This document shows, one piece after another, positions 1-56,607 of a stretch of DNA of 56,607 nt. The notes under the pieces were generated by a model. It was not told the origin of the DNA and made no database searches. It saw only the letters and a list, made by a program, of their open reading frames with translations. The stretch comes from Planctomycetota bacterium. GTDB lineage: Bacteria; Planctomycetota; Phycisphaerae; UBA1845. Where the stretch lies: the NCBI GenBank assembly GCA_024276605.1, contig JAJRWX010000012.1, positions 1 through 56,607 on the forward strand, given 5' to 3'. Made by a program: the position numbers and the translations under genes. Position 1 is the first letter of the stretch; every line of letters starts with the position of its first letter.

Positions 1-60
1 TACCTCCCGCAACGTATCGCGTTCTTCATCACTCAATCGAACCACGTACTTCTTCTGCAT
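1..60 (-). CDS. IS630-family transposase, N-terminal fragment
   Basis: Only the first 20 codons are in the window. The start is ATG at 58-60, preceded by a strong AAGGAGG ribosome binding site at 68-74 (7-base spacing). The peptide begins MQKKYVVRLSDEERDTL, which fits the N-terminus commonly seen in IS630-family transposases, ahead of a helix-turn-helix. The catalytic DDE domain lies outside the window, so activity cannot be judged. The assignment rests on the N-terminus and the TA-ended terminal repeat. Confidence 0.65.
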   Translation of the reverse strand, partial: MQKKYVVRLSDEERDTLREV

Positions 61-118
61 CGGGAAACCTCCTTGTCTTCCGAAACGTCAAAAACAAGAA
101 GATAGGATAACCCCTATT

Positions 119-139
119 CTTAGCTGTGACAAAGCACTA
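119..139. repeat. IS630-type terminal repeat with TA target
   Basis: The reverse complement of this stretch reads TAGTGCTTTGTCACAGCTAAG. It matches 54244-54264 at 19 of 21 positions. The outermost TA is probably the target duplication and marks the junction between the insertion sequence and the interrupted beta-helix gene. Confidence 0.6.
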
Positions 140-2145
140 GTTTTGGCGGCGGCATTCGAGTACGGTATGGAACTCCGCAAATAAAAAATACTATATTTTC
201 AGATAATATAGCCAACGATCTAGGTGGAGGCGCTGTAAGCGTCAATGCAGGCAAACCAATATTCACGAACTGTTTATTTACGAATAATCAAAACATGGGT
301 AATAGGGGTGGAGGCGCTGTATGGATCAATAGTGGAGATGCCAGTTTTAACAATTGCACTTTTTCCGAAAACTCCTCCACAAACTCCGAGAATCCTGATG
401 GTGCACAAACTATTCAAATCGCCGACAAAATAACTATTGTTAATAGTATTGTCTGGCAAAATAACCCTGGTACAACTATTAACGTCACTTCGCTCTCTAA
501 TATATCTAACAGCTGTATTCAAGGCGGATGGGATGGTAATGGTAATGACAATATCAGCGCGGATCCGGAGTTTATAGATGATAGTATCATCAACGGCAAC
601 CTCAGATTGCTCCCTAGCTCGCCAGCTATAAACACTGGTGACAATGCTGCCGTGACGGAACCGACTGACCTGGACGGCTTGTCACGCATTGTAGGAGGTA
701 CGGTGGATATGGGGGCGTATGAATATCGTTACATCCCGCTGACCACGGTTACAGGCGAAGATGGTTTTACTAAAGACCGTTACCTTTCATTTAACCCCGG
801 AAGTGGTCGTGCAGCCATCCGCGTGAGGCGAGATATCGATGGGATTGAGTCGTGGGTGGGGTGCATGGGAACGTCTTTTGCTGGTGATGACGGAGAAGGA
901 TTCGATTTAGTCGATAGCCTAGTATACTGCAATTGGCAGAACCCCGTAATCCATGTAACAGGATGCTAGGTAAGACCGGGAGAAAGCTACACTATCGAAG
1001 CGACTGAAGATGGCGTTACGTACACAGCGGCATTAAACGTTGATACGACACCAATACCAAATGGACAAAATAATTTTGGCGATCTTGCATCCTCTCCTCC
1101 TGCGGGGAGTACGATATGGGGCCCACCTAGCGGCGTTGTGAGCGTTGTTGATATCAATGCCGTTCTATACGGTTTCAAGCACGATATACCGACACCACTT
1201 CGTGCACGTATTGATATTGCTAAGTCTACACCGGACAAGGTAATCAACGCAGAAGATATACTCGGAGCTGTTCAAGCATTTCGCCTTTTCCAATATCCAG
1301 CCTCATGGCAGTGTGGATGTCCGGGTTTCGCAGCTTGCTCCAGTAGTCCCCCAGGTGCATTGAGCACGTTCTCGATTGTTGCGAGCGAATCGACAATCAA
1401 TCCCGGTCAAACAGTGAATATCGACGTATTCATCGATGCGGTGAGTGATCTGGCTGGTTATGAAGTGGCAATCAACATGGCTGCATGGGGTCTTGGTACG
1501 CTTGACCTGGAGAGTATGAACATCGACGAGAACCGCAGCGATTTTGTATTCAACGGGATAACGGTTACAACAGCCATCGATAACGTGACCGGTCGATTCG
1601 GCGTGGTCACGAGCGATGGAAGCGGCACAAACGTGACGGGAACGGGTTATCTCGGCACGTTTACCTATCGAGCATCATTGGATGCGGACGGCCTGTTCAA
1701 TGCGGTTGTCAGTCAAAATAAACGAGCGTTTCTGCTTGATTCGACGAACACCAAAACATCTTCAAGTCAAGGGAGTTCGATCCTGATTGGCGTGGATGTT
1801 CTGTGTACGGACGATGCGTCCTGCGATGATGGAAACCCGTGTACCGATGATACCTGTGATCCGCAAGTCGGGTGTGCGAACGTAAATAATGACGCCAACA
1901 CCTGTGACGATGAAAATGCCTGTACAAGCACAGCGTGCGTGTCCGGTGTTTGCCAAGCGACGAATCTATCGGCGGGAACACCCTGCGATGATGGATTAGC
2001 CTGTACCGGAACGGATACGTGCGACGGAGTCGGGGTCTGTGACCATAGTGGCAACTCATGCAAGAGTGGAGAAGTCTGCTGTGAGTGTCCTGCGTGTGCT
2101 CACGCTTGTGCGACACCACCGATGCAGTGTAACTGCCCGTTCTAA
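140..2145 (+). pseudogene. Secreted beta-helix / cohesin-like / Cys-rich surface protein, broken by an IS and an amber codon
   Basis: One reading frame runs from the IS junction to the TAA at 2145, interrupted only by TAG at 967-969. The first part carries repeats of the GGGAV...NCTF...N type, typical of right-handed beta-helix (polymorphic outer-membrane-like) proteins, ending with DMGAYEYR. After the TAG, at about 1130-1300, comes a paired Asp-containing segment (VVDINAVLYGFK, then INAEDILGAVQAF) of a kind seen in planctomycete secreted proteins. A cohesin-like beta domain follows (about 1360-1800). Last come Cys-rich CDDGNPCTDDTCD repeats to the end. The 5' part and signal peptide lie beyond the IS, outside the window. 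There is no frameshift. The simplest reading is an extracellular protein gene killed by IS insertion plus one nonsense change; the segment from 1138 could still give a fragment. Confidence 0.75.
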
Positions 2146-2166
2146 AGGAGTTGATAGTTGTCGCCA

Positions 2167-2200
2167 GCCCCCGCAGCTACCAGACACTGCGGGGGTTGAT
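2167..2200 (+). terminator. Rho-independent terminator after the beta-helix gene
   Basis: A perfect 9-bp stem, CCCCCGCAG (2168-2176) with CTGCGGGGG (2187-2195), encloses a 10-base loop and is followed by TTGATTGT. It begins 22 bases after the stop codon of the beta-helix gene. Confidence 0.7.
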
Positions 2201-2271
2201 TGTATTGTGGTTTTAGGGAAAGAGCGGGTTATGAATTTATTACGACCTGCGCAGAGGGAAGATAGCCTGAA

Positions 2272-2288
2272 GTCGGGTGGAACCCGAC
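2272..2288. repeat. Short extragenic palindrome (GTCGGGT-GGA-ACCCGAC)
   Basis: A 7-bp inverted repeat with a 3-base loop lies between the convergent beta-helix and regulator genes. It has the same GGGT-NNN-ACCC core as the palindrome at 9794-9810, suggesting a dispersed intergenic family. Confidence 0.45.
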
Positions 2289-2375
2289 CTACGACTGGCT
2301 TCGTGCAGCTTTCCCCCACGCTTTCCTCAGAAAAAGAGGGGCACCCCAACCCGAAGATTAAGGTGTGACGGTGCT

Positions 2376-3365
2376 CTATCCGTTTTCTGGCGGTGGCGAT
2401 TTCGATGATTCTTTTTCAAATCGATCAAGTCGATACCGGATGGCATCACGAGAAATACCGAGTAAACGGGAAGCGCGACTCAAATTATGATTGGCATACT
2501 CGAGCGCCGCTTGAATAATATGATACTCCACTTCATTCAACAACGGAGGATCCCGGGCAAAATCTATGTTGATCACATGCTCTTGGGGTTGACAGGCAAT
2601 AGTTACACCACCTGAAGTAGAGACGGGCTGCAACGAAAAATGTTCCAGCATCAACTCACGCGAATCGGCTATCAATGCAGCGCTTTCAATCGCATGTTGT
2701 AGTTCCCGCACGTTACCGGGCCAATCATGGGCTAGTAAAGCTTCGAGTGCAGGCGCACTGATATCATCAATATCCAACCCATATCGCAACGAACAACGCT
2801 TCAAAAAAAGACGTGCTAACAATACGATGTCATCACCCCGCACACGTAGTGTGGGTATCTCAAGACGCAAGACCTGTAGACGATGAAACAAATCCTGCCG
2901 AAAACTGCCGGACTCAATCGCTTCTTCCATCGTACGATTTGTCGCGGCAATCACATGCACATCAAGTTTCCGATCGCGCGTACCGCCAACCGCTCGAATC
3001 GTCCGTTGTTCGAGAACACCGAGCAGTTTGGCCTGTAACGACATCGGCATATGCCCTATCTCATCGAGAAATATCGTGCCATGGTTAGCTAACTCAAACA
3101 ACCCTATCTTGTCTTTTCGCGCATCCGTAAAAGCACCCTTCACATGCCCAAAAAACTCCGACTCCGCCAGGTGATCCGCAATCGCCGTACAGTTGACATG
3201 AATAAACTTACCGTCGCTACGCGGACCGTTATAGTGAATCGCTCGAGCAATAAGCCCTTTCCCCGTACCCGTCTCACCAGTGATTAAAATCGTCGGTGGA
3301 TTCTCCACGGCTAAGGCAGACGTGCTCACAAGTCGTTCAATGCGCTTTTTGACTTTTCGCATCAT
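2376..3365 (-). CDS. Sigma-54 activator module (AAA+ and Fis-type HTH), detached C-terminal part of an NtrC-family regulator
   Basis: This 329-residue product would activate sigma-54 RNA polymerase by ATP hydrolysis. Walker A is GETGTGKG (residues 30-37), the sigma-54 contact loop is GAFTDA (77-82, against the common GAFTGA), and Walker B is TIFLDE (97-102). The DWPGNVREL motif and a C-terminal Fis-like helix (NLSRASRLLGISRDAIRYRL) follow. The receiver domain lies directly upstream in the same frame, separated by TAA, Ser and Pro codons. In intact NtrC proteins this linker reads IxGESPxM, so the TAA stands where Glu (GAA) is expected. The ATG at 3365 could be used for re-initiation and give a receiver-less, possibly constitutive, activator. 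No strong ribosome binding site precedes it. Confidence 0.85.
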   Translation of the reverse strand: MMRKVKKRIERLVSTSALAVENPPTILITGETGTGKGLIARAIHYNGPRSDGKFIHVNCTAIADHLAESEFFGHVKGAFTDARKDKIGLFELANHGTIFLDEIGHMPMSLQAKLLGVLEQRTIRAVGGTRDRKLDVHVIAATNRTMEEAIESGSFRQDLFHRLQVLRLEIPTLRVRGDDIVLLARLFLKRCSLRYGLDIDDISAPALEALLAHDWPGNVRELQHAIESAALIADSRELMLEHFSLQPVSTSGGVTIACQPQEHVINIDFARDPPLLNEVEYHIIQAALEYANHNLSRASRLLGISRDAIRYRLDRFEKESSKSPPPENG

Positions 3366-3371
3366 GGGAGA

Positions 3372-3806
3372 TTAACCGATAATCGGCTCGCTCCGCACTT
3401 GCTCACGATCTCGATTGCGAAAATAGTTTAGATCATCCGCCACATGTTGCCGGCTAACCACGCGCTCAACTATGAGGTGCAATGTGTCTAAATCGATAGG
3501 CTTAGCCAAAAACTCAGCAGCACCAGCCTTCATCGCCTGCACGGCCATGGCTACATCACCATGAGCGGTGACCATAATCGCCCCCGTACGCGGCGACGAC
3601 TGACCAATGGCATTAAGTACTTCCAGTCCATTCTTCCCGGGTAATCGATAATCCACAATCACCACATCCGGTGGATCAGACTCGACCAGTTCGATCCCCT
3701 GCTCACCACTTTCTACGCACCGCGCCGTATACCCAGTCAGTGCGAGAGAATCACGCATGTTGCGTGCGAGTACCTCTTCGTCCTCAATGATTAAGATCGT
3801 AGCCAT
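3372..3806 (-). CDS. Response regulator receiver domain, detached N-terminal part of the same NtrC-family regulator
   Basis: A 144-residue receiver domain. It has the acidic pocket at residues 8-10 (IIEDEE), phospho-acceptor Asp52 (VVIVDYRLPG), the switch Thr80 (MVTAHG) and Lys102 (AKPI). It ends EPIIG-stop, at the point where intact family members continue with ESP-M. The following ORF continues in the same frame, and the two plus the stop and two linker codons make 477 codons, a normal NtrC length. The histidine kinase at 4097 is divergent and is the likely partner. Whether this is a natural split or a recent nonsense mutation cannot be decided from sequence; I favour a mutation because the break falls inside a conserved linker with frame retained. 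Confidence 0.88.
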   Translation of the reverse strand: MATILIIEDEEVLARNMRDSLALTGYTARCVESGEQGIELVESDPPDVVIVDYRLPGKNGLEVLNAIGQSSPRTGAIMVTAHGDVAMAVQAMKAGAAEFLAKPIDLDTLHLIVERVVSRQHVADDLNYFRNRDREQVRSEPIIG

Positions 3807-4096
3807 GAGTTCTCGCTGTGCCCCTGTTGCTTACAATATCCTCGTTTATGGTACGTTACAGTATGTTGATAATATCTCGGTAAAAAGCCCCTGATCGAAC
3901 CGCGAAGTAAGCTGATATAGCCACTTCACCGTCACTACAAAAAATCAGTGCTTGCTCCGACCACTCGCATAGACAAGCTCAAGACGAAATCAGTCGTTTC
4001 AACAACGAGCAAGGGAAGATATGATACAATCATCGGTGTCAACGGCCAAACAAAACCTAGCAAGATGCACCGGCGCATCACTTTGGGAGAGTACGC

Positions 4097-5476
4097 GTGA
4101 ATAACCCCGACCAGACGACCAAAGCAACCCGGACCATTCGTTGGAAATGGTATCACTACTATTTCATTCTCGCGGCCTTCGATTTGGTCATTATTATTGC
4201 CAGCCTTCTCTTGCACGACCAAACACTCAACTCCTATGAACATGCTTTGCGAAAGCTGGGAAAGCTACACACACAATTAAGAAGCGTAGCTGCTTTACGG
4301 CTCGGCGTCGTCGATCTTAGCGCCCCCGGTAATGATGTGTTCGCTTCATTTCAAATCGACTTTGAACGTCAACGTTTTGAACTAGCACGTAGCCATCTAC
4401 CTTCGTTACTCCAAACAGCACATGAAACGGGTGTCGATATAACGGAAGCACAGGATCACATCGACGCCCTCGCGCAGCAGGCACGAAAAGTTTTCTCCAC
4501 ATTGGCAGAAACATACACGCAGGACAACGTCATTATACAGGTCAACGCCGTCGCTGCCATGGCCATGATGGACAACCACCTAGCCTCCACACTAACCAGC
4601 CTCACTGAAATTGAGCAACACGCCCTGATGAAAATAGACAGTATTCTCGTGGAATACGGCATCCGACTCGCATCTTACGGTAGCATCCAATCATCCATGT
4701 TAGCCGTCGTCGTCGTCATTCTTCTAGGTGTATTTTGGTATGGTCGCAAACTACAAGTTATGCACGAATTGATGATAGCCGATCAGCATACCGCCCAATC
4801 TGCACGCAACGAACGACTCGCCGCGGTGGGCCAATTATGTACGGGCGTAGCTCATGGTATACGCAATCCCCTCGCGGCCATCATGACTTCCGCCCAGTTA
4901 GGACTTTCTCTGCAAAAATCCAAAGACGATTTAACGCCCCGACTAACCGACATCGTTGAGGCGTGTCATCGATTGGATCATCGCTTAACCCGGTTGCTCG
5001 ATTATTCACGCGGCGCAGGCGACGTCATGGCCACGTACGATTTTCCCGAAGCCATTTCCCAGGCATATGATGAAATACGTGAGATGCTCAACGCCGCGAG
5101 TATCACCGTAAACATCACCCAACCCACCCAACCAATATCCATTCGTGGTGATCGAGATAGAATGGTCAGGGCATTTATCGAAATTTTCTCCAACGCCGCT
5201 GAACACGCCGAGGCAGGATGCACCGTGTCCGTCAGTTTTGCGACCGACGACTCTATACCACCACGCGTTGAAGTCGTCGTAGCTGATACGGGTCCGGGTA
5301 TCGATCAGCATGTCCGAGGGCAAGTGTTCGACCTGTTCTTCACAACCACGACTAGCGGAACCGGAATAGGCCTATCCGTCGTAAAAGATGCTATCACATT
5401 GCACGGGGGTGAAATTGTAGTCGACACTTCCGCCCAACAAGGAGCACGGCTCCGTATGTGGCTGCCACTAGCATAA
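4097..5476 (+). CDS. Membrane-bound sensor histidine kinase
   Basis: A 459-residue sensor kinase for the adjacent NtrC-type regulator. Transmembrane segment 1 is at about 21-40 and segment 2 at about 199-215, enclosing a helical periplasmic sensor region. The cytoplasmic core has the H box with His253 (GVAHGIRNPLAAI; Gly replaces the usual Glu after His), an N box with Asn366 (EIFSNAAEHAEAG), G1 DTGPGI (397-402), the F box FDLFFTTT and G2 GTGIGL (421-426). All ATP-binding boxes are present. The start is GTG at 4097 with GGGAGAG just upstream. It is transcribed away from the regulator across a 290-base divergent region (3807-4096) that should hold both promoters. The sensed signal is unknown. 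Sensor kinases of this class typically pair with sigma-54 activators. Confidence 0.9.
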   Translation: MNNPDQTTKATRTIRWKWYHYYFILAAFDLVIIIASLLLHDQTLNSYEHALRKLGKLHTQLRSVAALRLGVVDLSAPGNDVFASFQIDFERQRFELARSHLPSLLQTAHETGVDITEAQDHIDALAQQARKVFSTLAETYTQDNVIIQVNAVAAMAMMDNHLASTLTSLTEIEQHALMKIDSILVEYGIRLASYGSIQSSMLAVVVVILLGVFWYGRKLQVMHELMIADQHTAQSARNERLAAVGQLCTGVAHGIRNPLAAIMTSAQLGLSLQKSKDDLTPRLTDIVEACHRLDHRLTRLLDYSRGAGDVMATYDFPEAISQAYDEIREMLNAASITVNITQPTQPISIRGDRDRMVRAFIEIFSNAAEHAEAGCTVSVSFATDDSIPPRVEVVVADTGPGIDQHVRGQVFDLFFTTTTSGTGIGLSVVKDAITLHGGEIVVDTSAQQGARLRMWLPLA

Positions 5477-5543
5477 CACGCACAGCGGCATCGTCGAACA
5501 TGAGCGCAACGGCCAGATCCACCTGATCATATCCCAACCAGCT

Positions 5544-6617
5544 TCACTGAATCAACACGTAAAAATCAGCGTAGTCGGATAAATCAATGTCATCATCGTT
5601 GTCAGTGTCGCCGGCGTGACATCCTGATTCAAGCATAACATCCGGCGAAGAAAAACACCGTTGAAAACGCTGCACATCTCTCAAATCAATCCGTCTGTCA
5701 CCAGTAAAATCACCATTACCTCCGGAGGGAGACCCGACAATAATTCTTGCCGGATTAATGGTTTCAAACGGGTAAAACACGGGCGCTCCGTCGAAAATAC
5801 CGGTTATAGACGATCCAGGCACACCATCAACGCCTGTATGAAAATCGATGGTATAGGTACCTGCTGCTCCGGTCGGAACCTTAACGAATAGCACACCAAA
5901 GAGCGCCATTTGTCCCGTATCAGATTGCCCACCAGCTTCTAAGGTAAGCGTAGAAAAAATATAATCTAATCCTGGAAACTGAACAGCCTTAAAAATCTCC
6001 ATACCGGAAAAGACAAACTCTGGATTACTAATGCAAAATCCTTCTGTGTTTATATCGCATGGGAGCGTATCTCGGCAGTACCTACTATTGCCCGAGCAAA
6101 TCTTATCAGGCACAAACGCACCCGCATCACACGTATTACCATCACCCGGACAACCCAGTCCAGCCCCCATCGCACAATCAAAAAGCGGATTCACGGGATA
6201 GCCAACCGGGACAACCGGATCACCGGCACCGCTACAATAGCCAACGCCATCCACCTTGGCTGACACATTAACCAACTGGCCATCGCCCACCGTTCCCCAG
6301 CCTGATACGCGAAGTTCCAACTCTACCGTAACGTCACCACTATCCACAGTCACACTATTACCTGAAAACACAGCCGTACCTGCGCTCACAGCTACGGGCA
6401 CGAGGTCAAGAGTCGGCTGAAAAGACTGCCTTCTTTCGTACTGCTTCGAGTTGAGGGCTTGACCTTGAATGGCCCTTTCACCATAGCCGATTGTTATTGA
6501 TCGCTGAACGCGGCTTGTAACATCGAGATCATCCCCGGCTAGACAAACGCCACACCCTACAAACATAACCAACGCAATCACAGACAAACGCAGATATACC
6601 AACCAAGATGTGCGCAC
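5544..6617 (-). CDS. Secreted protein with C-terminal dockerin-like repeat
   Basis: A 357-residue exported protein of unknown function. I place the start at GTG 6617 because GGAGG lies 7 bases upstream and the product then begins with a clean signal peptide (MRTSWLVYLRL..., hydrophobic core, GVCLAG); the longer ATG start at 6644 would read through that ribosome binding site. The middle is a Cys-containing beta-rich region resembling cohesin-like domains of planctomycete secreted proteins. The C-terminus has two Asp-rich calcium-binding-type segments, GDFTGDRRIDLRDVQRF and DTDNDDDIDLSDYADF, i.e. a dockerin-like tail. It converges with the histidine kinase gene, 67 bases away. A promoter candidate lies at 6666-6671. 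Localisation outside the cytoplasm is well supported, function is not. Confidence 0.8.
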   Translation of the reverse strand: MRTSWLVYLRLSVIALVMFVGCGVCLAGDDLDVTSRVQRSITIGYGERAIQGQALNSKQYERRQSFQPTLDLVPVAVSAGTAVFSGNSVTVDSGDVTVELELRVSGWGTVGDGQLVNVSAKVDGVGYCSGAGDPVVPVGYPVNPLFDCAMGAGLGCPGDGNTCDAGAFVPDKICSGNSRYCRDTLPCDINTEGFCISNPEFVFSGMEIFKAVQFPGLDYIFSTLTLEAGGQSDTGQMALFGVLFVKVPTGAAGTYTIDFHTGVDGVPGSSITGIFDGAPVFYPFETINPARIIVGSPSGGNGDFTGDRRIDLRDVQRFQRCFSSPDVMLESGCHAGDTDNDDDIDLSDYADFYVLIQ

Positions 6618-6665
6618 GCTCCCCCCTCCAAAATCGTACCGCAAAATCCTTCCAGATTCCCTACT

Positions 6666-6671
6666 ATTATA
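6666..6671 (-). promoter_or_regulatory. Candidate -10 box (TATAAT) for the dockerin-type gene
   Basis: The minus strand carries a perfect TATAAT here, 48 bases upstream of the GTG at 6617. No convincing -35 hexamer was found at 16-18 bases. The rest of 6618-6925 shows no gene. Confidence 0.4.
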
Positions 6672-6925
6672 ACAGATCGAGGGCCTAATAGTTATGAAAA
6701 ATTCCTACGAGGATCGTAGGCTTGGTTGCTAAAAGCGAGAAAATTGAACGAACACTGGAATATCCGTCATTGGTATCAAAAAAAAGCGATTCATGGCCAT
6801 ACATTTCCCTATTGTGCTGCCTGATGCAGACGAAATATCTTCCAGGTACTTTGTCGCAGATAGTTCGGTGGGCGGCTTGAGCAAGCGTCGCGTCACATTA
6901 ATTCAACGATCGCAAGAATGCAGGG

Positions 6926-8353
6926 CTAATCATGAGAGGCCGGCGCATCAATCTGTGTCACTTGGTTTTGCATCAGCGATCGTGCAATCGCATCAGCGGC
7001 TACATCATGACCGAGAGGCGTCCAATGTTGATCGTAGGTGTAGTATACTTGCTCATTGGCAATAATTGCCTCACGCAAGTGCGGCGTTAGCCCTACGAAC
7101 GATATGGATTCACGGCGACAATAATCACCGACCACGCTTTCTCGCGCGTCGGCGCGCAACAATAAATTTTTCAATAGCACCTCCGCCGGCGGCAAGGCTT
7201 TCTTCACACTCATACCCGTAAACGCCCTAACTTTTTCAGGCGGCAAACGATCCGCAACCAGCGGAAGCGTAACATGGGCCTTGGTTGGCGCAAAAACAAC
7301 AACTAACTGCGCACCGATTTCACGACACACTTCATGTATTTTCGTAATCTGCCCACGCGGATTTAGCCAATGTTTATCCTGCTCAAACTGCTCACGACTC
7401 TCATATAAATCCCGCAATTGTTTGGGCGCAAATGTATACGGCTTACCATCACCTTCGGCAGGTATGCGCAGCGGCAGCCAATCAATCATCTCGATCCCCT
7501 TGACCGAAGCACTCGATCCAACATGCCCTAACGTCCCCGTGAGCATACCATCAATGGCTTGGCGCAAAGGAGATTGCTTAAAATAAGCTTCGGCTCGTTT
7601 CGATAGTGATGGCTTCTTGCGCTTGCGATCCGTTTTTGCAGACCGAAAGTCATTACCTTCATAGATCATACAGACCACATATTTCGGCTTAAGGTCTTTT
7701 CCATAGGCCTTGAGCGACGCCAGGTAGTGCAATGGGGCATAGCCTGACATGCCAAGGTTGTAGACTGAAAGCGTAGTCTTTTCAGCTAACCGAACCGGCC
7801 AAGGATGCTCGTCGGAAACGCTCGAGCCTTCCGTAAACGAGTCCCCCAAAGCAATGACATCATACTGCCCAATCTCGGTTTGATTTCGATAGCCTCGAGC
7901 ATCCGTCGTCAATTGACAGGTAATCGGAGGATACCCCGGCGGCGCATTCGGAAAAGTAAACGCAGCTTTCGGACGATCCGCAAACTCAACCGTCACACTT
8001 ACATTCGGCTGACGATGATAAGCTATTTGATCCTTGATATAATGCCCGGGACGCGGCGTACGCAGCATAAAATCAACAAACAACAACACCGGCGCCATCA
8101 CCATCAGACTAGCCATCACCCGAAACCATCGTCGTTTGTACTCCTTACCGGTTGACCAATCGATATACAGCGTCACTACGGAAAACATCGCCACGCCGAT
8201 GATCCAATAGAAATGCGTTCTTGAATATCTCCCCAGTAGCGTGGGCCGATCACGAACGATCTGTTCAATCACGTCGCTGGGCATAACCCACAGCACCAGA
8301 TTTGTCACGACTACAATCGTCAACCAGAGCTTTTGTCGAGCAATCATCTTCAT
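6926..8353 (-). CDS. Membrane-anchored SGNH/GDSL hydrolase-like protein
   Basis: A 475-residue protein with N-terminal membrane segments (about 10-25, 48-65 and 78-97) followed by an SGNH-hydrolase-like domain. Block I is ALGDSFTEG with nucleophile Ser172; a YEGNDF motif resembles the GxND block; the C-terminal YTYDQHWTPLGHD carries the Asp-x-x-His catalytic pair. The layout resembles AlgX/AlgJ- and DltD-like acyl-transfer or esterase proteins acting at the cell surface, but the substrate cannot be inferred. The start is ATG 8353 because AGGAGGTG lies about 8 bases upstream; the longer frame to 8383 would cross that site. It follows the polyferredoxin gene by 53 bases on the same strand and may be co-transcribed, though no functional link is evident. 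Confidence 0.75.
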   Translation of the reverse strand: MKMIARQKLWLTIVVVTNLVLWVMPSDVIEQIVRDRPTLLGRYSRTHFYWIIGVAMFSVVTLYIDWSTGKEYKRRWFRVMASLMVMAPVLLFVDFMLRTPRPGHYIKDQIAYHRQPNVSVTVEFADRPKAAFTFPNAPPGYPPITCQLTTDARGYRNQTEIGQYDVIALGDSFTEGSSVSDEHPWPVRLAEKTTLSVYNLGMSGYAPLHYLASLKAYGKDLKPKYVVCMIYEGNDFRSAKTDRKRKKPSLSKRAEAYFKQSPLRQAIDGMLTGTLGHVGSSASVKGIEMIDWLPLRIPAEGDGKPYTFAPKQLRDLYESREQFEQDKHWLNPRGQITKIHEVCREIGAQLVVVFAPTKAHVTLPLVADRLPPEKVRAFTGMSVKKALPPAEVLLKNLLLRADARESVVGDYCRRESISFVGLTPHLREAIIANEQVYYTYDQHWTPLGHDVAADAIARSLMQNQVTQIDAPASHD

Positions 8354-8406
8354 GGACACGCACCTCCTGCCCAGACTTCGCAACTCAGTCTCAATTCAAC
8401 GTCGGT

Positions 8407-9036
8407 TTATCTTGCACCTGCTACACCAATAGTCGCCGTAGGCGTAACCGTTATCGCCTTTGGTTGTGTCGGGCAAAATAATTGGCACAAACCACAACCA
8501 ACACAACCATCGGTTAGCACGGTTGGCGGACCATCCCCGGCAAAGAAAATCGCTTTCGATCCTAAAGGGCAGCGATCCACACATACGGTACACGACTCGC
8601 CTTGACTGCGCACGCACACCGGCTCATACACCTCAGCCAATCCCATCGCCATATCACACACTTGATTAACCGGCGACAGCGCCTTCGAGGGACAGACATG
8701 GGTACACTGTAGACCTTCGCAAACCACACAAGCTGAGACATCCGGATCAATCGCCGGGGTACCTGCTAATACACCATACTTCGCAGGTAACGGAACAAGG
8801 CACTTAGCTGGACACACCTCGACACAAGCCCCGCAACGATGACATAAATCATTAAGCGATGATTCATCCGCAGCGCCAGGCGGACGAAGCCAGGTTGGCG
8901 CAGCACTTGGCGATGACGATACCGCGCCAATATCAAACCGTTGAGCCACATAATCCACCGCAGGCCCTAATGCTCTGGACCAAGCCTGCTGGAAAAAGCC
9001 ACGTCGGTCTGGATGTCGTTCTTGCCCATTTGTCAT
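8407..9036 (-). CDS. Polyferredoxin with several [4Fe-4S] motifs (NapG/MauM-like)
   Basis: A 209-residue iron-sulfur electron carrier. The N-terminus DRRGFFQQAW resembles the twin-arginine region of NapG/MauM-type ferredoxins, so export by Tat or membrane association is possible. Cysteine clusters are CHRCGACVEVCP, CVVCEGLQCTHVCP, CTVCVDRCP and CVGCGLCQLFCP, the last a canonical CxxCxxCxxxCP. Up to four clusters are therefore likely, though the third is irregular. The start is ATG 9036 (MTNGQERHPDRRG); the longer frame to 9081 adds a sequence with no family resemblance. No nitrate reductase or methylamine dehydrogenase genes are nearby, so the redox partner is unknown. The divergent neighbour is a Fur-family regulator, consistent with metal-linked control, but I see no clear Fur box in 9037-9265. 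Confidence 0.8.
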   Translation of the reverse strand: MTNGQERHPDRRGFFQQAWSRALGPAVDYVAQRFDIGAVSSSPSAAPTWLRPPGAADESSLNDLCHRCGACVEVCPAKCLVPLPAKYGVLAGTPAIDPDVSACVVCEGLQCTHVCPSKALSPVNQVCDMAMGLAEVYEPVCVRSQGESCTVCVDRCPLGSKAIFFAGDGPPTVLTDGCVGCGLCQLFCPTQPKAITVTPTATIGVAGAR

Positions 9037-9265
9037 TATATACGCACCATATACATCAATGATAAGCGATCGTACCATCAAGGTCGATGCACATCATGAT
9101 CCATGAAACCTTCTTCTTGGCTTTCAACCACGCCGCGGTCAAAATATAACCTCGACTTGTCGGAAGTCGAAGCAGTCTTGATAACCCAGGTTTCACCTTG
9201 GATAATACCTGCAGTGAATTGGCCCTATTCAGCCAACTACATAAGACATGATAACCGAGGCCACA

Positions 9266-9742
9266 ATGCCGCCAAATAACGATTTACCCCAACATGTTGA
9301 TTTGAAAAAAGTCTTTCGCCATTACCTGCGTCACAACGGCATCAAAAATACCCAGGCCCGTCGCCATATCCTCGACGTCGTACTCGGGATGGGTGAACAC
9401 TTCGAGGCTGAACAGGTGCTCTACCGCTTGCACGAAAAGAATATCTCCGTGGGTAAAGCCACGGTCTATCGCACGCTACCCTTGCTCGTCGATTGCGGCA
9501 TTCTCAAAACCGTTCGCTTCGACGTCAAACAAACACACTACGAATTCGTCTATGGCCAAGACCCACACGACCACATGGTCTGCCACCGCTGTGGGCGCAT
9601 CATGGAATTCTCATCGGATAAAGTCATTCAGCTCCGCACCCAACTCGCTAGCGAACACCGCTTCCACGTCACCGGACACCGCCTGCAACTCACCGGTCTA
9701 TGCTGGGACTGTGCCAACGATTGCCCCCTCGCCGGCAAATAA
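9266..9742 (+). CDS. Fur-family metal-responsive transcriptional regulator
   Basis: A 158-residue repressor of the Fur/PerR/Zur group. The N-terminal winged helix includes NTQARRHILDVVL and the recognition helix VGKATVYRTLPLLVDCGIL. The dimerisation domain has HDHMVCHRCGRIMEF, with the first structural-zinc CxxC, and GLCWDCA, the second CxxC. Which metal is sensed cannot be told. I prefer ATG 9266, which has GAGG 5 bases upstream, over ATG 9248, which has none. It is divergent from the polyferredoxin gene, a plausible target. There is no terminator with a T-run after it; the next structure is the palindrome at 9794-9810. Confidence 0.9.
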   Translation: MPPNNDLPQHVDLKKVFRHYLRHNGIKNTQARRHILDVVLGMGEHFEAEQVLYRLHEKNISVGKATVYRTLPLLVDCGILKTVRFDVKQTHYEFVYGQDPHDHMVCHRCGRIMEFSSDKVIQLRTQLASEHRFHVTGHRLQLTGLCWDCANDCPLAGK

Positions 9743-9793
9743 TAAATCGGGTATTGCGGGTTTGACTTGCCTTCCCATACACACCAAATTCGC

Positions 9794-9810
9794 GGCGGGT
9801 AAAACCCGCC
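9794..9810. repeat. Short extragenic palindrome (GGCGGGT-AAA-ACCCGCC)
   Basis: A 7-bp perfect inverted repeat with a 3-base loop, followed by CTACC. It shares its core with the element at 2272-2288 and with the degenerate copy near 12259-12275 (GGGTAACCCACCCTACC). It lies between the fur-like gene and the small toxin-partner gene. Confidence 0.5.
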
Positions 9811-9839
9811 CTACCTTACTGTCTCATATGAGGTACATG

Positions 9840-10019
9840 CTACGGTTGGGGATGTGGGTTCGTCTGAATATCTACGACGCGACCATTGTCATCAACGTAG
9901 ATAGGCATTCCGGCTTCACGCAGGCGAATGACTTCGCGGCGAATTCCCTCTTTAAGGCCTGCGATGATTTCTTCAAGCCGCCGATCCAAAAAGTGATGGT
10001 CAATATTGTCTTGCTGCAT
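9840..10019 (-). CDS. Small protein downstream of and overlapping the zeta-like toxin gene; probable antitoxin or partner
   Basis: A 59-residue ORF starting at ATG 10019, inside the last 20 bases of the zeta-like gene in another frame, and ending at TAG 9840-9842. The sequence starts MQQDNIDHHF, has a charged amphipathic helix (LEEIIAGLKEGIRREVIRL) and a short beta-like end (GMPIYVDDNGRVVDI). Small proteins with a basic helix followed by a P-V/I-x-V-x-x-x-G-R/K-V motif are often found next to this class of zeta-like kinase, from memory of such loci. The overlap and co-orientation argue for translational coupling. If it is the antitoxin, the order (toxin first) is the reverse of the classical one. 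The reading frame is intact although the toxin is broken. Confidence 0.55.
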   Translation of the reverse strand: MQQDNIDHHFLDRRLEEIIAGLKEGIRREVIRLREAGMPIYVDDNGRVVDIQTNPHPQP

Positions 10020-10596
10020 AGTCTGCTTGCTCGCTTATGAGCTTGTACTGCTCGTCGATCAGTACGGTTGGCTCAGTTCCCATGTTCCCATGAGCAACAA
10101 CCATTAGCTCGGCACCTGAATTATCGCATATCGTCCACGTATTTGCCAGTGATTGGTATATACTGAAAAAATTCGCGAGTCCGCGCCAATATCGTCGCTC
10201 GATCGTTTCGGATGGAACATCATGCCCGCCTTGGCTAACACGCACTTTAACCCGGCATATCGCAAGCTCAGGACTAGAAAGCCAGATGAAAGGCAAGTGG
10301 ACCACATATCCCGACTGTTAAGCTTCCCGAAGAAAAACCGCATAGGTTCGCCCAGCTAGCGTGGTCTCGAAAGCAAAACTCTCCCGGCGTTCTCGCAACT
10401 TGTGAATACGCTGCAACATGATCTGCCCAGCTTCAATAGCTAAGCTAGCCGGTGCAAATGGCGATAAACCAGAGGCAATAAGGTCTGCATTAACGAATTG
10501 TTCAATGCGCAACCTTTCAGGTAGTAATGTTCTAGCTGTAGTCGATTTCCCCGCACCGTTGGGTCCACAAAGAACAAAAATTTCTGGGCTGCTCAT
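10000..10596 (-). pseudogene. Zeta-toxin-like P-loop kinase, interrupted by one in-frame TAA
   Basis: Two ORFs (10318-10596 and 10000-10305) lie in the same frame and together give a full zeta-toxin-like kinase of about 198 residues, broken only by TAA at 10318-10320. N-terminal features are Walker A GPNGAGKST, NADLIASGLSPF, and FAFETTLAGRTY. After the stop come HLPFIWLSS, RVKVRVSQGGHDVP (an Arg-rich lid) and a C-terminal CDNSGAE motif, the usual order for this family, whose known members phosphorylate UDP-N-acetylglucosamine or other small substrates. The break reads FLREA-stop-QSGYVV; intact relatives carry Lys, Arg or Glu there, one base away. The active site needs both halves, so the gene is probably inactive unless the stop is read through. 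The small partner gene overlaps its end. Confidence 0.75.
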
Positions 10597-10805
10597 ACCT
10601 GAAACGCTACCACAATCACATTACGTTGTCTTGTCATTCCGGCATCGACATAATATAGAATCCTCAAACCGGCTTCCACCAGCATTATCCATAGGCTCCT
10701 ACAGCCCCTGTTTGCCGTAGTTACCAGTCCGACGTAAAGTGTAACCTGTCTTGGTATTAAACGGATCATTCTGCGTGCTAGCTTACCGAGTTTTAACAAA
10801 AGCAC
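10593..10805 (-). pseudogene. Short ORF coupled to the zeta-like gene; possible HigB/RelE-type remnant
   Basis: The ORF ends in GTATGA, overlapping the ATG of the zeta-like gene (ATGA overlap). Only its last 35 or so residues look protein-like: SLWIMLVEAGLRILYYVD then RNVIVVAF. This resembles the core strand pattern of Gp49/HigB-type RelE-fold toxins (LWE-R-V...RILYYVD...IVLLHAF). The upstream part does not match and the usual terminal Lys residues are missing. It may be a decayed toxin gene or chance. No ribosome binding site is evident. Confidence 0.25.
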
Positions 10806-10843
10806 GTTTGAACAAATGGCTTATTCATAGGGAGGAAAAAACC

Positions 10844-11311
10844 ATGCGAACCAAAACCACTATTGGATTGTTGTGCCTTCCATTGGCACTCACCTCCAGC
10901 GGGTGTATGTCTGCGGGACAACATTCATCCAGGCTGCATTCTTCCCAAGAGCAACGGCTCACGGTCGGCGTAGTCCAAAAGGAGATTCGCAACGGCATGT
11001 CCCAAGCCGATGTAGCCATCGCCCTGGGGTCTCCGAATATCGTGACAAAAGATTCGGATGGTATGGAAACTTGGATTTACGACAAAATCGCCACGGAGGC
11101 GTCCTACTCGAACGATTCCGGTGGCGTGAGCGGACTGGTGGGTGCAGGTGGTGTTCCGGGTGGGCGATCCTTAGTTCTTGGCGGTGTAGGAGCCGGATAT
11201 AACGCCTCATCCGGCGCAGCCGCCACGAGCCAGCGCACACTGACGGTGGTTATTAAGTTTGATAAAGCCAGCCTCGTTTCCGACTTCACTTATCACTCTA
11301 GCCGGTTCTAA
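10844..11311 (+). CDS. Lipoprotein with SmpA/BamE-like domain
   Basis: A 155-residue predicted lipoprotein. The start is ATG 10844, preceded by GGAGGAAAAAACC (GGAGG at 10831-10835); a longer frame upstream has no support. The signal peptide ends in a lipobox (LTSSGC), so acylation at Cys is expected. The core VQKEIRNGMSQADVAIALGSPNIV followed by WIYDK matches the SmpA/OmlA/BamE fold, in which a helical GMxxxxVxxxLGxP motif is typical. A Gly-rich insert (about residues 84-125) is low complexity. In proteobacteria BamE is an accessory of the BAM outer-membrane assembly complex; in this lineage the domain is used more widely, so a BAM role is not assured. The next lipoprotein gene follows after 23 bases and is probably co-transcribed. 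Confidence 0.8.
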   Translation: MRTKTTIGLLCLPLALTSSGCMSAGQHSSRLHSSQEQRLTVGVVQKEIRNGMSQADVAIALGSPNIVTKDSDGMETWIYDKIATEASYSNDSGGVSGLVGAGGVPGGRSLVLGGVGAGYNASSGAAATSQRTLTVVIKFDKASLVSDFTYHSSRF

Positions 11312-11334
11312 CAGGTAGAAGGATGACTAACACC

Positions 11335-11829
11335 ATGAAAAAAATAATCATGTTATCCTGCGTCGCCGTGATGCTGCCAACGGCTTGCCATCAACCCAAG
11401 ATCGCCATGACGCAACTGCAAATAAGGCAGATGCAAACGCGTACCTATCCGATTCGCGACACAAAAAGGGCGCTCAAAGCCGTGCTCAACGTCCTCCAAG
11501 ACGAAGCCTACATTCCCAGACAAGCCGATCTCAATTTGGGTTATATTCATGCCGTCAAAGAAGTGGACATTACCAAGGGAAGCGAAGAGTTCTGGTCCAA
11601 GTTCTGGAAAGGCCGCGACGCGCGTTGGCAAAAAAACTCTATTCTGGATTGCGCAGCCAACGTCACAGAAATTAAAGATGGCATGAGGCTACGCGTAAAC
11701 TTCCAAGTCAAATTGCTGAACAATAAAGGCGAAGTGATAACCGTCCAAGCGATCGAAGACCCCGTATTCTATCAGAATTTCCTACAAAAAGTAGATAAGG
11801 GCGTATTCCTTGAAAGGCAAGGTCTATAA
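11335..11829 (+). CDS. Predicted lipoprotein of unknown function
   Basis: A 164-residue protein with a short signal peptide and lipobox (VMLPTAC), giving a lipidated Cys. The start at ATG 11335 (MKKIIMLS) gives the more typical signal peptide and has GAAGG 12 bases upstream; the alternative ATG 11323 sits directly on that GAAGG and is less likely. The mature part has an alpha/beta pattern (MQTRTYPIRDTKRALKAVL, YIPRQADLNLGYIHAVKE) of a type I recognise in small outer-membrane lipoproteins, without a named function. It pairs with the BamE-like lipoprotein gene upstream. The two palindromes at 12016-12047 and 12107-12138 follow it. Confidence 0.7.
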   Translation: MKKIIMLSCVAVMLPTACHQPKIAMTQLQIRQMQTRTYPIRDTKRALKAVLNVLQDEAYIPRQADLNLGYIHAVKEVDITKGSEEFWSKFWKGRDARWQKNSILDCAANVTEIKDGMRLRVNFQVKLLNNKGEVITVQAIEDPVFYQNFLQKVDKGVFLERQGL

Positions 11830-12015
11830 CGCAAATCTCGCGACTTGGTCTAATCCGGATGCCCATGCATACCATGTTAATCGTAGCGCCAAATCCGAGC
11901 GGCGAGCGCAAGCGACCCGTGTCTTCAATATGCCATCAACGCCGCCTTCTCGTAGAACATTCACAACGTGTATACTCATTCGGACACACCGGACGTTGGC
12001 GCTTGCGGATGGGTG

Positions 12016-12047
12016 CCCCATTCTTCGGGTACTCCCGAAGGGTGGGG
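12016..12047. repeat. Palindromic intergenic element, copy 1
   Basis: The inner stem CTTCGGG (12023-12029) pairs with CCCGAAG (12034-12040), and outer CCCCA (12016-12020) pairs with TGGGG (12043-12047). No T-run follows, so it is more REP-like than terminator-like. Confidence 0.5.
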
Positions 12048-12106
12048 AACGGATCTTGTATCGAAAGACGTCGCAAGTGTCACTATCATAACACACAACA
12101 CCCTTC

Positions 12107-12138
12107 CCCCACCCTTTGCCAGTAGGCAAAGGATGGGG
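12107..12138. repeat. Palindromic intergenic element, copy 2
   Basis: The inner stem CCTTTGCC (12113-12120) pairs with GGCAAAGG (12125-12132), flanked by the same outer pair CCCCA (12107-12111) and TGGGG (12134-12138) as copy 1. The identical outer arms and 32-base length with different inner stems suggest compensatory divergence of one element family. Confidence 0.5.
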
Positions 12139-12409
12139 CACCAGTACCTGCTTGTTGATCAGAGCACCTGGTGCAAGCCTGGTGACACGGGTGAATCATG
12201 GTACAGGTGGTTATAACTACGCTTGCCCGCAGGCTTGCGCCGTGCGGCTCTGACTGCTTGGGTAACCCACCCTACCTTTAACATTCGCGGCTCGTTGGGA
12301 ATGTACCATCATCCCCTATACATAAATAAACTCCAAAATATCGATAACAACGGAAAGAAGATGCAACAAAAATTGACATTGTTAAGCATATAGTCGTTCA
12401 TGATTCCCA

Positions 12410-14059
12410 CTACCGTACAGCGATGGTCGCGGAGGCCTCAGCCATGTCTACGATGGTGTTGCGATCCACCGTATCTTCGCTGACCAATTGCGGTTCGCGG
12501 ATAGCTAATACGCGGAGAAACTCCGGCGGGAAGGTACGATAGCGCAGCCTGGCTGACACCTTAATGTCGCCAACAATTGCCCGTGACGGCATGGGCACGT
12601 CGTACTTCACTTCTTTGGGCTTGAGCATGTCCAGCGAGTAAGAATTGTCCATCGTATCAGCCAATAGCGGATTGATCACCAACTCCCGCGATCCATCCGA
12701 TCGCAAGCGCACTAAAGCGTTTTGAAAATTCGTAATGCCTAGATTTACCGCCGGGCGCTGGTCGGCGTCCGGGCCTGGCTCATAGACCGTATCCAACGTC
12801 TCAATATCCACCTCGAAATGTCGGTCATCCAAATCCTCATCATGCAGCAAGCCATCCGGTGCCATCTCGCCGGTATCAGGATGCGCTTTATCGCGTAAAT
12901 AACCCGACTCATAGATCACACCCACATCATCGCGTACGACCAACTCAACCCACACTTGCCGCTCCTGCGAAAAACCGGACGGCACACGATGCCCGGCACC
13001 CACATTCGTTATCACCACGCGAATCGGAATCACCTCACTATCCGCCAATAGCGTATCCGGCGTACCTTCCAACGTGAGCGTACAAGCTGCTCTTAACATC
13101 TGCTCACGTCGCTGCTGCTGACCCAACGGAAAACCAAATTCGTCCTTTTCGTCCGTATCAACCCGCGGAAACCGCGCATCATCAATCAATGGGATTGACA
13201 CAGCCGTAAACGCATGGATGGCGTGATTGCGCGGAAGAAGACCGGACCCAACACCCACAATTGTCTCGGGAAAAACGCCTGGCTCAGTCATAGGATACAT
13301 CGACATGTGGCAATCCTGACAGCGTACCACCCGGCCAAACGGATTATCCGTCGAGTTATACGGGCCTTGCTGCCATTCGGTAAAAAGATTTTCCAATCGC
13401 TGAAATGGTTCGCCGGTCACTAAGTCCGGCTTCGGAATGCGCACATCGTGACAACCACCGCAAAATTCCGCGGAACGCAAAAAAGTGGAATCAGACGACG
13501 CGTGATATGCATTAGGCGCCATATCATCCAGTGGCCCTACCTTTTCATCGCTCGGCTCAAAGGCCAACGACATATTGGCAATACCATCACCAAGCAAACT
13601 CTTATCCAAATTAGGCCCTGTCACGGTGTGACAAAAATCGCAACTAAGACCTTCCAAACTTACCGGCGAAAGATTATCGCGGGCAGCGGTAGCTTGTTCA
13701 CTATCCTTAAAGTCCGGCAACTCGTCGTTAAACACACCCGTTGGCGAATGGCATTGAATACAAAAGTTGGGATCTTCACCATTCGGCGCGACCGAGCCAG
13801 CCGTGATCTTTTGGATGGTCAACTCAAAGGCATTAAACACCGGACTCACCGCTGCATAATGCATGATCGAGCCTTGCCATTCCTGATACTGCTTAGGATG
13901 ACATGAACCACAAGTTTGCGGCGCCTCAAAATCTTTCACCACCGGCTGAGTGCCGGGTAGCCCCGTCGGCAACTCAACCCCACAGCCATGCAACATCGGC
14001 CATGCCATCACGACAAACAGGTAAAGCAAAACACGCTTCGTCATATACATTTCGCTCAT
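12410..14059 (-). CDS. Pentaheme c-type cytochrome lipoprotein
   Basis: A 549-residue exported electron-transfer protein. The signal peptide ends in the lipobox-like MLHGCG, so it is probably a lipoprotein facing the periplasm or outer surface. Five CxxCH heme sites are visible: CGSCH (50-54), CIQCH (100-104), CDFCH (140-144), CGGCH (200-204) and CQDCH (247-251). The second half lacks heme motifs and looks beta-rich (VVITNVGAGHRVPSGFSQER, a motif seen in other multiheme proteins). No catalytic-type CxxCK site was found. The start could be ATG 14059 or ATG 14044; neither has a strong ribosome binding site. The multicopper oxidase gene lies 139 bases upstream on the same strand, so electron exchange with that enzyme is a reasonable guess. 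Confidence 0.85.
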   Translation of the reverse strand: MSEMYMTKRVLLYLFVVMAWPMLHGCGVELPTGLPGTQPVVKDFEAPQTCGSCHPKQYQEWQGSIMHYAAVSPVFNAFELTIQKITAGSVAPNGEDPNFCIQCHSPTGVFNDELPDFKDSEQATAARDNLSPVSLEGLSCDFCHTVTGPNLDKSLLGDGIANMSLAFEPSDEKVGPLDDMAPNAYHASSDSTFLRSAEFCGGCHDVRIPKPDLVTGEPFQRLENLFTEWQQGPYNSTDNPFGRVVRCQDCHMSMYPMTEPGVFPETIVGVGSGLLPRNHAIHAFTAVSIPLIDDARFPRVDTDEKDEFGFPLGQQQRREQMLRAACTLTLEGTPDTLLADSEVIPIRVVITNVGAGHRVPSGFSQERQVWVELVVRDDVGVIYESGYLRDKAHPDTGEMAPDGLLHDEDLDDRHFEVDIETLDTVYEPGPDADQRPAVNLGITNFQNALVRLRSDGSRELVINPLLADTMDNSYSLDMLKPKEVKYDVPMPSRAIVGDIKVSARLRYRTFPPEFLRVLAIREPQLVSEDTVDRNTIVDMAEASATIAVR

Positions 14060-14198
14060 TTATTTCACTATATAATCGATGGCCCAAAGAAAGCTAACAG
14101 AAGCAACACCGCCTAAGTGTTTATAGCATAGCGGAACCAGAGATGAATTTCACGCCTGACCGTGTCATCACGAATTGACGCATCCTCCCTTACTAACT

Positions 14199-16223
14199 TC
14201 AAGGCCCACTTAGACCCTGTTTCCAGGACGCATAGTCGCTTAGATCGATATGACGATCGCCATCCACATCAAATACGCAGTGGCACTTTCCCTGTCGTCC
14301 TAGCGGCCAATTCGTCTCCGACATACATCTTTGCAGCGCCGCATAGCCAACAAGATCGCGATCAGCGTCGGGATTTACACGCGGGTCATAATCGTCACAG
14401 TCCTGCGAAGTATCAAATCCATCACCGTCACGATCAGCGTCCAACACGACCACTTCCGCCACCATGCCCAGTGCAGCGTGCAATAATAGGTGACAATGAA
14501 ATACCCAGCGCCCTGCTGCACCACCCGTGGCAAAAAATTGATTGGGGGCTGGCGCATCTATCTCTTGACGGGTATCGGTAATTCTCGGTCTATCATCAAG
14601 TCGCATTCTAAACACAACGCTTTGTCCCCTGAAGATGTCAATCACATCAACAAACTCGTTGTAATCATATTCATACAACACTGTTTGATCCAAGATATTT
14701 ATGATGCGCACAGGTTGAAAGGAGAAACCGTGATGATGAAATGGATGATGTCGCCCGGTTTCCTGCGTGACCGTGAGTTCCAGCGTATCACCCGTCCGTG
14801 CATAGCGCGTAGTCGCTTGATAAGGCACCAGTGTATAATCAGCACCGCTATCTGCATAATTCCCCGACACGCTATCGATAGACAACATGCCGGTTCTAAT
14901 AGTATTTAAGGTAATCGTCTCATTCGACGAACCCGAACCCGAGCCTGGCCCGCCAAGCGACGGCACTGGTTCCATGTAGAATTCTATAGGATCACTTTTT
15001 ATATCTTCGACACCACCAACACCCAACACATCGTCACCCTCGGCGATCACAAAGGACGTATCCACCAGGCTGTTATCGATCATGATAGAGAATAAATCAC
15101 CCGCCGGATTGTTGTTGCTCGGCCCACCACGACTGTAAGGTTCACCTGTAATCGTAATCACATCACCCGTATTGCCTGTTGGCACGATAACCACATCGGC
15201 GCGTGCGGAGCAAGGTAGGACAATCTCACCTTTACTATACTTGGTGTCCCAACTTCCCAACACGCCGCCTTCCAATCTCACCTTTTCAAGAAAGCCGCCT
15301 TCGCCGCCAATACGATAGAGATTATTGTCAGTGCCATTACCGTTCACGCGTAACCGGAAGTAACGATTCACAGCGGTATTGATCAGCCTCAGTCTTATCC
15401 CCGATCCGGATTTGGCCGTAATCAACGGCGTAGCTACATCCGGTGCCTGCCCATTGACCAACACCATTTGGGCATCTGCGAATTCCCAACAAGCCGTCCC
15501 CAAGCCATCTGCACATCGCTGCTGGTTCACCATCCAGGGAAAAGCTTGACCGGAGGCGAGATAACCAACATCCCCGTCCACATCGAATTCAATATCGCCT
15601 AACACGACCGTATGCGTGTTGTCAGCCGAAGGAATGACCTGACTATCCTGTAGAGACGACTCGTTGGGGTCTTTCACAATGAGCGCACCATACATACCCG
15701 CAAACTCTTGGGGGCCGGCTATCATGTGCGGGTGGAACCAAAATATACCAGGGCGGTGTGTCACAAAACGATACGTATAACTCTCACCGGGTACGAGATG
15801 ATTTTGTGTCACGCCCGTGCCATCACTGTCTATGTCCAATTCCATACCATGCCAATGAATACTCGTATCACAAGCTATCGCCGCGCACGGAGAATCGAGA
15901 TTATTAGTGAGCGTCACGATGATCACATCCCCCACGTTCACCACAATCTGCGGCAACGGGAGACCATTGACCGGACCACTGTAAGCCCCGGGATTATTCA
16001 CATCCTTATAGATCAGCGCATGGACCGTCGTGCCACCGATAAGCACATCCTGCTCATCCGCACTAAACGCAGCCTCAAAGATATGCGGCGCAGGATTCGT
16101 ATCGACAACCTCGATCACAGACCGACTGATCGTCGTAGCCCGCACCGGCATCGCAACTCCCGTCAGCAGCCATGACATCACGACCGCCCTACAAAGAAGG
16201 ATGCGCATGTTCAGTAACTTCAT
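14199..16223 (-). CDS. Secreted multicopper oxidase with C-terminal calcium-binding/dockerin-like tail
   Basis: A 674-residue periplasmic or extracellular laccase-like oxidase. Copper ligand motifs are all present: HWH (123-125), HPH in FWFHPHM (164-166), HPFHHH (493-498) and HCHLLLHAALGM (576-587), which supplies the type 1 Cys-His pair with axial Met. A signal peptide is evident near residues 7-29 (ends PVRAT). After the oxidase domain comes an Asp-rich DRDGDGFDTSQDCDDYDP segment of the thrombospondin-3/MopE type, then a dockerin-like end VFDVDGDRHIDLSDYASW. The tail likely anchors it to a cell-surface partner. The start is ATG 16223, with AGGGAAAAG 4 bases upstream; ATG 16208 is an alternative. 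The substrate is unknown; metal or phenolic oxidation is possible. It precedes the pentaheme cytochrome gene. Confidence 0.9.
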   Translation of the reverse strand: MKLLNMRILLCRAVVMSWLLTGVAMPVRATTISRSVIEVVDTNPAPHIFEAAFSADEQDVLIGGTTVHALIYKDVNNPGAYSGPVNGLPLPQIVVNVGDVIIVTLTNNLDSPCAAIACDTSIHWHGMELDIDSDGTGVTQNHLVPGESYTYRFVTHRPGIFWFHPHMIAGPQEFAGMYGALIVKDPNESSLQDSQVIPSADNTHTVVLGDIEFDVDGDVGYLASGQAFPWMVNQQRCADGLGTACWEFADAQMVLVNGQAPDVATPLITAKSGSGIRLRLINTAVNRYFRLRVNGNGTDNNLYRIGGEGGFLEKVRLEGGVLGSWDTKYSKGEIVLPCSARADVVIVPTGNTGDVITITGEPYSRGGPSNNNPAGDLFSIMIDNSLVDTSFVIAEGDDVLGVGGVEDIKSDPIEFYMEPVPSLGGPGSGSGSSNETITLNTIRTGMLSIDSVSGNYADSGADYTLVPYQATTRYARTGDTLELTVTQETGRHHPFHHHGFSFQPVRIINILDQTVLYEYDYNEFVDVIDIFRGQSVVFRMRLDDRPRITDTRQEIDAPAPNQFFATGGAAGRWVFHCHLLLHAALGMVAEVVVLDADRDGDGFDTSQDCDDYDPRVNPDADRDLVGYAALQRCMSETNWPLGRQGKCHCVFDVDGDRHIDLSDYASWKQGLSGP

Positions 16224-16285
16224 ATTCTTTTCCCTATCGAAATAACCGCGACAGATGACTCCACCGCGCGCCCGAGTGAACCCAT

Positions 16286-16296
16286 CCCCCCCCCCC
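16286..16296. repeat. Homopolymer C11 tract upstream of the multicopper oxidase
   Basis: Eleven consecutive C (G on the coding strand), ending 62 bases upstream of the oxidase start. Such tracts are prone to slippage in replication and in sequencing. Confidence 0.8.
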
Positions 16297-16301
16297 AATG
16301 T

Positions 16302-16405
16302 TGTTGACTTAGGCTTGTACCGTAGGCATCTTGCCTGCTCAGCTCAATCCGCGATCATAAAGCAGGCAAGATGCCTGCGCTACGAACCATCGCGCTAAGT
16401 CAACA
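16302..16405. repeat. Long nested palindromic element
   Basis: The outer arms TGTTGACTTAG (16302-16312) and CTAAGTCAACA (16395-16405) are perfect inverted repeats. The inner arms GTAGGCATCTTGCCTGCT (16322-16339) and AGCAGGCAAGATGCCTGCGCTAC (16361-16383) pair over 17-18 bases. The GCAGGCAAGATGCCTGC core is itself palindromic. The size (about 104 bases) and nested arms resemble a MITE- or REP-like mobile palindrome. It lies between the oxidase and the restriction-modification gene; the rest of 16406-16609 shows nothing recognisable. Confidence 0.7.
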
Positions 16406-16609
16406 GCATTGATGCCCACCCAAGTACACCTTAATAAAGCATAGCCTCGTTATCTGCAATTTTCCTGCCCGCCCAGCGTCCCCTAACATAAGCGCATAGG
16501 CTGGCGATATCGGACGTTTGGAACGACATCGTAACACCAACTACGACAAATGATACCAAAAGTACTTCGTGCGAGGAATCATGTGCCAATCAAATCGCAG
16601 TTGCCACAA

Positions 16610-19600
16610 CTACGACTGATCAGCGTATTCGTCGTACTTACTTAGAATGAGTTGGGTGGTGCGATTTGTTCCCGTAGCGGCATTGTCTTTTCGCTGCACA
16701 CCGGAAAAAGTTGACAGAATATACGCGGTATCATCCCGGGACACGCCGTAAAGGTTAAAGTATGCTGCGTCAAGTTCGGCCATCAACTCCGCCCGTTCGT
16801 CGAGCTTATACTTATGAATCTTTTTCTTGAATCCTGCAGCTTTGGCTAGTGGAATCATATCATTGGCTGTGCAAGTCAGCTTCAGCACACGCTCTGAAAT
16901 CCATGATTCCAGTGTTTTCTTCTTGTTCCACGGACAAGGATCAACATAGGTATCTGGCGATAGCGTCGGCAATTGTTTGACGATGAAGAAGTTGAGATGT
17001 AGACCGCCTACTTTTTGCCGAGTAACAAAATCGTAAACGAATGCATTTATGTTCCCAAGTAGACAACTCTGTTGCCGAGGGCTAATTGCATCATCAAACT
17101 GAATGAGAGGCGCAGAATTGACTACCCCAACCTTGGGAATGTATGAAGCAATCATAGTTCGTTCATTGGTAGGACTTGTGACATCTTTGAATACAAAACG
17201 AAAGCCCGTTTCTTTGTCTGACAGATTCTCTGCCACTTTATCCGCCGCCACCCACCACCTCGGCTTTACAGTGAATTCTGGATTCTGATAGGACACAAGG
17301 GAGGTTGACTCCGTCTGCCCTTGACGCATCCAGTTTGTTTCATCCACGACCACACCGGCTGCGCGGTGGTCGTACATCTGTACCATCTTCGCCTCGTACA
17401 GAGGCAGGAAGGTTTTCTTTCCTTTGCGCCAAAGCGCGCCGTCTCGCTTGTACTTGAGTTTCTTGAGTTGATCGGCGGTGTGAAACAACTCCGCGTCGTT
17501 GGTCTGGTCAAACATACGCAAGAACTTCACTCCCCAGGGATTACCGCCGGACTTGCGCGATTCATCGATAAGAATAGGCACACGACGGTAGATGGCTTTC
17601 GTAAGCTTGGCATCACGCTGTGAACGGAAAATAGGACAAGTTCTCGTGTTCGGATTGAGCAACTTTATATCTTTAGCAGTCAGCGTAATATGACGGTCAA
17701 CATCTTTCAGGTCGTCCATCTCATGCGCAAAGAATACGAAGTCTGTTGATTCACACATTCGTTTCTTACCGCTAAACACGAGGGTGCAAAATTTGAAACG
17801 CCCGTCAACATCGGGGAAAATTCTTTTCTTATTCTCGAAGTCATAAAGCAACCGAAGTGATTGGTTGTCGGTTAATGCATTAAAGAATGCTTTTGTCGTA
17901 TTGTCGCTGGCAATACCCGAAGGAACCAGCAAACCGACCAGGCCATGCTCACCGACAATCGCGCGGGAGCGTTCGGCAAACAAGGCATAGTAGTTGATAT
18001 CTCCCTTTCCAGTCAGCGGAAATGCACCGGATTTTCGTGCATAGGTAAGCATCTTTTCAGCCCCTAAGCCGGTCGCTTTATATCTGGCGAAAAGATCAGG
18101 ATCACTTTTCTCCAACTTGGTAATCATCTTTCGACGGGTAGCTGCGCTGACTGCGCCGGCAATCTTGGGAGAAGCGAAGGCAAAGAACTCACGCTCCTGC
18201 AACTTGACACGTTCCCAAGGTGGATTGCCGATTACGCAGTCAAAACCGCGCTGGGGTCGATTGAATACATCGGGGAATGTACTATCGAACGCGATAGCAC
18301 GATGATGAACTCCGGGATCACTAACCAGACTATTGCCACATACGATGTTGGTCGACAGATCCGACAGTGTCTTACCCTGTCGCGCGGATCGTATCCAGAG
18401 CGCCAACTGCGTGATCTCGATAGCTTCTTCTGACACGTCCACACCGTACAAGTTGTCGGTCAGAATTCGATTCGGAAAATCTTCACGCAACAGTGTCGCT
18501 TCCTGGGTTTCTCCGGCTAACTCTAAGTCATTAGTCAATGCCACGTAATGATCTTCAAGAAGATCATATGCGGCGATCAGGAAAGCTCCGCTGCCGCAAG
18601 CGGGGTCGCATATATTAATATCCTTAATTGCGTTGATGCATTCTCGAATATGATCGCTACTCCTTTCAAGGGGTGCCTTGGATTTTGGGTTACCCTTGTG
18701 GTTCAATGCAATATCATCAAGGCGTTCTTGAATTACGCTTCCTACCGTCTGCTGCACGATGAAATTCGTAAAGTCAGGTGGTGTATAGAAAACACCAAAA
18801 CGCTTCCTTTCAGCGGATTTTTTCATCGCCGATTGGGGTTGCGTTGACGAACCATTGTTGGCGAATAGACCGCCCACGCGCATCTTTTCAAGTTCGGTGA
18901 TGGAGCGCTCGAAAATATGGCCCAGGACATCCACATTGACTTCATCACGAAAATCATATGCGCTGATTTGACGAAAGAAATTCGTCCAGTCGTCGTCGAG
19001 CTGTAAATCGTCTACATCGGGGTCGTGACGAAAGAGTCCACCGTTGTATCCGTGCTCAAGCCCAATTTTCGCGTGCCCTTCATCGACCGCACGGAACAGA
19101 TTTAGAAAGTTTTGCCACTTGGGATTGGTCACTCTGGCGTAAGGCGGAACATCATTAAACGCCTTCTCAATAGCATCCGAGGGTAACAGCTCCCGATCTT
19201 CGCAAAAGGCGATGAAAATAATTCGATCTAGGATTTTCTGAGTAATGCGTATCGCAAGATCGAGGTCGAAACTACGATCTTCGTGAAGGTGGGCGATCAG
19301 GTTATGACGTTCGGCGTTGTAGTCTCGGTACAATTCATCGCCGACTTCACGCTGTCGCTGGTCGGTCAATGTCAAAAGTATTTGTGCTCTGGGTGGCTTA
19401 CCTAATGATTCATCGAGAAGACCTCGTCGATGAAACAAACAATAAAATTCGCGGAATCGTCTTAGGTCTCGCATTCCTTGCAACGTGAACTCTTCGTAAG
19501 CATGTGGTGTTTTGTCACGATGATAGAGTCGCGTGTTGACAAAGTTGCTCACGATGCCCCACGGGCAGTTGGGCAGTGCATTTAGATAATCCCAGCACTG

Positions 19601-20068
19601 TTGCACCGGCGTTCGCCCATTCGATTTGTCTCTATCCAAGTTTACATCGGCTGACTTGAGTTCGATAACCGCTATCGGCGTAACGGACCTATTCGAAGAA
19701 AAATGACCGAGCGCTCCATCGACTAATCCAGTGCCGGGAATGGTGAAGGCACGATCAAGATTGTAATCGGATGGGCTATTCGTCACTGTTCTATAGCCCA
19801 GTGCATCACCAAATATTTCATGGAGAAATTCAGCGTCTAATGAAGTTTCCTTACGAGCTAGGTGTCCTTGAGATTCCAGGTCCGCCCAATGCTCGATGAT
19901 TGTGTAAGCCTTATCCTGCTCCGTACCTTGATGATATTTGTTTTCAGCTTCCTCGCGTAACAGCCTTGGTATAAAAAGTGACCGTCGACGCTGAGAATGA
20001 GTACTCTTCGTACCGCTCTTATCGAACAGGGAGGTAGATTCAATCTTAGTTGTTTTTTTCTTGGCCAA
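16610..20068 (-). CDS. Type IIG restriction-modification enzyme (Eco57I-like, methylase and nuclease in one chain)
   Basis: An 1152-residue enzyme expected to cut unmodified DNA and to methylate adenine in its target. The N-terminus holds a PD-(D/E)xK nuclease-like core (LVDGAL Asp117, then ELK 136-138). The centre is a gamma-class N6-adenine methyltransferase: motif I DPACGSG (488-494), LYGVDVSEEAIEITQLALW, and catalytic NPPW (615-618). The C-terminal third (from about 700) should hold the target recognition domain. The start is TTG 20068 (MAKKKTTK), since TAG lies four codons upstream in frame; the ribosome binding site is weak. No separate specificity subunit, methylase or other defence gene is next to it, so it acts as a single-gene system. 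It is flanked by gene-poor DNA (385 and 617 bases) and a palindromic element, consistent with acquisition by transfer. Confidence 0.88.
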   Translation of the reverse strand: MAKKKTTKIESTSLFDKSGTKSTHSQRRRSLFIPRLLREEAENKYHQGTEQDKAYTIIEHWADLESQGHLARKETSLDAEFLHEIFGDALGYRTVTNSPSDYNLDRAFTIPGTGLVDGALGHFSSNRSVTPIAVIELKSADVNLDRDKSNGRTPVQQCWDYLNALPNCPWGIVSNFVNTRLYHRDKTPHAYEEFTLQGMRDLRRFREFYCLFHRRGLLDESLGKPPRAQILLTLTDQRQREVGDELYRDYNAERHNLIAHLHEDRSFDLDLAIRITQKILDRIIFIAFCEDRELLPSDAIEKAFNDVPPYARVTNPKWQNFLNLFRAVDEGHAKIGLEHGYNGGLFRHDPDVDDLQLDDDWTNFFRQISAYDFRDEVNVDVLGHIFERSITELEKMRVGGLFANNGSSTQPQSAMKKSAERKRFGVFYTPPDFTNFIVQQTVGSVIQERLDDIALNHKGNPKSKAPLERSSDHIRECINAIKDINICDPACGSGAFLIAAYDLLEDHYVALTNDLELAGETQEATLLREDFPNRILTDNLYGVDVSEEAIEITQLALWIRSARQGKTLSDLSTNIVCGNSLVSDPGVHHRAIAFDSTFPDVFNRPQRGFDCVIGNPPWERVKLQEREFFAFASPKIAGAVSAATRRKMITKLEKSDPDLFARYKATGLGAEKMLTYARKSGAFPLTGKGDINYYALFAERSRAIVGEHGLVGLLVPSGIASDNTTKAFFNALTDNQSLRLLYDFENKKRIFPDVDGRFKFCTLVFSGKKRMCESTDFVFFAHEMDDLKDVDRHITLTAKDIKLLNPNTRTCPIFRSQRDAKLTKAIYRRVPILIDESRKSGGNPWGVKFLRMFDQTNDAELFHTADQLKKLKYKRDGALWRKGKKTFLPLYEAKMVQMYDHRAAGVVVDETNWMRQGQTESTSLVSYQNPEFTVKPRWWVAADKVAENLSDKETGFRFVFKDVTSPTNERTMIASYIPKVGVVNSAPLIQFDDAISPRQQSCLLGNINAFVYDFVTRQKVGGLHLNFFIVKQLPTLSPDTYVDPCPWNKKKTLESWISERVLKLTCTANDMIPLAKAAGFKKKIHKYKLDERAELMAELDAAYFNLYGVSRDDTAYILSTFSGVQRKDNAATGTNRTTQLILSKYDEYADQS

Positions 20069-20685
20069 TAGAACACTCTAATATACAGAGCCACTTAGAT
20101 GAACACTGAACTTCGTTTCGTCCACGCATAGTTCAAACAAAGACAGTATCATTCTGATCGATTGCCATGGTTTTCACAAGTCGAGAAACCGGTTATCATA
20201 CACCGGTTGCGTGCAGCACTACGTGCCAAGCTGCCTGTGATTCCTACTACTGTGACGGGATTCCTTCATCAACTAACCTTGCCATTGACTTGCCGTGTGC
20301 CATTCAAGCTCGATGTCGTCGGTAAAGAGAATCAGAAACGTGCTTATCCCTCTGGATTATATTTCAAGGTCTGGCTCGTGAAAAATATTTCGCAAAATAT
20401 CCCGATCCTATTCGCTTGTGAATTCGCCTCCGTACTTCGTACGGCAATCGTTGTAACCTCCGGCTAGGCCGGGTGTTGCATAGCCGCATCCACGTTCGCC
20501 ATGCCCGACCATACGCACCGCCACCCGATCACGTCGCTTGCAAATCATGCTTAACTACTTGACATGTACCCACCCTCTCCCTAAGTTAGGTGTACGTTAG
20601 GTTTTCCGGCGCCGATCACGCGTATCTTCGGCGGCATGTCTTAATTGTAGGGTCTTGCATGTTAACCCTATAGGAGTAAGCGTCC
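20069..20685. other. Gene-poor region upstream of the sigma-like gene
   Basis: No recognisable gene. A 101-codon ORF at 20162-20467 has no protein-like pattern. A sigma-70-like promoter candidate for the gene at 20686 has TTGACA at 20559-20564 and a poor TAAGTT at 20582-20587 with 17-base spacing. Confidence 0.35.
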
Positions 20686-21735
20686 ATGACTCAGCGACAT
20701 ATCCAAGACACATCACACCATCGTCAAAGCAAACTAACCACCCAACAGCGACAATTAGTATCCGACAACCTCGGACTCGTAGCCGTGCATATCAAGCGGT
20801 TCGTAAAAGGGTTGAACCATCCGCGCCGCGATCGTGAGTGGGACGATTTATTTCAAGAAGGTTGTCTGGGGCTTATCGATGCAGCGCGGCGCTATGGCCG
20901 GGAGCACGACATGCCGTTTGCATCCTTTGCACTACCACGTATTCGTAATGCCGTGAACAAGGCACTACATAATTATTTCAACACGATTTATGTTCCGCCG
21001 AAACAACAAGCAAACCAATCATCACCACCCATCGCCATGGCGATAAGTAGCGACGACACACTCACGCAGATACGCACGGTAGATGATTCGAATCATGCAG
21101 ATCATACGATTGGAGATCACATACGCCATCGGTACGTAGCCGCCGTGAGTCAAACAGCGACGCGCATGATGCGTCAGCGTTCCACACGCGGCGATCGCGC
21201 CCAACTCATTAGAACCATTATCAAGCAGCGTCTGATGATACCCGACGAAGATGACAAAACCGGACTGAGACAAATCGCACGCGATACCCAATCATCCTAC
21301 GCCCGCGTCGCCCAGTGTGAAAAGCAGTTTATCAAGATCATGCGTGATGTGCTCAAAGCCGATGAAGCCTTTCGCATTCTGGCTCGACATGCGAAATCGT
21401 CTCCACTGGGCATGGACCATCCTATAGACGAAGCGCTGACGTCCTGTCTGCACAAAGCCGGCGACGATCTGACGCTCCACCGTCGATGCAAAGCTGACCC
21501 GACGAGTAAGGCCAGTCATAGCCGTCGTGTAAAGCGTACGAGGCAAGGCAGACAAACACCGGCCAAGCCCCGGAACAGGCGGGAAACCATCAACGAAAAC
21601 CACTCGCCATCCAGGAAAAATACCTGCCCCAACAGAGAAAAAACGCCCCGGCCACCGGTAAATTCAGAAAAATTTCACAATGCCCTCCGGTCTGAATCGG
21701 CACGAAACCAGCGTTTGTATCGCGTACACAACTGA
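20686..21735 (+). CDS. Sigma-70-like factor with long basic C-terminal tail
   Basis: A 349-residue protein whose first 110 residues match sigma-70 region 2 (LVSDNLGLVAVHIKRFVKGL, then WDDLFQEGCLGLIDAARRY and MPFASFALPRIRNAV). A region-4-like helix-turn-helix is at about 189-225 (GLRQIARDTQSSYARVAQCE). The last 110 residues are Arg/Lys/Ser-rich, look disordered and have no family resemblance. The linker between regions 2 and 4 lacks a recognisable region 3. The start is ATG 20686, with GGAG 9 bases upstream. This is not a typical ECF or group 1 factor; it may be a stress or accessory sigma factor. It has no anti-sigma gene beside it and stands alone between the type IIG enzyme and the HU gene. 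Confidence 0.75.
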   Translation: MTQRHIQDTSHHRQSKLTTQQRQLVSDNLGLVAVHIKRFVKGLNHPRRDREWDDLFQEGCLGLIDAARRYGREHDMPFASFALPRIRNAVNKALHNYFNTIYVPPKQQANQSSPPIAMAISSDDTLTQIRTVDDSNHADHTIGDHIRHRYVAAVSQTATRMMRQRSTRGDRAQLIRTIIKQRLMIPDEDDKTGLRQIARDTQSSYARVAQCEKQFIKIMRDVLKADEAFRILARHAKSSPLGMDHPIDEALTSCLHKAGDDLTLHRRCKADPTSKASHSRRVKRTRQGRQTPAKPRNRRETINENHSPSRKNTCPNREKTPRPPVNSEKFHNALRSESARNQRLYRVHN

Positions 21736-22265
21736 CGCTAAATAGCCTGTCTCTTTCGGCATTGGCTACATGCCAATCACCCCCGTACCAACGCATCTCA
21801 CACGGCAAGAATATCTTTTGAAAAGCGGCACATTCCCGTATAAACAGTCACGATTCCATCTTCAACAGGTCATCACACATGTCATCATATCTTACATGGC
21901 GGTGAGTCGCCGGGCTTGGCAACTGCCGTAAAACCCCATTATATAGGTAATTAACGCAGTTTTTCATTGATCTGCTGCATCCTACACCTTCATTCGAGCA
22001 TACATTCCCCGGTTATTTTCAACAGAGTAGCGATGTCCACGACGACCCATCGGAGCACAGCGCTCGTTTCTATGTTTGGTTCGTCATGCGTCGGATGTCT
22101 GCAAAATTTCCGTGCGCTTGAAAGCCAAATAAGATATACAAAGCGCGGAAGATTGAGCATTTTATTCTCTAAGCCGGTCGCTGAATGTTCAACTTTGCGT
22201 CCGACAGACCAACATTCCACCAGCACAAAATGTGCAAAAACCCCTTATTTTTCCTTGAGATATGC
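21736..22265. other. Intergenic region, no gene recognised
   Basis: Neither strand shows a protein-like ORF. A compact GC-rich stretch at 21900-21945 can form small stems (GGCG-GTGAGT-CGCC), but it matches no RNA family I know. Confidence 0.3.
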
Positions 22266-22294
22266 TTGCAATTGATCCGATGGAATCATACATT
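22266..22294 (+). promoter_or_regulatory. Candidate promoter for the HU-like gene
   Basis: TTGCAA (22266-22271) and TACATT (22289-22294) with 17-base spacing, 75 bases upstream of the HU start. Each hexamer matches consensus at four of six positions. Confidence 0.3.
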
Positions 22295-22369
22295 CGAACG
22301 TTGTCAACCTAGGGATGGCTGACTTTAAGGAATGCTTTTCCACATATAAAGAGAAAGCGGAGAAAAACA

Positions 22370-22720
22370 ATGGCAAAGAAAAAGAAGGCAACAAAAAGTA
22401 AAAAGAATTCGACCGCCGTCAAGGCACGAACGAAGTCACAAGTATTCGGTGAGCTAGCCGAAGGGGCGGAACTAACACGACGACAGGTCAACGACATCTT
22501 TGATGGACTGGCTAACATGATTAAAAAGGACTTGGGCAAGCGCGGTCCCGGCGTATTCACAGTTCCCGGTCTGATGAAAATCAAAGTGGTACGCAAACCA
22601 GCCACCAAAGCACGCAAGGGAATCAACCCGTTTACCAAAGAAGAAATGGTTTTCAAAGCCAAGCCAGCGCGTAATGTCGTGAAGGTTTTAGCGCTCAAGA
22701 ACCTCAAGACGATGGTATAA
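22370..22720 (+). CDS. HU/IHF-family DNA-binding protein
   Basis: A 116-residue nucleoid protein. A Lys-rich N-terminal extension (residues 1-20) precedes the HU fold: SQVFGELAEGAELTRRQVND, then the dimerisation helix, VFTVPGLMKIKVVRKP and a DNA-binding arm with GINPFTKEEMVFKAKPARNVVK. The extension is longer than in E. coli HU. The start is ATG 22370, with CGGAG 7-8 bases upstream. Expression ends near the hairpin at 24739-24775, which originally lay about 50 bases behind the stop; the group II intron now separates them. Confidence 0.92.
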   Translation: MAKKKKATKSKKNSTAVKARTKSQVFGELAEGAELTRRQVNDIFDGLANMIKKDLGKRGPGVFTVPGLMKIKVVRKPATKARKGINPFTKEEMVFKAKPARNVVKVLALKNLKTMV

Positions 22721-22764
22721 GTTTACATCATCGCACCGCTTGAAATAGCGATGTTAAGAAATGA

Positions 22765-24734
22765 ATCGGGTAGGAGGGCGCCTCGCGGCGCCCGTCCTCC
22801 CACACCACCGGACGTACTCATCGTATCCGGCGGTTTCTTCTACCGTTGTAACACGGCATACCGTTCGGTCAGACATACGAGTCCCTGATCTTTGAACCAT
22901 GCAAGGGTCATGGCTTCGGCAGCCTGTGGGCTACCCGCCATGCGCCACCAGCCCTTGCCGGACAGACCCAGAAGCCAGGCCCGCCATTCCGGCACGCCCA
23001 GACTTCGCAGGAAGTCGGCAATGGGTTTGGCGCGTTTCCGCTGTTTCAGACGCACGCAACGAAGTTTTCGACGAGTCCATTCATCCAGACGTTGCAGGTG
23101 TCCTCTGCAGGCCGCATAGCGGAAGTAGGTCACCCACCCGGTCAGGAACGAATTCAGCTCGCCGATCATCCGTTCGAGGCTGACGCCCCGGTTTCGTTGC
23201 GTAATTCGACGAATCCGGGCCTTGGCACGCGCCAGACTGGTCGGCGCGATACCCAACTTGCCCCCGGACAAAAGCCGGTAGCCAAGGAACTTCCGTTCCC
23301 TCACATGCGCCACCGCACTCTTGATCCGGTTGACACGCAGTCGAAGTCGTTTCTCCACAAAGGTTGTGACCGATCGCATTACCCGTTCCCCCGCCGCGCG
23401 CGACTGAACGTAAATGTTACAGTCGTCCGCGTACCGGCAGAACGTGTGACCTCGCCGCTCCAACTCCTTGTCCAGATCATCCAGCAGGAGATTGGCCAGC
23501 AAGGGCGAGAGCGGTCCACCCTGGGGAGTCCCTTCGTGTCGCTTCACGCAAACCCCGTCTTGCATCATCCCCGCTTCCAGGAAGCGGCAAACGATACGCA
23601 GCAGTCGCTTGTCCGAGACATGGCGGGCCAAACGTGACATCAGAATGTCGTGGTTCACCCGGTCGAAAAACTTCTCCAGGTCGAGGTCCACCACAATGCC
23701 ACGACCACCAGCCACGTACGTCGACGCCCGATGCAGGGCTTGATGGGCACTACGCCCCGGTCGGAAACCGTAGCTCGACTCCGAAAACGTTGGATCCAAC
23801 AGCGGTTCGAGCACCTGAAGCATCGCCTGTTGTATGAGACGGTCCAGAACCGTTGGGATGCCCAATTGACGCATCCCGCCGCCCGGTTTGGGGATTGCGA
23901 CGCCCCGAACCGGTTGCGGTTCATAACTGCCGTCCAGCAGCGAGGCGATGAGTGCCTCTTTGTGCTCGGCCAACCAAGAACCCAGTTCGTGTACGGTCAT
24001 CCCGTCCACGCCCGGCGATCCCTTGTTGGCTTTCACCCTCTTGTAGGCTCGGTTCAAGTTGTCACGGTCGCACATCCTTTCCATCAGGTCGCTTGTCAAG
24101 GCTCGTTCCTGATCCAACGCCGTGAACGCTTGCCGCTCCTCGTACGCCGCAGTTCTGGTTCCGCCGTCACCGCCTGCGCCGGGGCGCAACGTCGCCAAGT
24201 CCTCGAAGAAGAGTAACTGGTCGCCGCTGCCTTGCTGCTGCTCCACGTCCATCGAGTCGTTCAGACTGCTCCTTGCGATAAAAGATTCGGCCCTTCGTCC
24301 GACTCTGGCGGCTTGGCCTATCTGTTGGCTCCGCCTTTCGGCATTGGAGTGCCTCACTAGCCTCGCCGAGTCGTCGGCCTACTATGGCCTCGGCTGACTT
24401 CTCCCGATCCATCCCGCCGCGTTGCCACGACGGTAGTCCGGTTCGTCCGGACAGATCGAGAGACCTCCCAGGGTAAGACGTGAATCTTTCACTCGGGCCC
24501 CGCCGGATTTACCCATACGCACGTCCGGATGACGATCGGGCGTCCCCGTCCATAGCCGGGTTACCCCGTGCGATAGGCCTTGTATCCGATTTCTGTTCGT
24601 CGGGTCCGAGTTTCACCTAAGGCTTCCTTCAGATTCCGCCTCGCGACGGACACCCTTGCCTTCGGCTCGTGGTTCCGGTCATCACAGCCCACAGAGGACT
24701 TACACCTCCAAGATTCACGCCATGCCTGGCGCAC
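22765..24734 (-). mobile_element. Class C group II intron
   Basis: A self-splicing retroelement of about 1970 bases. The 5' end on the minus strand begins GTGCGCCAGGCATGGCGTG at 24734, close to the bacterial class C consensus. At the 3' end a domain V-like hairpin (CCGGATACGATGAGTACGTCCGG, in the RNA sense at about 22829-22807) and a GC-rich domain VI stem lead to CCTACCCGAT, ending at 22765. An RT/maturase ORF fills the middle. It sits immediately beside a rho-independent terminator hairpin (24739-24775), the typical insertion site of class C introns. Both ends and the ORF look intact, so it may still be mobile. Boundaries are inferred from consensus and may be off by a base or two. Confidence 0.88.
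22840..24252 (-). CDS. ltrA: Group II intron reverse transcriptase/maturase (LtrA-like)
   Basis: A 470-residue protein that helps intron splicing and copies the intron RNA into DNA at a new site. Reverse transcriptase blocks are in order: RVKANKGSPGVDGMTV, GGGMRQLGIPTVLDRLIQQA, SSYGFRPGRSAHQAL, VDLDLEKFFDRVNHD, GTPQGGPLSPLLANLLLDDL and the catalytic FCRYADDCNIYV. The GIIM maturase domain follows (SFLTGWVTYFR...LDEWTRRKLR). No endonuclease domain is seen, as is usual for class C. I start at ATG 24252 (MDVEQQQGSGDQ) because relatives begin with this motif; the frame stays open to 24357. It is encoded entirely within the intron on the minus strand. Confidence 0.92.
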   Translation of the reverse strand: MDVEQQQGSGDQLLFFEDLATLRPGAGGDGGTRTAAYEERQAFTALDQERALTSDLMERMCDRDNLNRAYKRVKANKGSPGVDGMTVHELGSWLAEHKEALIASLLDGSYEPQPVRGVAIPKPGGGMRQLGIPTVLDRLIQQAMLQVLEPLLDPTFSESSYGFRPGRSAHQALHRASTYVAGGRGIVVDLDLEKFFDRVNHDILMSRLARHVSDKRLLRIVCRFLEAGMMQDGVCVKRHEGTPQGGPLSPLLANLLLDDLDKELERRGHTFCRYADDCNIYVQSRAAGERVMRSVTTFVEKRLRLRVNRIKSAVAHVRERKFLGYRLLSGGKLGIAPTSLARAKARIRRITQRNRGVSLERMIGELNSFLTGWVTYFRYAACRGHLQRLDEWTRRKLRCVRLKQRKRAKPIADFLRSLGVPEWRAWLLGLSGKGWWRMAGSPQAAEAMTLAWFKDQGLVCLTERYAVLQR

Positions 24735-24738
24735 TAAC

Positions 24739-24775
24739 AAGCGACCGCATTGTCCATGTGACAGTGCGGTCGCTT
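24739..24775. terminator. Bidirectional terminator shared by the HU-like and GmhB genes
   Basis: An 11-bp perfect stem, AAGCGACCGCA (24739-24749) with TGCGGTCGCTT (24765-24775), has a 15-base loop and is followed on the plus strand by TATTTTAT. On the minus strand it lies 93 bases after the GmhB stop. The intron was inserted 5 bases from the stem, on the side facing the HU-like gene. Confidence 0.8.
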
Positions 24776-24867
24776 TATTTTATGTCGAGCCGCATGTTTG
24801 TAGATTGTGCGGCGTCACGAGAATAGTGCGGCTATCGATTGAACATGCGCCGGCAGATTGGTTACGA

Positions 24868-25740
24868 TTAGCGGTTATGGTCAATCACATACGTACTGAT
24901 CGAAGAGATTTGTAAAAAACAGGCCAATAACAATCGTGCGCTCGCCGCATCGTGCTGATCGTCCAGCAAGCTCATCGTACCCCAGATAGCCACAACAATC
25001 GCCAGCATCTGCAATAACGTACCGAACAGTTTTAGCAGGGAAAAATCGTGCTGACTTCTTTCGCGATGCGTGCGCTGTTGTTGATCGGAAATCTGCTTGA
25101 GCAATTCGATCACGGAATCGTTTGACGGACTTGTCTCAATAGGCTCTTTGGTTTGCTCGTTCGTGTCGTTGACCGATTCCATCATATCACGCTCCACCAA
25201 ATTCGCTGCCTCGCGCAGGTCTTCGACGACAAACGTCGGCGCTACGTCATGATCATTTTCCAATCGCCCATCACGAGCCAGCAACATGGTCCGACATCCT
25301 GCTGCTGCACCGGCACTGACATCGCGCAGGGCATCACCGATCATCCATGACTGGGCAAGGTCAATGTCAAATTCTTCCGCAGCTTGTAGGAGCATCCCCG
25401 GTTTGGGTTTTCGACAATCACTATCACGTCGAAATTGATCCACCGTAGCTGCGGGACCATCCAGATAAGGACAATAATACGCGCCATCGAGCGCGGCACC
25501 GTGCTCTTTCAGCAGCGATTCCATACGATCATGGATCGTTGTCAAATCCTGCTCGGAAAACATCCCCCGTGCGATACCTGATTGGTTTGAAATAAGCACA
25601 ATCTTAAAACCCGCCTTGGCAAGCCGCCGGATAGCGGCTGCAGCTCCAGGCAACAGCTTAACCTGCCCGACCGAACGCAGATAGCCTACGTCTTCTATAA
25701 TGGTTCCATCACGGTCCAAAAATACTGCACGACTCTTCAT
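24868..25740 (-). CDS. gmhB: GmhB-like heptose bisphosphate phosphatase with C-terminal membrane tail
   Basis: A 290-residue HAD-superfamily phosphatase. The family removes the C7 phosphate from D-glycero-manno-heptose 1,7-bisphosphate on the way to ADP-heptose for LPS, though other histidinol-phosphate-type substrates are possible. The catalytic DxD is FLDRDGTI (Asp9, Asp11), followed by LISNQSGIARG, a Cys-containing loop (about 105-128), CRKPKPGM and MIGDALRDVSAG. After about residue 185 the chain has an extra charged linker and two predicted transmembrane segments (LQMLAIVVAIWGTMSL and ASARLLLACFLQISSI), absent from standard GmhB. The start is ATG 25740, with AAGGGCG upstream. It is the last gene of the LpxK operon and is followed by the terminator at 24739-24775. 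Confidence 0.8.
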   Translation of the reverse strand: MKSRAVFLDRDGTIIEDVGYLRSVGQVKLLPGAAAAIRRLAKAGFKIVLISNQSGIARGMFSEQDLTTIHDRMESLLKEHGAALDGAYYCPYLDGPAATVDQFRRDSDCRKPKPGMLLQAAEEFDIDLAQSWMIGDALRDVSAGAAAGCRTMLLARDGRLENDHDVAPTFVVEDLREAANLVERDMMESVNDTNEQTKEPIETSPSNDSVIELLKQISDQQQRTHRERSQHDFSLLKLFGTLLQMLAIVVAIWGTMSLLDDQHDAASARLLLACFLQISSISTYVIDHNR

Positions 25741-25807
25741 TTTTATGTCGCCCTTGTTCGAGCAAGTTCTACTTAAGGCTATCGCGCCTGGGAGAATGAT
25801 TCTTCCT

Positions 25808-26812
25808 TTAGTCCATGGACGAGCTAACGTTACGCTTGGGTGTAACATGTTCCAGCTTTTCGATCACAGCTTGTCGTAGCAGTGGTAGCATAATCTCGTG
25901 ATGCCCAATGATTTCGAATCCCCGACCCGGCTGTACGGGCCTGGTTAAGACATTTTGACGCGTGCGATAATGTCGCATCATATCCATATTTGCCGTGGTC
26001 ATAGCATCCAAATTCGCACCGAGATTTCTCGCAACTGAAACGGCTTTGAGAAATACTTCCGGTAAGATAACAGCCGAACCTATATTGAGCCAAACACCCC
26101 CGACACCACTGTCCTCAACCGCCCCCAAATCGCTGACAACATCACATAACAATCGAAAGTCATACATCGATGCATCCCCCAACGACGCACCGTCCATACC
26201 ACTTGACACATGCACGGTATCCGTACCCAGCGCCACTTGTACGCACGCAGGGATATCCGCTTTCGCTGCTGCGACAAAGACGCTTTGCGAACCATGAGGG
26301 GCGTTCGATTCGATCAACTCATCACCGACGGCACGTCCCAAGCCCCGGCCATCGTGTGAAGCCCGCTTGATGATGCGGTCGAACAGAGTTAACGTTTCAC
26401 GAACCATACCAAATCGGCCATCGTTAATGGTATCCGCCACCTCCTCACTGGTTTGGCCCATCGTGGCTAACTCCGCATCGTGTATAGCACAGGCTCCATT
26501 GCAGGCTATCGCTTTGATCATACCGCGTTCGATGAGATCGATGAGTATCGGTGCACACCCCACCTTGATGACATGGGCGCCGAAAGCTGCAACCACGGGA
26601 CGATCCGCCTTGGTTGCATCAGCGATAGCCTCAGCCAATAGTCGAAATTGCTGCGCTCCCAAGTACGCCGGCCACGAATCGAGTAAATCGGTAGCGGATG
26701 CGCCAGGCTGTGGCAAGGCGGCCTGTGACTCTACGACGGCTTTATGTGCCCGCTGCGCTGCGCTGTAGGTCGTCAGTTGCGAAAAATCTTTCGGTTTGTA
26801 TTTTCGCGTCAT
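25808..26812 (-). CDS. Uncharacterised protein with deoxyhypusine-synthase-like features
   Basis: A 334-residue cytosolic protein. I do not recognise a named function. The segment VVAAFGAHVIKVGCAPILID followed by IKAIACNGACAIHDAEL resembles the NAD-binding core of deoxyhypusine-synthase-like proteins, but the standard lysine-containing active-site motif is not evident, and bacteria lack eIF5A. A second glycine-rich block is VGGVWLNIGSAVILPEVFL. The start is ATG 26812, only 6 bases after the LpxK stop, so it is translated with LpxK. Its fixed place between LpxK and GmhB suggests a role in lipid A or sugar metabolism (inference). Confidence 0.5.
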   Translation of the reverse strand: MTRKYKPKDFSQLTTYSAAQRAHKAVVESQAALPQPGASATDLLDSWPAYLGAQQFRLLAEAIADATKADRPVVAAFGAHVIKVGCAPILIDLIERGMIKAIACNGACAIHDAELATMGQTSEEVADTINDGRFGMVRETLTLFDRIIKRASHDGRGLGRAVGDELIESNAPHGSQSVFVAAAKADIPACVQVALGTDTVHVSSGMDGASLGDASMYDFRLLCDVVSDLGAVEDSGVGGVWLNIGSAVILPEVFLKAVSVARNLGANLDAMTTANMDMMRHYRTRQNVLTRPVQPGRGFEIIGHHEIMLPLLRQAVIEKLEHVTPKRNVSSSMD

Positions 26813-26818
26813 CGTTAA

Positions 26819-27871
26819 TCAAGATTCCTGCAACACCTCTTCGAGCAACTGTTGCATGATTGTATCACCGCCGTCCGTAAAATCGATGGTTATCTTTACA
26901 ACACCGATCGGCACGTCTTGAATCCCTTTCATGTCGCTAAGCTTGACGGCATCTTTCTCCGTCGTCAATAAAAAGTCATGACTGGGAAAGCGACCTAGGC
27001 GCATGAGCGCATTCACATCCGATGATCGATAGTGATGATGGTCAGGCCACCAATACTCCCCCACTACTTCGATATCCAGTGAACGAACGGTCGTCACAAA
27101 CGCCTCGGGATGACCAACCCCGCCAAAAACCACCGCTCGTTTTCCGGAATCGACATAGTCAATGTCTTCACCAGCCAGTGTCTGTACACCCACAACCAGA
27201 TGTACCGCACGCACACGTGGCACGGTCGGCACTAGGGATGCGAGTTTTTTTTCCAACAGATTCAACTGAGTCGCTGACACTTGATCGCAACGCGATAGCA
27301 CAATGACATCCGCCCGCTTCAGACCCAATAGCGGTTCGCGTAACAGTCCTCGCGGTAACAGGTAATTAAATCCAAACGGACAAGTGGCATCAATAAGCAC
27401 AATATCCAGATCGCGACCTAATCTTCGATGCTGAAACCCATCGTCAAGAATGACGGCATTAGCGCCATAGCGATCCATAGCCAGGGTACTACCGGCTGCC
27501 CGATCAGGATTAGCGACATAGACAGCGCTGGGACAATGCCTGCGAATCAGTCGTTCTTCGTCGTTCGCTGCACCTGCTACCGCACCATAACCTCGCGCTA
27601 CGACGGCTACTGATCGACCAAACGATTCTACTCGTGTGATTAAATCAATCACCATAGGCGTCTTGCCGGTGCCGCCGGTTGTGATATTACCCACGCTAAT
27701 AACCGGCACATCGAGACACACAACCGGACCCCGTCGATCGTAGATGCGATTGCGGATTGACACCACCCATCGATAGATGACACTTATGAGAGCAGCCGCG
27801 CCAAGCACCGGCCACCAATGCATACCGGCCTGACCGGCCTGAATTCGTCGCCATCCTAGGGGATTGAGCAT
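26819..27871 (-). CDS. lpxK: Tetraacyldisaccharide 4'-kinase LpxK
   Basis: A 350-residue inner-membrane kinase that phosphorylates the 4' position of the lipid A disaccharide precursor. The N-terminus has a hydrophobic anchor (about 18-35). The P-loop is VGNITTGGTGKTP (60-72), followed by VVARGYG and the hallmark ILDDGFQHRRLGRD (141-154). VIVLSRCDQ and VVFGGVGHPEAF then LLTTEKDAVKL complete the family pattern. The length is normal. The start is ATG 27871, 7 bases after the stop of the MEMO-like gene, indicating one transcript. Its presence shows that the organism makes lipid A. Confidence 0.93.
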   Translation of the reverse strand: MLNPLGWRRIQAGQAGMHWWPVLGAAALISVIYRWVVSIRNRIYDRRGPVVCLDVPVISVGNITTGGTGKTPMVIDLITRVESFGRSVAVVARGYGAVAGAANDEERLIRRHCPSAVYVANPDRAAGSTLAMDRYGANAVILDDGFQHRRLGRDLDIVLIDATCPFGFNYLLPRGLLREPLLGLKRADVIVLSRCDQVSATQLNLLEKKLASLVPTVPRVRAVHLVVGVQTLAGEDIDYVDSGKRAVVFGGVGHPEAFVTTVRSLDIEVVGEYWWPDHHHYRSSDVNALMRLGRFPSHDFLLTTEKDAVKLSDMKGIQDVPIGVVKITIDFTDGGDTIMQQLLEEVLQES

Positions 27872-27878
27872 GTTTGTT

Positions 27879-29087
27879 CTACACAAATAACAACGCACTA
27901 CACGTCACGCATGTCTGTGTGTCTTGATCAATCGCTTGGTGATACCCCAACAAGGATACTTGAGCATCATCCAAAACGCGCGAGATCACAGACATGCACC
28001 CGGCACTACAAACACGTGTATTATTTTCATCTCGTGCCACGCTCTGAATAAACGCTTCGCTACGTCGCGACACCATACAGGCCAACGACGCCCTGTCTTT
28101 CTTTTCAACGATGGCTAAAAAATCATCCGTAAGCTGACATTCATCACCAAACGCCGCCCCCACATGGCTAAGATCCGCCCCGGCTACAATCAGCGTATCC
28201 GCGGCATCCAGGTCAATCTCATCGCGCAGTACATCCGCAAAGTCATTCCATTTAATGTCCCCATTATTTGCTGAGACTTGGCCTGCTGCCATACTAGGGT
28301 CCGGGCAAAGAAAGGGTACGATTTCAAAGGTGTTCGCACCGTATAGAAACTGCAACCACGCCACTTGCAATTCTACCGAATGCTCACGAGCATGATCCAT
28401 CTCGAACGTGCGAAGTGACCCGCACCTTCGTTCCAGCCGATCTAGAAAATCACCGTCCGTGCGTGTCATGCCCAACGGTGTTTGAAAATTCTTGCCTGTG
28501 GACACGATAGAAGGGCTGCGACCAAAGTGATTGGTCCCCAAGATAATCACACGGTTCGGCGTATCCCGGTTAGCCAATGCGCCGTAAGCCATCGCATAGC
28601 ACGGTCGCCCGCGCGGGTAATCCAAGTGCGGTGCTACGACACCCCGCACCTTGCCGGCTGGCATATCCACCGACGAGATAGCCAGCATGTCCTGAAAAAC
28701 TTCGCCGGTTTCATCGACGCCAAGAGAATCAGCGCCTTGCATAAGACGCGCATCCTGCGATAGGTAGTTGTCCACCAACCCCTGATAGTACGTTTCGAAT
28801 GCCGGGCCTTCTAAAAAATGCGCATCATGTAAGTGGTTAAGCAGCATCTGCATCGTCTCAGGTGACAGTGCCTGCCCGGTCTGATCGAGAAAGTGCTGTT
28901 GTATTTGCGCGCAAGTTGTCTTCCCATCCATCAACGACAAGGCCATCAACACCGGCTCTGACATAGTGAGTACCATCTCTGATAGGCCGGTTACATCGCG
29001 CAAACCCACGACATCGCCGTCTTCGCCATCCCAGTGGAACGCCTCGACTGGTCTTAGACTCGGTTTGTAGTTGGGATCCCATGACAT
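27879..29087 (-). CDS. MEMO1-family protein with N-terminal PqqD-like domain
   Basis: A 402-residue protein. Residues 25-110 resemble a winged-helix PqqD-like domain (VLMALSLMDGKTTCAQIQQH, then MLLNHLHDAHFLEG). Residues 130-400 are a MEMO/AmmeMemoRadiSam B domain: GVVAPHLDYPRG, VIILGTNHFG, MDHAREHSVELQVAWLQFL, IVAGADLSHVGAAFGDE and a Cys-containing end. MEMO proteins are dioxygenase-fold proteins of debated function; in prokaryotes they often accompany radical SAM and AMMECR1 proteins, neither of which is present here. The PqqD-like part suggests binding of a peptide or radical SAM partner encoded elsewhere. The start is ATG 29087 with a weak ribosome binding site. It is first in the operon with LpxK. 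Confidence 0.75.
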   Translation of the reverse strand: MSWDPNYKPSLRPVEAFHWDGEDGDVVGLRDVTGLSEMVLTMSEPVLMALSLMDGKTTCAQIQQHFLDQTGQALSPETMQMLLNHLHDAHFLEGPAFETYYQGLVDNYLSQDARLMQGADSLGVDETGEVFQDMLAISSVDMPAGKVRGVVAPHLDYPRGRPCYAMAYGALANRDTPNRVIILGTNHFGRSPSIVSTGKNFQTPLGMTRTDGDFLDRLERRCGSLRTFEMDHAREHSVELQVAWLQFLYGANTFEIVPFLCPDPSMAAGQVSANNGDIKWNDFADVLRDEIDLDAADTLIVAGADLSHVGAAFGDECQLTDDFLAIVEKKDRASLACMVSRRSEAFIQSVARDENNTRVCSAGCMSVISRVLDDAQVSLLGYHQAIDQDTQTCVTCSALLFV

Positions 29088-29466
29088 AAAGTAAATTGCA
29101 TCCGCTACTTACGCTGCACGTCAACCGGTATACACATGGTTCATTCTACCCCCAGGCACGGATTGAACCAAACCAATATCAAGCGATATGATGAAGTAAG
29201 AAAAAGTGAAGATGTTGGGTGGCATGGCCAAGCGTAGCGCGGCCATGTGCGTCCGGAATCGAAAAGCATGCTGACGGTTCTGCCTGGGCAGGGTACTTTC
29301 AGCCAGACGGCAACCATCCATTGACGAGTGTCAAAGCACTCAATCAGCACATGATAGCGAGAAACGCTTTGCGGGTAAGTTTACATCTTCAGGACATAAA
29401 CCCTAACCGCCGATCGAACATGGAAATGATTAACGAAAGACTATCCCCGACCACCTCAGACAATCA
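29088..29466. other. Intergenic region between the LPS and Tad operons
   Basis: No gene seen. It holds one hairpin, CATGGCC (29223-29229) with GGCCATG (29241-29247), whose loop AAGCGTAGCGC gives text typical of dispersed planctomycete repeats. It should also contain the promoter of the MEMO-like gene and the end of the tad transcript; neither is clear. Confidence 0.4.
29223..29247. repeat. Short extragenic palindrome (CATGGCC...GGCCATG)
   Basis: A 7-bp perfect inverted repeat with an 11-base loop, not followed by a T-run. It is probably a REP-like element rather than a terminator. Confidence 0.4.
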
Positions 29467-30405
29467 TTACAGCGTGCCACTGGTGAACATCTCGTACATA
29501 CGCAGACCGGCAGGACCGGCCAACACAACGAGAATGGCTGGGAAAATGAACATAATCAAAGGTAGCATCAGCTTGACAGTCGTTTTCTGCGCTTTCTCTT
29601 CTGCGGCCTGCCTACGTTTCGTGCGCAACGATTCGGACTGTCGCCGCAAGGCTGTGGATATACTGGTGCCAAACCGCTCTGCCTGGTTGACGACGCCAAC
29701 TAACGAGCGTGCCTCCTCGACTCCGGTTCGCGCCGCAAAATTGGTTAATGCCTCTGAACGGGGCACACCCATTTGAGATTCTACGGTGACCATCTGCAAC
29801 TCTTCGGACACCGCCGGATGGACGTGTTTCATTTCATCCCCCACGCGCTGCAATGCCGCATCAAGTCCTAACCCGGATTCCACGGAGATGACAAGCAAGT
29901 CCAAGGTATCGGGAAGCCCCTTACGAATCTGGTCACATCGCTTCGAGACCGCCAACGATAACCACACGTTGGGGGAGAGGAAACCAAAACCAGCGCCGAG
30001 CATCGCGTATCCGGCACCGTTAAGGATGTCTACGCCTTTACTCCACGCATACAGCATGCCCGCCAAGCCGAGAAAGATGGCTAGTACTGTCTTGCTCGCA
30101 AGAAAAGTCGTCACTACGCCTTCACCACGAATGCCGGCAGTCGCCAACTTCATACGAAGCTTCGACATGTCCTCCGCACTATTCATTTGTACCGGACGTA
30201 CGGCAATCGGCGCGACCGTATTAAACACTTTCTTAGCGACGGACTCTTTCGCTTCTTTGCGAATCGCAGCCACACTCGCTTGCGCGCTGCGACCCCTCAT
30301 CCTCCGCTTGATGACATCCTCATCATCATTACGCTTAGGCCAGAGCGAATAGATGATTAGCGCGGCCGCCACCATCATCAGGCCTGCAAGCATATAGATT
30401 TCCAT
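29467..30405 (-). CDS. tadC: Tad pilus inner-membrane platform protein TadC
   Basis: A 312-residue GspF-family membrane protein of the Tad/Flp pilus platform. An N-terminal membrane segment (residues 2-20) is followed by a basic linker, two more central membrane helices (about 105-145), the cytoplasmic T2SSF domain (GLPDTLDLLVISVESGLGLDAAL, GVEEARSLVGVVNQAERFG) and a C-terminal helix (LPLIMFIFPAILVVLAGPA). The start is ATG 30405, with GGAG about 8 bases upstream. It follows TadB by 75 bases and is the last gene of the CpaE-CpaF-TadB-TadC unit. Confidence 0.88.
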   Translation of the reverse strand: MEIYMLAGLMMVAAALIIYSLWPKRNDDEDVIKRRMRGRSAQASVAAIRKEAKESVAKKVFNTVAPIAVRPVQMNSAEDMSKLRMKLATAGIRGEGVVTTFLASKTVLAIFLGLAGMLYAWSKGVDILNGAGYAMLGAGFGFLSPNVWLSLAVSKRCDQIRKGLPDTLDLLVISVESGLGLDAALQRVGDEMKHVHPAVSEELQMVTVESQMGVPRSEALTNFAARTGVEEARSLVGVVNQAERFGTSISTALRRQSESLRTKRRQAAEEKAQKTTVKLMLPLIMFIFPAILVVLAGPAGLRMYEMFTSGTL

Positions 30406-30480
30406 CACACATACTCCGTCACAATGTCGCGCTTACAACACTAACATAAATCATATTCACCGAGTGAGTAGCATCTTCTG

Positions 30481-31518
30481 CTACACTTTGATGTTGACAA
30501 TCCATCGGATCATCGCCAACCCCATCAATTGCATGCCACCGGCTACGACCAACAAAATCTGTCCCATCGGATCTTCTAGCAGCACACCGGCGTATTCCGG
30601 GTTCATTTTTAGCGTAGCCAAATAAATACCAATCGGCAGGCCAAACAACACCCAGCCTGAAAGGCGACCTTCCGCCGTCAAGGCACGTACTTGACCCGCC
30701 AGCTCAATGCGTTCTCGGATGACACCGCTGATATTTTCTAATACTTCAGCTAAATCGCCACCCGTTTGCCGTTGAATGATGACCGCGGTAACGAAAAACC
30801 GAACATCGAGCGAATCAACACGATTAGCCATGGATAGCAGCGCATCTTCAATTTTAATACCCAGATTTTGCTCGTGATAAACCTGGGCAAATTCCGTCGC
30901 AATCGGCGCCGGCATCTGCTCGTAGATATTCTGCACCGCACCGGCCAGGGAGTGTCCCGCACGTAGTGCCTGTCCCATCATATCGAACACGTCAGGTAAT
31001 TGATTGTTCAGTTTGGCCATACGCCGTGTTCGTCGAAAGTTAAGAACCATCAACGGGAGAAAAAATATGGCCAACGCAGACCCCACCGCCGCAACCGGAT
31101 GCGCACCCACAACAGCCAAGCCGACACCAGCCAACACTGATGCACACGCGAGGTTTAACAACATCTGTGAAGCTGACCATGGAACGGCACCCTGATCCAA
31201 TAACGTTTGAATTTTGGGAATGATAGTAAGCTTGCCCAGCAGCGCATCAGCGAACGATTTACTCTGACCAAGACCGCCACGTTTGATGATGGAGTCTAAT
31301 TCGGTACTTTTTTCCGTGCGCGTAGCACGACCACGCAAACGATCCTGCATTTTCTTACGAGACGAAGTCTTAGATTCCGTTACGGCTTGATAGATGCCAT
31401 AGAATAGCAACATCGAACCGGCTATAGGCAACAAATAGACCAGCATGTTATCAGCCTGGCCTAGCGACCACGATGGCAGCGTCGGAATCAAGCCTAATTG
31501 AATATGGTCAAATAACAT
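30481..31518 (-). CDS. tadB: Tad pilus inner-membrane platform protein TadB
   Basis: A 345-residue GspF-family platform protein that works with TadC and the CpaF ATPase in pilus assembly. It has an N-terminal membrane helix (about 27-44), a charged linker, two central helices (about 115-155), a T2SSF domain with LPDVFDMMGQALRAGHSLAGA and RQTGGDLAEVLENISGVIRE, and C-terminal helices (about 285-345). I start at ATG 31518, with AAGAGA 6 bases upstream; GTG 31521 just before it is an alternative. It starts 21 bases after the cpaF stop. Confidence 0.88.
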   Translation of the reverse strand: MLFDHIQLGLIPTLPSWSLGQADNMLVYLLPIAGSMLLFYGIYQAVTESKTSSRKKMQDRLRGRATRTEKSTELDSIIKRGGLGQSKSFADALLGKLTIIPKIQTLLDQGAVPWSASQMLLNLACASVLAGVGLAVVGAHPVAAVGSALAIFFLPLMVLNFRRTRRMAKLNNQLPDVFDMMGQALRAGHSLAGAVQNIYEQMPAPIATEFAQVYHEQNLGIKIEDALLSMANRVDSLDVRFFVTAVIIQRQTGGDLAEVLENISGVIRERIELAGQVRALTAEGRLSGWVLFGLPIGIYLATLKMNPEYAGVLLEDPMGQILLVVAGGMQLMGLAMIRWIVNIKV

Positions 31519-31539
31519 CACAAGTCTCTTCCCATAGTA

Positions 31540-32985
31540 TTATTCAAGTGCATCATCCTTCATCAGCACTTGTCGATTGAACAACGCAGGATCTATGGCT
31601 GCTCCGGAAGCCTTGATCCGCTCCAAAAACGATGGCCTGATACCTGTCGCCACAAATTGCCCCATCGCCCGTCCCTTATCATCAATACCGAGCTGCTCGA
31701 ACTGGAAGATTTCCTGCATGGTGACTATTTCACCTTCCATGCCCGTCACTTCCGTTATGCTCACGATCTTACGAGGCCCACCCGTCAGACGCTGCGCGCT
31801 GATAATCACATTAACCGCCGACGCAAACTGTTGGCGAATGGCACGCACCGGCAAATCAAAACCGGCCATCATCACCATAGTCTCTACACGAGAGACGCAG
31901 TCACGCGTGCTATTGGCGTGTAGCGTGGTTAACGAACCATCGTGCCCGGTATTCATCGCCTGCAACATATCCAGCGTTTCCGGACCTCGACATTCACCAA
32001 CCACAATTCGATCCGGTCGCATACGCAAACTATTGATAAGTAGATCACGTATGGCAATTCTTCCCTTACCTTCGATGTTAGCCGGACGGGTTTCCATGCG
32101 TACGATATGAGGCTGTCGCAATTGAAGCTCAGCCGCATCTTCGATGGTGACGATGCGTTCCGTTTCAGGAATGAAGGACGACAAATTGTTCAACAAGGTA
32201 GTTTTACCAGAGCCTGTACCCCCAACGACGATAATATTCAAATGCCCTTTCACACACGCTTCCAGAAAATCACGTATCTCCGGAGTGCACGATTTGAAAT
32301 TGATGTAATCATCCCAGGTAAGTGGATCCGCCCCGAAGCGACGAATGGACATGCTCGCGCCATCGATCGCCAGCGGAGGTATAACCGCGTTCACACGACT
32401 ACCATCTTGCAATCGGGCATCCACGAGCGGGCATGTTTCATCACAACGTCGCCCTACGGCGGAAACGATTTTGTCGATCACGTGCATCAGGTGAGCGTTA
32501 TCGCGGAACTGCACTTCCGTCAGGGTTAGTCGCCCACCTTTTTCTATATATACCTGCTTAGGCCCATTCACCATGATGTCGCTAATCGAAGCATCCGTCA
32601 GCAACACCTCCAACGGCCCCAGACCAAACGTCTCATCTAATACTTCACTAACAAGTCGTTGCCGCTCATTGTAATTAAGCAGCGTGTTTTCCTGGTCGGC
32701 GAGTTGCGTCACCAACTCCTTCACCTGCTGGCGAAGCACGTCTTCCTCACCCACCATACGCGACAAGTCGAGCTGATCGATCAACTTGCGGTGCAAACGC
32801 ATCTTCAGCGCATTAAATTGTTCGATTTTACCCATCGCCATCGCCGGACGTGCAGGCGTCGCTCTTCGTGTAGACGGCGTAGGTTTTTTCGGAGGTGCCA
32901 CGGCACTACTGCTGCTAGGAGCCGTGGTTTGCGGCGGCGGTATAGTCGCGTTGGGCATACTCGTGGGTGATCGTTTTCCAAACAT
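31540..32985 (-). CDS. cpaF: Tad pilus assembly ATPase CpaF/TadA
   Basis: A 481-residue secretion-type ATPase that powers Flp pilus assembly. A Pro/Thr-rich leader (about 1-45) precedes an N-terminal helical domain (EEDVLRQQVKELVTQLADQ), then GPLEVLLTDASISDIMVNGP. The catalytic domain has Walker A VVGGTGSGKTTLLN, the Asp box IVTIEDAAELQL, Walker B RPDRIVVGECRGPE and the His box TGHDGSLTTLHANS. All motifs are intact. The start is ATG 32985, with AGGGG 9 bases upstream. It follows CpaE by 107 bases. Confidence 0.93.
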   Translation of the reverse strand: MFGKRSPTSMPNATIPPPQTTAPSSSSAVAPPKKPTPSTRRATPARPAMAMGKIEQFNALKMRLHRKLIDQLDLSRMVGEEDVLRQQVKELVTQLADQENTLLNYNERQRLVSEVLDETFGLGPLEVLLTDASISDIMVNGPKQVYIEKGGRLTLTEVQFRDNAHLMHVIDKIVSAVGRRCDETCPLVDARLQDGSRVNAVIPPLAIDGASMSIRRFGADPLTWDDYINFKSCTPEIRDFLEACVKGHLNIIVVGGTGSGKTTLLNNLSSFIPETERIVTIEDAAELQLRQPHIVRMETRPANIEGKGRIAIRDLLINSLRMRPDRIVVGECRGPETLDMLQAMNTGHDGSLTTLHANSTRDCVSRVETMVMMAGFDLPVRAIRQQFASAVNVIISAQRLTGGPRKIVSITEVTGMEGEIVTMQEIFQFEQLGIDDKGRAMGQFVATGIRPSFLERIKASGAAIDPALFNRQVLMKDDALE

Positions 32986-33092
32986 ACAGGGTACCCCTAT
33001 GACAACGGCTACACACGGTCTTACGCCTCATGACGACCGGAACATTACTGAAACTATACGATTCGGCATACGCAGAAGAGGCCATCCAAACA

Positions 33093-34274
33093 CTAGGAAA
33101 AGATTCGTTCCATCAGGCCCTTCTTTGGTGCATCATTATCATCGGATTGACCGGAGGGGTCGTGCAACCGTTCAGCAATTTCATAGATCGAAGTACGAAC
33201 CTTACTTTTCGGACCAAACGACTCTAGTGTCTCACCAAGATTGATCGCACCGCTGACCGTTTGCCAATCGTCCGGTATTTCTGCGAAGACTTGCTTTGAA
33301 AGTGTGCTTACCACATCGTCGACCCGAAGCGTGCTTGAATCACGCCCCACACGATTGCACACCAACTTCGTTCGATCAAGATTATATCCGTTATCGCGCA
33401 TCAATTCGATAATACGTGCGGCGTTTCGGACTGTCGGCACCAGCAACTGCAAAACCATGAGATTCACGTCCGAAATGTCCAGGATGTTCTGTGCACCTTT
33501 GTCTTCCCTACCCGGACCATCAACCACCACATAATCATTGAATTGTTGTAAGGTAGACAACACACCCACACACGACGCAGCCGTGATTTGCTCAGCCTGC
33601 GTAAAACTCGGCGGTCGACTTAACACAGCTAAACCACTCGGATGCTTCACCAAGGCCCGTTCAATCACCTGAACTTCCAACTGTTCGGGAGACTGACATA
33701 AATCAGCCAGCGTAAATGTCGGTTCAACATCCAACAGCATGGCCACCTGTCCAAAACGATAGTCAAGGTCCACAACCGTGACCTTACCGCCGGTCAGCAT
33801 AACCAACTCCGTAGCTAAATTGGTCGCCAGCATCGAAGCACCCACACCCCCGGACGCCCCCATGACGGTAATAATTTTTCCAAGTTTTGTCGTTTCACTC
33901 TGATGTGTCGCAATCTTGTCAACAGCTTCAATAAACGTAGCTTTATCTATCGGGATGGGAAGAAACTCGCGTACGCCAGTTCGCATGGTCTTGAGGATCA
34001 GTTGTCCATCAGTCGAATCTGAGGCGGCAAAGACAACAATATCCGGATGATCCTTCACAACCTGAGAGATTTGCGTCAAGACCACATCGGGTGATGGGCC
34101 AAGATTCACCAGAACCGCCTGCACCGGAAACTGCTTTACAGCTTGTGGCAATAGCGCAGGCTCCTCTACCTCCGCCACGATCTTGATACCATCAAGACCG
34201 AGAAGAAGCCGACGCCACGCTCCTCCGAGCGCCTCATCCGAATTCAACACGATGAATCGAATATCTTGTGCCAT
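33093..34274 (-). CDS. cpaE: Tad pilus localisation protein CpaE/TadZ
   Basis: A 393-residue ParA/MinD-like ATPase with an N-terminal receiver-like domain (about 1-120). The receiver lacks a clear phospho-Asp environment, as in other TadZ proteins. The ATPase domain starts IITVMGASGGVGASMLATNL (deviant Walker A), then KVTVVDLDYRFGQVAMLLD and FNDYVVVDGPG. In studied systems it places the Tad machine at a pole or site. The start is ATG 34274 (MAQDIRFIVLN); the frame is open to 34322 but without ribosome binding site support for either. It begins a new transcription unit after the terminator at 34775-34815. Confidence 0.88.
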   Translation of the reverse strand: MAQDIRFIVLNSDEALGGAWRRLLLGLDGIKIVAEVEEPALLPQAVKQFPVQAVLVNLGPSPDVVLTQISQVVKDHPDIVVFAASDSTDGQLILKTMRTGVREFLPIPIDKATFIEAVDKIATHQSETTKLGKIITVMGASGGVGASMLATNLATELVMLTGGKVTVVDLDYRFGQVAMLLDVEPTFTLADLCQSPEQLEVQVIERALVKHPSGLAVLSRPPSFTQAEQITAASCVGVLSTLQQFNDYVVVDGPGREDKGAQNILDISDVNLMVLQLLVPTVRNAARIIELMRDNGYNLDRTKLVCNRVGRDSSTLRVDDVVSTLSKQVFAEIPDDWQTVSGAINLGETLESFGPKSKVRTSIYEIAERLHDPSGQSDDNDAPKKGLMERIFS

Positions 34275-34774
34275 CGATCTATGTGTCAGCCCGTTCGTTA
34301 TCTTACCCAAGGCTATGCACAACCGTTAACCGAAAATCGAACACTACGATCAGACGCAAAGACATGACCCTTGATAATTTGTCCTATCGCAAAGCGCCGC
34401 ATTCTCAATCAGCCATACCATTTGCCCTATTCATAAAACTATAGGTCGTCAATCTGCACAGCCCTCCCAAACCCCCGCACTGACGCCTACACTCACTCTA
34501 CCTATCGGCAAGATGACAGGACTGAATCTGCAATCGGTAGGCTGTCATCGCGTTGGAAACGTCCGAAACAAAGCAAACCTCGCCGACCGATAACCACCAA
34601 TCATGTATGGCAACACACACTATAGGATCCATTCGTCACACGATGATAACCATGCATGCTCGTATTATTGAAACATCGTATTCACAGAAAATGTCGGGGT
34701 TGCCTGAGTTTCAATTGCCACACAAAAAAAGACTTAACACGTATCGTACGAGAAGGGTTTGTTTGTAGGCATAC
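34275..34774. other. 500-base leader/promoter region of the cpaE operon
   Basis: No protein-like ORF on either strand and no promoter close to consensus. It lies between the terminator of the cpaB-cpaC unit and cpaE and must hold the cpaE promoter. It is long for this compact locus, so an untranslated leader or regulatory site is possible. Confidence 0.4.
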
Positions 34775-34815
34775 AATTAAAAAACCGCACCGTTACAAAT
34801 GCAACAACGCGGTTT
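34775..34815 (-). terminator. Rho-independent terminator after cpaC
   Basis: On the minus strand AAACCGC (34815-34809) pairs with GCGGTTT (34788-34782), followed by a T-run (TTTTTTAATT). It lies about 65 bases after the cpaC stop. Confidence 0.75.
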
Positions 34816-34877
34816 GAAATACTTGCTAATGTCTATGTATCAGCCGGATCGACTTCTATGGCTTCCCTGAAGCATGT

Positions 34878-36518
34878 TTATTGAAAATCGCTGGACGCCG
34901 CATACCCCCACGGCCCATGCAAATTTTTCTCATCAGGTTGTGACTCCAACATAGCTTGCAGTGTTAGCGCTTCATCACCGTCTGCATCTACGTGACGCTC
35001 ACCCTCAATGATCCCAAGCAAATACAGTTCGAAGTTAGTCGGGTCATTGACGCCATCCGTCGGCAACGAAACCGGTTGATGGGCTTCCAGTGGCGAAACG
35101 ATTTCAGGCGTCACCAAAACAACCAACTCACTTAGCGATCGTTGATAACTCACTGACCTGAACAATGCACCTAGCACCGGCAATTCACCAATGCCCGGCA
35201 ACTGACTCGACAATCCGTTTATGCGCTCGTTAAGCAAACCGGCAATGGCAATCGTCTGACCACTACCCAATTCAATGGTCGTTTCAGTCGAGCGCGAGGA
35301 CAATCCCGGCACGACAAAACCTTCGATCTGAACGGCTGTGGTGAAATCAAGGTCAGACACCTCAGGTGCTACGCGCAGCCTGATCGTTTGAGAATTACGT
35401 ACAATCGGTGTGAAATTCAAACGCACGCCGAATTCACGAAACTCAATAGTCACCTGTTGATTACCCTGCGGAACAGGAATCGGAAATTCTCCACCCGCAA
35501 GAAATGTCGCCGTCTCGCCACTAATCGCCACGAGGTTCGGCTCGGCAAGAATATGCGCCAATTGGTTATCAACCAAAGCCCGTAAAAACAATTGCATCTG
35601 AAGACGAGGAAAACCAAGTGAAGCTGTCGCGGCATTACTTATAATAATACCGTCCGTATCCGTCAAAAACGGAATGGCCCCTGTAACCGAAGCATCACCG
35701 GCAGCACCGATATTAATCGGATTGATGCCACCAATTTGGTTTACCGCAAATCCGTCACGTACATTATTACCGGCCAGGAAACCGTTTATCCCTAACTCAC
35801 GCGTTGCACGACGTGATACTTCAGCAACAATGCATTTCAAAAGCACCTGCTGCTCACCGGCTACCTGAAGATAATTCAACACACGTATCAATTTGCTCTG
35901 TGAACCACCACCGCCGCTGGCAGCGCCACCACCACCGCCACCGGCGCCTTGCCTTGTGTACGGTACAAAAAGTTCAGCCAGCTTGGCCATACGCTCTGCA
36001 TATAAGGAATTGGTTACAGTTCCTGTCAGGACTACACGACCCATCAGAGAGCTAGCATGTGCATCACCTAGTGGGTCAATCTCTTTGAATGTTGCATTCA
36101 GCCTGTCAAGATCAAGTTCAACCGTCACACGAAGCACATATTGCTGATCGGATTTATCCCATAGTACAATGTTCGTTTGGCCATGATTCTTACCGGTAAT
36201 CAATAGTTGCTTAGGACTAATTGGCTGAACCGAAGCAATCTCACCTGCAACGACATCCGCACGCGCCACTTCGACTGTCGTTTGTATGATGACGCTACGA
36301 TTTTGCGGAACCAAAACCTGGCGCGAATCACTCGCCACATCTACGAGCTTCACACCAAATTTAGACGTACGATCACTCTGCGCTTGCACCGCTGGAGCCG
36401 TGGAAAAGAAAACAACGCACACGGCTATTATCATCATCCCATAACGAATCATTGTATTCACCCTTGCTGCGCTCTTAAGCCTCCGAGCGCGCTGATCTTC
36501 CATGACCTTCGGACGCAT
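34878..36518 (-). CDS. cpaC: Tad pilus outer-membrane secretin CpaC/RcpA
   Basis: A 546-residue secretin forming the outer-membrane pore for the Flp pilus. The signal peptide is late (ends APAVQAQ at about residue 47) after a basic leader. A BON/N-domain region follows (QNRSVIIQTTVEVARADVVA; GKNHGQTNIVLWDK), then a Gly-rich linker with six consecutive Gly. The secretin domain has ILAEPNLVAISGETATFLAGG, GVRLNFTPIV and the end motif ELVVLVTPEIVSPL. The start is ATG 36518, 10 bases after the cpaB stop with GGGGGG 8 bases upstream; a longer frame would overlap cpaB. Confidence 0.92.
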   Translation of the reverse strand: MRPKVMEDQRARRLKSAARVNTMIRYGMMIIAVCVVFFSTAPAVQAQSDRTSKFGVKLVDVASDSRQVLVPQNRSVIIQTTVEVARADVVAGEIASVQPISPKQLLITGKNHGQTNIVLWDKSDQQYVLRVTVELDLDRLNATFKEIDPLGDAHASSLMGRVVLTGTVTNSLYAERMAKLAELFVPYTRQGAGGGGGGAASGGGGSQSKLIRVLNYLQVAGEQQVLLKCIVAEVSRRATRELGINGFLAGNNVRDGFAVNQIGGINPINIGAAGDASVTGAIPFLTDTDGIIISNAATASLGFPRLQMQLFLRALVDNQLAHILAEPNLVAISGETATFLAGGEFPIPVPQGNQQVTIEFREFGVRLNFTPIVRNSQTIRLRVAPEVSDLDFTTAVQIEGFVVPGLSSRSTETTIELGSGQTIAIAGLLNERINGLSSQLPGIGELPVLGALFRSVSYQRSLSELVVLVTPEIVSPLEAHQPVSLPTDGVNDPTNFELYLLGIIEGERHVDADGDEALTLQAMLESQPDEKNLHGPWGYAASSDFQ

Positions 36519-36528
36519 ATCTGCCCCC

Positions 36529-37593
36529 CTAGTTATCGGAGTTCTCGTTCTGTTTTCTGAAGTCACCTGAAGCCTCTTCACCACCGCCAGGCTGGAAAGT
36601 GTTTTTACCAGGTGAGCGTGTGACACCATTCTGACTAGGGGCCACTCTAGATACGGGTCCGGAACCTACGCCTACGATACGCCGCGAATCAGGCCCCGCA
36701 AACGTACGCTGTTCTACCGTCGTTTGTCCAGTTTTTTTCGATGTTGTGTAAATAGCCATCCCCACAGGATCGGGTTCCATTTGACGATGGGCCACCCTGT
36801 TCATACGAGGATTTGGAATAGGCGTGGTAGTTTGGGCCGTCTCTACAGGCTTGGGTGGTTCTTCACCATTGTTGTAAAGATCGTGATCGTTCGCAGTATT
36901 GGCTACAAAATCCGCTTCATCACCTTGGCCACGCATCGAAAGCGTAATCTTCCCTCTCGTAGATGCCAGGTGCAACTTAGCCACATCCCTTACGGCAACT
37001 AATAGCGTCGCGGACTTGGCAGGTTTAATATTGCCCTGCCCAGACTCTTTTCCGGTCATGGTTCGACCAATGGCGGCAACTTGTACATTTTGCAGAATGA
37101 CTTCAGCGATCGTATGTCGCTTGTTTCGACCACTACCTTCCACGTCCATCACCACGATCACGTCTACCCAATCCCCCGGCTGAAGTTGATAGGCAACACC
37201 CGTTACTTCATCTATTTTAACAGACACTGCGCGGAAGCCATGCGGAATACGACCGGTCATACCCGCAGGCGTACCCTTGGGAGCCAGCATAGACGACAAG
37301 AATATCGCGTTTTGAGGAATGGCTTTACCGGTAACACGATTCTCTAAATCTTCCATGGTCAACGGTTTTTCGTTGGTTGGAAACATTTTTGTTTCCGTTG
37401 TTTCAAACTCCTCCACAAGTCCCGGCGTGATTTTAGTAAACGCCTTCACATCTTCTCGCGCACGAACCAATTTCACGGTTGTCACCGGCTCTGTTGAGCC
37501 TCGTGCCTTTTGTAATGCATCAGACAGGAGTTTGACCGCGACGATACCGACGCATAGTCCCAATGCCAAAGGAATAATGGCCTTTCCCTTCAT
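36529..37593 (-). CDS. cpaB: Tad pilus assembly protein CpaB/RcpC (SAF domain)
   Basis: A 354-residue periplasmic protein. An N-terminal membrane anchor (about 5-22) is followed by a SAF-like domain (VKLVRAREDVKAFTKITPG, AIPQNAIFLSSMLAPKGTP) and the RcpC segment (GFRAVSVKIDEVTGVAYQLQ, PGDWVDVIVVMD). The C-terminal 120 residues are low complexity with Pro/Thr/Gly repeats, longer than in most CpaB proteins. The start is ATG 37593, with AGAGGA 5 bases upstream. It opens a two-gene unit with cpaC. Known CpaB proteins help secretin assembly and may bind glycan. Confidence 0.9.
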   Translation of the reverse strand: MKGKAIIPLALGLCVGIVAVKLLSDALQKARGSTEPVTTVKLVRAREDVKAFTKITPGLVEEFETTETKMFPTNEKPLTMEDLENRVTGKAIPQNAIFLSSMLAPKGTPAGMTGRIPHGFRAVSVKIDEVTGVAYQLQPGDWVDVIVVMDVEGSGRNKRHTIAEVILQNVQVAAIGRTMTGKESGQGNIKPAKSATLLVAVRDVAKLHLASTRGKITLSMRGQGDEADFVANTANDHDLYNNGEEPPKPVETAQTTTPIPNPRMNRVAHRQMEPDPVGMAIYTTSKKTGQTTVEQRTFAGPDSRRIVGVGSGPVSRVAPSQNGVTRSPGKNTFQPGGGEEASGDFRKQNENSDN

Positions 37594-37810
37594 GATCAAT
37601 CCTCTTTAGTTGCAACAATTTTTGTGGGTCACCGACTTGATTCAAGTCCAAATCAGCCCGCCCCGTAAACGTCACACCAATCGTGTAACCTGAGTGGTTT
37701 ATCGGAATGTTTTCACCCGAATCGAATCAATCGCCTATTAATTTTTTATTAGGATCACAGACGCGTCTCGCGGCGTGCATCAGCATACTGAAAAACCCAC
37801 CCGCGCGCGG

Positions 37811-37834
37811 AAAAAGGACGCCTAGAGGCGTCCT
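37811..37834 (-). terminator. Rho-independent terminator after tadE
   Basis: On the minus strand AGGACGCC and GGCGTCCT form an 8-bp perfect stem with a 4-base loop (TCTA), followed by TTTTTCC. It lies about 185 bases after the tadE stop; the rest of 37594-38018 shows no gene and should hold the cpaB promoter. Confidence 0.75.
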
Positions 37835-38018
37835 ATCGTGTTGGCTGTAAACCGACTTTTCAGCACTACAGACGCCGATAAGGCATGCTCGATGATCGCG
37901 TAGCGTCGTATCTATGGATAATCGGGATCATCCGAACTGCAACGCTACATCAACCGTTACATCACTATGGAGCTTGCCGCGGTGAATTCGAAATTGATCC
38001 TCACCATGCGTCATCTGA

Positions 38019-38441
38019 TTAAGTGCCTTCCTTACGCATCGAAGCAGATCCTGTCAACGATCCTCCGGAAAACCCAAAATATCCGCCGACTAAGGATACA
38101 TCGTCGTAAGGCACTGTCAGCACAACAGTCTCTACTGGATCACCAGCCGTGGCGTGTGTCATATTGACAGTGTATGTGGACAACCCTGTCGGCGCCATCG
38201 CTTCACTAATTCGCGCGGTCACATTCGCATACGGGTTAACCGAAGTCTGCAACACAGCGATACGAACCCCCTCCCGTGCCGCATGCTGCAAAGTCTGACG
38301 TATCATAAATACATATCCAAACTCGATGATACCCAGTAACATGGTCATCAAAAGCGGTAAAACAACGGCGAATTCGACAACCGCCGTAGCACGTCTACGC
38401 TTTTGGCCCTCATGACGACAAGTACGCAGTAAGAATTTCAT
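38019..38441 (-). CDS. tadE: TadE-like minor pseudopilin
   Basis: A 140-residue protein with the TadE signature: a short basic leader then RATAVVEFAVVLPLLMTML, containing the Glu expected at position 5 of the processed pseudopilin, and a membrane helix. The C-terminal part is a small beta-rich domain with YANVTARISEAM. The start is ATG 38441 (MKFLLRTC), with GGGGGATG upstream overlapping the end of the peptidase gene; the longer frame to 38459 is unlikely. It is presumably processed by the adjacent prepilin peptidase. Confidence 0.85.
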   Translation of the reverse strand: MKFLLRTCRHEGQKRRRATAVVEFAVVLPLLMTMLLGIIEFGYVFMIRQTLQHAAREGVRIAVLQTSVNPYANVTARISEAMAPTGLSTYTVNMTHATAGDPVETVVLTVPYDDVSLVGGYFGFSGGSLTGSASMRKEGT

Positions 38442-38443
38442 GA

Positions 38444-38998
38444 TTACATCCCCCACCAACCGAACATTGTAGCCGCCAGGATCACAAGTGTCCCAGCCGT
38501 AAGAGGTACGCCGTATGGCAACAACTGCGAGGTATTACCGAAACTCTTGGCGGATCCGAATTCCGTAAACATCGTCTGACTATTCGTACACTTAGACCAG
38601 ATAATACCCATGTTGGCACACGCCATGCGCAGACGACCTGATCCAACAATCATCATCACGGCTACGACGCCCCCGATCATGGCACCTAACGCAAATGAGT
38701 AGAATGTGAGCAACGGCCCCATCCACACACCTATCGCTGCCATCAGTTTGACATCACCAGCCCCCATGCCGTGCATCAGCCACGGCACAATCAGCAAGCC
38801 AAACCCAGTCATCAACCCTAAAAAACCTACGCGCAAACCGGACCCACCAAAAAACCAATACTGAACGGCAAACCCGGTGACAATCAAGGCAAGGTTCAAC
38901 CAGTTGGGTACGCGCCGTTGCGCATAATCAATCCACGATGCCAACAACACGCCGGGCACCAAAATTGCACAAGTGACATGCCAAAAACTCATGTCCAT
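38444..38998 (-). CDS. cpaA: Prepilin peptidase CpaA/TadV
   Basis: A 184-residue A24-family aspartic protease with about six membrane helices. The two catalytic Asp residues are in SWIDYAQRRVPNWL (Asp24) and GAGDVKLMAAIGV (the GxGDxK motif). It lacks the N-terminal methylase domain of PilD, as usual for Tad systems. It processes Flp pilins and TadE. The start is ATG 38998, with GAGGAG about 9 bases upstream. The stop lies 2 bases before the tadE start codon, so the two are coupled. Confidence 0.9.
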   Translation of the reverse strand: MDMSFWHVTCAILVPGVLLASWIDYAQRRVPNWLNLALIVTGFAVQYWFFGGSGLRVGFLGLMTGFGLLIVPWLMHGMGAGDVKLMAAIGVWMGPLLTFYSFALGAMIGGVVAVMMIVGSGRLRMACANMGIIWSKCTNSQTMFTEFGSAKSFGNTSQLLPYGVPLTAGTLVILAATMFGWWGM

Positions 38999-39234
38999 GG
39001 AATTCTACTCCTCTTGCAGGCTTCAACAATCTACACACACTTTAGACGCATGGCAGGCAACCAAAGCGTCACACATACGCACGCCATCTCCCCCCTAGAA
39101 ACACGTTTCGTAGTGCATAAAAACAGGTCGGCAGGCGCCGTGGCTCGCACGGTGCCCACCGACCCGGATTTCGAACGGGCGTTTCTACATGGATAGACCA
39201 TCAGTTCGCCCATAGCCTTTCCAGTCAGCAGCGA

Positions 39235-39414
39235 CTAGAGGGCATCGATGTTCGTCTTCACGTCCGCGAACACCGTGTTCACAGACTGGCCGAGTGCACC
39301 CACCGTAGCGATGCAAGCTACGATAATGAGCGCCAGCATAACGGCATATTCCGTCGCCGTTGGGCCATCTTCAGACTTCAGAAAACGTTTGGCCGTGTTC
39401 AAAAACGTATGCAT
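39235..39414 (-). CDS. flp: Flp-type major pilin, copy 2
   Basis: A 59-residue Flp pilin. The leader MHTFLNTAKRFLKSEDG is cut after Gly17 to give PTATEYAVMLALIIVACIAT, with Glu5 and Tyr6 of the mature pilin conserved. The rest is a hydrophobic helix and a short polar tail. The start is ATG 39414, with AGGAG 6-8 bases upstream. It lies 236 bases before the peptidase gene; an imperfect GC-rich hairpin near 39130-39155 lies between them and may attenuate transcription so that pilin is made in excess. Confidence 0.88.
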   Translation of the reverse strand: MHTFLNTAKRFLKSEDGPTATEYAVMLALIIVACIATVGALGQSVNTVFADVKTNIDAL

Positions 39415-39881
39415 AAGAAACTCCTCTCCTCTGGCAGGGCAAAAGCGCCCCAGCGATTAATTTCGAAGGTCATCGTGACTGCATCAACTGGCAACCCGAA
39501 CCCTCAAAGGCAAACCCGGACCTCCAAGGGCCGCGAGTGAAAAACCCTGTGATAGAAGCGTCACGCCCGGCAGAACACCGGCAACTTCGATTCGCTTCTT
39601 TACCGGAGGGAGTTGTCCATGACATGAGAACATGCCCCACATCCCTCCTCATTCAAAGCCTGTCATAGTTGACATGACTCTGTCATCTACACTTACAACG
39701 TAAGAAACAATTCACACATGAGCAAATCCATTTTTAATTATTTTTTTCCCGGCCTTGCTCACCTAATCCTCAGCACAATCATCTTTCGTAAATCAAAGCC
39801 GTAGACCGCAATGGAACCCCACTTGTCGGAATGCCTTACTGCTTTCCACTAACAAAGGTTTTACGCAACACGCTACATGGT
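39415..39881. other. Intergenic region between pilin genes
   Basis: 467 bases with no protein-like ORF. AT-rich DNA at 39700-39760 could hold a promoter for flp copy 2 (reading leftwards), but no box is convincing. Confidence 0.35.
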
Positions 39882-40037
39882 TTACGCCGCAGGCGCGATA
39901 AGCCACGTCATAGGCACATACCCGGTAAGCATGCCGATAAACGTAACCACCAGAAGCGTCAATAGTAGCGCACATTCCGTCGAACTGACCGCTCGCTCGG
40001 ACAACAGAAAACGATAGAGCAAACACTTCTTTTTCAC
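39882..40037 (-). CDS. Divergent Flp-like pilin, third copy
   Basis: A 51-residue ORF starting at GTG 40037, with AGGGGGGACGAC upstream (core 10-14 bases away), and ending TAA. Its sequence KKKCLLYRFLLSERAVSS then TECALLLTLLVVTF aligns with the Flp leaders of its neighbours (RFLKSEDGPTATEYAVML; RFLVDEDGPTTVEYAIML). The cleavage-site Gly is replaced by Ala and the Glu-Tyr pair by Glu-Cys, while the Thr-Glu and the hydrophobic helix remain. It lies 24 bases after the stop of pilin copy 1, so it is co-transcribed. It may be a minor pilin or a decaying duplicate. Confidence 0.6.
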   Translation of the reverse strand: MKKKCLLYRFLLSERAVSSTECALLLTLLVVTFIGMLTGYVPMTWLIAPAA

Positions 40038-40061
40038 GGCGTCGTCCCCCCTGACCTGACA

Positions 40062-40241
40062 TTACACGGCGTTTACTTCAGCCATGATGGCGTCATAAAG
40101 ACCCTGGACGCTGCTTCCAAACGAAGCCATCGTGCTCAACACACCGAACAGAATCACACCGAGCATGATCGCATACTCAACAGTTGTTGGACCGTCCTCG
40201 TCAACAAGAAAACGTGCCGCTTGGCGAATTAAATTTTTCAT
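40062..40241 (-). CDS. flp: Flp-type major pilin, copy 1
   Basis: A 59-residue Flp pilin, the first gene of the Tad locus. The leader MKNLIRQAARFLVDEDG is cut after Gly17, releasing PTTVEYAIMLGVILFGVLST with the conserved Glu5-Tyr6. A C-terminal amphipathic tail follows (GSSVQGLYDAIMAEVNAV). The start is ATG 40241, with AAGGGCG about 6 bases upstream; the longer upstream frame is not protein-like. A TTGACA hexamer lies on the minus strand at 40332-40337, but no -10 box fits. Confidence 0.9.
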   Translation of the reverse strand: MKNLIRQAARFLVDEDGPTTVEYAIMLGVILFGVLSTMASFGSSVQGLYDAIMAEVNAV

Positions 40242-40584
40242 TGGATCGCCCTTCCCCCACAGAGTTCTTTTACCCCCCTCGCAATCCCTCTGCGCGACAG
40301 CGCGCATACAGGAAAGACTGCTAGCCTTAAGTGTCAAATATGTTTTAAGTACCGGCAAATGAGTTCGCGATAATTTTGATCAGTCTTTTCGTTACCGGAC
40401 GTCAATAAATGATGACAGCCGCTTCACTCTTAGGTAGAGTCGCAGCAGCCAGGCGATTACCGGGGCACAAATCCTACCGCTATGAGAATCAAAATCTGTC
40501 AATATCTACCGATAAGTCGACTGGATGAAATGGATACCCTATCAACCATTATCAGCGATAGGCATGTTGGAGGGTTGACGAAAG

Positions 40585-40616
40585 TAAAAAAGGGCGCCGC
40601 CGAAGCAACGCCCTTT
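40585..40616 (-). terminator. Rho-independent terminator after the PDZ gene
   Basis: On the minus strand AAAGGGCG (40616-40609) pairs with CGCCCTTT (40596-40589) around a 12-base loop, followed by TTTTTTACTTT. It lies about 35 bases after the stop of the PDZ protein gene. The remaining gap 40242-40584 shows no gene and should hold the pilin promoter. Confidence 0.8.
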
Positions 40617-40650
40617 CCCATTTACATAACTCGTGTTCAGTCGCTGAGTA

Positions 40651-42084
40651 CTAGTTCAATTCGGCACGCACATCCTGGTATTTCTTAAACAAATCAGGAT
40701 TACGATTCGCCAGATCGTCCTCATTTTCATATAGCTCGATTAACTCAGAATCGCCCTTACGCACCTTAACTTCGATCACGCCATCAGGTCTAACCTCGAA
40801 ACTTTGCTTGATGCCGTCCAGACGCATGACATGCGGTGCACCTTTCAAACGGTTCAATCCGGACACCTGCGATAATGACTGAAGCAGTTCATCAGGCAAT
40901 GCGCCCATGCCTTCTATCTGTTGCAATGCCTCTTGTATCTGCAACTGTGCTAATGCAATATCTTTTTGCGTCTTATTGAAATCTTCCATACCTTGCTGCC
41001 AGAGTAAGATAGAATCATTTAGTTCGTCGGCATCGAAATCAATATTAAAATCGAAATTCAAATCGCCAAGATCTAGATCATCTATCTTGATCTCAAACTG
41101 ATTATCAATGCCTTCGAGTAACTCAGCGGCTTCCGTATCCGCGGCTCGTAGTTCATCGATATTGGCATAAGTCTCGACCGTTTCATCGCCATTACCATCA
41201 CTGCGCGTCACCGTAATCGGTCCATCGCCATCTTGCTCGACGGAAATGTTAACGCCATCATGCTCTGATGTTATATGAACACTCTCCTCGCCATCGTCGA
41301 CATAAATCTTCACCATGTGACTCCCTACTTGGGGCATCAACATCTTGATATTATCCGGCAAGCCTTCCACATCTGAAAGATCACCCAGATCCTTAAAAAT
41401 CCACTCGCCATCGTCGCCGCGTTGGAGGAATTTGGCGCTTGTATGAATCTTTTCTTCTATCTCCGCGAGGGGTGCCGTATGAAATTTCCAAGAAAACTTT
41501 TGAGACTCGTCACGCGAACCGAGCGTAACTGTGAAAGCCTTTTCTTCGCCATCGCGTATCACGACCACGTCAATTTCATCGCCGGGTTTATTGGCCGCTA
41601 CAAGCTTGACCAGCTCGCCGATGTTTGTACCGATGGCCTCACCATCAATAGAAACAACCACATCTTTAGCCTGAAGGCCAACTTGGTCTGCTGGACTGCC
41701 ATCCACAACATCTGTAATGACCACGCCAACTTCTTCTTCACCAGCATCACGCGACCAAACATTCACGAGCGACACGCCTAACCATCCGTGCTCACCGTCA
41801 TCGCTTCTAACCACACGGCGCAACTTCACATGATGTTTTTCGCTGCCTCCATCGTTTTTCACTTCATCGCTCGCAAAGGCAAACACCATGCCATGGCCAG
41901 TGGCATCACCTTCGTCTGTGGTGACAAAGACATGATTACCACCATCTGCACCAACGACCTTTACCATCACCTTGGCAGTCTTGCTGCACTCAATATCATC
42001 ACTATCACTTGAAATACCAACTATCGCCTGAGCAAAAAAATGCGGTACTACAGCGACCAATAAATAAGATACCATCGTGAACAT
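40651..42084 (-). CDS. Exported acidic PDZ-domain protein
   Basis: A 477-residue protein with an N-terminal signal sequence (VSYLLVAVVPHFFAQA). Residues about 97-190 form a PDZ domain: GWLGVSLVNVW, GVVITDVVDGSPADQVGLQA and DVVVSIDGEAIGTNIGELV. No protease catalytic triad is present. The remainder is very acidic (many DG and DD pairs) with a helical segment (about 355-400, KTQKDIALAQLQIQEALQQI) that may form a coiled coil. The start is ATG 42084, with AAGGGAG 8 bases upstream. It follows an ECF sigma factor and anti-sigma factor on the same strand, so it may be a sensor or scaffold in an envelope response. Its own terminator lies at 40585-40616. Confidence 0.75.
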   Translation of the reverse strand: MFTMVSYLLVAVVPHFFAQAIVGISSDSDDIECSKTAKVMVKVVGADGGNHVFVTTDEGDATGHGMVFAFASDEVKNDGGSEKHHVKLRRVVRSDDGEHGWLGVSLVNVWSRDAGEEEVGVVITDVVDGSPADQVGLQAKDVVVSIDGEAIGTNIGELVKLVAANKPGDEIDVVVIRDGEEKAFTVTLGSRDESQKFSWKFHTAPLAEIEEKIHTSAKFLQRGDDGEWIFKDLGDLSDVEGLPDNIKMLMPQVGSHMVKIYVDDGEESVHITSEHDGVNISVEQDGDGPITVTRSDGNGDETVETYANIDELRAADTEAAELLEGIDNQFEIKIDDLDLGDLNFDFNIDFDADELNDSILLWQQGMEDFNKTQKDIALAQLQIQEALQQIEGMGALPDELLQSLSQVSGLNRLKGAPHVMRLDGIKQSFEVRPDGVIEVKVRKGDSELIELYENEDDLANRNPDLFKKYQDVRAELN

Positions 42085-42195
42085 TTGAAAACTCCCTTTC
42101 GTTGTCTATCAAATATGACTGTTTTGGCTATCAATCATTCATATTGACGTGCAGCACGGATACGCAGCACGTAACGTTTCATTTCATCATATCCA

Positions 42196-42810
42196 CTACA
42201 TTTGGCCCCACTCTTTGGCAGGCACCATGCGTTGTTTCGGTTTGCGTATGGTGCGCAGTCGATTTACTTCGATCCAATAAAAGTTTCCGTCATCACCTAT
42301 CACACCAATAACCTCTCTGCCATTGTCGCGCTGAATGCGAGGCTCGCGCCAATCGACATAGCGCATCATGCCATCTTGCCGGCTCGGCTGTGTGATGACA
42401 GGTTGTGTGACACCCATTGGTAAATCTGTCATAGGCTGCGCTCGTTGAACTACTTTCGGTGCTTGTGGTTGATCGAAGTTTAACGATGGGATGGGGATAA
42501 CCAGCGCCATCACCGCTGCAGCTATCGCACCCGCTACGAGCCAACCATATCGTTTATGCGCCGACCAGCGGTGCATATTCAACTGTGACGGTAAGTCGTC
42601 ACTATTAAACCGTGGGGAAATAGAGGCGTAATCATCATCCATCGCAGCCGAGGCAAGGGCATCGATTTGTTTATATTCTTCAAACAACACACGGGCATTA
42701 GGGTTTTTAAGCAGTTCACGGTCCAGCTCAAGCGACTGCTCTGGTGACAATTCACCGTCCAGCTTTCGCACAATCAACCACTCAATATCATTCAAATCAT
42801 GTTTAGTCAT
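42196..42810 (-). CDS. Membrane-bound anti-sigma factor
   Basis: A 204-residue single-pass protein. The N-terminal cytoplasmic part resembles anti-sigma domains that bind ECF factors (EWLIVRKLDGELSPEQSLEL, then LLKNPNARVLFEEYKQID), without a zinc motif of the HxxxCxxC type. One transmembrane helix is at 88-107. The outer part is Gln/Pro-rich and ends in a small basic domain. The start is ATG 42810, 4 bases after the sigma gene stop, a standard arrangement for sigma/anti-sigma pairs. Confidence 0.75.
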   Translation of the reverse strand: MTKHDLNDIEWLIVRKLDGELSPEQSLELDRELLKNPNARVLFEEYKQIDALASAAMDDDYASISPRFNSDDLPSQLNMHRWSAHKRYGWLVAGAIAAAVMALVIPIPSLNFDQPQAPKVVQRAQPMTDLPMGVTQPVITQPSRQDGMMRYVDWREPRIQRDNGREVIGVIGDDGNFYWIEVNRLRTIRKPKQRMVPAKEWGQM

Positions 42811-42814
42811 GACC

Positions 42815-43387
42815 TCATCCCACCTTACCCTTTAGCGATTCGCGCAACAGGCGCCGCGCACGAACTAATCGCGTTTCTATCGAATCCACCGGCATAGCCA
42901 TAGCAGCAGCAATTTCTCGATATGACCATCCGTTCATATGGCGTAACACGAACGGCTCACGATACAAAGCCGGCAACGCCATAATCGCACTTTTCACTTG
43001 CCGATGTTGCTCCTCCCGAATCGCCTCAGCAGATCCGGACGATTCCTCATTCGGCTGCATGACCTCGAAAGGCATTGGCCCGGACCGCTGTCGGCGTCGC
43101 GTAACGTCACGACCGGCATCAATGGCTGCGTTACGTGCCAAGCGATAAACCCAAGGCCGCCAGCGCCGTTTGTCGCGTAGCTTTTTCGCCTGCGTCCATA
43201 TGCCCAACCAAACCTGTTGAACAACATCTTCACAACGATCCCAATCACCCAATATGCCAAACACGACACTACGAACCCAGCGATCCTGTCGGCGCACAAA
43301 CTCATCAAAGGCGTAGCGGTCACCCGTCTGAATCGCCTCGAAAACCGTAACTTCCGGATCAAATTCGTCGGTTAACGCCACCGTCAT
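42815..43387 (-). CDS. ECF-type RNA polymerase sigma factor
   Basis: A 190-residue group 4 sigma factor. Region 2 is AFDEFVRRQDRWVRSVVFGI, DRCEDVVQQVWLGIWTQAKK and RRWRPWVYRLARNAAIDAGR. Region 4 is ALPALYREPFVLRHMNGWSY, then REIAAAMAMPVDSIETRLVR. It should direct RNA polymerase to its own operon and envelope genes under anti-sigma control. The start is ATG 43387 (MTVALTDEF); the AGGTGAG just before it is closer than usual. Between it and DnaE (43388-43534) lies a 7-bp hairpin (43457-43486) that may end dnaE transcription, without a T-run. Confidence 0.88.
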   Translation of the reverse strand: MTVALTDEFDPEVTVFEAIQTGDRYAFDEFVRRQDRWVRSVVFGILGDWDRCEDVVQQVWLGIWTQAKKLRDKRRWRPWVYRLARNAAIDAGRDVTRRRQRSGPMPFEVMQPNEESSGSAEAIREEQHRQVKSAIMALPALYREPFVLRHMNGWSYREIAAAMAMPVDSIETRLVRARRLLRESLKGKVG

Positions 43388-43534
43388 CTCACCTAAACAG
43401 ACGTTCGACTACCCAGCCAACCTGTCATATAAATTATAAATGATCACCCGATAAGTCCTTCAACTCCACCAATAGGCGATTGAAGGTGCGGCAAGGGGGG
43501 TTCGATGCGTCACAGGTATTCTCTGGGCAGATGC

Positions 43535-46500
43535 TCAAACCCTGACAGGTACCCTCGTGGCGTTATCCGACCCTGATAGAGTCGGGATACGCGGCATGAC
43601 GCGCTGCTTGGGGCCTAGAACGGTGACAGCGCGCTCGCCTAACGTAGCTGATAGCTTATCCAACAACATTTGGCTACACGTTACTTGTAACGTGGCATGA
43701 CATTCGATTTGAGCGATAAACTTATTTGAGGTTGGTACGCGCACGTAAACCGGACACTTACCTTGATGATCTCGTAACACTACGGCTAGTTCTCCAATCG
43801 GTGTCGTAGATGTGACATCAAGAATCAACGCCGTAGCTAACTGCCCAACGGCCTGATCCAGCGGGACGATACGACTGACGCGAAGCGAAGGCTCTTCGCG
43901 TTTACGATCGACCGTCCCTTCAAAAAATACTATCGCATCGGGTACGAGATCGGCACGATATGTCTCCAAATCTTCGGAGAATACGATAGCTTCGATGCGC
44001 CCTTTCAAATCTTCAATCGATACAATGCCCAATTTCTTTCCGGCATTGCGTCCACTGCGTGCCATCAAAGTCCTCACACTAGATATCATTCCACCAAGCA
44101 CGACGTTATCCCCGTCGTTATACTTAGCTAAATCAATCGTGGTGACCGTGGCACAGGCCTCGAGTATGGCTTCGTGAGAGGCCAACGGATGTCTGGTAAT
44201 ATAAAAACCCAACACGGCTTTTTCACGGGCAAGCATCTGCGCTTCCGACCACTCTGCACGACCAATCGGCGGCGCATTGGATACATCCGCATCATCAGCG
44301 CCACCGAACAGACTAATCTGCCCCGAACGCACATCCTGTTGATGAGCCTGCCCGACGGAAATGGCGCTGTCCAATACGTCCAGCAGGGCTTTGCGCATCG
44401 CACCGGTCACATCAAACGCACCGGCGCAGATCAAAGATTCTATCGCCGCCCGATTGACTCTGGTCAAATCCACCCGTTCACAAAAATCGTACAGGTCTTT
44501 ATACATACCGTCTTTTTCACGTTCAATAACAATCGCCTCGACCGCTTTACCACCGACTCCCTTGATCGCGCCAAGCCCGAAACGTATACAACCAGGCTTG
44601 GCCTCAATCCCTTCTTCTGCAAGAACCAATCTGGATTCAACCGCGAAGTCCAACTTGGAACTATTGATACTAGGTGGTTCCACGCTGATCCCCATATCTC
44701 GACATGCTTGCCGATATTCCGCAACTTTATCCGTGCTCGACATCTCATAAGTCATCAGCGCAGCCATAAACTCAACAGGGTGATAGGTCTTGAGCCAGGC
44801 CGTTTGAAAGGCGACAATCGCATACCCCGTCGAGTGTGCTTTGTTGAAGGCATAGCCACCGAATTTGAGAATATCCTCGAAAATTTGCTCGGCTGTCTTA
44901 CGATCTACACCATTCGCATCACATCCAGCTATAAATGGTTCGCGCATGGATTCGATTAAGTCAATCTTTTTCTTGCTGATGGCCTTCGCTAATCGAAACG
45001 CTGTTTTTAGTTCAATACCACCCAGACGATTCACCAACCGCGATACTTGCTCCTGGTAAACCATAATCCCATACGTTTCCTCAAGCACTTCCGTCATGGC
45101 AGGGTGCGGCGTGCTCCAAGCTTGACCGTGCTTGCGAGCGATGTATTCAGGGATGTACTCCATAGGTCCAGGTCGATACAAAGCATTCGCCGCGATAAGA
45201 TCTTCGATACGATTAGGCCGCATGCGCATAATGACATCACGCATCCCGCCGGACTCAAACTGAAAAACACCTTTCGTCTCCCCACGGGCGATTAGTTCAT
45301 ATACCCGTTGATCCCCTAGGTCGATCGTTTCGAGGTCAATCGTTTCACCCGTACTCTGCTGAGCTAATTGTCGCGCACGCTCTACCACACTGAGCGTACG
45401 AAGCCCCAAAAAGTCCATCTTCAGCAAACCGACGCGCTCGACCGTAGGACCATCAAACTGCGTAATCAAGGCATCTTGCCCGGCTGATTTGTACAACGGC
45501 AAAAAGTTTGTTAAAGGCTTATCCGCCACAACCACCCCGGCTGCGTGTATGCCTGCGTTTCGTGCGACCCCCTCCAAGCGTCTCCCGATATCAATCACGC
45601 GCTTCACCGTCTCATCAGATTCATATTGCTTGCGAAGTTCGGGTTCTTGATCCAACGCTTTGTCAAGCGTCATTTTCAATTCAGTTGGAATGAGTTTGGT
45701 CAACTCGTTGGCCCGCGCAAATTCCATACCCATGACACGCGCGACGTCCTTGACCGCCGCCTTGGCTTTGAGCGTACCGAAAGTAATAATTTGAGCCACG
45801 TGACCGTACTTGTCACGGACGTAGTCGATCAGTTTTGCACGACCATCTTGACAAATATCCAGATCGATATCCGGCATTTCATCTCGGTCGGGGTCCATAA
45901 AACGCTCGAAATACAGTCCATATCGAATCGGGTCTGGCCGAGACAGATAAAGACAATAAGCCACGACCGCACTACACCCGCTACCACGGGTGTTAACTGG
46001 AATTCCATGCTCTCGCGCATACTTAACGCAGTCCCAAACGATTAAAAAATAACTGGCAAAGCCCTTACTCGTGATAACTTCCAACTCATAATCAATGCGC
46101 TCGCGCAAAGCCGGCGTGATCTCATCGTAACGTTCAGCTGCCCCTTGATATACCAACTTTCGAAGATAATCCGCATCATCCAATGGCTCGCCTTCGTCGC
46201 TTTTGATTTCCGCAGGAACCTGATACACCGGCGCATGGCGCTGGTTCAAATCCAGTTCAAGATTGCACATATCCGCAATATGGAGCGTATTGGCTAGCGC
46301 TTCCGGATGGCCAGGAAACAATGATGCCATTTGCTCAGCATTTTTGAAAAAGAATTGGTCCGTGGGAAACTTGAATCGATCTTCATCCGACAACTGTTTA
46401 CCCGTATTGATACAACACAACACATCATGGGCCTCGACGTCATCATGTTCAAGGTAATGCACATCATTCGTGGCGATCAACCCAACCCCCAAGCGCTTAG

Positions 46501-47086
46501 CCATATCGATGAGTTCCGGATTTAGCCTCTGCTGATCCTCGATCTGATGATCCTGCAATTCCATGAAAAAACGATCGGGACCGAAAATATCAAGATACGT
46601 CTTGGCAGATTCCTCAGCCGCAGCGCGATCCCGCGTGAGAAACTGTTGCGGCACTTCTCCACCAATACAAGTACTGGTGCAGATAAGTCCGCCTGAATAT
46701 TCCCGCAGCACTTCCTTATCAATCCGCGGTTTGCGATAAAAACCTTCGGTATACCCGATGCTCGATAGACGTATCAGGTTTTGATACCCCTCAAGATTCA
46801 TCGCTAACAATAGCAGGTGATATGCTTCCTTACCCTCCGTCGCCTCGCGCGACTGACGATGCGTCTTAGCTAGATATGTTTCGCAGCCGATGATCGGCTT
46901 CACACCTGCTGCCTTAGCGGCTAAGTAAAATTCGATGGCCCCAAACATGTTTCCATGGTCGGTAATCGCCACGGCTGGCATATCAAATTCTTTGGCACGA
47001 CTAATCAGCGCTTTAATACGCGTAGCCCCATCAAGTAAGCTATAATGGGTATGTACGTGCAAATGAACGAAGTCGGGGTTGCTCAT
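43535..47086 (-). CDS. dnaE: DNA polymerase III alpha subunit DnaE
   Basis: The replicative polymerase, 1183 residues, of normal DnaE1 length. The N-terminal PHP domain starts FVHLHVHTHYSLLDGATR, followed by AVAITDHGNMFGAIEFY. The palm has GSGCSAVVAYCL and the catalytic DEMPDIDLDICQ, with a further motif GIHAAGVVVA. The fingers include GVFQFESGGMRDVI and YGIMVYQEQVSRL; the helix-hairpin-helix and OB-fold (LGGMISSVRT) follow. The start is ATG 47086 (MSNPDFVHLHVH), with AAAGGGATC directly upstream; the frame is open to 47143 but starts outside the family pattern. It is housekeeping and anchors the window as chromosomal. Confidence 0.96.
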   Translation of the reverse strand: MSNPDFVHLHVHTHYSLLDGATRIKALISRAKEFDMPAVAITDHGNMFGAIEFYLAAKAAGVKPIIGCETYLAKTHRQSREATEGKEAYHLLLLAMNLEGYQNLIRLSSIGYTEGFYRKPRIDKEVLREYSGGLICTSTCIGGEVPQQFLTRDRAAAEESAKTYLDIFGPDRFFMELQDHQIEDQQRLNPELIDMAKRLGVGLIATNDVHYLEHDDVEAHDVLCCINTGKQLSDEDRFKFPTDQFFFKNAEQMASLFPGHPEALANTLHIADMCNLELDLNQRHAPVYQVPAEIKSDEGEPLDDADYLRKLVYQGAAERYDEITPALRERIDYELEVITSKGFASYFLIVWDCVKYAREHGIPVNTRGSGCSAVVAYCLYLSRPDPIRYGLYFERFMDPDRDEMPDIDLDICQDGRAKLIDYVRDKYGHVAQIITFGTLKAKAAVKDVARVMGMEFARANELTKLIPTELKMTLDKALDQEPELRKQYESDETVKRVIDIGRRLEGVARNAGIHAAGVVVADKPLTNFLPLYKSAGQDALITQFDGPTVERVGLLKMDFLGLRTLSVVERARQLAQQSTGETIDLETIDLGDQRVYELIARGETKGVFQFESGGMRDVIMRMRPNRIEDLIAANALYRPGPMEYIPEYIARKHGQAWSTPHPAMTEVLEETYGIMVYQEQVSRLVNRLGGIELKTAFRLAKAISKKKIDLIESMREPFIAGCDANGVDRKTAEQIFEDILKFGGYAFNKAHSTGYAIVAFQTAWLKTYHPVEFMAALMTYEMSSTDKVAEYRQACRDMGISVEPPSINSSKLDFAVESRLVLAEEGIEAKPGCIRFGLGAIKGVGGKAVEAIVIEREKDGMYKDLYDFCERVDLTRVNRAAIESLICAGAFDVTGAMRKALLDVLDSAISVGQAHQQDVRSGQISLFGGADDADVSNAPPIGRAEWSEAQMLAREKAVLGFYITRHPLASHEAILEACATVTTIDLAKYNDGDNVVLGGMISSVRTLMARSGRNAGKKLGIVSIEDLKGRIEAIVFSEDLETYRADLVPDAIVFFEGTVDRKREEPSLRVSRIVPLDQAVGQLATALILDVTSTTPIGELAVVLRDHQGKCPVYVRVPTSNKFIAQIECHATLQVTCSQMLLDKLSATLGERAVTVLGPKQRVMPRIPTLSGSDNATRVPVRV

Positions 47087-47277
47087 GATCCCTTTAGCAT
47101 CCTTTCCAAGCGATCGTCTTTCGAAATCTTTCAGTATAGGCACTGGGCTGACGGCTATCGTATCGATTCAAGCAACGACGTCTACGGTACATCGCTTACT
47201 CAACATCAAAGAGGTGATACAAGAGTGTAATCCCCTGTAGCAGATTTCACAAAGAGTTCACAGCGCAAGACACTCAT

Positions 47278-49665
47278 TCAATCTACCGTATCTAGGCGCC
47301 GACGGAATTCAGCGATAAACGTCTGACAGTCCGGCGTGTTACACTGCTGCTCACATAAGTCGATGAATTTCCGCGCGAGATCAACCTGACCATCAGCTAA
47401 CCAAAGTTCACCCGCGACACATAAAGTCCAAGGCAGTTCGGGATGTTGCATCCCCCAGTTGACCAGCGCCTGTTGCAACCGCTTGCGGGCATCCACCGTG
47501 TCAGGATCATTCCCTGTTAATGTCGATACGCGCGACGCGGCACGCTGATATTTTACGCCATGAAAATCAATCAGCGCCATCGTCGCTTTCAACAACGGCA
47601 CATCATCACGCCTCGGTATCGTATCCAACATCTTCGAAGCGATAGATATTTCTCCTGATTGGACCTTATCAAATAGTAATTGGGCAAGGTTCAACCTGGC
47701 CAAAGCATTTTCAGGGTCAACCCGCAAAACAAATTGATAAGCGTGCATAGCCTCCTTAATTTTACCCAATGCAGCATAAGCCACACCAAGGTTGATGCGA
47801 GCCGTTGTGTTCTCCGGCATCCAAGAAAGCAACGTTTCCAAACGATCTACCGCTGCCATGTATGAAGTAGGCGTAGCCTGGGCTATATCGAGTTCCGCCA
47901 GCGCCAAGATAGCCGGTACTTCGTAGGCATTATTGCGCACCGCTTGCTCATACAGACGCCGCGCATCGCCATGGCGCCGCTCATCACGATAAATTTGTCC
48001 CAGTTGATTGATCCACGGGTTCTTCAACGGCGCCATCTCAATCGCCTGCTCGTAGTAATCTATCGCTAAATTGGTAGAACCAATCTCATGATAGATCATG
48101 GCTAAGCGGTAACGAACCGACGCACTCTTCGGATCCAAATCCATCGCTCGTTGCAGCGAATCAATCGCATCATCCGTTTGGCCAAGCTTAAACTGAGATG
48201 CAGCGATGGCCTGTAGCGCATCGCTTATCAATTGGCTATCCTGTTCATGAACGAATTCATATCGAGCAGCCTCGATCGCTTTTTCATATTGCTCATCGTT
48301 ATAATACGCCCAGGCCAGCCTTTCATGCACATGTGGAAAACCTTCAAATAGCGTGGCCAGACGCTGGGATTTTCGCAATGGTAATTCGTAGAACCACGAG
48401 ACATGCCAACTCATAGCCAGCAGAGCCACAAAAAGTATGCCGCCACCACAATATAATGCCACAGAAGCGGCACGTTTTCCCGCGCTACTAACCATACGCT
48501 CATAAAAGGACATGACAGCCAACGACACGAACCATAGCAGGCCAATGATCGGCAAATACATGTAACGATCAGCCGCCAAGGTATTTCGCGTAGGTACCAG
48601 TTGAAGCGTAGCCGCAATGGTCACAAGAAACCATCCAAACGCTAGCGCTGCAGACCGGTTTCGCCTCGCACTGATGCCAACCCAAACAAAGGCTGGGATC
48701 ACCGTTAATATCGCTACCAGCGTGCGCCACTCAAACCAGTGCACATTGCCCGGTGCAGGATACCAACTCGCCAAACCCACCGGCCACACAAAATGCTGGA
48801 AATACCAAGCTAGCGATAGCAGCGCCCGTACTGTCGTAGACCCCAACATATGTGTGCGTGCCCCCTCAAACATTCCCGCCTGGGATGTGGCACCAATATT
48901 CACCCAGACAAAAAATCCCGTCATAACCGTAATCACAGCCCAGAGGAAGATAAACGGTCGATCAAATTTTCGCCGCTGCACCAGCGGTACGATCAGTAAC
49001 AATAAAGGCAAGCCAACGCGGATTTTACTAATCGCGCACAGCAGGGCACAACATACCGTAGCCACCACCCACCATGCACGCCGAGACATCAGCCATCGCT
49101 GCAAGCAAACAATGGTCGCTAACGCAAAGCATGTAGACAGTAACATCATGCGCCCATTGATCCACGCGACGACCTCAACCTGCAACGGATGAACCGCAAA
49201 GCCCATCGCCACAACAAACGCAATCAAAGCACTTCTTCTACTGGTACGATCCACCGATAGTCGATTCACTACGCAAAATACAAGCAATGCGTTGCACACG
49301 TGCAGCAGTACATTGGTCAAATGAAAAAGCCAAGCACCCGCATCAACACCATCGGCAAAAAGATCAAACTGCTCGGCGATCCAAAACTCGAAAGAAAAAC
49401 TAAGCAGCGGAATGGGCTGGTACAAATCGCGATGAATAATACGAAAAAGCTCAAGGGCATGAGTGAGTGATGGATGATTAACCAACACATGATTGAGCAC
49501 TAGTCGATGATCGTCGCCACCGATAAAGGTACCCCGCAAGGTAGGTATCCCCATCATGAGCGCAGCTACCGCGATGAAAATGAGATAGACCGCGACCCCA
49601 CGCAGCCCGCGCGCCGGCGCTTCCGCCTGCATCGCCATAAACTTGTTCGTGACATCTTCTGACAT
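47278..49665 (-). CDS. Multi-spanning membrane protein with C-terminal TPR repeats (TMTC-like)
   Basis: A 795-residue protein. About ten predicted membrane helices span residues 20-430, with GTFIGGDDHRLVLNH after the first, a loop in the place where TMTC/PMT-type glycosyltransferases carry acidic catalytic residues. From about 450 there are eight or so tetratricopeptide repeats (KAIEAARYEFVHEQ, DAIDSLQRAMDLDPKSASVR, LAIDYYEQAIEMAP, ARRLYEQAVRNNAYE, EAMHAYQFVLRVDPENALAR). This resembles the bacterial relatives of TMTC O-mannosyltransferases, but enzymatic function is inferred only. I start at ATG 49665 (MSEDVTNKF); upstream codons run into a repeat-like sequence (PLPHGRGSV), so the longer frame is doubtful. 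No ribosome binding site is clear. Confidence 0.7.
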   Translation of the reverse strand: MSEDVTNKFMAMQAEAPARGLRGVAVYLIFIAVAALMMGIPTLRGTFIGGDDHRLVLNHVLVNHPSLTHALELFRIIHRDLYQPIPLLSFSFEFWIAEQFDLFADGVDAGAWLFHLTNVLLHVCNALLVFCVVNRLSVDRTSRRSALIAFVVAMGFAVHPLQVEVVAWINGRMMLLSTCFALATIVCLQRWLMSRRAWWVVATVCCALLCAISKIRVGLPLLLLIVPLVQRRKFDRPFIFLWAVITVMTGFFVWVNIGATSQAGMFEGARTHMLGSTTVRALLSLAWYFQHFVWPVGLASWYPAPGNVHWFEWRTLVAILTVIPAFVWVGISARRNRSAALAFGWFLVTIAATLQLVPTRNTLAADRYMYLPIIGLLWFVSLAVMSFYERMVSSAGKRAASVALYCGGGILFVALLAMSWHVSWFYELPLRKSQRLATLFEGFPHVHERLAWAYYNDEQYEKAIEAARYEFVHEQDSQLISDALQAIAASQFKLGQTDDAIDSLQRAMDLDPKSASVRYRLAMIYHEIGSTNLAIDYYEQAIEMAPLKNPWINQLGQIYRDERRHGDARRLYEQAVRNNAYEVPAILALAELDIAQATPTSYMAAVDRLETLLSWMPENTTARINLGVAYAALGKIKEAMHAYQFVLRVDPENALARLNLAQLLFDKVQSGEISIASKMLDTIPRRDDVPLLKATMALIDFHGVKYQRAASRVSTLTGNDPDTVDARKRLQQALVNWGMQHPELPWTLCVAGELWLADGQVDLARKFIDLCEQQCNTPDCQTFIAEFRRRLDTVD

Positions 49666-49680
49666 AGCTTGTGCAATCTT

Positions 49681-49707
49681 AACCGAACCGCGTCCGTGAG
49701 GAAGCGG
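49681..49707. repeat. Possible dispersed repeat (translates PHGRGSV)
   Basis: The minus strand encodes a PLPHGRGSV-type string, which I recall as frequently translated from dispersed repeats in planctomycete genomes. Only this copy occurs here, so the call rests on memory of similar sequences. Confidence 0.25.
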
Positions 49708-49879
49708 CCCTTCACGGCACACAGCGCTGTCCCATCCTCTCAGCAACCATCACCGCTCAGATAACTCATCGTTTCACGAATATCGCTACACGACACGGAG
49801 TTAACACACTATGATGATGCATGTGAATGCCCAACATGAGTAAGCGAGAAAGATTGATTTAGCCGATACTGGTTCAAGT

Positions 49880-51088
49880 ATGACACGCACCAAACACACT
49901 ATTCACTTGGCCCTTGGCATAGGCGTGTGGGCTATCACACTGACCGGCCTATCGATGGCAGGATACGCGGTCTACGAAACGACCACCCGACCCAGCGTAA
50001 CCTTCACCATCAACACCGACACTCCTCACCTACTTCAACCTGGTGATCTTGTTTACCTGCAAACCGGCAGCGGCTTACAATCAGCGGGTGAAATTATCAC
50101 CGTCACCCATGATCGATCCGCACTGACGGTCATACTCAAACCTGACAAGGCAAAGCAAATAAACACATCAACGCTAGCAACCATATGGCAAACACCGTTC
50201 TCTGTTGAAGACGCATTAGATGCACTACTCCCGCCTGACATCCAAGACGACATCGCTGCGCAGATCGCTGCCGAATGGCAGGTTCACCAGGCGGCGCTAT
50301 CGGCTATCTGGAACCCTATCGTTGCTGAGATCGCTACGGATTTTCTTACGCTGGTTCATCCACAAATCGAAGCAGCACTCCAGAAACGTGAAGATATCTT
50401 ATGGCATATTGCCCAAGCCCACGGGCAGCGGCTTTCACAACATTGGCCCCAAATCCAGCAAGAATTGTCACCCATCCTCCAGCAGCATCTCACGCCGGTA
50501 CTAGCTCGTCTGATTAACGAAGCTTTGGTTGAAGCGCCCAAGCTCAATATCGCCTGGCTCATCGCGCGTGGACGCTTCGGCGATGCGTATCAACAAATGT
50601 TAGACTGGATGACTCAATACCTTACGCAATTGCCGGAAGAGGATAAACAAGCTTTGTTAGACGCCATACACACCACCTGGCAGACGGCGCGCAATAATCC
50701 AACGATCAGCGAAATTTTTTCCACCATAGGTTACCAAGTCTTGGAAGATGAAGCGCTGGCCCGCGCTTTAACCGACATCTATCGAGAAGCCGTCGCAGAC
50801 AATCCACAAACAGCCAACTTTTTTCGAGATCGACTGATCAACTCACCACGCGTACGCGAAGAATTCTATGACCTGATGGAGCGGTTCGCACCAACAGCGC
50901 GGCACATCGCCGCCCGTTGCTTGTTCCAAGACGACGGGACCACCAGACCGGAGATTGTCCACCTAGTTCGTTCGATCGCGCTGCGCCGCCGTGTATCGTG
51001 GATCACATTAACCACCATCGATCCCCACGCCACCCTGCTCACACCTCATGCGTCGATCCCCGTCACAGACAAAAGGCAGCCTCGATGA
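49880..51088 (+). CDS. MCE/MlaD-like membrane-anchored lipid transport protein
   Basis: A 402-residue protein with one N-terminal membrane helix (about 10-31) followed by a short MCE-like beta segment (SVTFTINTDTPHLLQPGDLV, YLQTGSGLQSAGEIITV; LLQPGDLVYLQTG fits the MCE strand pattern). The rest (from about 112) is helical, with heptad-like Leu and Gln content, and may form a periplasmic tube or bridge. The start is ATG 49880. It overlaps the next gene by 4 bases (ATGA), and that gene encodes an MlaF-MlaE fusion, which makes a lipid-transport role likely. No MlaB or MlaC gene is nearby. The MCE domain is weak, so I give moderate confidence to this name. Confidence 0.6.
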   Translation: MTRTKHTIHLALGIGVWAITLTGLSMAGYAVYETTTRPSVTFTINTDTPHLLQPGDLVYLQTGSGLQSAGEIITVTHDRSALTVILKPDKAKQINTSTLATIWQTPFSVEDALDALLPPDIQDDIAAQIAAEWQVHQAALSAIWNPIVAEIATDFLTLVHPQIEAALQKREDILWHIAQAHGQRLSQHWPQIQQELSPILQQHLTPVLARLINEALVEAPKLNIAWLIARGRFGDAYQQMLDWMTQYLTQLPEEDKQALLDAIHTTWQTARNNPTISEIFSTIGYQVLEDEALARALTDIYREAVADNPQTANFFRDRLINSPRVREEFYDLMERFAPTARHIAARCLFQDDGTTRPEIVHLVRSIALRRRVSWITLTTIDPHATLLTPHASIPVTDKRQPR

Positions 51089-52656
51089 CGCCTTCACCAA
51101 CGACACCTTGCGGTTTATCAGCCCGCGACGTCACCATCACACTGCCCAACGGTACAAAACTCTTGGATCGCGCCAACCTGATAGCTCCAGCCTCAAGCCT
51201 AGTCATCCTGGCCGGTCCCAGCGGTTGCGGTAAAACAACGCTACTTCGTTGGCTTGCTAATCTTCCCGACGACTCGCCTGCCGCTGTAACCGTCGAGGGG
51301 AAAATCGAATTTACATGCGACAAGCAAAACGCCGAACCACATAGCCGTGGCAACGTGGGTTTAGTCTTCCAAAACCTCGCACTATTCGACGAGCTTTCTC
51401 CCGAGGCCAATGTCCAATTCGCTATCGACCATCGACGGCCTCATCAACCAGCACACACGAATGCAAAAGAACAATTGAAACAACTTCGGATACCGCTCGA
51501 CACACCGCTTTCACGATTAAGCGGGGGCGAAAGGCAACGCGTCGCCGTCGCACGAACCCTAGCGACCCATCCGCCGATCCTATTATTCGACGAACCCACA
51601 ACCGGACTCGACCAAGCCACAGCCCGATCCGTTGCCCAGCTCATCGCAGACACACAACAACGACAACAGGCGACCGTGATCGTCGTTACACACGATTACG
51701 CGCCTTTCCTCCCGCACAACCCCAAGCTATATCTCTTGAACCCACACGAACGAAATATAGGCATGGTCCAAGAAGAGGAGCTTCGCGCTTTCTTCCAAAA
51801 CCCTCAACCCGCCGCATTGCGCAACCAACTTTCTAACCAGCCGATAAATGCATGGCCGGACAAACCTTGGATCAAATGGCTAACAGGACCGGGAGAAGTT
51901 CTGGGCAATCTAATCCTCTGGCCGTTAGCGCTGCTCGGCGGCTGGCGACGACCTCGTTGGAAACTACGTTATTTTTGGCACTACATGTGGATGGTCGGAC
52001 TTGGATCGACAGCGATTTACGTCGCGATTGCCGGGGCCATGCTGGGCTTCGTCTTCACCTCGTTTAGTTTCTCGCAAATGCCCTATGCGCAGGTCACAGT
52101 GCCCTTGGTCACGCAAGAGTTGTTAGCCGCCGTGGGCGTGAGCACCTTCCGCATTATCGTCCCATTAATGATCGCCGTCCTATTAGCCGGTAAATGCGGG
52201 GCGGCCATCGCTGCCGATGTCGGCGCTCGACGTATCACGCAACAATTCGACGCCCTCTCAAGCTTCGATGTTGAACCGAGACATTACCTTTACGGTAATA
52301 TTGGCCTAGCCCTGATTATCGCCTGTCCCCTGCTATCATTACTAGCCTACGTCACCAACGTCTACGCTGCGATGATCGCATACCTGTTGGCCACCGGCGA
52401 TGGTTCATTAGCTGTTTTCGACCGCAATTTTTTTTCCATCGTGTGGCCCATAAATAGCAACCTACCTCGCGGTATCGGATGGGTATTAACTAAAGGTGCC
52501 ATCGGCGGGCTTGTTATTAGCACCGTGGCATACACCCTGGGTGCGCGTCCGAAATCCGCTTCCGTAGAGGTTAGTCGAGATGTAGGTTTGTCCATTTTCT
52601 GGGGCTCACTAGGGGTACTCACCCTTCATTCCATTTTCACTTTCATTGAGTTTTGA
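51085..52656 (+). CDS. Fused MlaF-MlaE-type ABC transporter (ATPase and permease in one chain)
   Basis: A 523-residue single-chain transporter for lipids between membranes. The ATPase half has Walker A GPSGCGKTTL (44-53), Q-loop VGLVFQNLALFDE, signature LSGGERQR (145-152), Walker B ILLFDEPTTGLD (165-176) and H-loop VTHD (201-204). A linker (about 225-290) joins an MlaE permease with five or so helices, including the hallmark LAGKCGAAIAADVGARRI (367-384) and ITQQFDALSSFDVEP. In most bacteria MlaF and MlaE are separate subunits. The start is ATG 51085, overlapping the MCE gene stop by 4 bases; the frame is open further upstream inside the MCE gene but lacks domain similarity there. Confidence 0.85.
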   Translation: MTPSPTTPCGLSARDVTITLPNGTKLLDRANLIAPASSLVILAGPSGCGKTTLLRWLANLPDDSPAAVTVEGKIEFTCDKQNAEPHSRGNVGLVFQNLALFDELSPEANVQFAIDHRRPHQPAHTNAKEQLKQLRIPLDTPLSRLSGGERQRVAVARTLATHPPILLFDEPTTGLDQATARSVAQLIADTQQRQQATVIVVTHDYAPFLPHNPKLYLLNPHERNIGMVQEEELRAFFQNPQPAALRNQLSNQPINAWPDKPWIKWLTGPGEVLGNLILWPLALLGGWRRPRWKLRYFWHYMWMVGLGSTAIYVAIAGAMLGFVFTSFSFSQMPYAQVTVPLVTQELLAAVGVSTFRIIVPLMIAVLLAGKCGAAIAADVGARRITQQFDALSSFDVEPRHYLYGNIGLALIIACPLLSLLAYVTNVYAAMIAYLLATGDGSLAVFDRNFFSIVWPINSNLPRGIGWVLTKGAIGGLVISTVAYTLGARPKSASVEVSRDVGLSIFWGSLGVLTLHSIFTFIEF

Positions 52657-53129
52657 TCGGACTCTATTGCCCATATCCTCCAAGTCTGATCCCATCGTCC
52701 GCGAACAACACTTACGATTACGACATCTTTCCACAACGCTAGGCCCCCATAAAGACGTTCACCACACACACCACTCACCACATGAACGGCACCGCACGCC
52801 AAGCGGACCTTATCCCCAATAGGTTATCGAAACTCAGCCTGCTTATTCGGCCTATCCCTGCGCCATCCGGGACACGCGTGACACCCCCCATAATGTTAAC
52901 GAGAAGAACCGTCCATTTAGTGTCATCATTATGTCACTATAAATCTCACCGCGATCTTCCTACGTCCCATTTAACCCTATGATAACCGGATAATCGATAC
53001 GAACAGAATAACAAATGTTACTTATCGCGCCAGCCACTTCGTCCTCTAAATAGCCAAGAAAATTCACCTATAAAGTTCGACCCGGGCAACGTCGATAGCG
53101 ATGCAGAAGGAAAGATGCCCTAGAGACTA
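52657..53129. other. Intergenic region, no gene recognised
   Basis: 473 bases without a protein-like ORF. An imperfect palindrome TAGTGTCATCATTATGTCACTA lies at about 52918-52939, a possible regulator site upstream of the HD-GYP gene. No terminator with a T-run follows the transporter. Confidence 0.3.
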
Positions 53130-54176
53130 ATGAACATGAAGGCAAAAACAACCATCGTCATATTGGACACCGACGTACGACGCCGCGCACGGTTAACAGA
53201 GGTATTGTCAGGCGACTTCACCTGCCTAGGTGGGTCATCCTGGCCAAGCGTTGCCCACGATATACATAACCATACACGCATCGCCTTCGTGGTGCGCATG
53301 GACGATCATAGCCAGGCCCGCATGAAATTGGCCATCAGTGCTATTCGACGCGTACATCGCAACCAAGCCATCATCGCTATCGTACCCACCGACTACGCTC
53401 TGCTCATGCGTGCGGCTTTCCGGGCCGGCGCTACGGACTGCGTTGAGCAATCCATCAGCGACTACGACTTGCGTCGCTGCATCGCCCAGGCGATTTTCGT
53501 TGCGGGCCTGGCTGACAAGCAGGAAAAATTGAGCGATTGGATGGTGTTCGCACGAGACCAACTATCAACAGAATACACCGAAACAACCCGCGCCCTCGTT
53601 GCCGCCGTTGAAGCCAAGGATCCCTATACGCGTACGCACTCCATGGCTGTGGCAGACTTGGCTGCAGGTATAGGCCAACGACTCTCTCTGCCGGATGCCA
53701 CGCTCAGCGCACTACGAACCGCTGCCCTACTACACGATATAGGAAAAATTGGTATTCCCGATGCGATATTAACCAAACCCGGACGACTCAGCGAAATGGA
53801 GTTTGACGAAGTCAGGCGACATCCCGAAACCGGCGCAGCTATTTTAGGTCATGCCAAACAATTTGCCGATGTCCGCCCCATGATTTTACACCATCACGAA
53901 CACTTCGACGGCAACGGTTATCCAGCAGGTTTAGCCGGCGATAACATTCCTATCGGCGCTCGCGTACTCGCCATGGCTGACGCACTGGATGCCATGCTAT
54001 CGCCACGTAGTTATAAATCCGCGTATAGCATTGAACGGGTCATCCAAGAAATACATGCAGCCAAAGGTAAACAATTCGACCCGCACGTCGCAGACGTCAC
54101 CCTAGCCTGGCTCCAGCAGGACCCACAAGCATTCCAGTCAAGTTCGCCGGCTAGAGCAAGCTCTTATACTGTGTAG
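53130..54176 (+). CDS. HD-GYP domain protein with degenerate receiver domain
   Basis: A 348-residue protein, probably a c-di-GMP phosphodiesterase. Residues 1-125 resemble a response-regulator receiver (IVILDTDVRRRARL; FRAGATDCVEQ), but the usual phospho-Asp environment is replaced by VVRMDDHS, so phosphorylation is uncertain. The HD-GYP domain is complete: DPYTRTHS, LLHDIGKIGIPDAIL (HD at 202-203), RRHPETGAAIL, HHHEHFDGNGYPAGL (HHxxxxGxGYP) and ARVLAMADALDAM. Two start codons are possible, ATG 53130 and ATG 53136; neither has a good ribosome binding site. It may link c-di-GMP levels to surface functions such as the pilus locus (inference). Confidence 0.9.
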   Translation: MNMKAKTTIVILDTDVRRRARLTEVLSGDFTCLGGSSWPSVAHDIHNHTRIAFVVRMDDHSQARMKLAISAIRRVHRNQAIIAIVPTDYALLMRAAFRAGATDCVEQSISDYDLRRCIAQAIFVAGLADKQEKLSDWMVFARDQLSTEYTETTRALVAAVEAKDPYTRTHSMAVADLAAGIGQRLSLPDATLSALRTAALLHDIGKIGIPDAILTKPGRLSEMEFDEVRRHPETGAAILGHAKQFADVRPMILHHHEHFDGNGYPAGLAGDNIPIGARVLAMADALDAMLSPRSYKSAYSIERVIQEIHAAKGKQFDPHVADVTLAWLQQDPQAFQSSSPARASSYTV

Positions 54177-54523
54177 CAGTCAAAACTCATCATTTCCCGG
54201 AAGATGGCTTCAAAAAAGCGATACGCAAAAAAGAAGGGTGCTGTAGTGCTTTGTCATAGCTTAGCATTCGTGCGGCTTGGGCAAGTCCCGAAGTGCGCCA
54301 AAGCTAATTCTGAGGAGAACGGGTGATAACATACCCGCCCCGATTCTTCCGCTTAAGTAACGGAAAGTGACCGGCGTAAACGGCTTTCTCGGAAGGAATG
54401 CTCGTCCGCGTGCATCCAAGAGATGGGCGGTGGAAGTAATCAATGACAGTATGCCCGTGGCGAAACTAAAGTCGGGGCAAAGCGTATGACTAACAAGGAG
54501 GGCGTACTATCAACTCTACAGCC
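54177..54523. other. Intergenic region carrying an IS630-type end
   Basis: A 347-base gap. The IS630-like terminal sequence at 54244-54264 is the only feature recognised. Neither frame inward from it shows a transposase, and no partner inverted repeat was found before 54524. Confidence 0.4.
54244..54264 (+). repeat. Solitary IS630-type terminal repeat
   Basis: The sequence TAGTGCTTTGTCATAGCTTAG matches the reverse complement of 119-139 at 19 of 21 positions and also starts with TA. It may be the remnant of an excised or deleted copy, or the end of a short non-autonomous derivative. Confidence 0.55.
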
Positions 54524-55966
54524 ATGGTAGCACCGAGATGGTGGAATACACTGGCGTTTCGACTGGCGGTTGTCATAAACGTAGCCGCAATCGTGGTGCT
54601 TGGCGCATTCGGGATTATCGACTCCCGACGTGAAGCAGCTGCGCATATCCAGCCCGAGATCGATCGACTCCGCGAGGAAGCGAGGGTATTGCGCGTAGCA
54701 TGGGACCAACTTCCGGATGAAGTACAGTTCCAGGGGTTTCTCGATCAGTTCTGCCATCAGATGAGCTCCGCCGCATCCCCAGGCCACCACATCGTGGTCT
54801 TCGACCAAACGGGTGAGATTGCGACTCGTGCCCATGAACATGCGAATCATAATCTGGAAACCATGATGGCTGCGAGCGAAACCGGAGACACTGTTCGTTT
54901 CGTGCATGATGGTGAACCATTTGCATCCGTAAGCGTCAAGACACAAGACGGAGCCACGATTGCCGTAGCGCAGTCTCTCATACTCGTAGAACAGATTTTG
55001 CACGCTCAACGAATCAGCCGTCTAGCGAGTACAGGCGTCCTGGTGCTTTTGGTTTTTGGCGTTACGACCACGGCGCTACTGGTATGGGTGCGCAATCCTC
55101 TCCGCGATCTCGTAGCGGCTGTTTCAGCCGTAGGAAAACGAAAATTCGATGTTCGCGTACGCCCCTCCGGCAGCCGAGAACTCCGCTACCTCACACATGG
55201 AATCAACGAGATGATTCAATCGTTGGAGGAGGTGGAGCGAGACCGCGAATCACAGATGAAACAAGCGCAAGAGATTCAGCAGGCACTCCTCCCGCGTGGC
55301 GATCGGGAAGTCGATGGTTACGATATTGCCGCCGTGTTCCTTCCGACGGAGAGCATCGGCGGCGACCTTTACGATAATGTCAAACTCAGTGACGGTTCAA
55401 CACTCCTAGCCGTGTTCGATATCTCCGGCCACGGTGTGCCAGCCGCGTTATTCACCGCACTTCTACGGGCCGTCGTTCGCCACCGAGCAGCGGCGACGAC
55501 GGACTTGGCGTTTATCGCTGAAGCCATGAACGCAGCACTAGCGGAGGTAGCTCCGTCCGATACATTCGCAACATGCCTCCTCGTGCGACTTCTGCCCAGT
55601 GAGGGAGCGGTAGAGTATGTCCGTGCCGGACATGATCCTGCCATCCTCGTCACACCGGGCAAGCCACCAGTCAAGCTAGAACATGGCGGCATGGTCCTCG
55701 GCGTGCAGCAACAAGTCCAATACGAGGTTTCACGTGTCGCATTACCCTGCGGCAGTCGTATTATCATGTTCACGGACGGGATCCATGAAGCATCGGATGC
55801 CCAAATGCGGCTCTACGGACGTGAACGGCTGGCGAAACTACTGGCCGAAACGAGCGACCTTCCTCCGGAGGAGCAGCTTCACGCGGTCGTGCGTAGTGCG
55901 CAATCCTTTCAGGGCCGCGACCGATTCGACGACGATGTGACCTTACTTTGCGCCCGCCGCAATTAA
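54524..55966 (+). CDS. Membrane PP2C-type (RsbU/SpoIIE) serine phosphatase with HAMP domain
   Basis: A 480-residue regulator. Transmembrane helix 1 (11-30) and helix 2 (168-189) flank an extracytoplasmic sensor domain. A HAMP domain follows (NPLRDLVAAVSAVGKRKFDV...LTHGINEMIQSL), a linker helix (about 235-258), then a SpoIIE/RsbU phosphatase: AQEIQQALLPRGD, SIGGDLYD (metal Asp), VFDISGHGVPAAL, ILVTPGKPPVKLEHGGMVLG and a final FDDDVTLLCARR. Such enzymes dephosphorylate anti-anti-sigma factors in partner-switching systems; no STAS or kinase gene is in the window. The start is ATG 54524; AAGGAGGG lies 24 bases upstream, too far for that ATG, and no closer in-frame start exists, so the true start is uncertain. 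Confidence 0.85.
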   Translation: MVAPRWWNTLAFRLAVVINVAAIVVLGAFGIIDSRREAAAHIQPEIDRLREEARVLRVAWDQLPDEVQFQGFLDQFCHQMSSAASPGHHIVVFDQTGEIATRAHEHANHNLETMMAASETGDTVRFVHDGEPFASVSVKTQDGATIAVAQSLILVEQILHAQRISRLASTGVLVLLVFGVTTTALLVWVRNPLRDLVAAVSAVGKRKFDVRVRPSGSRELRYLTHGINEMIQSLEEVERDRESQMKQAQEIQQALLPRGDREVDGYDIAAVFLPTESIGGDLYDNVKLSDGSTLLAVFDISGHGVPAALFTALLRAVVRHRAAATTDLAFIAEAMNAALAEVAPSDTFATCLLVRLLPSEGAVEYVRAGHDPAILVTPGKPPVKLEHGGMVLGVQQQVQYEVSRVALPCGSRIIMFTDGIHEASDAQMRLYGRERLAKLLAETSDLPPEEQLHAVVRSAQSFQGRDRFDDDVTLLCARRN

Positions 55967-56227
55967 CCTATGACCTCTCCCACCAGGCAAGCACACGAAC
56001 AACGCCCAGCCATGCTACTTCATCCACAAACAATCAGCCGGAAATGGGCATAATCGAGTGCCCAACGAAAGGACGAGCCGATAACAAGTGTCAACACACG
56101 ACCTCCAAAGGCACATAGCCGTATCCGCTTTGATTTTATGCCCACGTCGCATACGATCGACATACGGGAGGTGTCGACACAGGCAGTGTGCCTGACCGGC
56201 GGCCTTTTGGGTGGCGGAACGCGCGTT

Positions 56228-56607
56228 GTGACCGAACACGATTTAGTAGAACGATGCCGCGAAGGTAACCGCGATGCGCAGCGCGAGTTATACGATCTCA
56301 CGTCAGAACGCGTGTATCGGCTACTCCTCAAGATGACGGGTAATCCGGATGATGTATTCGACTTAGCCCAGGAGACATATCTCAAGGCGTTCACCCGGAT
56401 AGGCCAGTTTGACGGACGATCGTCGGTCGCGACGTGGCTTTATCGGGTAGCCGTCAACGAAGCGCTACAGTTTCTACGACGCACCAGCCGTACTCGGGTG
56501 AAGCTACAGGAGATTGTTCCACGCGACCGCATGGAATCAAGTACAACGCAGAGCACGATCAGGCTTGACGTAAACGACGCACTCACGCTGTTGCCCCCGC
56601 ATGACCA
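56228..56607 (+). CDS. ECF-type sigma factor, truncated by window end
   Basis: The frame is open to the right edge with no stop. From GTG 56228 it reads VTEHDLVERCREGNRDAQ, RVYRLLLKMTGNPDDVFDLA, then QETYLKAFTRIGQFDGRSSV and ATWLYRVAVNEALQFLRR, the complete sigma region 2 pattern, followed by a linker and the start of region 4 (NDALTLLPPHD). ATG 56138 is in the same frame and would add 30 residues without family resemblance; GGCGGAA lies 9 bases before GTG 56228, which I favour. Region 4 and any anti-sigma gene lie outside the window. Confidence 0.85.
   Translation, partial: MTEHDLVERCREGNRDAQRELYDLTSERVYRLLLKMTGNPDDVFDLAQETYLKAFTRIGQFDGRSSVATWLYRVAVNEALQFLRRTSRTRVKLQEIVPRDRMESSTTQSTIRLDVNDALTLLPPHD

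Follow-up and report, generated by a model that had tools for sequence, protein, structure and literature searches.

Is a two-component regulator whose receiver and AAA+ domain are separated by one stop codon a new kind of sigma-54 activator, or a recently broken or misread copy of an old one? This question is raised by the window, the whole stretch of DNA analysed here, which is one complete contig (G000:C72) of 56,607 bases from a planctomycete genome (G000) of 4.5 Mb in 110 contigs. Its minus-strand frame 3806-2376 encodes an NtrC-type regulator of 476 codons with a single internal stop in the frame translation, at the joint ...EQVRSEPIIG-stop-SPMMRKVKKR.... The comparisons below indicate that the stop is probably either a nonsense mutation of recent origin or an error of the consensus sequence, within an otherwise healthy NtrC-type gene that preserves both of its domains.

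Anatomy of the interrupted regulator

The central observations of the first-pass annotation, namely a stop in the receiver-AAA+ linker and an undamaged histidine kinase gene, are both borne out, with the TAA lying between an ORF matching Response_reg and another matching Sigma54_activat, and the kinase ORF complete (Table 1). Both halves of the regulator are intact: in the alignment the receiver ORF shows the phospho-acceptor Asp and the Thr and Lys boxes, and the AAA+/HTH ORF shows Walker A, Walker B, the WPGNVREL motif and the HTH. They are not a chance pair of ORFs, since a single orthologue can be aligned over the full length of both. The order of receiver, AAA+ sigma-54 domain and Fis-type HTH, together with the adjoining kinase, is that of the NtrC-family (group I) enhancer-binding response regulators, from which the window gene differs in the interruption of its frame between receiver and AAA+ and in its sigma-54 loop, which reads GAFTDA. 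This loop is shared by 19 of the 29 other aligned sequences, and GAFTGA to the letter is absent from all 30, the split regulator included. The receiver, the Walker motifs with lid and HTH, the kinase and sigma-54 itself (one gene match in the genome) are all found; the TAA at 3374-3372 prevents one continuous polypeptide.

Table 1. Coordinates of the split regulators and of the neighbouring kinase gene (window positions, except in the last row, which refers to locus L109 = C44:8001-22000 of the same genome)
Feature	Position	Strand	Details
Receiver domain ORF	3375..3806	-	144 aa, C-terminal ...SEPIIG; Pfam Response_reg 99.9 bits
In-frame TAA, receiver-AAA+ linker	3372..3374	-	GAA in this column of sister G002
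ATG-ATG, possible re-initiation start	3360..3365	-	6 bases past TAA; second ATG 3362-3360
AAA+ sigma-54 activator, lid and Fis-type HTH ORF	2376..3365	-	329 aa; Sigma54_activat 208.8 bits, AAA_lid_14, HTH_8
Sensor histidine kinase gene, divergent, intact	4097..5476	+	459 aa; Pfam HisKA, HATPase_c
Second NtrC-type regulator, linker-split	L109 6068-7449	-	By comparison with G001 and G002

Orthologues and the probable recency of the stop

In the sister genome G002 the gene is uninterrupted, with 82.5% identity over 475 residues and a Glu codon (GAA) in the column of the stop. A search of the family gave matches in 17 of 51 genomes (E<=1e-150) and one of the order gave 34 matches in 31 of 114 genomes (E<=1e-125); in both, the linker stop was seen only in G000. 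Four of the 34 order matches carry a stop, the others being G097, with a TAG at the receiver end, and G011 and G065, whose stops lie at or beyond the apparent natural C-terminal end. Another sigma-54 activator gene, L027 (G003:C16), has a TAG within its AAA+ part and a TAA near its C-terminal end. The stops in G003 and G097 show that gene breaks are not confined to linkers. The divergent kinase/regulator pair is also found in G002, G017 and G032, and neither gene was found in G001 at the thresholds used. The pair is a conserved feature of a planctomycete family in which the fused regulator is ancestral. The alignment of orthologues that the first-pass annotation had proposed as a check gives no support so far to the split as a settled arrangement, with the sister and the other orthologues found free of a linker stop; given the unbroken gene in close relatives, the stop most likely arose by mutation not long ago or is an error in the sequence, and a novel type of regulator is less likely. 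The same alignment qualifies the family linker IxGESPxM, which is common yet not invariant, as the stop column holds nine different residues in the 29 other sequences (E in 8, D in 5, A in 5, Q in 4, T in 3, and R, S, K and V in one each).

The split gene shows no clear loss of constraint in sequence comparisons. Against G002, dN/dS is 0.064 for the receiver, 0.074 for the AAA+/HTH part and 0.101 for the kinase, at synonymous sites near saturation, and among 147 columns invariant in 11 outgroups the split gene alone departs at one and the sister alone at one. Unique changes counted against six outgroups, which are mutually non-independent comparisons of small numbers, amount to 3-8 in the receiver of the split gene versus 2-5 in the sister (higher in the former with five of the six) and to 7-17 versus 11-18 in the AAA+/HTH part. 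Signs of a decayed pseudogene were looked for and not found, with no further stop in the gene and similar rates on its own and the sister branch, apart from slightly more receiver changes of its own. The retention of motifs in both halves, in conjunction with this constraint, suggests that the stop arose recently or reflects an error in the consensus. The dN/dS and unique-change rates are averages over all of the divergence and are blind to selection after the split. The stop may be recent, false or harmless to selection, which the constraint tests do not separate.

Possible products of the split gene

The best explanation is that one nonsense substitution arose recently in the receiver-AAA+ linker of G000 alone, or that an error in the consensus gives the appearance of such a change. 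If the stop is real, a free receiver would be made that could still be phosphorylated by the intact kinase, and the AAA+/HTH half would be produced only to the extent that translation begins anew at the ATG-ATG, so that its output would probably be reduced and would no longer be under phosphorylation control. The first-pass annotation placed the tandem ATG directly after the stop and the whole junction at 3363-3380; the two codons are present at 3365-3360, six bases past the stop, and the span takes in the stop and the first ATG, the second lying at 3362-3360.

A separate AAA+ product would depend on re-initiation six bases past the stop, which appears possible in principle. No Shine-Dalgarno-like sequence was found by duplex energy in the 22 bases upstream of the ATG-ATG: pairing with an assumed anti-SD tail gives -2.4 kcal/mol, against a median of -2.2 for random 22-mers of the window, -5.7 at the receiver start and -7.7 at the kinase start. 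Three of nine plain gene starts in the window (9248, 47143 and 54524) likewise lack such pairing, scoring -0.4 to 0.6, and the missing SD is therefore weak evidence.

The exact position of the stop in the linker, the ATG-ATG six bases on, and the intactness and conservation of both halves favour an alternative in which the split is tolerated or even used; the intact halves, as expected were both used, also count against the young-allele reading. Two proteins would then be made by termination-reinitiation, freeing a sigma-54 activator from its receiver, and more than one regulator of the lineage would be cut at this joint, where a break lets each domain keep its fold. We regard this as unlikely: the window ATG-ATG lacks an SD, the rates on either side of the stop, being averages over the whole divergence, do not test selection after the split, and lesions occur outside linkers as well.

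In regulators with the mechanism of NtrC itself, a protein deprived of its receiver would be expected to be inactive. DctD250, an engineered AAA+-only form of DctD lacking both receiver and DNA-binding domain, is reported to be constitutively active (PMC3844500), and by analogy with it an escape of the free AAA+ part from kinase control is plausible. The two are alike in having an AAA+ part without a receiver, but DctD250 was made on purpose and is also devoid of its DNA-binding domain (PMC3844500), whereas the part encoded in the window is a predicted activator.

Some full-length regulator might alternatively arise by readthrough or recoding of the TAA, a scenario consistent with a single stop in a frame that is otherwise open and conserved, yet one that we consider extremely improbable. 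Termination should be efficient at a TAA with T as the next base. There is also no general reassignment of stops in G000, since no internal stop was seen in its 44 ABC-ATPase matches or among the receiver matches listed (46 found); a genome-wide code change or pervasive nonsense was rejected on these grounds.

A second linker split against the background of gene breakage

A second NtrC-type regulator of G000 is cut at the same joint. The survey of domains revealed it on contig C44 as two ORFs, one for the receiver (141 aa) and one for the AAA+/HTH part (319 aa), next to a kinase ORF and beside genes that we take to be flagellar. Its linker is one base shorter than in G001 and G002, a frameshift by which the receiver-frame TGA, just ahead of an IGES-like motif, shares bases with a TTG in the frame of the AAA+ part, and a GGGG stretch (duplex -5.5) precedes the next ATG. 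The possibility that this receiver is a natural separate gene was rejected in view of the one-base shift relative to both genomes. A search at E<=1e-90 gave orthologues in 103 of 114 genomes, and 100 of the 102 others have open frames of at least 444 aa, the remaining two (G083, 290; G110, 381) being partial matches. The window split was seen in no relative found, nor was the flagellar one outside these two, which weighs against a tolerated arrangement.

This second split resembles the flagellar NtrC-family regulator gene flgR of Campylobacter jejuni, which is described as phase-variable through one-base frame changes (PMC3930126). There, flgR is reported to switch reversibly at long homopolymer tracts (PMC3930126), in contrast to the substitution in the window and to the short T run of the flagellar gene of G000.

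Two of the eight strong Sigma54_activat proteins of G000 are thus linker-split. A partial census at E<=1e-30 covered 40 family genomes (366 rows; 110 + 127 + 129) and a further 25 strong rows in G000-G002 (8, 10 and 7), and gave at least 2 linker-split cases in 391 activator domains over 43 genomes, both in G000. This is a lower bound, as ten further rows below 440 aa, all near contig starts, were left unread and those with at least 440 aa were counted as unsplit on length. The 19 loci read, 18 with open frames below 440 aa and one of 447, proved to be free-standing activators, activators with other or unclear N-termini, or genes truncated at contig ends or interrupted by masked sequence, and none showed a receiver/AAA+ linker split. 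At one locus, L204 (G024:C645:1800-4800), the activator frame starts inside or right after the kinase frame at about 1315, with no receiver found between the two, and the junction may reflect either lost sequence or an artificial join made in assembly. Free-standing activators, presumably PspF-like, resemble the possible window product in being an AAA+/HTH protein alone, and no receiver was found nearby in the four such loci L192-L195; the window gene, by contrast, retains its receiver in frame and descends from a fused ancestor. By our own post hoc estimate, given the window case, the chance that the only other split falls among the seven remaining activators of G000 is about 7 in 390.

How often genes break in general was surveyed in the fetched stretches rather than in whole genomes. 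A first survey gave 26 raw matches over six comparisons, many near the starts of over-long ORFs and some in antisense ORFs. A stricter one gave 33 raw matches, with core lesions in 3 of 171 gene comparisons for G000, 1 of 170 for G001 and 1 of 49 for G002; without the two deliberately fetched regulators the G000 figure is 1 of 169. The G001 lesion looks like an antisense ORF, and a match between L098 and L077 was dropped as apparently non-coding.

Several individual lesions were noted. The sodium:solute symporter gene of L159 (G000:C44:75001-95000; 6027-4369, minus strand) is interrupted by a stop at position 201, where the surrounding stretch shares 90% identity with the unbroken gene of G001. 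A gene that we take to be HAD-type and phosphatase-like has an internal stop in L104 (G002:C55:1-20000; about 15280-14428, minus strand) where the window gene 24868-25848 is open. In the window, a secreted repeat-type protein (295-2145, plus strand) has an in-frame TAG at 967-969, across which its relatives in six fetched loci show no stop. A P-loop ORF (10003-10596, minus strand) with weak, below-cut-off Pfam resemblance to AAA_33 and Zeta_toxin has an in-frame TAA at 10318-10320, which we take for a lesion on the presumed resemblance of the part after the stop. The contig also ends inside an ORF start (1-60, minus strand; MQKKYVVRLSDEERDTLREV) that resembles the start of an IS630-type transposase, and the ORF at 22840-24357 (minus strand) reads like a group II intron-type reverse transcriptase.

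The stops in the symporter gene, in the window and in the HAD-type gene of G002 indicate that single lesions are not peculiar to regulators, and the scatter of single-base lesions in G000 and its sister favours background breakage. Two linker cuts among eight activators exceed the rate predicted by the background of 1 in 169, which does not readily predict a second regulator cut at the same linker; this argues against the young-allele reading. Together with the overlap of TGA and TTG and the GGGG stretch, it lends the tolerated split further support, and it keeps alive a bolder proposal, namely that linker breaks are a tolerated, perhaps selected, route by which single-base changes have freed two sigma-54 activators of this lineage as kinase-independent, translationally coupled proteins. 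We hold this proposal to be quite unlikely.

No description of a natural linker-split NtrC-type regulator was found among the literature matches listed. If both splits are real and expressed, they would be a counterpart in nature to the receiver deletions made in the laboratory, and would let the loss of two-component control be followed as it happens there. If they are not, they would illustrate how a lone stop in a metagenome-assembled genome can pass for a novel gene architecture.
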